A stretch of DNA of 33,626 bases from Pseudomonadota bacterium (GTDB taxonomy: Bacteria; Pseudomonadota; Gammaproteobacteria; Pseudomonadales; Moraxellaceae). The first letter of the stretch is position 1. The number at the start of each line of letters is the position of its first letter. Position numbers and translations under genes: made by a program. The notes under the pieces are model-generated. The model saw nothing but the letters and a program-made list of their open reading frames with translations, was not told the DNA's origin and made no database searches. The DNA is taken from NCBI GenBank assembly GCA_021848605.1, contig JAJZUM010000008.1:1-33626 (forward strand), written 5' to 3'. This document shows, piece by piece, positions 1 through 33,626 of the stretch.

Positions 1-62
1 GATTCCGGTTCGACACGGGAAGGGGTGTCCTTGGGTTGGGCGGATGAATTTTGTTCAGACAT
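1..62 (-). CDS. grpE: GrpE nucleotide exchange factor, N-terminal fragment (partial)
   Basis: An open frame runs off the left edge. It starts at an ATG at 62 on the minus strand and encodes about 20 residues beginning MSEQNSSAQPKD, a polar tail of the kind that precedes the GrpE coiled coil. A GAGGA ribosome site lies 8 bases upstream of the ATG. The identification rests mainly on context: a consensus sigma-32 promoter lies upstream, and in gammaproteobacteria recN is commonly divergent from or adjacent to grpE-dnaK. GrpE is the cytoplasmic nucleotide exchange factor of DnaK. Too little protein is visible to prove the family. Confidence 0.55.
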   Translation of the reverse strand, partial: MSEQNSSAQPKDTPSRVEPE

Positions 63-101
63 GGGGCATCCTCGGTTGAATGGCACAAGACACCGGCATT
101 A

Positions 102-128
102 ATGGGGTGGTTTGTATGGGTTTTCAAG
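102..128 (-). promoter_or_regulatory. Sigma-32 (heat-shock) promoter for grpE
   Basis: Read on the minus strand, CTTGAAA (128-122) is followed after 14 bases by CCCCAT (107-102). This matches the RpoH consensus CTTGAAA-N(11-16)-CCCCATNT almost perfectly and lies about 40 bases upstream of the grpE start. It implies heat-shock control of the grpE-dnaK side. Confidence 0.8.
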
Positions 129-161
129 TCATCTTATCGGGAAAGATAGACAGGAATGTCC

Positions 162-189
162 TTGGTGCCGATGCAATCTGCCGTATAAT
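162..189 (+). promoter_or_regulatory. Probable sigma-70 promoter of recN
   Basis: A perfect TATAAT lies at 184-189 with a weak TTGGTG at 162-167 (16-base spacer). Transcription would start near 196, about 30 bases before the recN ATG. No good LexA box is visible, although recN is an SOS gene in many relatives. Confidence 0.5.
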
Positions 190-224
190 GCACCTATCTG
201 GAAGGGATGGCGGGTCGAAGAAGT

Positions 225-1880
225 ATGTTAAGTCTGCTGAGTGTAAAGCAACTGGCACTGGTCGATGCTCTGGATATTGAGTGGGGGCCAGGTTTTTCAG
301 TGATTACCGGAGAGTCGGGCGCAGGAAAGTCTCTGATTCTGCAAGGTCTGGATCTTGCTCTTGGTGGCAAGGCCGATGCAGGGCGCATTCGACAGGGCGC
401 TGAACGGGCTGAAGTGACAGCCTGCTTTGACGTTGCCCGATTGCCCGACGCCTTCGGCTGGCTGCAGGAGCGGGCGTTGGATGATGGCGTTGAATTAGTG
501 CTGCGGCGAGTGGTTAGCCGGGATGGTCGCAGCCGGGCCTTCATCAATGGGACTCAGGTGAATGTGGCGGAGTTGCGTGATTTGGCTAGCCACTTGATGG
601 AGATCTGTGGTCAGCATGAGCATCAATCCCTGTTGCGCCGCGATAGTCACCGCAATTTGCTTGATCGATTCGCGGGGCTTACCAGCCTTTCACAACAGAC
701 GGTTATGGCCTGGCGCGAATGGCAAACCAACCTCACGGCCATGTCCCGTTTGGAAGAACAGCGCCGTCAGCAGCAAGAGCGTCTTGAATGGGTTGAGCGT
801 CAGTTGGCTGAATTGAATCAGCTTAGTCTTAAGCGGGGCGAGCTGGAGCAGATCGAGGCTGAGTTTGATGCCCTGGCCCATGTAGATTCGCACCGGGAAC
901 ATTTGTCTGCAGTTGGAGAAATCCTGGATCAGGATGAAGGTGGTGTTTTGTCGGCTTTGCATCAGATTCGTCAGCACCTGGGCGTGCTTGGGGGGTCAGC
1001 CGCTTTGTGGTCCAATCTGGCGGAAACGGCGTTTAATGACCTTCATGAACTGGAGCGGGAAGTCCGGCATGCCCTGGATCATCTCGAAGCCGACCCGGAG
1101 CGCTTATCATGGCTTGATGACCGTCTGGCGGTCATTCATCGGGTAGCCCGAAAAATGCAGTGTGAAGCTTTGGCATTGCCTGATTTGCATGAACAGCTGG
1201 AAGCAGAATATCTGCGGTTGCAGGAAGACCAGAATGAACAAACGCTAAAGATCAAGGTTGATGCAGCGGCAGCTGAGTTCAATCGTTATGCTCAGGAACT
1301 GGCTTCGGCGCGCCGTGACGCTGCCGTTCGTTTTTCCGAACAGGTCATGCAGCACTTTCCTTTGCTAGGGCTGGAGCATGCAGCCATAGAGTTTCGGTTC
1401 ACTCCGCTTGACGTTGCAGACAGTCGAGGTCTGGATGAGATTGAATTATTCTTCTCGGCCAATCCTGGTGTCCCGGCGCGTCCGCTGGCACGTGTTGCCT
1501 CCGGTGGTGAATTGTCCCGAATCAGTCTGGCGTTGCAGGTCGTCTATGCGCAGCATGTCGATGTACCTACCATGGTTTTTGACGAAGTGGATGTCGGTGT
1601 CAGTGGGTCGGTGGCTGAGTCTGTTGGTCGATTGTTGCGTCAGTTGGGTCAGCGTGCCCAAATCCTTTGTATCACCCACCAGCCGCAAGTGGCTGCCCAA
1701 GGCCATCAACACTGGCTGGTCGAAAAGCATATGGATGATGGACATGTTTGCAGCCGCATGATGTTGTTGGATACCGAACAGCGTATTGATGAATTGGCGC
1801 GAATCTCTGGAGGGCAAGCCATCAGTAGGGCAACACTGGAACATGCCCGGGCTTTGCTTGAGGGGGATGCAGCGCTATGA
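225..1880 (+). CDS. recN: DNA repair ATPase RecN
   Basis: RecN is an SMC-like ATPase that binds broken DNA ends and assists RecA-dependent double-strand break repair in the cytoplasm. The 551-residue protein has the family's usual length (E. coli about 553). Walker A GESGAGKS is at residues 29-36, a central coiled coil spans roughly 150-380, the ABC signature ASGGELS is near 424, Walker B MVFDEVD near 450 and the H-loop ITHQPQ near 483. The ATG at 225 was chosen because MLSLLSVKQLALVDAL aligns with the usual RecN start; an in-frame ATG at 207 would add six residues and sits directly against its GGAAGGG site. The CHASE2 gene begins 19 bases after the stop, so the two may be cotranscribed. Confidence 0.96.
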   Translation: MLSLLSVKQLALVDALDIEWGPGFSVITGESGAGKSLILQGLDLALGGKADAGRIRQGAERAEVTACFDVARLPDAFGWLQERALDDGVELVLRRVVSRDGRSRAFINGTQVNVAELRDLASHLMEICGQHEHQSLLRRDSHRNLLDRFAGLTSLSQQTVMAWREWQTNLTAMSRLEEQRRQQQERLEWVERQLAELNQLSLKRGELEQIEAEFDALAHVDSHREHLSAVGEILDQDEGGVLSALHQIRQHLGVLGGSAALWSNLAETAFNDLHELEREVRHALDHLEADPERLSWLDDRLAVIHRVARKMQCEALALPDLHEQLEAEYLRLQEDQNEQTLKIKVDAAAAEFNRYAQELASARRDAAVRFSEQVMQHFPLLGLEHAAIEFRFTPLDVADSRGLDEIELFFSANPGVPARPLARVASGGELSRISLALQVVYAQHVDVPTMVFDEVDVGVSGSVAESVGRLLRQLGQRAQILCITHQPQVAAQGHQHWLVEKHMDDGHVCSRMMLLDTEQRIDELARISGGQAISRATLEHARALLEGDAAL

Positions 1881-1899
1881 ATCAGGGGTGGATTCAGGG

Positions 1900-3705
1900 A
1901 TGAGCAAGGTTAATTGGCGCTGGCAGTTACTGACACCCATATTTGCTTTGTTGCTGGTATTGGCGGACCAGAGTGATGGCCTGTTCAATCGACTAGAGTT
2001 CCGGGTTCAGGATGACCTGCTTTATGCCGCAGCCAGCAGACGCCCGGCGCCTGATCAGATTATCCAGGTGCGTGTCGATGCACGGGATCTCGATGCGATG
2101 CGGCCAGTTGCTGGAGATTATCCCTGGCCACGCAGTGTCTTTGCTGAAGTCTTGGAAGGTGTTGAGGCGGCTGGTGCCCGGGCAGTCGTCTTTGATATGT
2201 TTTTCAACGAAGCTGACACTTTTCGGGCCGACAGTGATGCTCTGTTTCGAGACTCAGTGGCGCGGCATGACAACGTTTATGTGCCTGTGCTTTTGCTTCA
2301 CGAAGGGCATGGGGCCTCCCTTTATCGTTTACAGCATCTTGCCCCCGGCTTGCATATCCAAGGTGAGTTGCCTGATGCTTATGCGCCCTTTTTGTTACCT
2401 CTGGTACTTAAACCAACCAGTTGGCGAGGTGGACTGGTCAATATCCTGCGCGATCGTGATGGTGTTGGTCGTCGGTATCTGTTGAACGACCAGTTGGGGC
2501 ACTGGCAATTTCCTTCCATGGTCCTGCGTGTAGCCCAGGATCTGGGTTGGTCTTTTCCTGCGCGAACAACTATGGTGATGGACTGGTATAAGCCTGACTG
2601 GCCACAGCTGTCGTTTGCCGATGTGTATCATACGGTGGATCAGCACCAGCCTTTGCCAAACATGCAAGGCAAGATCGTCGTTTTTGGCATTACCGCACCG
2701 GGACTTGAAAACGCTCATCCGACTCCGATGCTTCAGGCTGATCCCTCGCTGAATATCCTGAGCACGGCACTGGCGAACCTCCTCAAAGATGATTGGCTGC
2801 ATGTTTGGCCGGCACGTCCCTGGATTGCGGTATTGATGGTGCTTGCCCTGCTGACAGCGATCGGTTTGGGTTTGTCTTCAACAAAGATTTTTTTGGGGAT
2901 GATGGCCTGTTCGTGCCTTATGGGTTTCAGTGCTTATCTTTTGCTGTTGCACGCCCATGTTCTTGTCGTCGGCTTATCAGGTCTGGGGATTGCCTGGAGC
3001 ATTTTCTTTGTGCATTTGCTGATGAGCAATCTACAACACCGGAATCTGCATCGTCAGTTTGAAATTCGCTTGCAACGCTTTATGGATCCGCATCGGGTTT
3101 CTGTTCTGGCGGCTCGTTCGGTTGATGATGTTTTGCGACCCCGGTATGCCCAGGTCTGTATCCTGGTTGCCATGCTGGAGTGGGAATGGTCTGAAAACGT
3201 GGCTGCTACCCGGGCGCTTGAGGTCTGTAATGGTGTACTCAGGCGTTTGACGGGTGTTGTATTCAGCCTTGGGGGAACGATTGTGTCGCTTGATGGCGCA
3301 GAGCTTTCAGCCGCTTGGAATGTTCCTGAGGAAAGTATGGATGTCGAGTGTCGAGCACTGGATGCGGCTCTGACCATGCATGAGGTTATGAAGGTGGTGC
3401 GGGAGGAATTTGGGATGTCATCGGCAAAGTTGCATGTGGCGGTCCATTCAGGAAGGGCGTTGGCAGGGATGGTGGGTACGGAATGGCGTCAGGATTATAG
3501 TCTTGGAGGACTGTTGTTGCAGCAGGTGAGGCGGATGGCTTTTCAGGCAGGTGGTGCTGTGGTTGTTTCAGAAACACTCCGTCAGGCTTGTCAGGTTGAT
3601 TATGACTTTGTGCCTGTCGTCACTGCGGACACTGTCGGGCTATTCAAGGTTGAGATGCCGGTGCGAAGTCATGTTCGGGTCAAGCGGGGGGTGCAATCAA
3701 CATGA
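1900..3705 (+). CDS. CHASE2-domain membrane protein with degenerate class III cyclase domain
   Basis: The protein has 601 residues. One membrane helix near residues 9-24 is followed by a periplasmic CHASE2 sensor domain to about residue 300 (seen as DQIIQVRVDARDL, WPRSVFAEVLEGVEAAGA and VVFDMFFNEAD). Three membrane helices follow near 306-375, then a cytoplasmic domain to the C-terminus with the fold pattern of class III adenylate/guanylate cyclases. The catalytic motifs are eroded: the first metal-binding aspartate segment reads ILVAMLEWEW, GDG has become LDG, and the Asn/Arg helix reads LLLQQVRRM. It may therefore be a regulatory pseudo-cyclase. The start at 1900 (MSKVNWRW) follows an AGGGGTG site; an upstream in-frame ATG would overlap recN heavily. 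It is translationally coupled (ATGA) to the next gene, a secreted protein. Confidence 0.85.
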   Translation: MSKVNWRWQLLTPIFALLLVLADQSDGLFNRLEFRVQDDLLYAAASRRPAPDQIIQVRVDARDLDAMRPVAGDYPWPRSVFAEVLEGVEAAGARAVVFDMFFNEADTFRADSDALFRDSVARHDNVYVPVLLLHEGHGASLYRLQHLAPGLHIQGELPDAYAPFLLPLVLKPTSWRGGLVNILRDRDGVGRRYLLNDQLGHWQFPSMVLRVAQDLGWSFPARTTMVMDWYKPDWPQLSFADVYHTVDQHQPLPNMQGKIVVFGITAPGLENAHPTPMLQADPSLNILSTALANLLKDDWLHVWPARPWIAVLMVLALLTAIGLGLSSTKIFLGMMACSCLMGFSAYLLLLHAHVLVVGLSGLGIAWSIFFVHLLMSNLQHRNLHRQFEIRLQRFMDPHRVSVLAARSVDDVLRPRYAQVCILVAMLEWEWSENVAATRALEVCNGVLRRLTGVVFSLGGTIVSLDGAELSAAWNVPEESMDVECRALDAALTMHEVMKVVREEFGMSSAKLHVAVHSGRALAGMVGTEWRQDYSLGGLLLQQVRRMAFQAGGAVVVSETLRQACQVDYDFVPVVTADTVGLFKVEMPVRSHVRVKRGVQST

Positions 3706-4244
3706 AGTATGGATTAATGGCAGCCCTGGTCTGTATGGTGGCGACTGCAAGTGCCAGCTGTTTTGATGCAGGATTGACGATACGGCATTGGCCCGTCCAT
3801 GAGGATGTTTGGAAGCTAAATGTTCCGGATCAAGGATACCTTATTCTGCAATTGCCAGATTCATCCCAGATTGACTGGCAAGAACAAGACAGCGATCAGA
3901 CCAATCTGATACAAGCACTGCGCGATGAGCAGGCTAGTGCAGTTTTGCATCAGATGAACATCAGTGTTGATCCGGCACAGCTACGCATTTACCGCATTGT
4001 CAGGCCTGGTCGGTTACATCTTCATTTTATGCCTTATCGGGAAATGGATAAAACCGTGGCATTGGATGATCCTCGTCCTCTTGACCTTATGCTGGACATC
4101 ACACCGATGCCCAAGGTTGATCAGGCCAAAAATGTTCAAGTCCCACCGATGATCGAACATAAAAAACACTGGTGGTCTTCAAAACCCAAGCCTGCTGCGG
4201 TGAAAGCCCAGGATGTCAAAAAATCGTGTGACGGCAAAGACTGA
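3702..4244 (+). CDS. Secreted protein of unknown function coupled to the CHASE2 sensor
   Basis: The 180-residue product starts with a clear Sec signal peptide (MKYGLMAALVCMVATASA, cleavage before SCFD). The mature part is polar with a lysine-rich C-terminus (KHWWSSKPKPAAVKAQ). I do not recognise a family. Its ATG overlaps the stop of the CHASE2 gene (ATGA), so the two are probably made together; a periplasmic partner or ligand-handling protein for the CHASE2 domain is a reasonable inference but nothing in the sequence proves it. The gene ends 10 bases before the convergent fur gene. Confidence 0.75.
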   Translation: MKYGLMAALVCMVATASASCFDAGLTIRHWPVHEDVWKLNVPDQGYLILQLPDSSQIDWQEQDSDQTNLIQALRDEQASAVLHQMNISVDPAQLRIYRIVRPGRLHLHFMPYREMDKTVALDDPRPLDLMLDITPMPKVDQAKNVQVPPMIEHKKHWWSSKPKPAAVKAQDVKKSCDGKD

Positions 4245-4254
4245 AGTGGGCGAT

Positions 4255-4692
4255 TTAGTCGTCCTTGCCGCGGTGCTCGCAGTGCTCCTTGGTACAGTGG
4301 GCATAAAGGTGTAATGCATGTCCATTGAGACGAAAGCCCATTTGTTCAGCAACGGCCTCCTGGCGGGCTTCAATAGTCGGGTCATTGAATTCAAATACTT
4401 TCCCACAGTCCTGGCAGACAATATGGTCGTGGTGATCCCCCTGACCAATTTCAAAGACGGATGAACCGGATTCAAAATGATGACGTTGGACAATGCCGGC
4501 TGTTTCGAATAAGGTCAAAACCCGATAAACAGTTGCCAGGCCAATATCTTCGCCCTGGTCGGAAAGCGCTTTATAAACATCTTCTGCGCTGAGGTGTTGG
4601 GCTGGCGATTTTTCCAGCAGTTCAAGGATTTTCAGCCGTTGCAGGGTGACTTTCAGGCCAGCCTTACGCAGGTCAACATGTGATTTGGGCAT
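4255..4692 (-). CDS. fur: Ferric uptake regulator Fur
   Basis: Fur is the iron-responsive repressor that binds GATAAT-type boxes when loaded with Fe2+. The 145-residue protein has the normal length, an N-terminal winged helix (ATVYRVLTLFETAGI near 53-67), the metal-binding HHDH at 87-90, the CxxC of CQDC at 93-96 and a second cysteine pair CTKEHC at 133-138. The ATG at 4692 gives the standard N-terminus MPKSHVDLRKAGLKVT. The ribosome site is weak. In many relatives fur is divergent from bamE; no bamE is seen here. A plausible Fur box is present at 7450-7471. Confidence 0.97.
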   Translation of the reverse strand: MPKSHVDLRKAGLKVTLQRLKILELLEKSPAQHLSAEDVYKALSDQGEDIGLATVYRVLTLFETAGIVQRHHFESGSSVFEIGQGDHHDHIVCQDCGKVFEFNDPTIEARQEAVAEQMGFRLNGHALHLYAHCTKEHCEHRGKDD

Positions 4693-4698
4693 CCCGTT

Positions 4699-4839
4699 TT
4701 ACTCTGGAATGATGACAAGGTGCAAGCATGCGTTAAACCTGTCTTTTTTACAAGAGCATACCGACTGCAACGAATTCTGAATGCGCGCCAGGGTACCTTC
4801 TTCGAAGTATTCCTCGACCCCAACCTGATTCCATACCAT
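4699..4839 (-). CDS. Possible small upstream ORF preceding fur
   Basis: A 46-codon frame runs from an ATG at 4839 to a TAA at 4699-4701, seven bases before the fur ATG. Its first half (MVWNQVGVEEYFEEGTLARI) has ordinary coding-like composition, and the tail contains three cysteines. The ribosome site is poor. E. coli fur is preceded by a coupled ORF, uof, through which small RNA control acts; this could be an analogue. It may equally be chance or a remnant of an older gene. Confidence 0.3.
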   Translation of the reverse strand: MVWNQVGVEEYFEEGTLARIQNSLQSVCSCKKDRFNACLHLVIIPE

Positions 4840-4856
4840 GAGCTTAAGGTCAAATA

Positions 4857-4911
4857 GATCATAAATGACCTATTGTAGGTTGTTTTGTGCTATAATTGGT
4901 CATATATGACC
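4857..4911 (+). promoter_or_regulatory. Extended -10 promoter with twin palindromic operators of the HipB-like gene
   Basis: TATAAT at 4891-4896 is preceded by TG at the extended -10 position. GGTCATATATGACC (4898-4911) is a perfect palindrome over the expected transcription start, and GATCATAAATGACC (4857-4870) is a near copy over the expected -35 region. The centres are 41 bases apart, about four helical turns. This is the pattern expected for dimer-of-dimer autorepression by the downstream HTH protein. Confidence 0.7.
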
Positions 4912-4939
4912 ATCTTATAAATGCAATAAGGGTATTCCT

Positions 4940-5236
4940 ATGTCGCTTGCATACCTGCTCTATTCACCCGCAGAACTCGCTCGTGACGTGGGCAATCATG
5001 CTAAGCAATTGCGCCTCTCAAAAAATCTGTCGCGCAAAACGCTTGCTGAATTATCCGGTGTATCAGAATCTTCAATCAAACGCTTTGAAGGAACGGGAAC
5101 TATTACGTTAGAAGCAATGATTCTGCTCGCAACCGCGCTGGATGAATTGGATCCCATTTCTTTGCTGTTTAATCCAGTTCATCCTAAGTCACATGAAGCA
5201 TTGAAAAATGCCAAGCGCAAGCGGGGTACAAAATGA
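4940..5236 (+). CDS. HipB-like helix-turn-helix regulator (orphan antitoxin-like)
   Basis: The 98-residue protein has a Cro/C1-type HTH at about residues 18-70 (LRLSKNLSRKTLAELSGVSESSIKRFE) and a basic tail (KNAKRKRGTK). It resembles HipB-type antitoxins and XRE regulators that normally precede a hipA-like kinase gene. Here the next ATG overlaps the stop (ATGA at 5233), as in an intact pair, but the following frame encodes only about 50 residues without HipA features and runs into an insertion-element remnant. The partner therefore seems lost. The twin operators upstream suggest it still represses its own promoter. No strong ribosome site is seen, although a plausible start lies at 4940. Confidence 0.8.
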   Translation: MSLAYLLYSPAELARDVGNHAKQLRLSKNLSRKTLAELSGVSESSIKRFEGTGTITLEAMILLATALDELDPISLLFNPVHPKSHEALKNAKRKRGTK

Positions 5237-5288
5237 GCACATTATCTGGCTATCGGACCTTTAAACCCACCCGTTTTTGCGCGAGGGG

Positions 5289-5316
5289 CTCCATCCAATT
5301 TTATGATTGGGTGGAG
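5289..5316. repeat. Imperfect hairpin, probable end structure of an IS200/IS605-type element
   Basis: CTCCATCCAAT (5289-5299) and ATTGGGTGGAG (5306-5316) form an 11-base stem with one G-T type mismatch and a 6-base loop. IS200/IS605 elements carry subterminal hairpins that TnpA recognises instead of terminal inverted repeats. This one lies just downstream of tnpA, where the right-end hairpin is expected. It could alternatively act as a terminator. Confidence 0.5.
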
Positions 5317-5344
5317 GGGGATAGCGCCCGGCGCGTAGCGGCGG

Positions 5345-5731
5345 TTAGTTTTCGGGTCTGGCCTGTTGCTGGATGTATTGCTTGATGATTTCAAGAGGTG
5401 CACCGCCGCAGGTCAGAATGCAGTAGCTGCGGCTCCAAAGAACCGGCTTCTTGTAGACGCTTGCCAGATGCTCCTTGAACTCATTGCGCAGTCGGCGGCT
5501 GGTCCCTGTTTTGAGGGCATTCACAAAATCGGCTAACGCCATCGTTGGCGGCAACTCCAACAAAAAGTGGATATGGTCGGCTTCCCCGTTGAACTCGAGG
5601 AGTCTTTCGCCCCAAGCCTCACAGCGCTCCTTGGCCTGCCCCTCGAACGACACCAGCATGGGCGCGGTTATACAACGCTTCAAATCATGTGCATGGGGGC
5701 CGAAATTGTACTGGGTAGCTCGGGATAACAA
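5345..5731 (-). CDS. tnpA: IS200/IS605 family transposase TnpA with internal deletion
   Basis: This is a Y1 HUH single-strand transposase: the HxH motif reads HIHFLLELPP, the conserved FWSRSY block appears as LWSRSY, and the catalytic tyrosine lies in IKQYIQQQ near the C-terminus. Relatives read approximately DLK-(v)HLVxxTKYRRK-CIT; here DLK is joined directly to RCIT, so about ten residues forming the first core beta-strand appear to be missing in frame. The only start that keeps the N-terminal block is a TTG at 5731 with no obvious ribosome site. It is probably an inactive copy. Confidence 0.75.
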   Translation of the reverse strand: MLSRATQYNFGPHAHDLKRCITAPMLVSFEGQAKERCEAWGERLLEFNGEADHIHFLLELPPTMALADFVNALKTGTSRRLRNEFKEHLASVYKKPVLWSRSYCILTCGGAPLEIIKQYIQQQARPEN

Positions 5732-5752
5732 AATTATGGGTAAAGGGCAGTT

Positions 5753-6073
5753 CTAGGCGCGTGACTGCTGTTCCATTAAAGTTTTTGGGGCCGGTTCATG
5801 GTGCTGGGCGCGCCGCCGAGCCCGAGCCTGGCGGACGCGTTCCTTTCGGCTGGTTTTGGGATCGAGCAACAAAGGACCAAGCAGTTCCAGACGATCACCC
5901 GGTTGTAACAGGTCTTCGCTGGAAACACGGATTCCAAAGCGTGCGACCGCAACGTAAGCCACAGGTTCATCAAGTTGAGCAAGGATATCCTGAACAGAGA
6001 TTTCAGGTTGCCAGTTAAACTGCCAGCGTCGGCATTGATTGGCAAAGCAGTGGATTACCAGGATAGGGCGCAT
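5753..6073 (-). CDS. rnfH: RnfH family (ubiquitin-like fold) protein
   Basis: The 106-residue protein has the RnfH/UPF0125 hallmarks: a beta-grasp domain with VQDILAQL, AVARFGIRVSSEDLLQPGDRLELLGPL (in part) and the DPKTSRKERVRQARARR basic tail. The biochemical role is unsettled; in other gammaproteobacteria it sits beside ratA, smpB, bamE and fur, so its nearness to fur is consistent with an old shared locus. Here it starts two bases after the stop of the upstream transporter gene and is probably cotranscribed with it. No rnf genes are in the window. Confidence 0.9.
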   Translation of the reverse strand: MRPILVIHCFANQCRRWQFNWQPEISVQDILAQLDEPVAYVAVARFGIRVSSEDLLQPGDRLELLGPLLLDPKTSRKERVRQARARRRAQHHEPAPKTLMEQQSRA

Positions 6074-6075
6074 AC

Positions 6076-7305
6076 TCAGAACAAACTCCCGATGCCAAAG
6101 CCGATCAAGGCAAGTGGAAGCAGAATACGGATACTGATACGCAAGAGGTTGTAAAACAGTTCGTTAGAAAGTTGCAGGCTTTTACGCAGGTGGCTGATTT
6201 TCATGGTCCACCCGGCAAAAATGCTGAGGACGAGCACCAAGGCAAGGATCAATCCCGTACGCAAAGTGAGTACAACGGGAATTAACAGTGCGATGGCCAT
6301 AAAAATGGCCAGAATATGGACAGCCAGTCGAGCCAAGCGTAGCGAAAGTCCTTGCTCAGCCAGGCTGATATATAGTGGCTCGGCAAGACCAACAAGGGCA
6401 AGTATGCCTCCGACAAACAAAATGCCGTGAAACAGCGCGCTAGGAAACATGCCAAGGTAATTCAATTCAAGCCCAATGCTGTTCAGGCTGTCGATCGATA
6501 TGGGGTGAAATATCGTGTCCGTCGCCATCGATGTGACAGGAATCATCAGTGCAACGGAACACAGGCTGATCAGCAATGGTGTCAGGGTGATTCGTGCAAT
6601 CGGAACGGATGTCGTCATGCGATGACCTATGGAAAACCAAAGACCATACCCGGTGGCTTGAAGCAATAGGGCGTCGCGTAAAGCGGCCCAGCCATAACCG
6701 CCATGCATGCTGGCCCAATGGGGTTGGTGTATACCTGAATCCACACCAAGGGTGACCAGGCCAAGCAGCAACAACAGTGTTGCTACAAGAATAAAGGGTC
6801 TTTGCTGTAGCCAGGCTTGATCATGGAGAAAATAGGCGCCAGTGCTACAGAGTAGTAAAGAGATGCCTAGCCAACCCTGTAGGGAAGCTGATTCAGGCCG
6901 ACTATGGATGTTGGTAGCTGTCAAGGCATGCAGCAGGTGTTCCAGCCCCAAGGCAGCAGCTAGCAGAGCCATACCCATGGTGAGTGCCAAGGCAACAAGG
7001 CTGCCCCAGGACCAGGCTCGGTAGAATCGCGGTGCATCAGCTTCCCGAGTTAATTTGGACATGCCCTCGGGCAAGGCGCGTCCTGCCCGGCGCCCCATGG
7101 CTAATTCAGTTTGAAAGAGCGGCCAGACAAGCAGCAGACTAAAGAGGGTGAGTGGCAAAAGAAAGAAAAAGCCTCCATGGGCTGAGGCATCTAGTGCAAT
7201 CAGCCAGCTTTGCCCGATGCCAAAGCTGCTTAAGAATAACCAGCCAGACAAAGCCAGCGGATCAGAGCAGGGCGAAGCGGATGTAGAATGAAGAGCCTGA
7301 GACAT
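6076..7305 (-). CDS. NSS (sodium:neurotransmitter symporter)-like membrane protein
   Basis: The product of about 409 residues has roughly ten to eleven hydrophobic helices. The first part (FGIGQSW, HGGFFFLLPLTLF, PLFQTELAMGRRAGRA) follows the pattern of helices 1-2 of the NSS/SNF family, in which GNIWRFP and LLELALGQ motifs surround the ion and substrate sites. Those motifs are diverged and the protein is shorter than the usual 450-500 residues, so substrate and sodium coupling cannot be predicted. The ATG at 7305 has an AGGA site eight bases upstream; an ATG at 7314 abuts the same site. It forms an operon with rnfH and is divergent from the DUF2788 gene across a promoter with a Fur box. Confidence 0.75.
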   Translation of the reverse strand: MSQALHSTSASPCSDPLALSGWLFLSSFGIGQSWLIALDASAHGGFFFLLPLTLFSLLLVWPLFQTELAMGRRAGRALPEGMSKLTREADAPRFYRAWSWGSLVALALTMGMALLAAALGLEHLLHALTATNIHSRPESASLQGWLGISLLLCSTGAYFLHDQAWLQQRPFILVATLLLLLGLVTLGVDSGIHQPHWASMHGGYGWAALRDALLLQATGYGLWFSIGHRMTTSVPIARITLTPLLISLCSVALMIPVTSMATDTIFHPISIDSLNSIGLELNYLGMFPSALFHGILFVGGILALVGLAEPLYISLAEQGLSLRLARLAVHILAIFMAIALLIPVVLTLRTGLILALVLVLSIFAGWTMKISHLRKSLQLSNELFYNLLRISIRILLPLALIGFGIGSLF

Positions 7306-7438
7306 GGGTACCATCCTGTATGGACATCATGGGTTACTGGCCCTACTTTACTTGCTGTGATCATCTTCAACAAGGTGCTGGAGTTCAGATCGTACTGGCT
7401 GTTTCGGATGCCTAAACGACTAGCGGTTGATGCAGCGA

Positions 7439-7471
7439 TTGAAATCAGGATTCATTCTCATTATCATTGCC
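7439..7471 (+). promoter_or_regulatory. Sigma-70 promoter overlapped by a Fur box
   Basis: TTGAAA (7439-7444) and TATCAT (7462-7467) are separated by 17 bases. On the minus strand the -10 region reads GGCAAT GATAAT GAGAAT GAAT, consecutive hexamers resembling the GATAAT repeats of a Fur site (7450-7471). It lies about 50 bases upstream of the DUF2788 gene. Iron-dependent repression of DUF2788-slyX is inferred. Confidence 0.6.
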
Positions 7472-7523
7472 TTGTAGGCGCATGGTTCCTTCCGTGCTTG
7501 TCATTCAATTTGAGGATTTGCTC

Positions 7524-7724
7524 ATGCATGCTGAACGTGAACTGACCTGGTTGGGTCTCCATGTGGGTGTTCCAGGCTTGATTCTGATGATGATGTTTAT
7601 TGTGGGTGATCTGGCGTATCGTAACAAGGCTGGTAAGTTTGGAACCATGGTCCTTTTTGGTGCCTTGGGGCTTGGTGTCTTTGGTTTTGTCCTCAAGACG
7701 GTCATATCACACTACCTGGTATAG
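7524..7724 (+). CDS. DUF2788 family small membrane protein
   Basis: The 66-residue protein has two hydrophobic helices (VPGLILMMMFIVGDLAY and MVLFGALGLGVFGFVLKTVI) joined by a short basic loop with the family's KAGKFGT block. DUF2788 proteins are small inner-membrane proteins of unknown function found mainly in Pseudomonadales and related orders. The ATG at 7524 follows a GAGGA site with seven-base spacing, which decides it over a start 57 bases upstream. slyX follows within a few bases, so the two form one transcript. Confidence 0.85.
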   Translation: MHAERELTWLGLHVGVPGLILMMMFIVGDLAYRNKAGKFGTMVLFGALGLGVFGFVLKTVISHYLV

Positions 7725-7732
7725 CGTTGCCT

Positions 7733-7960
7733 GTGTCCCAATTGCGTGAATCAGATCTTGCCCTGTTGATGGCGCGTCTAGAGCATCTTGAAGTTCAATC
7801 AACTTTTCAGGATGATCTCCTGGATGCGCTCAACAAAACAGTTTATCGGCAGCAGCAGGAAATTGATCGTTTGCGTTTGCTTATTGATCGTTTGCAAACG
7901 CAGCTTGAGACCATTGAAAAACCTGCCGCAACCACTCAGGAAATTCCGCCGCATTACTGA
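7733..7960 (+). CDS. slyX: SlyX family coiled-coil protein
   Basis: The product of about 75 residues is almost entirely one coiled coil (LALLMARLEHLEVQSTFQDD, then LDALNKTVYRQQQEIDRLR) ending in the PPHY C-terminus typical of SlyX proteins. SlyX function is unknown; despite its name it is unrelated to SlyD. The start is uncertain: GTG at 7733 or TTG at 7727, neither with a clear ribosome site, consistent with translation coupled to the DUF2788 gene whose stop is at 7722-7724. Confidence 0.85.
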   Translation: MSQLRESDLALLMARLEHLEVQSTFQDDLLDALNKTVYRQQQEIDRLRLLIDRLQTQLETIEKPAATTQEIPPHY

Positions 7961-7973
7961 ATTTTAGAGACAG

Positions 7974-7993
7974 TTAGGTCCTTGGGAACCTAA
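7974..7993. terminator. Possible weak terminator between slyX and the GGDEF gene
   Basis: TTAGGT and ACCTAA form a six-base stem around an eight-base interior that can add two further pairs, followed on the plus strand by ACGTTTTACC. The uridine tract is short. It lies between two convergent genes, where a terminator is expected. Confidence 0.4.
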
Positions 7994-8021
7994 ACGTTTT
8001 ACCTACGCCTGAACAGAACCT

Positions 8022-9323
8022 TTAGTAGGGACGATCGGTAAGCGGATGCAGGATTGTCTGGTTACGTCCTTGGGATTTCGCCTGGTGCATGGCATGATCT
8101 GCTGCCGAAATGAGTTCTTCGAGCGTGACTGACTGTTCAGCTTTTACGGTACTGATGCCGATACACCCTGCAAGGTGAACAGGCTTGCGGTTGACTTTGC
8201 TGGTGTTTTGCAAAGCAGTCAGGATTTTCCCGGCGATGCTGAGTGCATCGGACTCGGGTTCCTCCAGCCCTTCAAGAACTACAATAAATTCATCACCATC
8301 CCAACGGGCGACGATGTCCGTTTGTCGTACCTGTTCAATCAGGGTACGGGCAACGTGTTGCAAAACCATATCACCAAATTCCTGGCCATGTTCAAGGTTC
8401 AGGTTGGCAAAGTGGTCGAGATCCAGATAAATCAGCGCCATGCCGCGGTCAGATCGGCTGCGACGGGCCAAGGCATGGCGTAGCAGGGTAGTCAGGGCGC
8501 GTTTATTGGGTAATGAGGTCAGTGGGTCATGGGTTGCCTCAAATGAAAGTTGGTCCTCAAGAGCTTTGTGCTCGCTGATGTCAAACACGAAGACATGAAA
8601 TCCGTCCACGTGATCCTTGGTGTGGTGAGGGACATACTTGGTGGCAACATAACGATAACCGGACAAGGTCAAAATTTCATTTTCAAATTGGGCGGTGTGA
8701 CCCTTAAGAGCTTTTTTGATGTGTGGCTCAGCGCGGGCATAGGCCAGTTCATCCAGAACCGTATTCAAATGATGGCCGATCAGTTGATCCTTATCCAGAC
8801 CAAACCAGGTGGTGTAGGTTGTATTGCAGAATTGGTATCTTTGGTTCTGGTCAACAAAGGCAACAAGGGCAGGAATATGGTCACAGATGGCACTTAGTTC
8901 TTCTTTGCAAGCCCTGTGCAGGTGTTCGTCGGCAACAGGGCAAGTTGTCAGGGTGAGCAGTTGGGTGTCGGAACCGCAAGCATCAACATGAATCCTGATG
9001 CATTCTCTTTGTTGAGTCTTTGTGTCTGGTAAGTCATGTGCCATGTGCAGATCAATATGTCTCGGTGCTGCTTCATAGTTGATCATTGACCAGAATTGAT
9101 CCCAAAGTGGTTGATCTTCCGCAATCAAACTTGCACGAATCGCATGTCCTTTAAACGCTAAGGCCGGGGGAAGTAACAACTGCGCTTTCAGGTTGATGCG
9201 TAACCAGCATCCATCCTTACTAGCCAGAGCCATGGCATGTGGAGCATTCAGGAACAAACTGTACCAAAAAGTATCGTGGTTTGGCGAGAAGGCATCGGAA
9301 TGAAAGTCAGGGTGTTCAGTCAC
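8022..9323 (-). CDS. PAS-GGDEF diguanylate cyclase
   Basis: The 433-residue protein probably makes cyclic di-GMP from two GTP. Residues about 15-125 form a diverged PAS-like region (APHAMALASKDGCWLRIN), about 140-260 a clear PAS domain (AICDHIPALVAFVDQNQRYQF), and the last 165 residues a GGDEF domain (THDPLTSLPNKRAL, IYLDLDHF). The active-site loop is RWDGDEF, an accepted variant of GGDEF, preceded by an RQTD inhibitory site at the right five-residue spacing. No membrane helix is seen, so it should be cytoplasmic. The GTG start at 9323 has AGGA eight bases upstream; longer starts would run into the divergent small gene. Confidence 0.88.
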   Translation of the reverse strand: MTEHPDFHSDAFSPNHDTFWYSLFLNAPHAMALASKDGCWLRINLKAQLLLPPALAFKGHAIRASLIAEDQPLWDQFWSMINYEAAPRHIDLHMAHDLPDTKTQQRECIRIHVDACGSDTQLLTLTTCPVADEHLHRACKEELSAICDHIPALVAFVDQNQRYQFCNTTYTTWFGLDKDQLIGHHLNTVLDELAYARAEPHIKKALKGHTAQFENEILTLSGYRYVATKYVPHHTKDHVDGFHVFVFDISEHKALEDQLSFEATHDPLTSLPNKRALTTLLRHALARRSRSDRGMALIYLDLDHFANLNLEHGQEFGDMVLQHVARTLIEQVRQTDIVARWDGDEFIVVLEGLEEPESDALSIAGKILTALQNTSKVNRKPVHLAGCIGISTVKAEQSVTLEELISAADHAMHQAKSQGRNQTILHPLTDRPY

Positions 9324-9411
9324 GTCCGGAGTCCTATACTGGCTAGGCGATGGTGGACAGGCAGTATGCGCCGTCTTGGATAGTTTACAGCATAGCATGC
9401 ATGGAGAAGAG

Positions 9412-9621
9412 ATGTTTACATGGCCAAGTCCAAGTGATCTTCTGGCAGGAATCCTGTTTGGTGCGATTGGTTTCGTTGCTTTTTCGCAAGGACGTCGGCA
9501 GGGCAAAAGCAATAAGGTTTGGCTGGGTGTGGCCCTTATGGGCTATTCAACACTCGTCTCTGGGCCTTGGCTGACTTGGGGGATTGGTCTGCTGCTAACG
9601 GCTTGGCTCTGGATGAGTTAG
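9412..9621 (+). CDS. Small membrane protein with two transmembrane helices
   Basis: The 69-residue protein starts at an ATG preceded by GGAGAAGAG. It has two hydrophobic helices (DLLAGILFGAIGFVAF and a longer one over YSTLVSGPWLTWGIGLLLTA) separated by a basic GRRQGKSNK loop. It resembles a family of short conserved gammaproteobacterial proteins, sometimes loosely annotated as amino acid transport related; no function is established. It is divergent from the GGDEF gene. Confidence 0.75.
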   Translation: MFTWPSPSDLLAGILFGAIGFVAFSQGRRQGKSNKVWLGVALMGYSTLVSGPWLTWGIGLLLTAWLWMS

Positions 9622-9833
9622 TCGCTCAGATCATTATTTCAACAAAAACAACGAATCTAGGTGGTTTTATCTTCTTTGTTCTGGGCAGATACGTTTGGTA
9701 GGATGGATGTTAAGCACCCATCGCTTCACGGAACTTTGAACGTTGCAGAAAGACAGGCAATGGTCTGATTTCCCCCGGCCAGCCGATCATGAAGCTTTTT
9801 TCACAAAATGGCTGGCTGGGCTTGTTTGCTGGT

Positions 9834-10046
9834 TCAGGTGGTTTCAAATCGGCGTACGCTGATTCCGGCAATACTGGCCATGTTGCAGCGAATCCCGCGT
9901 CTGCTGAACTCCTCCAGAATCTCATTCATGATAATTTTTTCGACTTCAGCCTCTACATCGGAAACCAGCTTGCCTATAATGGCGGTCAAAGGACCACGGT
10001 GTTCTTTGACCAGTTCATCCAGATTGGTTATTTCGATTGTGATCAT
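9834..10046 (-). CDS. Small conserved-looking cytoplasmic protein, unknown function
   Basis: The 70-residue frame is acidic and predicted largely helical (NLDELVKEHRGPLTAIIGKL, then DVEAEVEKIIMNEILEEF) with a short beta-like tail. GGAA six bases before the ATG could serve as the ribosome site. Amino acid composition looks like a real protein and the opposite strand offers no better gene. It is divergent from the next gene with about 75 bases between them. The roughly 210 bases between this gene and the small membrane gene at 9621 show a seven-base inverted repeat (9778-9784 and 9811-9817) but no other gene. Confidence 0.6.
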   Translation of the reverse strand: MITIEITNLDELVKEHRGPLTAIIGKLVSDVEAEVEKIIMNEILEEFSRRGIRCNMASIAGISVRRFETT

Positions 10047-10121
10047 AAATTGTTCCGGGTCCTTTCAGACTTGGTTGCACTTCATGGGCCCTATGACCCT
10101 GTCACCGAAGGAGAAGTTTAG

Positions 10122-10442
10122 GTGAATATCATTGTGGTGGCAGTCATTTCGGCCTTACTTTCCTCGCTCGTTACATTGAGTATAGGGCTTCTTTTTTACC
10201 GGCGCTATGTTCGGCCGTCTCTGGAGCGTCGTTTACAGGATCTGCATCAGGATATTGGGCGGCTGGTTGAGACCAGAGTTCGCAAGGCCATGGCTGAGGC
10301 CTTACATGATCTGTCGCCAACGGATGTTCTGCGTGATCGTACCTGGCAGGTTGCACGCAGTGGTGCTGATATCGTTAATGAAGGCCTGAACGCATTGCTG
10401 GGCCGAGCCAAAAAGCGTGAAGGCCCTGCCGATCACAGCTAG
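10122..10442 (+). CDS. Membrane-anchored helical protein, unknown function
   Basis: The 106-residue product has an N-terminal membrane helix (IIVVAVISALLSSLVTLSIG) followed by a long charged helical region (RPSLERRLQDLHQDIGRLVE) that is probably a coiled coil facing the cytoplasm. It starts at a GTG with AGGAGA seven bases upstream. No family is recognised. It ends 13 bases before the convergent UbiJ-like gene. Confidence 0.75.
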   Translation: MNIIVVAVISALLSSLVTLSIGLLFYRRYVRPSLERRLQDLHQDIGRLVETRVRKAMAEALHDLSPTDVLRDRTWQVARSGADIVNEGLNALLGRAKKREGPADHS

Positions 10443-10455
10443 GGTGGATTCTGGC

Positions 10456-11187
10456 TTAGTTCATGATGAATCGGGCGGCGACCAGTCCACTAAAAAAAAC
10501 GATCGGTAAGAGGCTGTCTCCTGAATTGATGCTGCTGTGTACAGAGAGTACCAAGAGACCTCCTGAAGCTACGACCAGCACAAGATCAAGCAGGCGTTGT
10601 CGTCTTTGACGGATTTGCTGCTCCTTGAATAATCGTTCCTGCTGTTCAAGGCGCTGGTTCATTTGTTTCAGTTGCAGCATGGTATCGCGCATGAGTCCTG
10701 GAACGGGAGTCAGTTCTTTCAACCAACTGCTGTCCTGATTCCGGATGCGTTCGATGATGTCGCCAAGCTGCACCCGTTGCCTTAACCAGCCTGAGATCGC
10801 CGTACGTAACTCAAATGAGGCGATGATGGTAGTCAACTCGCTTATTTTTTTGGAATCCCCCCAAACTTTCAAGTGATCCTCTTCAGTATGCATGCCGAAA
10901 CCAAGGCGTAGGATCGTGATCAGATCAGAGCTGATGCGGATGTCGCTATGTCCAGGATACTCGGAGCGAACTTCAAGGCCTTCACTGTCAACGATGAGGT
11001 AAAAAACCAGAAAAGGCTGGCGAATCTTGATTTTGATAACCAGGCCACTGTGCTGGGTCAATTTTTGCAGGGTAGTGGGATCAAGGGCAATCAGGCTGTT
11101 CAGGATTGCCTCAATAGCGGCAAGAATCAGATAGTGGCCGAAACTATTTTGGGCATCTTGGGGGGTGGAAGTGTGAAAGTCGGCCAT
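10456..11187 (-). CDS. UbiJ-like SCP2-domain protein with C-terminal membrane helix
   Basis: Residues about 18-145 match the SCP2/UbiJ lipid-binding pattern (AAIEAILNSLIALDP at the start, EVRSEYPGHSDIRISSDL, LKVWGDSKKI), followed by the helical MLQLKQMNQRLEQQERL that corresponds to the C-terminal coiled segment of UbiJ. UbiJ is an accessory factor that holds ubiquinone intermediates in the soluble Ubi complex. Unlike E. coli UbiJ this protein ends with one or two membrane helices (LLDLVLVVASGGLLVL and LPIVFFSGLVAARFIM), and it stands alone, not between ubiE and ubiB. It may be a membrane-tethered UbiJ or a paralogue binding another lipid. Confidence 0.7.
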   Translation of the reverse strand: MADFHTSTPQDAQNSFGHYLILAAIEAILNSLIALDPTTLQKLTQHSGLVIKIKIRQPFLVFYLIVDSEGLEVRSEYPGHSDIRISSDLITILRLGFGMHTEEDHLKVWGDSKKISELTTIIASFELRTAISGWLRQRVQLGDIIERIRNQDSSWLKELTPVPGLMRDTMLQLKQMNQRLEQQERLFKEQQIRQRRQRLLDLVLVVASGGLLVLSVHSSINSGDSLLPIVFFSGLVAARFIMN

Positions 11188-11316
11188 TTTGCGCTCAATG
11201 TCATTGGCATGTGCGTCCCATCTTAACCCAGTCTACACTGATAGCAAGTTCGTTATGCATCAGGATGTGAAATCCGTAATGTTGGCGGGGGTTCTATCCG
11301 CTTCGAGGGCTTTTGG

Positions 11317-12414
11317 TTGATAAGGGAAATGCTTGCGCAGTGCCTGCCGGTTCTGGCTTTTGCACTGACCAGTGCCCTGCAGTTTGTCATGCTCCGATTT
11401 CCGGCCCGACCGCTGCGGTGGTGGCCGTGGCCTGGTTATGTCTGGCAGAGGGGACATGTGCTGGTTGATGGGTATTGGTCCACTCTGGTTTCGGAGACCA
11501 AACGGCTGAACTTCTGGTTGGAACACATGGACCCTGCTCGTTTAGCATTACTTGTGCAGACCCGTTTACGGCGGGACCGATCCTGGTTCTTTGAGGAGTT
11601 GATGGGGGATGGAGCATCTTTGCCTTGGGAAGCGGCGCCATTATGGCAAAAACGCCGCATCGAAGGATGGATCCTGAAGCAGTTGGAGCGTCATCTGGAT
11701 GACTTTTTCGAAGACCTTTGTCGACAGGCTGCCCGACATGTCGATCTTGCTGCACTTGGCCGGATATCCTGGCAGGAGGCGCCCGAAGCGGCCACGGTAT
11801 ACCGGCAGTTGGTAAACTGGCCCAGAAGTCGGTGGTTTGGGTTTGCGGCCATGGCGTTGCTGCTCGGTATCCTTGGTCGCCATCTGCCTCATCTGCGCAT
11901 TCTGCTCGATTTTGTAGCCTTGTGTTTGCCTTGGTTTGGGATTGGTTTTTTTTATCGGTTGAATGAAGTCGAGCAAATTGAAGCGGTTGATGTGCTGCGT
12001 CGCTGGCTGATTGCCGGACCGCTGTCTGCACCAAATCTCATGGATTGCGTAGCACAATGCAGTCCCCAGGCTCTTGATCGAGCCCTGCAGATGCTGGTAG
12101 ACAGAGTATGTACTCCAGCGCCGTGGATGGGTTGGGTGGCTGATCGATATCTGCCCCATAAAGGTGATGCCTGGTGTACGGCGATCAAAAGTCGTCTGTG
12201 GCCATGGATGCTGGAAATTATGGATGATGCAGAATGGCAGCGTTTGTGGACGCGTTGGCTGGAAGCCTCCTTACCCAAAGCTGCAGATGTCTATCAGCGG
12301 GTAACCGGTCAAGAAGGGGGCTGGCTTTCATTGTTGCACCCTGTGATGGGTCTGCCTTGGGTTCCTGTCGCTATTTTCATGACGTTTCTACTCGCACAAC
12401 AGACCTTCCCTTGA
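11317..12414 (+). CDS. Membrane protein of unknown function, weakly DUF445-like
   Basis: The 365-residue protein begins with a hydrophobic helix and the block MLRFPARPLRWWPWPGYVWQ, reminiscent of the MLFRPxxPxxxxPGxIPxR start of DUF445 membrane proteins, but the match stops there. Two helices near residues 180-220 (FGFAAMALLLGILG and ILLDFVALCLPWFGIGFFY) and one at the C-terminus (VPVAIFMTFLLAQ) bracket tryptophan-rich soluble regions. A TTG start at 11317 has GAGGG nine bases upstream; ATG at 11329 is the alternative. It lies 37 bases upstream of the phasin gene, probably in one operon. Confidence 0.65.
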   Translation: MIREMLAQCLPVLAFALTSALQFVMLRFPARPLRWWPWPGYVWQRGHVLVDGYWSTLVSETKRLNFWLEHMDPARLALLVQTRLRRDRSWFFEELMGDGASLPWEAAPLWQKRRIEGWILKQLERHLDDFFEDLCRQAARHVDLAALGRISWQEAPEAATVYRQLVNWPRSRWFGFAAMALLLGILGRHLPHLRILLDFVALCLPWFGIGFFYRLNEVEQIEAVDVLRRWLIAGPLSAPNLMDCVAQCSPQALDRALQMLVDRVCTPAPWMGWVADRYLPHKGDAWCTAIKSRLWPWMLEIMDDAEWQRLWTRWLEASLPKAADVYQRVTGQEGGWLSLLHPVMGLPWVPVAIFMTFLLAQQTFP

Positions 12415-12451
12415 TAGAATCAGCGGATTGAGCTTAATGCAGGGGTGGGCC

Positions 12452-12871
12452 ATGGTGGATTCCAGCAAGAAGTCGGACAAGACTCGTTCCAAGGCAACAG
12501 GAATGCCTAGTGATTTTCGTCGCTATACCCAGCAAATCTGGTTGGCAGGTCTCGGTGCTTTTTCGCGCAGTGATGAGGAAGGCGGTAAGTTTTTTGATGC
12601 CCTGGTCAAGGCGGGAGAGGAAATTGAGCATCGAACCCGCGAGGCGGCCGGGATGGTCGAAGAAGTACGTGGCCGTATGCGTGAAAAGGCTAGCGATACG
12701 CTAGGACGTGTTGAGCGTGTTCTTGATGACGGTCTGAGTAGCACCCTGAGTCGCTTGGGCATTCCATCGCAACGGGATATCGATACGCTTCATTCTCGTC
12801 TGGATGCCTTGACGGATCTGTTGCGTGAGCTTCGGGAACAGAAAAATAAGGGCGAAGGGCACAAAGAATAA
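12452..12871 (+). CDS. Phasin-like polyhydroxyalkanoate granule protein (PhaF/PhaI family)
   Basis: The 139-residue protein carries the family pattern: IWLAGLGAFSRSDEEGGKFF near residues 27-46, then a long amphipathic helix and a C-terminal helix containing QRDIDTLHSRLDAL. Phasins coat intracellular polyester granules. No PHA synthase or PhaC/PhaB is in the window, so the polymer genes would be elsewhere; related proteins sometimes serve other roles. ATG 12452 has AGGGG seven bases upstream; a TTG at 12428 is a weaker alternative. Confidence 0.85.
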   Translation: MVDSSKKSDKTRSKATGMPSDFRRYTQQIWLAGLGAFSRSDEEGGKFFDALVKAGEEIEHRTREAAGMVEEVRGRMREKASDTLGRVERVLDDGLSSTLSRLGIPSQRDIDTLHSRLDALTDLLRELREQKNKGEGHKE

Positions 12872-12903
12872 GTGTTGGGATTGAGTCGCTCCTAATTTCT
12901 ATC

Positions 12904-12919
12904 GGGCTCTACGGAGCCC
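12904..12919. repeat. Short stable hairpin with TACG tetraloop after the phasin gene
   Basis: GGGCTC and GAGCCC form a perfect six-base stem closed by a TACG loop, a stable UNCG-type tetraloop in RNA. No uridine tract follows, so it may stabilise the 3' end of the phasin mRNA or act in Rho-dependent termination. Confidence 0.4.
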
Positions 12920-13041
12920 CCAATCGCGCATCGCATTGATCCAAATCGGGTCAAAAATTCTAAAGAATCCTGCTTAAGCGAACCCAAGTTGTGAATTGGT
13001 TCACTGACTGAACCGAACCTTGTTTCTTTTTGGGCATGGGC

Positions 13042-13050
13042 TGTTATGAT
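13042..13050 (+). promoter_or_regulatory. Possible extended -10 promoter of the HD-GYP gene
   Basis: TGTTATGAT contains TG plus one base plus TATGAT, an extended -10 element, about 40 bases before the HD-GYP start. No convincing -35 is seen. Confidence 0.4.
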
Positions 13051-13088
13051 GATTACAGGCCAGGTTGATTCAAAATCAGGAGTCGGCA

Positions 13089-14327
13089 ATGTCCAAACGT
13101 TCTCGAATCATATCGGTGGATCAGCTCGAACCAGGCATGTTCGTCACGCGTCTGGATCGCCCTTGGCTAGAGACCCCGTTTCCGCTGCAAGGTTTTTATA
13201 TTCGTGATTTGCGCGATATTGATGCTATCAAGAGCTACTGCCGTCGTGTCTATGTTGAGGAACGCAAGGTGTTTTTGGCAGCGGCTTCGGCCCCCGAAGC
13301 ACAGACAGTTCCGGTATCAACGGAGGTCATGCAGCCTCGGCCGCGCAGTAGGGTTGCCCTCAAGGTAGAAGTATCACGTTGCCTTGCTGCCTTGCGAGAG
13401 CACAAGTCAATCCTTGATCAGGCCGATCAGTGTTTAAAGGTCGCTGACGCCCAGGTTGTCGAACTGGTTCGGCGTGTTGCCCAAGATCAGGTGGTCAGTG
13501 TATTGCGACATCCAGATGCCCTGGTTTGGGTCGCGCACATGGCTGCGGCTGAAACAGCAGAACGGATGCGCAGTTTGCGTACCTCCGTATGGGCCGTGGT
13601 GCTTGGTCGGCACCTTGGACTTTCGCCCACGTCGCTGCAGATACTTGCCATGGCTGTTCTGTTCATGGATGTGGGTACGCAGGTTCTGAAAACACAGGTT
13701 GGCAGAATGCGAGATCCTCGTGATCATGTCTTGCTCAGCGTGGCTGCCATGAAGCGCATGGATGATATGGATCCTTTGTTGCTCAGTCTTGTGGAGCAGC
13801 ATCATGAGCGCAATGATGGTTCAGGGTATCCTCGTGGACTCTCGGGTCGCCTGATTCATCCCATGGCCAAAATTATGGGGTTGGCAGATCATTTTGACCA
13901 TCTTCTCTTTGCTGAGGATGCAGCCCAGTCCATGAGTTCAACGGAGGCCATGGCTCAATTGTACGCTTTGCGCAATCGAGGGTTTCAGGCCAGTCTGGTC
14001 GATGAGTTCATTCAGGCACTTGGGATTTATCCCAGCGGTTCCCTGGTGCGTTTGAGTGATCAGCGTATTGCCATGGTGCTGGAACAAAACGCAGGTCAGA
14101 AGTTCCGGCCGAAACTGTTGGTGTTGAGCAAACCGGATGAACGTCGGCTCAGTCGTCCGGTTTATCTCGACCTGCAGCATGTCTTCAGTGATCACCAAGG
14201 GCAGCCACTCAAAGTTGCAGCTGGTCTTAAAACCGGCAGTTACGGATATTGCCCCCAGCTCGAATACCTTGATTCTCTTGGGGGATCTACGGGCTCTACG
14301 TTGGCTGCGACCGGTTCAGTGGGATAA
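13089..14327 (+). CDS. DUF3391-HD-GYP protein with lost metal ligands
   Basis: HD-GYP proteins hydrolyse cyclic di-GMP at a di- or tri-iron centre. This 412-residue protein has an N-terminal DUF3391 region (QLEPGMFVTRLDRPWLETPF) and an HD-GYP domain from about residue 160. The HHE...DGSGYP signature is intact at 238-248 and the LADHFD aspartate is present, but the first histidine position reads LRTSVW and the LHDIGK motif reads LFMDVGT, replacing the HD histidine with methionine. It is therefore probably inactive as a phosphodiesterase and may bind ligand or partner proteins. ATG 13089 has AGGAG six bases upstream. Its last 32 bases overlap the convergent tetR-like gene. Confidence 0.88.
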   Translation: MSKRSRIISVDQLEPGMFVTRLDRPWLETPFPLQGFYIRDLRDIDAIKSYCRRVYVEERKVFLAAASAPEAQTVPVSTEVMQPRPRSRVALKVEVSRCLAALREHKSILDQADQCLKVADAQVVELVRRVAQDQVVSVLRHPDALVWVAHMAAAETAERMRSLRTSVWAVVLGRHLGLSPTSLQILAMAVLFMDVGTQVLKTQVGRMRDPRDHVLLSVAAMKRMDDMDPLLLSLVEQHHERNDGSGYPRGLSGRLIHPMAKIMGLADHFDHLLFAEDAAQSMSSTEAMAQLYALRNRGFQASLVDEFIQALGIYPSGSLVRLSDQRIAMVLEQNAGQKFRPKLLVLSKPDERRLSRPVYLDLQHVFSDHQGQPLKVAAGLKTGSYGYCPQLEYLDSLGGSTGSTLAATGSVG

Positions 14328-14907
14328 GACCGGCAAAGCTAACTGTGATCATATGATCTCGAATGGAAGCATGATCCAGTCCCGAATATGCAAGCAAATA
14401 GTCTACGGTAGGATCACAGGTGCGCGCATAGTAGCTGTACAGGATCACCAGGACAGGAAGTTCTGGGTTCAGGCTACCGTCCTGCTGACATTGAGTGACC
14501 AGAGTGCTCAGACGCTGGTTCATGTTCATAATACTCAACACATAAGCCTGATTGCGCAGCAGCATGTCCCGGATTGAAGAGCGTGTTGATGGCAAGAAAG
14601 GCATGCCACCTTTCAGGCGAATATCAATAGCCCAACCAAGCAGGTTTCTTAGCTGGTCAATTGCAGGCATGTTTTGCGGATAGGAATCAAGTTCATCGAT
14701 GGCCTGCTGGATCAGGCGTGTCATCGTCGCGGCCACGAGGTCTTCTCTGCTGGCAAAATGCTTGTACAAACTTGGTTTTGAGATGCCCACTCGTGAAGCA
14801 ATGTCATCCATGGTCATCAGCTCAAAACCATGTTCGACCAGTGCAGCGGTTGTTGCATTCAAAATGGCCTCTTCGCGCAACTTGAAGGTGTGGTTTTTGA
14901 AACTCAT
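14296..14907 (-). CDS. TetR family transcriptional regulator
   Basis: The 203-residue protein has a typical TetR N-terminal DNA-binding domain (ILNATTAALVEHGFELMTM, then IASRVGISKPSLYKHFASRE at about 37-56) and a helical ligand-binding domain of unknown specificity. It is divergent from the five-gene fatty-acid modification operon at 15006, with 98 bases between them that contain two copies of a 12-base site. It most likely represses that operon and itself, with a fatty acyl or lipid ligand as a plausible but unproven signal. Confidence 0.92.
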   Translation of the reverse strand: MSFKNHTFKLREEAILNATTAALVEHGFELMTMDDIASRVGISKPSLYKHFASREDLVAATMTRLIQQAIDELDSYPQNMPAIDQLRNLLGWAIDIRLKGGMPFLPSTRSSIRDMLLRNQAYVLSIMNMNQRLSTLVTQCQQDGSLNPELPVLVILYSYYARTCDPTVDYLLAYSGLDHASIRDHMITVSFAGLIPLNRSQPT

Positions 14908-14932
14908 TTATAAACTCAACTGTAAAAAAAAA

Positions 14933-14985
14933 TACTGAATAGTAGATATGTGAAACGACCTGTGCTAATTTAATACTATTGAGTA
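14933..14985. promoter_or_regulatory. Twin operators and divergent promoters of the TetR gene and the FAD/Cfa operon
   Basis: TACTGAATAGTA (14933-14944) and TACTATTGAGTA (14974-14985) are inverted copies differing at one base, with centres 41 bases apart. On the minus strand the first copy includes TACTAT, a good -10, with TTAGCA 18 bases upstream as -35 for tetR. On the plus strand an extended -10 (TGC then TAATTT, ending 14971) places the operon's transcription start within the second copy. Both sites are thus placed to block transcription. Confidence 0.65.
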
Positions 14986-15005
14986 AATAAATCTACGGTA
15001 GAGTT

Positions 15006-16280
15006 ATGAATCAGGCCAGTTGGGAAGCAAAAAAAATTGCGGTAGTGGGTTCAGGTATATCCGGATTGGCGGCAGCGTATTTTCTGTCGCGTCGGCACGA
15101 GGTAACTCTGTTTGAATCTTCTTCCTGGTTCGGTGGACATGCTCATGCTGTAGAAGTTTCTCTGGAGGGCAAGTCGGCCTGGGTGGACACAGGGTTTCTT
15201 GTCTATAACACCCGCACCTACAGCAACTTCACTCCATTTCTTAAAGAACTTGGGGTGCGTTCCTGCCCCAGTACCATGAGCTTTGCCGTTAGCCGGGACC
15301 AAGGCCATTTTGAATGGGCGGGCTCGTCGCTGGCTACTTTGTTTGGTCAGTTAGGCAACCTCGTTCGTCCAGGTTTTTGGGGCATGATTTTTGATATTCT
15401 GCGCTTTAATCGTCAAGCCGAGCACTACTTGTTGCAAGCTCGCAGCAAGGGTTGGTCCTTAGGTGACTTGCTCAGGCATGAGCAGTTATCCGATGCCTTC
15501 TGTCAAGATTATCTTATGCCGATGGCAGCCTGTATCTGGTCCGCACCTCCAGAGCGGATGTTAGCCTACCCAGCGACTACTTTTTTGCAGTTTTGCATCA
15601 ATCATGGTCTGTTGCAGATCTTCAACAGACCACAGTGGCTCACACTTGAAGGCAGCTCACGCTGTTACGTCCAAGCAGTGCTTGCCAAAGTTAATAATGC
15701 TTTACTCAACACGCCTGTTGAGAAGGTGATTCGAACCTCTGCGGGAGTTGAGGTGCATTCGGTTGATGGAACACGCACCTTTGATGCGATCGTCATGGCT
15801 ACGCATGCGCCAACGACTCTGCAATTGCTTGATGATGCCGATGAGCAAGAGCGTGGGTTGTTAGGTGCCTTTGCCTACCAACGTAATCGTGCCTGGCTGC
15901 ATACGGATCTTGATTGGATGCCTAAACGGCGTCGTCTTTGGTCATCCTGGAATTTTATGGCAGAAGGTGGTGATCGGGATGCGGTTTGCGTTTCATATTG
16001 GCTCAATCGCCTGCAGCCCCTTCCCTGGCAAACCCCTTTGATGGTAACGCTTAACCCTTGGCGAGAGCCTGAGGGTGTGCTCGAAGTTTTTGACTACGAA
16101 CATCCCTTGTTTGATGAGGCAGCTATCCAGGCCCAGCGTCGATTATCGGCTTTGCAAGGACATCGCCATACCTGGTATGCCGGCGCCTGGACCCGCTACG
16201 GGTTTCATGAAGATGGTTTGCGATCTGCTTTGCAAGTGGCAGCAGCGTGGCAGGCTTTACCGGATTGGGCAACGGTTTAG
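15006..16280 (+). CDS. FAD-dependent oxidoreductase (amine oxidase/desaturase-like)
   Basis: The 424-residue flavoprotein begins with a Rossmann dinucleotide-binding motif (VVGSGISGLAAAY at residues 13-25, then VTLFE) and the HAHAVEV segment typical of a family that always travels with DUF1365 and a Cfa-like methyltransferase. A second FAD-contact region lies near the C-terminus (WYAGAWTRYGFHEDGL). The family is thought to oxidise or desaturate modified acyl chains; the exact reaction cannot be read from sequence. It is the first gene of an operon, 13 bases upstream of the DUF1365 gene. Confidence 0.88.
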   Translation: MNQASWEAKKIAVVGSGISGLAAAYFLSRRHEVTLFESSSWFGGHAHAVEVSLEGKSAWVDTGFLVYNTRTYSNFTPFLKELGVRSCPSTMSFAVSRDQGHFEWAGSSLATLFGQLGNLVRPGFWGMIFDILRFNRQAEHYLLQARSKGWSLGDLLRHEQLSDAFCQDYLMPMAACIWSAPPERMLAYPATTFLQFCINHGLLQIFNRPQWLTLEGSSRCYVQAVLAKVNNALLNTPVEKVIRTSAGVEVHSVDGTRTFDAIVMATHAPTTLQLLDDADEQERGLLGAFAYQRNRAWLHTDLDWMPKRRRLWSSWNFMAEGGDRDAVCVSYWLNRLQPLPWQTPLMVTLNPWREPEGVLEVFDYEHPLFDEAAIQAQRRLSALQGHRHTWYAGAWTRYGFHEDGLRSALQVAAAWQALPDWATV

Positions 16281-16293
16281 GAGGAGGCGGGAC

Positions 16294-17046
16294 ATGGATG
16301 AATCAGTGGTGCGTGGCCGCGTGATGCATATCCGCAGGTTGCCTGTGGAAAATGGGTTCAGTTATCCGGTTTTTTTTCTACGTGTTCGCCTCGATACGGA
16401 TCGAGCAGAATCCAGCTTCCTCTTTGGTCGAAACGTCTGGCGTCCAGTTGCGCTCTGGGATAAGGATTATGGCCCGCGTGATGGTTCTGATCTTTATCAT
16501 TGGGCTATGAAACAGTTTGATCAAGCGGGCATTCCCGTTGATGGAAAGCTGGTGCTGCAAGCTTTTCCGCGTGTTTGGGGTTATTTGTTTCATCCGGTCA
16601 GTTTTTTCATGGCCTATGATCGGGAAGGACAGCTGCGCGCAGTTATTGCCGATGTTAACAACACGTTTGGCCAACATACCCATTATGTACTGGATGTAGG
16701 GCGTATGCATGCGGAAGCTGTGGAATGTGCAAAAAAAATGCATGTTTCTCCGTTTAATCGGCTTGAGGGGGGCTATCGGTTCCGTTTCCGTGAATACAAC
16801 AATCGACGCTCGGTATCCATTGACTACTGGATTGACGATCAATGTGTCTTGCGAACGGGATTGTCGGGCAGAGACCAGCCTCTGGATCTTCGCCATGTTG
16901 CGATGGCCCTGCTGCATCAGCCCTTTCTGACCGTGGGCATCATGGCACGAATTCTCTGGCAGGCTTTTCGTCTCTGGCGAAAAGGACTTAAGTTTCATGG
17001 CCTTGAAAGCATTCAAAAAAATTCTGAAAAAGGAGCTGTGTTATGA
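16294..17046 (+). CDS. DUF1365 family protein
   Basis: The 250-residue protein has the DUF1365 pattern: GRVMHIRRLPVENGFSYPVF at the N-terminus, GYLFHPVSFFMAYD near residue 95, and ADVNNTFGQHTHYVL. A hydrophobic stretch near 205-225 may associate with the membrane. The biochemical role is unknown; it is constantly linked to Cfa-like enzymes and the FAD oxidoreductase. A strong AGGAGG site precedes the ATG at 16294 by eight to nine bases. Its stop overlaps the next ATG (ATGA), showing translational coupling. Confidence 0.9.
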   Translation: MDESVVRGRVMHIRRLPVENGFSYPVFFLRVRLDTDRAESSFLFGRNVWRPVALWDKDYGPRDGSDLYHWAMKQFDQAGIPVDGKLVLQAFPRVWGYLFHPVSFFMAYDREGQLRAVIADVNNTFGQHTHYVLDVGRMHAEAVECAKKMHVSPFNRLEGGYRFRFREYNNRRSVSIDYWIDDQCVLRTGLSGRDQPLDLRHVAMALLHQPFLTVGIMARILWQAFRLWRKGLKFHGLESIQKNSEKGAVL

Positions 17047-18269
17047 GCGATATTCAATCACTCGGATTGGTTGAAACAGCCTGGCCTCGTTCGGCGCGCA
17101 TATTTATGGATATGTTGCTTTATGCAGATCGGGGCCATCTGACTCTGACGGTACCCGGGGGGCACAGTATGCTCTTTGGCCAGGCACGTCAGGAGCCTGC
17201 AGCCGATCTGGTGGTTCATGACTGGCGCGCCATTGATGCCATGCTGGATCGCGGTGATATGGGCTTTGCTGAGGCCATACGTCAGGGGTGGTTAGACAGC
17301 TCTGATATGACCCGGGTTATGCGCTTTGCTTTGCAAAATGAATCAGCGCTGAAACGTGCTTTGATCGGACAGGGATTCATGCGTCTTATCTATTTGATGT
17401 TGCATCGTTTTAGAGCGAATACCCGTAAGGGTAGTCGAAGGAATATTGAGGCACACTATGACCTCGGTAACACCTTTTATCAGGTTTGGCTGGATCACAG
17501 CTGGTCTTATTCCAGTGCCTTGTTTGAGGGCAATATGCAGCGCACTCTGGAGCAGGCCCAATGGCATAAATATCAACGCATTATCAATAAACTGCATTTG
17601 ATGCCGGGGATGCATGTTCTTGAAATTGGCTGTGGCTGGGGCGGATTTGCTGAACATGTGGCATTACAAGGTATTCATGTCCATGGAATTACCTTATCCA
17701 TCCAACAGCTTGAGTGGGCAAAAGCGCGGATCAAGGCTGCTGGGCTTAGCCATCTGGTCGAACTGGAGTTATGCGATTATCGTGATGTTCAGGGCAGATG
17801 GGATGCCGTTGTATCCATTGAAATGTTCGAGGCTGTTGGTGAGGCGTACTGGGAGACGTACATGAACAAGGTGCGTCAGGTCCTTAAGCCGGGTGCACAG
17901 GCGCTTATTCAGACTATCACGATTGATGAAGATCGTTTTGCTTCGTACCGTCGCAGCAGTGATTTTATCCGGCATTACATTTTTCCAGGCGGCATGCTGC
18001 CGTCTTTGCCTCGATTCTCGGCAGTAGCCGCCCGTTCAGGACTGCTCACCCGCGATGTTTTGGCTTTCGGCAAAGATTATGCAGAGACTTTGCGGCGTTG
18101 GAGGGATGCTTTTGAAGTTGGCCTGCCAGAAATACGGTTGCAGGGTTTTGATGACGTGTTTATTCGTACCTGGTCACTCTACTTATCCTATTGCGAAGCA
18201 GGCTTTGAAGAGAATCGTATTGATGTGGTACAGGTCCTCCTCGAAGCAATGCCAGAGGGCCGATCATGA
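17043..18269 (+). CDS. Cyclopropane-fatty-acid-synthase-like SAM methyltransferase
   Basis: The 408-residue enzyme methylates unsaturated acyl chains of phospholipids using S-adenosylmethionine. The SAM motif VLEIGCGWGGFAEH is near residues 192-205; upstream is the AHYDLGNTFYQVWLD block and downstream SIEMFEAVGEAYWETYM and the HYIFPGGMLPS lipid-site segment, all characteristic of Cfa enzymes. In clusters of this kind the relative may make a cyclopropane or a methyl-branched product that serves as precursor for further oxidation. The start overlaps the DUF1365 stop and the stop overlaps the next ATG. Confidence 0.93.
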   Translation: MSDIQSLGLVETAWPRSARIFMDMLLYADRGHLTLTVPGGHSMLFGQARQEPAADLVVHDWRAIDAMLDRGDMGFAEAIRQGWLDSSDMTRVMRFALQNESALKRALIGQGFMRLIYLMLHRFRANTRKGSRRNIEAHYDLGNTFYQVWLDHSWSYSSALFEGNMQRTLEQAQWHKYQRIINKLHLMPGMHVLEIGCGWGGFAEHVALQGIHVHGITLSIQQLEWAKARIKAAGLSHLVELELCDYRDVQGRWDAVVSIEMFEAVGEAYWETYMNKVRQVLKPGAQALIQTITIDEDRFASYRRSSDFIRHYIFPGGMLPSLPRFSAVAARSGLLTRDVLAFGKDYAETLRRWRDAFEVGLPEIRLQGFDDVFIRTWSLYLSYCEAGFEENRIDVVQVLLEAMPEGRS

Positions 18270-18820
18270 GGTACCGGCGTTTGTTATGGGGTGGCCTCGC
18301 GTTACTTACAGGGTGTACTGCCCCTCAGGTTGTTGATTACCGCTCAGAGCGTCCGATATTCGACATCATGTCTTTTTTTCAGGGGGATGTCGATGGTACG
18401 GGCATGTTTCAAGATCGAACCGGGCATGTCGTCAAACGATTTCATGTAGTCATGCATGGAGTGGTCACCAACGATGAACTGCTGCTGCAGGAACATTTTA
18501 GCTACAGCGACGGCTCGACCCAGCAGCGGGTTTGGCATATTCACAAGGCAGTGTTGCCCGGTAGCATTGAAGGCACTGCTGGCGATGTTGTGGGGGTGGC
18601 GCATGGTGCGCAGTCGGGTAATGCCTTGCACTGGGATTATCGGCTCAAACTTCCTGTTGGTCGCCATACGCTTACGGTGGGTATGAACGACTGGATGTTC
18701 CAGCAGGACGCCGGCACACTCCTTGATGTTACCGATATGAGCTGGTGGGGCGTTCATCTTGGTCATCTTACCCTGGTCATGCATCACAGAGGAGCCTCAT
18801 CATGTTCTTGCAACCACTGA
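18266..18820 (+). CDS. DUF3833 family lipoprotein
   Basis: The 184-residue protein has a lipoprotein signal with lipobox LLTGC, the acylated cysteine being residue 17, followed by a beta-rich domain (FDIMSFFQGDVDGTGMFQD). DUF3833 proteins are found next to Cfa/DUF1365 genes and have no proven function; a periplasmic membrane-facing lipid-handling role is an inference. The gene overlaps both neighbours, by 4 bases upstream and 19 bases downstream. Confidence 0.9.
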   Translation: MRYRRLLWGGLALLTGCTAPQVVDYRSERPIFDIMSFFQGDVDGTGMFQDRTGHVVKRFHVVMHGVVTNDELLLQEHFSYSDGSTQQRVWHIHKAVLPGSIEGTAGDVVGVAHGAQSGNALHWDYRLKLPVGRHTLTVGMNDWMFQQDAGTLLDVTDMSWWGVHLGHLTLVMHHRGASSCSCNH

Positions 18821-19584
18821 ATCACCCTATTCGCCATTGGCAGGGTATGATGATCTGGGTCGTCGGTGCTTCTTCCGGTATTGGGGCAGCGTTGGCCAAG
18901 GCCATGTTGAAGCAAGGGGCACATGTGGCGGTGTCGGCACGAACGGCATCAGCACTGGAGAGCCAGTTTCAACCGGAGGTCAATGCCATGGTGTTGCCTC
19001 TGGATGTCAACGATTCCCTAGCATGGCAGCAAGCACATGAACAGATTTTGCAACGCTGGGGTCAGGTGGATATGCTCGTGTATTGTGTGGCCGACTACGT
19101 GCCTGAGCGTGTTTGGGAGATGCAGCCCGATCGTGCCCGTCAAATGGTTTTAACCAATCTGGCGGCTTATTATGATGCCTTGGCCATCCTCTTGCCTGAC
19201 ATGTTACTGGCAGGTAAAGGCCATCTGGCACTGATTGCCAGCGTCGCCGGTTACGTAGGTTTGCCCAAGGCGACTGTCTATGGTCCGACCAAGGCGGCTC
19301 TGATCAACCTGGCAGAAATTCTTTACAATGACCTTCATGCGCTTGGTATTAATGTTTTCTTAATCAATCCCGGATTTATTGCGACCCGACTGACCGAGAA
19401 AAATGATTTTGAAATGCCGGCTCTGCTTAGTCCGGAACAGGCCAGTGCCGCAATCATGGCAGGCATGGCATGTGGCGATTTTGAAATCCACTTCCCGCGT
19501 CGGTTTACCCGTTGGCTTAAACTGGTTCAGCTGATGCCCTACCGGTGGCGTTTTGCCCTCATGCAACGGCTTGTGTCAACTTGA
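18802..19584 (+). CDS. Short-chain dehydrogenase/reductase, last gene of the Cfa operon
   Basis: The 260-residue classical SDR has the nucleotide-binding GASSGIG at residues 22-28, a catalytic serine in ASVAG near 147 and YGPTK with Tyr160 and Lys164. It probably reduces or oxidises a carbonyl or hydroxyl on a lipid intermediate using NAD(P). The ATG at 18802 has GAGGAG seven bases upstream and lies inside the end of the DUF3833 gene, so it is translated from the same mRNA. Confidence 0.9.
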   Translation: MFLQPLNHPIRHWQGMMIWVVGASSGIGAALAKAMLKQGAHVAVSARTASALESQFQPEVNAMVLPLDVNDSLAWQQAHEQILQRWGQVDMLVYCVADYVPERVWEMQPDRARQMVLTNLAAYYDALAILLPDMLLAGKGHLALIASVAGYVGLPKATVYGPTKAALINLAEILYNDLHALGINVFLINPGFIATRLTEKNDFEMPALLSPEQASAAIMAGMACGDFEIHFPRRFTRWLKLVQLMPYRWRFALMQRLVST

Positions 19585-19609
19585 TGTTTTGAAGATGTCA
19601 TGACACAAG
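19570..19609. repeat. Nine-base inverted repeat over the end of the SDR gene
   Basis: CTTGTGTCA (19570-19578) and TGACACAAG (19601-19609) are exact inverted copies with 22 bases between, the first arm lying in the last codons of the SDR gene. TGTCATGACA (19596-19605) is itself a palindrome. It could form an mRNA end hairpin, though no uridine tract follows. Confidence 0.5.
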
Positions 19610-19670
19610 ATGTCATCATCATTGGGTCGTAGTGACAACAAGATCTGCGTGCAAGATAGATTGACGTTGT

Positions 19671-19757
19671 ATGACGGGTCTTGGTTTCGACACACGCTCG
19701 AACCATATTGGCTGCAATTCTGGACGTCAGCAAAAACCCGTCATGAAACCATTTTTT
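19671..19757 (+). other. Structured intergenic element, possible small RNA or structured terminator
   Basis: The 218-base gap between two convergent genes holds a nested fold. Outer arms ATGACGGGT (19671-19679) and ACCCGTCAT (19736-19744) are exact inverted copies. Inside, GGTTTCGA (19683-19690) pairs with TCGAACC (19698-19704) around a seven-base loop with one bulge, and GCTG (19711-19714) can pair with CAGC (19728-19731). Seven bases after the outer arm comes TTTTTT. The arrangement resembles a three-way junction followed by a uridine tract. Function is unknown. Confidence 0.45.
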
Positions 19758-19802
19758 GGGAGGCGTGTCACGTCGTGCAACACACCTCCGCATCCTGCGC
19801 GT

Positions 19803-20738
19803 TCATTCCTTGAGAAGTCGATAATGTGCGGCGATCTCGCGCAGAGTGAATTGTGGACTGAACTCGAAGGTATCCCGGAACAAATGGCCGTTGATCGTGG
19901 TCGAGTATTTGAAAAACTGCAGCAGATAGGGCGGAAAGCCTTTCCATTTCATGCGTTTGGCAATCCATATGGGCAGTGATGGAGGAAGAGACGGAACATG
20001 AATTTTGCTGCATCCACAGAGGTCAACCATGCGTTGATAGGCAACCCAGTCATCCGGTGCAACGTTATAGATACCCGGCCTGTTTTTTTCATAAGCCAAA
20101 ACAATGGCGTCAGCCATGTCTTCGAGGTGAATGAACTGCATGATGGGTGAAAAGCCTGCCAGGACTGGGACGCGTGGCGATGCCAGCAGGGTGCTCATGC
20201 TGTTGTTGACCCCAGGTCCAACAATATTGCATGGGCGTAAAATGGTGATATTCAGTTCGGGATGTTTCCAGAGATAGATGTTCGACAGATTTTCCAGTTC
20301 CACTGAATCGACCAGATCCATCGTGATTTCTGCGGCCTTCAGGGGGGCTTCTTCGGTGAGCATCGCCGGATTGTACGGGCTGGCACCATAGACAAAGTAG
20401 GTGGACAAGACCATGATTTGTTTGACGCTGTATTTTCGGCTCAGGTCAAACAGGCGTTGCGTGCCAAGCACATTGGCATTGTAGCGATGCATGCGCGTCG
20501 ATTCATTGGGTCCGATGCGCCCGAGGTGGATCACTCCAGTAAAAGCGTAATCGCGAAAAAGGTCTTCAAAGTGTCGCTTGTTGAAATCGATCTGAAAACT
20601 TGGGATATCGGCCGGCATGGAAACTTCCCGACGGGCATCACAGACAACCAGTCGATAGCTCCTTCGCAGCCGTCGAATGACCTGCTGGGCCAAGGCTCCA
20701 GCAGCGCCGGTAACGAGAAGATAGGGACGCTCAGTCAC
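19803..20738 (-). CDS. NAD-dependent epimerase/dehydratase family protein (extended SDR)
   Basis: The product of 311 residues starts MTERPYLLVTGAAGALAQQV, a TGxxGxxG-type extended-SDR nucleotide site, and carries IHLGRIGP, the catalytic region STYFVYG (Ser and Tyr separated differently from classical SDRs) and ILRPCNIVGPG. It has the fold of sugar-nucleotide epimerases, but proteins paired with a phospholipid acyltransferase may act on other substrates. GTG 20738 has AGGAG eight bases upstream; GTG 20747 would abut that site. It overlaps the end of the acyltransferase gene by eight bases, so they are coupled. Confidence 0.85.
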   Translation of the reverse strand: MTERPYLLVTGAAGALAQQVIRRLRRSYRLVVCDARREVSMPADIPSFQIDFNKRHFEDLFRDYAFTGVIHLGRIGPNESTRMHRYNANVLGTQRLFDLSRKYSVKQIMVLSTYFVYGASPYNPAMLTEEAPLKAAEITMDLVDSVELENLSNIYLWKHPELNITILRPCNIVGPGVNNSMSTLLASPRVPVLAGFSPIMQFIHLEDMADAIVLAYEKNRPGIYNVAPDDWVAYQRMVDLCGCSKIHVPSLPPSLPIWIAKRMKWKGFPPYLLQFFKYSTTINGHLFRDTFEFSPQFTLREIAAHYRLLKE

Positions 20739-21546
20739 GGTTGACACTCCTTAAGGCTCTGCTTTTCTGGACCAAATGTTCAATAGTGCTGCGGACTTCA
20801 TGAACCTTCCGTTGCACGGAAGTCTCGGAAGTATTGTTGTTGTCAAAGTGCATCAATGGACCGAAATGCATGACCACCTTGCTGGGCAGAAATGGAAGGC
20901 CGAGGGGGATATAGGGTACTGCCATCATGCGCGCCAGGCTGGGTATGTCTCCGAACATGGGAAATGATTCTTCACAGCCGGCAATGCCAACAGGCAGGAT
21001 CGGTGTTTGGGTCTCCATGGCCAGATGCATGAAACCAAGACCAAAGCGTTGCAGGTTGTAGCGGTTTTTCCAGCCTTTGCCGGTGCCTCGAGCGCCTTCC
21101 GGAAAGACGATCACTGCTTCTTCATGCAGAAGCATGTCCCGGCAGTTGTGTACGTCGCCAAGCACTGCACCAAGTCCGTTCATCATGTTGCCAAGATAGG
21201 GAACGGTAGGGAAAAAACGTTCAATCATAGCACGGGGCAGGCGAGCGCCGTTAGGGTTGAGTGCCATGGCAACACCAATGAGGACGCCGTCCATGGGCAG
21301 GAATCCACTGTGGTTGGAAATAACCAGGACCCGGCCGTGAGTAGGAACGTGTTCAAGACCAATTGCTTCAGTACGGTAGTAGCGCTCATAGACCCATTTC
21401 ATCAGGCCTAAGCCAACCCGGTTGACATCCAGATGAAAGCCCCAGGGGTCGTAACCCAAAGAACCCGTCTGTTTTGACGACGCGGCAACATGCTCGCGTG
21501 TCTGAGCATCAAGGAGCCATTGCTCCAGGCGATGATTCCATTTCAT
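20731..21546 (-). CDS. Lysophospholipid/glycerolipid acyltransferase (PlsC-like)
   Basis: The 271-residue protein has the acyltransferase motif in the NHSGFLPMD form (His79, Asp86), seen in a PlsC-related subfamily, and the substrate-binding VFPEGARGTGK near 147-157, with VGIAGCEESFP further on. It should transfer an acyl group to a glycerophosphate-like hydroxyl at the inner membrane face, although the acceptor is unknown. The ATG at 21546 has GAGGG seven bases upstream; an ATG at 21576 would add ten residues. It is the first gene of a pair with the extended SDR. Confidence 0.9.
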   Translation of the reverse strand: MKWNHRLEQWLLDAQTREHVAASSKQTGSLGYDPWGFHLDVNRVGLGLMKWVYERYYRTEAIGLEHVPTHGRVLVISNHSGFLPMDGVLIGVAMALNPNGARLPRAMIERFFPTVPYLGNMMNGLGAVLGDVHNCRDMLLHEEAVIVFPEGARGTGKGWKNRYNLQRFGLGFMHLAMETQTPILPVGIAGCEESFPMFGDIPSLARMMAVPYIPLGLPFLPSKVVMHFGPLMHFDNNNTSETSVQRKVHEVRSTIEHLVQKSRALRSVNRD

Positions 21547-21579
21547 GCAAAGTCCCTCGTAAAGCCTGCCCCTCATGCA

Positions 21580-21593
21580 AGGTTTTATAACCT
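21580..21593. promoter_or_regulatory. Palindrome upstream of the acyltransferase gene
   Basis: AGGTTTTATAACCT consists of AGGTT and AACCT arms around TTAT, about 34 bases before the acyltransferase start. It could be a regulator site, or contain the -10 region (TATAAA on the minus strand). No matching second site is seen. Confidence 0.3.
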
Positions 21594-21701
21594 ATTGCCA
21601 TGAGCTAGTGTATCATGCCTGTTCATTGGATCTTCCTTTCAGAGAAGTTGAATCTGGACATATTTTCGTGACCGGCCATTCGAAAATTAGGCTATCGTGT
21701 A

Positions 21702-21730
21702 TTGACAGGCTGAACGGGCTTCAATAAAAT
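21702..21730 (+). promoter_or_regulatory. Consensus sigma-70 promoter of tRNA-Gly
   Basis: TTGACA (21702-21707) and TAAAAT (21725-21730) have an ideal 17-base spacer. The following GTGCGCTC is a GC-rich discriminator of the kind linked to stringent control of stable RNA genes. Transcription would start about eight bases before the mature tRNA. Confidence 0.85.
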
Positions 21731-21744
21731 GTGCGCTCACTTTT

Positions 21745-21820
<76 letters not shown>

Positions 21821-21918
21821 TTCTTATTCGAGGCCTTTTTGCAGGCACTCTGACCTGATGAACATACGGCCATTTGTGTTTTCTCTTTGTTTCTGTGGTT
21901 CATTCATGAGATGGACGC

Positions 21919-22755
21919 ATGAAGATTGAGCAACGGTTTCCTGCAGAAACAGACCGAGAAGCGGCTATTGGTGTTTTTGACTCGGGTATTGGTGGTTTGA
22001 CCGTTGTCAAAGCGCTGATGGAGCGATTGCCCTTCGAACATATCCATTACTTTGGAGACACTGCCCGGGTGCCCTATGGTATCAAGTCAGTGCAGACGAT
22101 TCAGTCCTTTAGTGCCCAGATTGCTGATTTTTTGTTGGAACGTCGGGTCAAGATGCTGGTTGTGGCCTGTAATACCATGGCGGCTGTTGCCGGTGACTTG
22201 ATCAAAAAACGTTCGGGCGTTCCAGTTTTGGATGTCATCGCTGCCGGAGCCGATGCAGCCGTGGCTGCAACCCGCAAACGGGCAATTGGTATCATTGGAA
22301 CCCCGACAACGATCAATTCCAATGCCTATGCCAGAGCTATTCACGCCCTGGATGGACAGGTTCGGGTGTATTCGCAAGCTTGTCCACTTTTTGTTCCTTT
22401 GGTTGAAGAGGGCTGGCTGGATCATCCTGTGACCCGCTTGACGGCTGAAGAATACCTCAAACCGGTCTTTGTTGAGTCAGTTGATACGCTCGTGCTGGGT
22501 TGTACCCATTATCCCTTGCTCAAGCCACTATTGCAGGATGTTGTGGGTGGCAGCATGCATCTGATTGATTCAGCGTTGACGGTTGCTGAAGAGGCAGCGC
22601 GGTTATTGCAAAGCAATGGTATGGAAAATACGTCGCGACAGACGCCGGAATACCGTTTTTTCGTGACCGATATCCCCTTGCGATTTCAGGCACTCGGAAG
22701 TCGTTTTCTGGGTCGGGACCTGCCTCTGGTGCAGACGGTATCCTTGCCGGGATGA
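21919..22755 (+). CDS. murI: Glutamate racemase
   Basis: MurI converts L-glutamate to D-glutamate for peptidoglycan synthesis in the cytoplasm. The 278-residue protein has the catalytic aspartate in GVFDSGIGGLTVV (Asp21), the first catalytic cysteine in VACNTM (Cys84) and the second in GCTHYPLL (Cys195) with His197. Length is normal for the family. The ATG at 21919 gives a short N-terminal extension before the conserved core. Confidence 0.96.
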   Translation: MKIEQRFPAETDREAAIGVFDSGIGGLTVVKALMERLPFEHIHYFGDTARVPYGIKSVQTIQSFSAQIADFLLERRVKMLVVACNTMAAVAGDLIKKRSGVPVLDVIAAGADAAVAATRKRAIGIIGTPTTINSNAYARAIHALDGQVRVYSQACPLFVPLVEEGWLDHPVTRLTAEEYLKPVFVESVDTLVLGCTHYPLLKPLLQDVVGGSMHLIDSALTVAEEAARLLQSNGMENTSRQTPEYRFFVTDIPLRFQALGSRFLGRDLPLVQTVSLPG

Positions 22756-22916
22756 GTTCGGTTTTGTCCGGTATGCCTTTGTTGTTGTTCACAGAGAAAA
22801 TACGTAAATAGGACATGGCGTTATGGCCGAATGAGCCTAAAGGCATTACACTGAGTGTTCGTGTATGCAAAGAGGATTGTCGGGATTGTTCCCTTTGGGC
22901 TGACAAGGATGGCGAA

Positions 22917-23960
22917 GTGACCTCAAAGCTTTACCAAGTGTTTATCAGTGCGACCTACCACGATCTTGTCGAGGAACGTCGGGTGGTGCTGGAACTATTG
23001 CCGCAAATGGGCTGTATGCCTATTCTTTTGCCCTCACAAGGTCCGCAGGCCTGGCCCAGTGTACGTAAGCGTATTGAGGCGGCCGATTATTATTTTTTAC
23101 TGGTGGGTAGTCGCTATGGCTCCCTAACCCCGAGCGGCGTCAGTCATACCCACCAGGAGTTTGTGCACGCCCGTCACAAGAAAAAACCGATGTTGATTTG
23201 CAGACATGCTCAACCGTCCCGTCGTCCGGAAGGCATGCAGGAGACGACTGCTGAGGGCCGGACACGATTTCAGGATTTTTGTCAGTTGCTCGACGAGGAA
23301 TCAGCACTGGTCTGGCAAGACACAACGGATTTGGCGCGCGTGTTGCGTAGCAAGGTTCCTGCATGGATTCAGGCGCACCCGGCCGAGGGTTGGGTGCGTG
23401 CAAGTTCAATGTCCGCGACCCAAATTTTGGGCCGGGCAGCTACCCGGGAAGACCCTGATCTCGATGAGGCATTGGCTCGCATTGCTGAACTTGAAGCTGA
23501 ACGGGATCAATGGTTGTCTGGCTTGTTTAAGCCATCGGAGCTTGCTCAGGGGCTTGAGTTGACGGATGTCCATTATCAGGCCAATGTCTATCATGCAGGT
23601 CACTGTGAATTGCTCATGTTGCGCAGTAATCTGAGCTGGAACGAAATCTTTCTTGCCATGGCTCCGCACATGCGTCAGCCTCAGACGGAGCGATTCATGC
23701 AGGATCGGTTGGCGGATTTTTTGCGTCAGCGAGGTTTGATTGATGCACAGAAGCAACGCCCGAAAGCCCATGCCATGACGGATATTAAACTGAGCGACCT
23801 GAGTTTTACCGCCATCCGGATTCAATTGCGAACGTTGGGACTTATTGGCAAGGCGCGTTTCGTGCAGAAACTCTCAGGAATAGACACCTTATGGCAATTG
23901 ACCTTGCAGGGGGAGTATCAGGTTAATCGCTTGTTGTTGCGTAATCGGGCAATTTCCTGA
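22917..23960 (+). CDS. DUF4062 (TIR-like) protein with C-terminal winged-helix-like region
   Basis: The product of about 347 residues starts with a DUF4062 domain (YQVFISATYHDLVEERR, ADYYFLLVGSRYGSL, SHTHQEFVHAR), a flavodoxin-like fold related to TIR domains and found in STAND-type and other defence or signalling proteins. A short coiled segment (LARIAELEAERDQWL) joins it to a C-terminal region of about 120 residues that ends in a winged-helix-like LWQLTLQGEYQVNRL. No ATPase or nuclease motif is visible. GTG 22917 has AAGGA seven bases upstream and places the DUF4062 core at the N-terminus; ATG 22815 would add 34 residues with three cysteines but lies one base from its GGA. The function is unknown. 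Confidence 0.75.
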   Translation: MTSKLYQVFISATYHDLVEERRVVLELLPQMGCMPILLPSQGPQAWPSVRKRIEAADYYFLLVGSRYGSLTPSGVSHTHQEFVHARHKKKPMLICRHAQPSRRPEGMQETTAEGRTRFQDFCQLLDEESALVWQDTTDLARVLRSKVPAWIQAHPAEGWVRASSMSATQILGRAATREDPDLDEALARIAELEAERDQWLSGLFKPSELAQGLELTDVHYQANVYHAGHCELLMLRSNLSWNEIFLAMAPHMRQPQTERFMQDRLADFLRQRGLIDAQKQRPKAHAMTDIKLSDLSFTAIRIQLRTLGLIGKARFVQKLSGIDTLWQLTLQGEYQVNRLLLRNRAIS

Positions 23961-24053
23961 ATCATGTCACGGATTGTCCATAAATCTGCCCCGATCTTGC
24001 TTTAATCTTCCGGTCGTCTTGGCATAGAATTCACGTTATTGAGGGGATGCATG

Positions 24054-25673
24054 ATGCGTAAGTGGAACGGCTGGGGTGACGAGTCCAATCATTTTCCTGC
24101 CACTGAGCAGGCCCGTGGCTTTTTGGCGGCAAAATTAGGGGTTGCCAAAGCATTACCAGATGCGATTTTAGAAGATGTCTGTGCTCAGGTACCGCCCAGC
24201 CGACTCCCTGAGCATGCGCTGATTCAGCGTGATGCGATAATTCGTGTACGCCACGCCCGTGGTCAAAGTCTGCCAGACTGGCTGGCCTTACGCAGTGGCG
24301 AGATTGGAGTTTTTCCGGATGGTGTGGCTGAGCCGCAAAATAGTGAGGAAGTGGCCGAGCTTCTGGCCATGGCTCGTGATGCGGGCTGGATTGTGATTCC
24401 CTACGGAGGAGGTACCTCGGTAGCGGGTCATATCAATCCGGTCGCGATGGATCGGCCCGTGCTGACCCTGTCTCTGGCACGTATGAATCGTTTGCTATCG
24501 CTTGATCCGGTTTCTTGTCTTGCGGTTTTTGGTGCGGGTACCCCCGGACCTGAGGTGGAACGTCAGCTCCAGGAGCATGGTTTTACCTTGGGGCATTTTC
24601 CGCAGTCCTGGGAGTTGTCGACGTTGGGGGGCTGGGTTGCCAGTCGATCCAGTGGTCAGCAGTCCATGCGCTATGGACGTATTGAGCAGTTGTTTGCCGG
24701 GGGACGCATTGAGACTTTCTCCGGTCGTTGGGATATTCCAACGTTTCCGGCTTCGGCCGCAGGCCTTGACCTGCGGGAATGGATTCTTGGTTCGGAAGGA
24801 CGCATCGGTGTTCTGACCGAAGTTGCGGTACGGGTGCGGCCCATAAGTGCCTGTGAAGAGTTTCATGTGGCTTTTTGTCCCGATTGGACTCGGGCACTTG
24901 AGTGTGTTCGTGCCATTGCCCAGGATAATCCGGGGTTATCGATGCTGCGTTTGAGTAATGCAGAGGAAACACGTACTCATTTGATTCTGGCGGGTCATGC
25001 GCAGGCGGTCTATGTATTGGAACGCTATCTGGCTTTGCGTGGTATTGGTGAAGGCAAGTGCATGCTGACCTATGGAGTTACCGGTAGTCGGAGTGAAATA
25101 AAGCGCTTGAGACAGGCCGTGAATCAGGTCGTTCGGCGTTATGGTGGCCAGGGAACGGGTGCTTTGCTTGGTCGTAAGTGGGCTGCCAACCGGTTTCGCT
25201 CGCCCTATCTGCGCGAATCCTTCTGGCAATTGGGTTATGCCATTGATACGCTCGAGACAGCAGTCGATTGGGCTCGCGTGCCGGCTGCAGTTGACCGTAT
25301 TGAGACGGCTCTGCGTGAAGGTCTGAAGTCAGAAGGCGAAACGGTGCAGGTGTTTACCCATCTTTCGCACATGTATGTGCAGGGTTCGAGTATTTACACG
25401 ACTTATGTGTACCGTTGTGCCGACACTTATAAGCAGACTTTGGCACGCTGGCAGATGCTTAAGGCTGCCGCCAGTCAGGCCATTATTGCCAGTGGTGGGA
25501 CTATTAGTCATCAACATGGTGTGGGTCGGGATCATGCACCCTATCTGCCTGCCGAGAAGGGCGTGCAGGGGATTCAGGGCCTTCAAGCCGTATTCCGTCA
25601 CTTTGATCCCAGCCAGCAGTTGAATCCAGGTGTTCTTGTTGCAACCGAGGTGAAAGATGAACCAGCGTCCTGA
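24054..25673 (+). CDS. FAD-binding oxidase resembling alkylglycerone-phosphate synthase
   Basis: The 539-residue protein belongs to the PCMH/vanillyl-alcohol oxidase flavoprotein family. PYGGGTSVAG at 116-125 and STLGGWVASRSSG near 190-202 contact FAD. The C-terminal region carries SHMYVQGSSIYTTYVYR and ISHQHGVG (residues 484-490), which match the tyrosine-bearing segment and the histidine loop SHHHGVG of eukaryotic AGPS, whereas GlcD-type lactate or glycolate dehydrogenases have SGEHGIG. AGPS exchanges an acyl for an alkyl group on DHAP. The ATG at 24054 has GAGGGG seven bases upstream; ATG 24051 is also possible. It overlaps the GlpD-like gene by 17 bases. Confidence 0.85.
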   Translation: MRKWNGWGDESNHFPATEQARGFLAAKLGVAKALPDAILEDVCAQVPPSRLPEHALIQRDAIIRVRHARGQSLPDWLALRSGEIGVFPDGVAEPQNSEEVAELLAMARDAGWIVIPYGGGTSVAGHINPVAMDRPVLTLSLARMNRLLSLDPVSCLAVFGAGTPGPEVERQLQEHGFTLGHFPQSWELSTLGGWVASRSSGQQSMRYGRIEQLFAGGRIETFSGRWDIPTFPASAAGLDLREWILGSEGRIGVLTEVAVRVRPISACEEFHVAFCPDWTRALECVRAIAQDNPGLSMLRLSNAEETRTHLILAGHAQAVYVLERYLALRGIGEGKCMLTYGVTGSRSEIKRLRQAVNQVVRRYGGQGTGALLGRKWAANRFRSPYLRESFWQLGYAIDTLETAVDWARVPAAVDRIETALREGLKSEGETVQVFTHLSHMYVQGSSIYTTYVYRCADTYKQTLARWQMLKAAASQAIIASGGTISHQHGVGRDHAPYLPAEKGVQGIQGLQAVFRHFDPSQQLNPGVLVATEVKDEPAS

Positions 25674-27213
25674 ACTCCATGTTCTGGAAGCCACAGAGTG
25701 GGATGTGATTGTTATCGGTGGTGGTATCACCGGTGCAGGGGTGGCGCGTGAAGCGGCGCGCCGAGGTTTGAAAACCCTGTTGCTTGAGCAGAAGGATTTT
25801 GCCTGGGGAACATCCAGTCGCTCTTCCAAAATGGTGCACGGTGGACTGCGCTACATTGCGGCTGGCGATATTCGCCTGACCTGGCATTCCTTGGTTGAAC
25901 GCGAGCGCCTGCTGCGCGAGGCGCCGGGTCTGGTAACCCGTCTGGGATATTGGTTTGCCCATTACCGTAAAGTGTTTCCAGGGCCTTTAGTATTTCGCAT
26001 GTTGCTGATTGTTTATGATCTGCTGGCACGGGTACGCGATCACAGCTACCGTCGTGCCGATGCTTTTTTGAAGGTCATTCCGGGATATCGTTCCGCATCA
26101 CTGCTCGGTGCCTCTCGCTATACTGATGCTGTCGTCGATGATGCCCGTCTGGTAGTACGTGTTCTTGAGGAGGCTTGCGCTGATGGTGCTTTGGTGCGCA
26201 ATTACAGCCGTGTCACCGATCTGGTCTTAAAGGATGGTCTGGTACGCGGGGTACATGTGCAGGATGTGGATCAGCCTGAATTATCCGTGATCCTTAAAGC
26301 ACGCGCTGTTGTGAATGCTACCGGTGCCTGGGCTGATCGTTTGCGCGAACCACTCGCGGGTGAACGACGGGTTCGACCTTTGCGTGGCAGTCATCTGGTT
26401 GTTTCGGCGACGCGTTTGCCAGCAAAAGAAGCCGTCATTTTCATGCATCCAGATGATGGGCGGGCGGTATTTATCTATCCATGGGAAGGACGCACCCTGA
26501 TCGGTACCACGGATCTTGATCACCGCCAGGATCTCGATGAGGAAGCAAGTCTGACGACTGCCGAGCTGCAATATATGCTGCGTGCGGCTAACCACGAGTT
26601 TCCTCAAGCCCAACTGGTTGCATCGGACGTTATTGCCACGTTTAGTGGTGTCCGTCCGATTGTTGCTTCTGGAAAATCCAGCGATCCCTCTAGTGAAAAA
26701 CGTGATCACAGTGTGTTCCTCGATCAAGGGTTGGTCACCGTTACCGGCGGAAAACTAACCACGTTCCGACAGATTGCCCTGGATGCGCTTAAGGCTGCAG
26801 CACCGTTTCTTGGCGTCACGATTCGTGATGATGGCGGTGCGGTTTTCAGGGCCGTGCCTGAAGACCCGGCAGTACCTGCTGTTTTGCGCGCTCGTTATGG
26901 ACGGCATGCCCACCAGGTTGCCGATCTGCTTTCACACCCTGAACATGCCGAACAGATCCCCGAACTGGACCACTGTTGGGGTGAGTTGCTCTGGTCTCTG
27001 CGACAGGAACAGGTCGTACATCTGGATGATCTGGTTTTGCGTCGGGTGCGCATGGGCATACTTCTTGTCCATGGTGGCAAAGCCTTCTGGGCGCGGATGG
27101 CACAGATGTGTCAGAAGGAACTGGGTTGGTCTGATGGGCGTGTCGCTGAGGAATTGGAACGCATGCATCAAATCTGGCAAAACCATTACAGTCTTCCCTC
27201 GGAAGCGCTCTGA
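25657..27213 (+). CDS. FAD-dependent glycerol-3-phosphate dehydrogenase (GlpD family)
   Basis: The 518-residue protein oxidises glycerol-3-phosphate to dihydroxyacetone phosphate and passes electrons to quinone at the inner membrane. Evidence: the FAD site GGGITGAGVAREAARRG from residue 21, LLEQKDFAWGTSSRSSKMVH, HGGLRY, TGAWAD, the substrate-side LIGTTD and the terminal GGKLTTFR. Length is close to E. coli GlpD (501). It is sandwiched between an AGPS-like oxidase and an FGGY kinase rather than in a glpFK locus, so it may be a dedicated paralogue serving that pathway. ATG 25657 lies within the previous gene and has GAGG upstream. Confidence 0.9.
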   Translation: MNQRPELHVLEATEWDVIVIGGGITGAGVAREAARRGLKTLLLEQKDFAWGTSSRSSKMVHGGLRYIAAGDIRLTWHSLVERERLLREAPGLVTRLGYWFAHYRKVFPGPLVFRMLLIVYDLLARVRDHSYRRADAFLKVIPGYRSASLLGASRYTDAVVDDARLVVRVLEEACADGALVRNYSRVTDLVLKDGLVRGVHVQDVDQPELSVILKARAVVNATGAWADRLREPLAGERRVRPLRGSHLVVSATRLPAKEAVIFMHPDDGRAVFIYPWEGRTLIGTTDLDHRQDLDEEASLTTAELQYMLRAANHEFPQAQLVASDVIATFSGVRPIVASGKSSDPSSEKRDHSVFLDQGLVTVTGGKLTTFRQIALDALKAAAPFLGVTIRDDGGAVFRAVPEDPAVPAVLRARYGRHAHQVADLLSHPEHAEQIPELDHCWGELLWSLRQEQVVHLDDLVLRRVRMGILLVHGGKAFWARMAQMCQKELGWSDGRVAEELERMHQIWQNHYSLPSEAL

Positions 27214-27215
27214 AC

Positions 27216-28760
27216 ATGCCTATTTTTCTGGCCATTGATCTGGGTACACAGAGTGTGCGCGCTTTGCTTTTTGACCAGCATGGCGAAGTGCAGGGTCGGG
27301 CTCAGGTTCGTTTTGAACCGATCTACCATAGCCCACAACCTGGCTGGGCCGAACAGGACGCTGACTATTACTGGGAATGTGTGGTGCAGGCATGTCGCGA
27401 ACTCTGGGTGCAGGGGCATCATGCCGGTCAGGTTGAGGGCATGGCTCTGACAACCCAGCGCGGAACGACCGTGGCTGTGGATGCTGCAGGTCGACCGTTG
27501 GGGCCTGCCATCAGTTGGCTTGATCAGCGTGAACTGGATACAATGACCCCCTTGCCAGGCTGGATGCAAACAGCGCTGCATGTGCTGGGGGAGGCGGAAA
27601 CTGTTGATTTTTTCCGGCGTAATGCCGAATGCAATTGGCTGGCGCAACAAAAGCCCGAAGTCTGGACGAATACCCACAAATTCCTGTTAATCTCAGGGTA
27701 TCTGCATCATCGACTTTGCGGCCGTTTTGTCGACTCACTCGCGGCGCAGGTTGGTTATCTGCCTTTTGATTTCAAACGACTGCAGTGGGCACGTCCCTGG
27801 GACTGGAAATGGCTGGCACTGGCTGTACAGCGTGCCCAGCTGCCTGAGCTTGTTGCTCCTGGTGCCGTGCTCGGCCATCTACACCATCAAGCAGCTGAAA
27901 CCCTTGGACTCAAGGTCGGATTGCCAATCATTGCCGCAGGTGCTGACAAGGCCTGCGAGGTATTGGGTTCAGGATGTATTCAGCCGCATATGGGGGCGCT
28001 CAGTTTTGGCACGACGGCAACGATTAATACCACCCAGTCGCGTTATATTGAAGCAACACCGATGTTGCCACCTTACCCTGCAGCCTCTTCACAAGCCTAT
28101 TTGACCGAGGTTCAGACCTTCAGGGGATTCTGGATGGTCAACTGGTTCAAGGAGGAGTTTGGGCATAAGGAACAGTTTGTGGCTGAACAGGAAGGCAGTG
28201 TTGTCGAAACGCTTTTTGACGAGCTGTTGCGTACAACACCTCCCGGAGCGATGGGATTGATGTTGCAACCCTATTGGACTCCGGGTATTCGTGAACCAGG
28301 TCGTGAGGCCAAAGGTGCCATGCTCGGTTTTGGTGATGTCCATACCCGAGCGCACGTTTATCGTGCCATCATCGAAGGTTTGGCTTATGCGTTGCGTGAG
28401 GGGCGTGAGCGCATTGAACGGCGTTCCCGTTGTCGCATGCAGGTATTACGTGTTTCCGGTGGTGGTTCCCAGTCGGATGAAGTGATGCGAATTACCGCCA
28501 ATATACTGGGGCTTCCAGCAGAGCGTCCCCATACATTCGAGACTTCAGGTCTTGGAGCTGCCATGAATGTAGCGGTGGGTTTGGGGTATTATCATAGCCA
28601 TGCCGACGCAGTTGCTGCCATGTGTCGGGTTCGCGACCGCTTCGAGCCTGAGCATGTGGCATTTTATGATCGGCTCTATCAGCGGGTATGGAGCAAAATT
28701 TATCGGCAGATGAAGCCTGTTTATCAGGAAATCAGGTCGATTACCGGTTATCCGCGTTGA
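27216..28760 (+). CDS. FGGY family carbohydrate kinase
   Basis: The 514-residue protein is an ATP-dependent sugar or polyol kinase: phosphate motif DLGTQSVR at residues 8-15, PISWLDQRE (as AISWLDQRE), the catalytic aspartate in AGADKACEVLG (Asp244), SFGTTATIN and the adenosine motif VSGGGSQSDEVM. The substrate is not decidable from sequence; next to a GlpD-type enzyme, glycerol or a related polyol is likely. It starts two bases after the glpD-like stop with GGAAG nine bases upstream, ending the operon. Confidence 0.88.
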   Translation: MPIFLAIDLGTQSVRALLFDQHGEVQGRAQVRFEPIYHSPQPGWAEQDADYYWECVVQACRELWVQGHHAGQVEGMALTTQRGTTVAVDAAGRPLGPAISWLDQRELDTMTPLPGWMQTALHVLGEAETVDFFRRNAECNWLAQQKPEVWTNTHKFLLISGYLHHRLCGRFVDSLAAQVGYLPFDFKRLQWARPWDWKWLALAVQRAQLPELVAPGAVLGHLHHQAAETLGLKVGLPIIAAGADKACEVLGSGCIQPHMGALSFGTTATINTTQSRYIEATPMLPPYPAASSQAYLTEVQTFRGFWMVNWFKEEFGHKEQFVAEQEGSVVETLFDELLRTTPPGAMGLMLQPYWTPGIREPGREAKGAMLGFGDVHTRAHVYRAIIEGLAYALREGRERIERRSRCRMQVLRVSGGGSQSDEVMRITANILGLPAERPHTFETSGLGAAMNVAVGLGYYHSHADAVAAMCRVRDRFEPEHVAFYDRLYQRVWSKIYRQMKPVYQEIRSITGYPR

Positions 28761-28837
28761 AGATTGATGGGCCAATCCAGGGAATATTGCGTTGTGATCA
28801 TGTCGTTTCAAGGTCATAAAAAACATTCTTTTTTGCT

Positions 28838-28862
28838 CTTGAAGGCAGGGCTTTTCCCCCAC
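28838..28862 (+). promoter_or_regulatory. Sigma-32 type promoter of hsp20
   Basis: CTTGAAG (28838-28844) and CCCCAC (28857-28862) are 12 bases apart, a good match to the RpoH consensus and similar to the grpE promoter in this window. It lies about 40 bases upstream of the small heat-shock protein gene. Confidence 0.65.
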
Positions 28863-28901
28863 AGATAAGAGGTATCAAACCTAACTGTGGAGGTAACTAT
28901 C

Positions 28902-29366
28902 ATGAATCGCTGGAATCCTTTTCGTGAACTCGATGAAGTTCTGCAAGCCTATCAACGCTCGGTCTGGCCGGCCCGACACAATGCTTCGCTAGGGGCAGAT
29001 CATGGCCGCGAGCCCATTACCCGGGCTGAGTGGAGCCCTGCGGTCGATATTAGTGAGACTGATTCAGCCTACATCGTCAAGGCTGAGTTGCCGGGCGTGC
29101 AGCGCAATGCGATCAAGCTGACGGTCCATGACCGAGTATTATTGCTCAGTGGTGAACGTATTCTGGAAAAGCAGAGTGAGGACGTCAAACACCATCGGAT
29201 TGAACGTTTTTACGGTAGCTTTGCCCGCAGTTTCAGTCTGCCCGAAGATGCCAATGAGCAGGATGTTTCAGCCGACTACAAAGAGGGTGTCTTGATCGTT
29301 CGTGTGGCCAAGACTACGAAGCCGCAGCCACGTACCATCGAAATCAAAAGTGAGACTGAGGTCTGA
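28902..29366 (+). CDS. Small heat-shock protein, Hsp20/alpha-crystallin family
   Basis: The 154-residue chaperone binds unfolding proteins without ATP. The N-terminus MNRWNPFRELDEVLQAYQRS is typical of class A bacterial Hsp20. The alpha-crystallin domain runs from about residue 45 to 140 (WSPAVDISETDSAYIVKAELPGV, FYGSFARSFSLPEDA, DYKEGVLIVRVAK with its conserved GVL). A near-perfect TGGAGGT ribosome site stands eight bases before the ATG. Transcription is probably heat-shock controlled. Confidence 0.95.
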   Translation: MNRWNPFRELDEVLQAYQRSVWPARHNASLGADHGREPITRAEWSPAVDISETDSAYIVKAELPGVQRNAIKLTVHDRVLLLSGERILEKQSEDVKHHRIERFYGSFARSFSLPEDANEQDVSADYKEGVLIVRVAKTTKPQPRTIEIKSETEV

Positions 29367-29401
29367 GCATCCACAGATGCGATGGTCTGATTGAGGGCGA
29401 C

Positions 29402-29418
29402 AAAAGTGTAAAATACTT
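29402..29418. promoter_or_regulatory. Short inverted repeat upstream of the TraF_2-family gene
   Basis: AAAGT and ACTTT flank GTAAAAT, an A/T-rich stretch containing a TAAAAT that could be a -10 element. A candidate operator or promoter; no convincing -35 is seen at the proper distance. Confidence 0.3.
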
Positions 29419-29454
29419 TAACATGGAGGAGCGTAGCAGCTATCATGTAGCCAA

Positions 29455-29491
29455 CAGGGAGATGCCTTCTGGAATCAGTTGCATCTCCCTG
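29455..29491 (+). promoter_or_regulatory. Perfect 11-base-pair leader hairpin before the TraF_2-family gene
   Basis: CAGGGAGATGC (29455-29465) and GCATCTCCCTG (29481-29491) are exact inverted copies with a 15-base loop. No uridine tract follows, and the hairpin ends about 20-35 bases before the possible start codons, so it would sit in the 5' leader of the mRNA or mark the end of the hsp20 transcript. A leader-regulatory or stabilising role is possible. Confidence 0.55.
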
Positions 29492-29528
29492 ACTCAGGGA
29501 CAAGGATGAGATGGGAGGTATGTCATTG

Positions 29529-30890
29529 ATGGTTGCGTGCAGCGGTTTACAGTTCAAAACAGTATACAAAAAAGCGTGCTTTCTCCTGAGCGGGATATGG
29601 TTGAGTGCCACCATGTATGCTCATGCGGATGGTATGGCTTTTGTGGATCCACGCAGTGCCGCCATGGGTGGTACGGGGGTTGCTTCGGCCAGCCTGTCAT
29701 CGGCGGCATTTTTTAATCCAGCCCTATTGGCTTTGCCAACAGGTAGCGAACACATTGGTGTATCGTTTCTTGGATTGTCGTTACATGCGGCAGATAGCAG
29801 TAATTATCGCACCGATTACAATAATGCCCGCGATCTGGTTAATAACACTTTTCCTGCCGTACAGAACGATATTCGTCAGTTACAACAGTCTTCTAACCCA
29901 ACAGCGGCCCAGACCACTCAGCTGGCCAACGACTCACAGGCATTATTGAATGGCATTGTCGGTTTCTCTGGGCATGATTATACCGTTGCGCCGGATTTCA
30001 TGCCGGTATCGGTGGCGATTCACAATCCTTTGCTGTCTTTTGGTGTGTTTACCAACAGCCAAGCTGATCTTGTTGGGAGACTAAATGCCACAGCGGCCGA
30101 CCAGAATTATTTGAACGGTTATATTGGTTTTGTGCGTCAGCTGGCTCAGGATCAGCAAAATGGCACAACGACAGGACTGTACAATTCGCCCTATCTGCAG
30201 CAGGGGTGTCTGACTGGTTTAACCGCTTCGAGTGTGGCAAAGTGTTTGAGCGATCCATCCCAAGGGCGTACTTCCGATATTCAGGTCGTTGGTTTAGCAA
30301 CGTCGGAAATTGGTGTGGCACTGGCGGAAAATTGGAGTGGATGGGCACTCGGGGTTTCTCCGAAATTAATGTCTGTGCGGACGTTTTTTTATGACCAAAC
30401 CGTGCATGCCAATCAGTCGTTCAGTCTTTCAGGTAGTAGTAAAACCTATACGACAGCCAATATGGATGTGGGTGCAGCGCGTAACTTTGGCTGGATTTGG
30501 CCGCTCAAGGTTGGTGTTTCGGTACGCAACCTGATCCCTGAAGATTTTAATACGGCAGTCAGTAACGGACAGCAGTATGCTGTGCGGATTCGGCCTCAGG
30601 TGACCGCTGGCGGTGAGTTGCATATACCGGGTGTGACCTTGACCAGTGATCTTGATTTGTCCCGGGAATATGCGCCTGTGGCATGGGGGGCAGATAGTCA
30701 GTTCCTGGGCGTAGGCGCCGAGTTTAGTGCGTGGTTGGTCAAGCTGCGTTTGGGTGTGCGCCAAAATCTGATCCAGGGACCGATTCGCAATGAATGGACC
30801 GGTGGCGTAGCCCTTGGTCCCTTTGATCTTGGTCTGGTCTATTCGGATCACTCGGCTGCCCTGGCGGGTGGTTTCAGTCTGAATTTCTGA
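29529..30890 (+). CDS. Outer-membrane beta-barrel protein of the TraF_2 (FadL-like) family
   Basis: The product of about 453 residues has a signal peptide (KKACFLLSGIWLSATMYAHA) followed by FVDPRSAAMGGTGVAS and SSAAFFNPALLAL, the hallmark start of the family often annotated as conjugal transfer protein TraF (PF13729) and related to FadL-type barrels. The rest alternates in beta-strand fashion and ends in an aromatic residue (GGFSLNF), the usual outer-membrane barrel signal. No conjugation genes are nearby, so a transport role in the outer membrane is more likely. ATG 29529 has GGGAGGT nine bases upstream; ATG 29511 is an alternative. It stops immediately before the convergent anmK. Confidence 0.8.
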   Translation: MVACSGLQFKTVYKKACFLLSGIWLSATMYAHADGMAFVDPRSAAMGGTGVASASLSSAAFFNPALLALPTGSEHIGVSFLGLSLHAADSSNYRTDYNNARDLVNNTFPAVQNDIRQLQQSSNPTAAQTTQLANDSQALLNGIVGFSGHDYTVAPDFMPVSVAIHNPLLSFGVFTNSQADLVGRLNATAADQNYLNGYIGFVRQLAQDQQNGTTTGLYNSPYLQQGCLTGLTASSVAKCLSDPSQGRTSDIQVVGLATSEIGVALAENWSGWALGVSPKLMSVRTFFYDQTVHANQSFSLSGSSKTYTTANMDVGAARNFGWIWPLKVGVSVRNLIPEDFNTAVSNGQQYAVRIRPQVTAGGELHIPGVTLTSDLDLSREYAPVAWGADSQFLGVGAEFSAWLVKLRLGVRQNLIQGPIRNEWTGGVALGPFDLGLVYSDHSAALAGGFSLNF

Positions 30891-32000
30891 TCATCGGGCG
30901 GGATACAATCCGCCCAGACGCCGCCCACCTCGCGCACCTGTAACTTCGCTAAGGTTGCCCGGCTGATGAGTCTCGAAGGCCCGCGCCAGCCAGGCAAAGG
31001 CCATCGCCTCAATCCACATGGGGTCAAGGCCAAACTCACGGCTGGTGCTTATTGTAGTATTGGGAAGATGTTCGGCAAAACGTTCGACCATGAGTGGGTT
31101 AAGACTACCGCCGCCACACAAGATCAGCTGATCAGGTTGACCGCAGCCTCGAATGGCCTGAACACAACTGAGACAGCTTAGCTCAAGCAGGGTACGCAGG
31201 ACATCCTTGCGATCTAGTGGTTGATCACAACGTGCACAGCACTGGTCAACCCAGTCCAGATGAAAACGTTCCAGACCAGTACTTTTGGGTGGAGGAAGCT
31301 GAAAATAGGGGTGGGATAGCAGGATATGTAGCAGATCATGACGGACGTTTCCCTGCCGTGCCAGCGCGCCATTACGATCCATCGGCAGCTGGTAGTGTCG
31401 CTCCATCCAGCGATCCATAAGCGTGTTAGCCGGGCCGGTATCAAAGCCGATGACGGCCTGGTTCATGTCGGCAGCAAGCCAGGTGATATTGGCGATGCCT
31501 CCGAGATTGACAATACAGCGGTTGGCGTCGGCGCTCCGCCAAAGTGCGGCATGAAAAGCAGGTACCAGAGGTGCTCCTTGGCCCCCAGCAGCCAGGTCGC
31601 GGCGACGAAAGTCAGCGACAACCGAACAGCCGGTCAATTCGGCAATGAGATTGGGGTCGCCAATTTGTACGCTGAATCCACGTTCAGGCCGGTGTCTTAT
31701 GGTTTGGCCGTGACTGCCGATCAGTCGGATATTGGCCGGCCTAAGTTTTTCCTGGGCAAGCAGGTCAAGGGCAGCACGGGCAAAGATGTGGGCTACGGCA
31801 ACATCGGCATCGCCATAGCGCTCCAGTTCTTCTGGGCCTGAACAGGTTAATGCGAGCAATGACTGGCGCAGGGTGTCAGGATAGGGGGTGTGCCGAAAAC
31901 CGCGACATATTGGAGGTTCGGTGCTGAAGTCTGCCAGCAGCGCATCCACCCCATCCATACTCGTCCCCGACATGAGGCCGAGATAAAGTGATTCGCACAT
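30891..32000 (-). CDS. anmK: Anhydro-N-acetylmuramic acid kinase
   Basis: AnmK phosphorylates and opens 1,6-anhydro-MurNAc recovered from the cell wall, feeding it into MurNAc-6-phosphate. The 369-residue protein begins [20 protein letters not shown], the canonical start, and has [51 protein letters not shown] and [10 protein letters not shown]. The ATG at 32000 is chosen because longer frames run into the divergent tyrS leader. Gene order anmK-tyrS-rrn resembles Pseudomonas, except that the peptidase gene found there between anmK and tyrZ is absent. Confidence 0.96.
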
Positions 32001-32021
32001 AATGCCGTTGCTCCAATTTAC

Positions 32022-32030
32022 TGTTAGAAT
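32022..32030 (+). promoter_or_regulatory. Extended -10 promoter element of tyrS
   Basis: TGTTAGAAT contains TG, one base and TAGAAT, an extended -10 about 30 bases before the tyrS ATG. No good -35 is seen at the standard distance. Confidence 0.45.
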
Positions 32031-32058
32031 TTTGTCTTCCGATGCCGAGGAGTCATTT

Positions 32059-33252
32059 ATGTTATCCCCACACGAACAGCTCGCCATTATAGAGCGTGGC
32101 ACAGAAACGATCATCCAGCGTGATGAGTTGCTGTCCAAACTGGCTGAAGGTCGCCCATTGCGTGTCAAGGCTGGATTTGATCCAACGGCGCCGGACCTGC
32201 ATTTAGGTCACACCGTGCTGATCAACAAGCTGAGGGCCTTTCAGGAGTTAGGGCACACGGTCTATTTTCTGATTGGGGATTTTACCGGCAGGATTGGTGA
32301 TCCGACTGGAAAAAACGTGACGCGCAAGCCGCTCACGGATGAGCAGGTGCAGCAGAATGCTCAAACCTACACTGAGCAGGTTTTCAAGATTCTAGATCCA
32401 GCCCGTACCAAGGTTGTATTCAATTCAAGCTGGATGAACCAGCGCAGTGCGGCCGATATGATTGCCCTGGCAGCACAGTATCCGGTGGCACGCATGTTAG
32501 AGCGTGACGATTTTGCCAAGCGCTTTGCTTCGCAGCAATCGATATCCCTGCATGAGTTTCTGTATCCTCTGCTGCAAGGCTATGATTCGGTAGAACTGCA
32601 GGCTGATGTTGAACTGGGTGGAACGGACCAAACCTTCAATCTGCTCATGGGTCGGACCTTACAGAAAAATGCGGGACAAGCACCTCAGGTCATTATCACC
32701 TTGCCCCTTCTGGAAGGTCTGGATGGTGTGCAGAAAATGTCGAAATCATTGGGAAATTACGTGGCCATCCAGGAGCCACCAGGGGCTATGTACCAAAAGC
32801 TGCTTTCCATTCCCGATGCTCTGCTCGGGCGCTATCTGGAGCTGCTCAGTTTTGAACCAATGGAAATATTGCGGTCCTGGCAACAGGAAATGGCAGCAGG
32901 GCTGAATCCGCAAGAAGTCAAAAAGCGACTGGCTCTTGAAATTGTGGCACGCTTTCATGGAGAAGATGCGGCAGCTCGTGCTCCGAAAAGCGCGGGCAAC
33001 CTGCTTGCTCCTGGGGAGATTCCAGAGGATATACGAGTTGTGGAGCTGCAGGGTGGGCCGTTGCCGATTGCTGCCGTACTGAATCAAGCCGAGTTGGTTA
33101 AAAATTCGGCTGGTGCACGCGATGTTCTGCAACGGGGCGTAGTGTATGTCGATGGTGTGGTTGTCAATGCCGATTGGCAACATCAGCCAGGTGCAACTCA
33201 TGTCATTCAGGCTGGAAAAAAGGCAATTGCACGCGTTTTGCTTAAAAAGTGA
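32059..33252 (+). CDS. tyrS: Tyrosyl-tRNA synthetase (TyrZ type)
   Basis: The enzyme charges tRNA-Tyr with tyrosine in the cytoplasm. The 397-residue protein has the class I signatures HLGH at 48-51 (after [12 protein letters not shown]) and KMSKS at 226-230, the tyrosine-site GGTDQTFN, and a C-terminal S4 RNA-binding domain (from about residue 330, [17 protein letters not shown]). Length and motifs fit the TyrRZ subgroup used by Pseudomonas and relatives as TyrZ. GAGGAG stands six bases before the ATG at 32059. A ribosomal RNA promoter region follows directly. Confidence 0.97.
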
Positions 33253-33281
33253 GCGATTAAACAAAGAGGCTTAAAAAAGAC

Positions 33282-33309
33282 TTTACAGTCAAAATGAAAT
33301 CCCTATAAT
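33282..33309 (+). promoter_or_regulatory. rRNA operon promoter P1
   Basis: TTTACA (33282-33287) and a perfect TATAAT (33304-33309) are spaced by 16 bases, followed by the GC-rich discriminator GCGCAAC and preceded by an A-rich stretch that could serve as an UP element. Confidence 0.8.
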
Positions 33310-33406
33310 GCGCAACTCCTGAGGCAAACAAGCCAGTGGATGTCCGAAGCGAATCGTACCAAAAGCGAATCAATCGGAAAACGAAGCGGGCGGTTAGAGA
33401 AAGTAG

Positions 33407-33434
33407 TTGACAAGGTTTTTAGGTGGTGTAGAAT
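33407..33434 (+). promoter_or_regulatory. rRNA operon promoter P2
   Basis: TTGACA (33407-33412) and TAGAAT (33429-33434) are spaced by 16 bases, followed by GTGCGCCTCC. Tandem strong promoters with GC-rich discriminators are typical of rrn operons under growth-rate and stringent control. Confidence 0.85.
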
Positions 33435-33626
33435 GTGCGCCTCCTGAAGCGGCGGAGACGAAGCTGAGGGGAAGGATACTGAGAGGATCGGTGTTCTGGG
33501 TGTTTAAAAAACAGATTGTTAAGACAATTTGTGTGGGTTTTTGTTGTGGATTGATGCGAAAGTATGAAGATCAACGACGAAAACACTCGTAAATGAGTTT
33601 GAGTAATTGTTGAGTTATGTTTTGAA
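33435..33626 (+). other. rRNA operon leader; 16S rRNA expected at the right edge
   Basis: No credible protein gene lies in the 374 bases after tyrS. The leader contains GTTTAAAAAACAGATTG and ACAATTTGTGTGGG, elements that resemble the antitermination and processing region of gammaproteobacterial rrn leaders, with ATTGT-TAAG-ACAAT able to form a small stem. The final TTTTGAA could abut the start of mature 16S, which in relatives begins near GAACTGAAGAGTTTGATC; the 16S body itself is not in the window. Confidence 0.7.

Follow-up and report, generated by a model that had tools for sequence, protein, structure and literature searches.

A TetR-type repressor gene with a recognizable putative operator beside a predicted methylated furan fatty acid operon in Moraxellaceae

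What switches on a predicted furan fatty acid operon that begins opposite a tetR-type gene and has no sigma factor gene alongside? To our knowledge, the known triggers of the furan fatty acid pathway are singlet oxygen and light. The locus lies in a 33,626-nucleotide stretch of a Moraxellaceae genome (2.6 Mb, 91% complete), hereafter the window, in which a divergent tetR gene is followed by five plus-strand genes extending to position 19584. From its sequence, the system looks like a known pathway under a different switch, a TetR-type repressor with a recognizable site as opposed to the stress and light sensors of other bacteria. We consider it likely, from gene content, gene linkage and conserved intergenic sequence, that this operon, predicted to make methylated furan fatty acids, is controlled by a TetR repressor acting locally.

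The operon and its predicted pathway

All six genes have strong Pfam matches, and the features of the locus are as follows.

14296..14907, minus strand: tetR-type repressor gene, 203 aa ("UfaR", a name of convenience); TetR_N PF00440, 4e-15; relatives linked to ufaD
14933..14944, no strand: operator 1 (putative), TACTGAATAGTA, an exact TACT-N4-AGTA
14974..14985, no strand: operator 2 (putative), TACTATTGAGTA, an exact TACT-N4-AGTA
15006..16280, plus strand: ufaD-like FAD oxidoreductase, 424 aa, predicted fatty acyl desaturase; PF01593 (Amino_oxidase), 4.7e-19, and PF13450 (NAD_binding_8); precedes a DUF1365 gene as RSP1091 UfaD precedes RSP1090 UfaO (excerpts of PMC7380195)
16294..17046, plus strand: ufaO-like gene for a DUF1365 protein, 250 aa, predicted furan-forming oxygenase; PF07103, 1.3e-65; UfaO is a DUF1365 protein (excerpts of PMC7380195)
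17043..18269, plus strand: ufaM-like Cfa-family methyltransferase, 408 aa; CMAS PF02353, 1.4e-81; His266 replaced by Gln and the His of FEHVG by Ala
18266..18820, plus strand: DUF3833 predicted lipoprotein, 184 aa; PF12915, 7.1e-57; lipobox-like LLTGC at the start of the protein
18802..19584, plus strand: short-chain dehydrogenase/reductase (SDR), 260 aa; adh_short PF00106, 1.4e-37

A sequence-only reading of this DNA had described these five genes, with a divergent tetR gene, as a fatty acid modification cluster coupled throughout by ATGA or longer overlaps. The gene set is as described, and the coupling holds at three of the four junctions: the ufaO/cfa and cfa/DUF3833 junctions read as ATGA overlaps and the DUF3833 and SDR genes overlap by 19 bp, while ufaD and ufaO are separated by a 13-bp gap, with no overlap, when translation of ufaO is taken to begin at the well-placed ATG at 16294, behind GGAGGAGG. 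On the other side of tetR, an HD-domain/DUF3391 gene, possibly for a c-di-GMP phosphodiesterase, occupies 13065-14327 and meets tetR tail-to-tail with a 32-bp overlap. Downstream of the operon, the minus strand at 19803-21576 carries a convergent epimerase-like gene and an acyltransferase gene, possibly lipid-related, whose homologs also trail the operon in two other genomes, G372 and G386 (loci L054 and L055).

The proposed furan fatty acid affiliation is upheld by gene order, in that the gene for the UfaD-like FAD protein adjoins the DUF1365 ufaO gene and the Cfa-like gene comes next. The cluster corresponds to the R. sphaeroides furan fatty acid operon RSP1091-1087 (ufaD, ufaO, Cfa-like, DUF3833, SDR), whose genes RSP1089-1087 we take to be the Cfa-like, DUF3833 and SDR genes. 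In R. sphaeroides, according to excerpts of PMC7380195, furan acid requires UfaD and UfaO, encoded at the head of the five-gene operon; 11-methyl-octadecenoate on phospholipid is desaturated by RSP1091 (UfaD), ring formation needs RSP1090 (UfaO) with the oxygen coming from O2, and RSP1089, 1088 and 1087 (402, 186 and 245 aa) are dispensable. The first methylation is carried out by UfaM, which in that species is RSP2144, outside the operon; in R. palustris, RPA2569-2571, the genes for UfaM, UfaD and UfaO, suffice (excerpts of PMC7380195). In Halomonas sp. YLGW01 ufaD, ufaO and ufaM are consecutive, and UfaM expressed in E. coli yields 11-methyl-octadecenoate (excerpts of PMC12089945). By analogy, the enzymes of the window would act on phospholipid-bound cis-vaccenate: UfaM would add the methyl group, UfaD would desaturate, and UfaO would insert oxygen and thereby close the furan ring, with no step assigned to the DUF3833 protein and the SDR.

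The methyltransferase belongs to the CMAS family, and cyclic acids were detected as well in the Halomonas UfaM strain (excerpts of PMC12089945), so that it could instead produce ordinary cyclopropane or only methyl-branched acids, the other genes being accessory. In cyclopropane synthase, bicarbonate is bound by Glu239, His266 and Tyr317 (excerpts of PMC11387697). We compared these positions in 144 ufa loci drawn from the family, the class and plasmids, in which 122 Cfa-like proteins are encoded directly after UfaO. All 122 retain the Glu and all 122 carry Gln for His266; the His of FEHVG is replaced by Ala in 120 and by Ser in two, and the Tyr317 position holds Tyr in 121 and a gap in one. 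Both His residues are kept in two solved cyclopropane synthases, and a second, separate Cfa of a genome of the same family (G379) keeps both His along with Glu and Tyr, i.e. all three ligands. Cfa-like proteins encoded after a DUF1295 gene have both His in 20 of 20 cases, but Phe for Tyr317. In the remaining groups, five Cfa-like proteins called directly after UfaD have Gln (four) or His (one); 18 without a labeled neighbor have Gln (seven), His (10) or a gap (one); four others, encoded after another Cfa, a MerR or an NTF2 gene, have His; and of five non-operonic proteins four have His, three of these repeating the DUF1295 type, while L249 lacks every ligand. The own genome encodes one full CMAS protein, the operonic one, plus one partial match below the cut-off.

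The consistent loss of the bicarbonate-ligand His and the fact that 99 of 118 surveyed loci have the UfaD, UfaO and Cfa genes side by side (as delimited by a naive gene caller) both tell against the cyclopropane alternative, which we judge unlikely. We infer instead that the Gln-form proteins are the UfaM-type methylases of ufa operons. The window's CMAS protein, a candidate UfaM, has Gln at the His266 position, as do its 122 operonic relatives; position alone is no proof of UfaM identity, since the third operon gene of R. sphaeroides, RSP1089, is dispensable and UfaM is encoded elsewhere. The Gln-for-His swap offers a simple sequence mark for distinguishing the operonic methyltransferase from cyclopropane synthases, whose family models also match it. 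Separately, a second module, comprising a DUF1295 protein and another Cfa-like protein, often lies beside the ufa core (L200-L204, L210, L216 and other class loci).

Regulators associated with the operon

The sequence-only reading had set the TetR gene against a "usual" sigma-E/ChrR control. That no sigma factor is present at the locus and a TetR gene stands in its place is borne out: ECF, ChrR and MerR profiles match no ORF of the window, and the divergent TetR is confirmed. The survey of neighborhoods that the reading called for ties the TetR specifically to the operon, as detailed in the next section, and also reveals that ECF/ChrR is not the usual partner. DUF1365 was detected in 114 of the 369 genomes searched in the class and in 178 of the 299 searched in the family. 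From the evenly drawn class sample, we recovered stretches from 110 of the 113 genomes with DUF1365 besides the own genome, all outside the window's family, and scored regulators within six genes by means of purpose-built profiles, with examples checked against Pfam (sigma70_r2/r4, Cupin_7, MerR with B12-binding domain, TetR_N). An ECF gene lies near 13 of the 110 loci, with ChrR as well in 10, and ChrR without a called ECF near one; MerR lies near 25, one of which has a generic TetR too; a histidine kinase and/or response regulator alone accompanies 21; and 50, some on short contigs, have no recognized regulator. The window's TetR subfamily is absent from all 110. ECF/ChrR does adjoin the operon in the single alphaproteobacterial locus that was examined.

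Within the family, the survey covered 27 genomes besides the window, seven chosen for having the TetR and 20 for spread among DUF1365 hits. The 20 comprise three with TetR, six with MerR and photolyase genes at the 3' end, seven with a fatty acid desaturase and two-component genes, and four with no recognized regulator, one of which lacks a callable anchor. The TetR-type genomes of the family thus number the window's plus 10, and the family's alternatives to TetR are a B12-binding MerR with photolyase or a two-component pair. A genome-wide scan with UfaO alone as query returned no matches.

Light control of the LitR kind finds little purchase in the window, where neither a MerR with B12 domain nor a photolyase profile matches; the own genome has one photolyase gene, on another contig. 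Another reading is that the operon is driven mainly by a distant ECF sigma factor or some other global signal, with TetR confined to fine-tuning or to regulating itself. ECF/ChrR or sigma/anti-sigma genes do adjoin the operon in some relatives, and Sigma70_r2 has seven matches elsewhere in the own genome, two of which, of 196 aa, fit the ECF profile. Against this, the tetR-ufaD gap (14908-15005) contains no TGATC-N15-20-TA element, the kind of ECF promoter whose presence the sequence-only reading had named as evidence against itself; Cupin_7, the ChrR domain, has no match in the own genome (91% complete) or in the TetR-type genus-mate G370; and the paired putative operators face ufaD. No ECF or ChrR gene is linked to the operon in the window. 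Cupin_7 does match in three of the 11 TetR-type family genomes (G379, G388 and, partially, G386), and the absence of ChrR is therefore not general. On balance, we regard primary control by a remote sigma factor as improbable and favor the adjacent TetR as the main regulator.

The repressor and its putative operator

The tetR product has the family's defining features, a TetR_N helix-turn-helix and an all-helical C-terminal domain, as assessed by Pfam, by an AlphaFold2 model (pLDDT 90) and by matches to TetR structures. Its Foldseek neighbors are a mixed set in which FadR, HapR, AmvR and others match alike, naming no ligand class.

A BLAST search in 38 relatives identified seven other genomes with clear TetR relatives, at 33-87% identity, all beside a ufa operon; opposite the more distant TetRs (L058, L218 and L059, about 33%) the operon begins with an SDR or NTF2 gene, and a Cupriavidus pinatubonensis plasmid encodes a 54% identical TetR divergent to ufaD. 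Altogether, 13 first-surveyed loci, including two Cupriavidus records, have a divergent TetR of the same subfamily; these do not amount to 13 independent events, because several are close relatives of each other. We then scanned named genomes with the TetR alignment and considered the best 80 of at least 487 relatives, three of which (L259, L279, L302) had already been surveyed. Among these 80, ufaD lies within nine genes in 66 and, according to the gene caller, directly next to tetR in 59. At 47% identity or above, ufaD is linked in all 58 testable loci of this set and in 55 of 55 new ones; L283, also at 47% or above, is cut at the contig end and falls outside the 58. Below 47%, eight of 21 are linked, and in five of the 13 unlinked loci the available sequence extends less than 1.4 kb towards the operon side. 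The hosts belong for the most part to the Betaproteobacteria (Iodobacter, Chitinibacter, Deefgea, Cupriavidus, Undibacterium, Duganella, Herbaspirillum, Chromobacterium and others).

On these neighborhoods, the divergent TetR is dedicated to the ufa operon. The partial linkage below 47%, together with the invariant residues kept by unlinked proteins, implies that the TetR subfamily has other members. The thirteen relatives with no ufa operon seen nearby (L315, L318, L319, L321, L325, L326, L328-L330, L333-L336) keep the RTCDP motif. All 92 sequences compared share Cys164 of this motif, along with Arg162, Asp165 and Pro166; the 92 comprise 76 linked, three distant linked and 13 unlinked sequences, with three records counted twice and the cut L283 left out. 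The invariant Cys164 could act as a reactive thiol, contribute to the ligand site or have a structural role, and it is the best lead to the inducer.

The gap between the divergent genes carries a palindrome, TACT-N4-AGTA, a candidate operator identified by sequence only. It is found in all 13 tetR-operon gaps of the first-surveyed loci, with two copies in the window; in dinucleotide shuffles, 2000 per gap, a copy arose in 0 to 1.35%. When a fixed 250 bp before the operon was considered, the motif was present in 12 of 13, the miss being L218, whose operon start is misassigned, vs 0 of 126 ufa operons without the window's TetR. Among the best 80 of at least 487 relatives, the exact motif occurs in 50 of the 66 linked loci, or in 47 of 63 when only new ones are counted, and the 14 others, including the cut L283, all lack it; a relaxed form, TACY-N4-RGTA, occurs in 60 of the 64 linked loci with a full ufaD vs 2 of the 126 controls. 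The four linked loci in which no operator is recognizable by this relaxed pattern are L320, L323, L324 and L331. A different palindrome favored by an early scan, ATAAATCTACGGTAGAGTTAT, was dropped when it proved common, among the 13 gaps, only to the window and its genus-mate. That TetR controls something else and adjoins the operon by chance is strongly disfavored, indeed a very slim prospect: for all that 13 lower-identity loci among the best 80 of at least 487 relatives are unlinked, close relatives (at least 47%) are linked in 58 of 58 testable loci of that set and TACT-N4-AGTA is missing from the 126 ufa operons that lack this TetR.

The own genome of 2.6 Mb contains 12 instances of TACT-N4-AGTA, of which the tetR-ufaD gap accounts for two. 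Nine of the 10 sites outside the window were examined: eight lie inside ORFs and the ninth precedes an OhrR-like gene. The tenth, judged by eye, seems to fall within a frame that encodes a membrane sensor kinase. The OhrR-like gene (133 bits, below the model cut-off of 200), with the motif at L344 738-749 beginning 24 bp before its start codon, was considered as a second target; the site is absent before seven relatives (eight genomes; one 80% identical), and the occurrence was taken as chance. A reversed-pattern control (60 places in the own genome) contains ATGA and was no fair yardstick. Because the motif occurs at few places, with the outside sites inside ORFs or unconserved, the regulon of this TetR seems local. 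A scan for promoters returned no sigma-70 site from the tetR-ufaD gap; TACTAT of operator 2 could nonetheless serve as the -10 element of a ufaD promoter.

A proposed switch, its history and comparison with known systems

In the proposed mechanism, a TetR dimer would bind both palindromes and block the two divergent promoters, those of ufaD and of its own gene, until released by a small-molecule inducer, probably a membrane-derived or oxidized lipid. That a lipid or some other small ligand acts as inducer, as the sequence-only reading had suggested, is plausible by analogy with other TetR-type repressors. Titles and abstract beginnings of the open-licence PMC papers retrieved on the subject disclosed no TetR regulator of this operon. 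A broader and decidedly tentative proposal is that a dedicated TetR-subfamily sensor constitutes a third control of furan fatty acid synthesis, after singlet oxygen (sigma-E/ChrR) and light (LitR), in which the invariant Cys164 would react with an oxidized, electrophilic membrane-lipid product, or TetR would bind the methylated acyl chains of the pathway, and in which repressor and operon would be passed on together between Betaproteobacteria and Moraxellaceae. Given a repressor and its putative operator, the trigger could be screened for: a TACT-N4-AGTA reporter combined with TetR could identify the inducing lipid.

The history of the operon was examined in a UfaD tree of 74 rows (quick search, SH-aLRT supports). 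A single clade uniting the family's 24 UfaD copies is rejected (AU p about 1e-58). The window's group, of four genomes, and three further family lineages sit among betaproteobacterial TetR-type operons, two of these lineages adjoining Aquitalea (support 99) and Chromobacterium/Xenophilus (97); the family's MerR-type copies make up a clade of their own (99). The fork uniting the main TetR group has a support of only 91-94, and the distant TetR-type UfaD groups with two copies lacking a recognized regulator. Burkholderia/Caballeronia plasmid copies with sigma-70/anti-sigma genes (L223, L225) fall inside the TetR-type group, a placement that suggests a regulator swap. The UfaD trees suggest horizontal spread of the operon; repressor and operon have probably moved together several times, with regulators swapped on a stable enzyme core. 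This repeated replacement of regulators around a shared set of enzymes reveals the signals to which different bacteria couple membrane modification.

Among known systems, R. sphaeroides RSP1091-1087 is alike in having UfaD and UfaO followed by three genes of 402, 186 and 245 aa, vs 408, 184 and 260 aa in the window. The two differ in that the window has TetR and TACT-N4-AGTA where R. sphaeroides has ChrR, whose mutants show increased furan acid (excerpts of PMC7380195), and in that ufaM of R. sphaeroides (RSP2144) lies elsewhere, whereas the window's genome yielded a single full Cfa-family gene, the operonic one. R. palustris RPA2571-2570-2569 (excerpts of PMC7380195) and Halomonas sp. YLGW01 (excerpts of PMC12089945) resemble the window in presenting three consecutive enzyme genes. 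In V. cholerae, excerpts of PMC5241685 describe a blue-light response through ChrR/sigma-E and MerR that raises a putative CFA synthase gene; the regulators differ from those of the window. The light-induced cluster under class II LitR (PplR/PmlR) in Pseudomonas, comprising phrB, SDR, FAD oxidoreductase and ufaM genes, has an enzyme set related to that of the window, whose locus differs in lacking the MerR and photolyase (excerpts of PMC9758184). A similar MerR and photolyase layout is present in six surveyed genomes of the window's own family.
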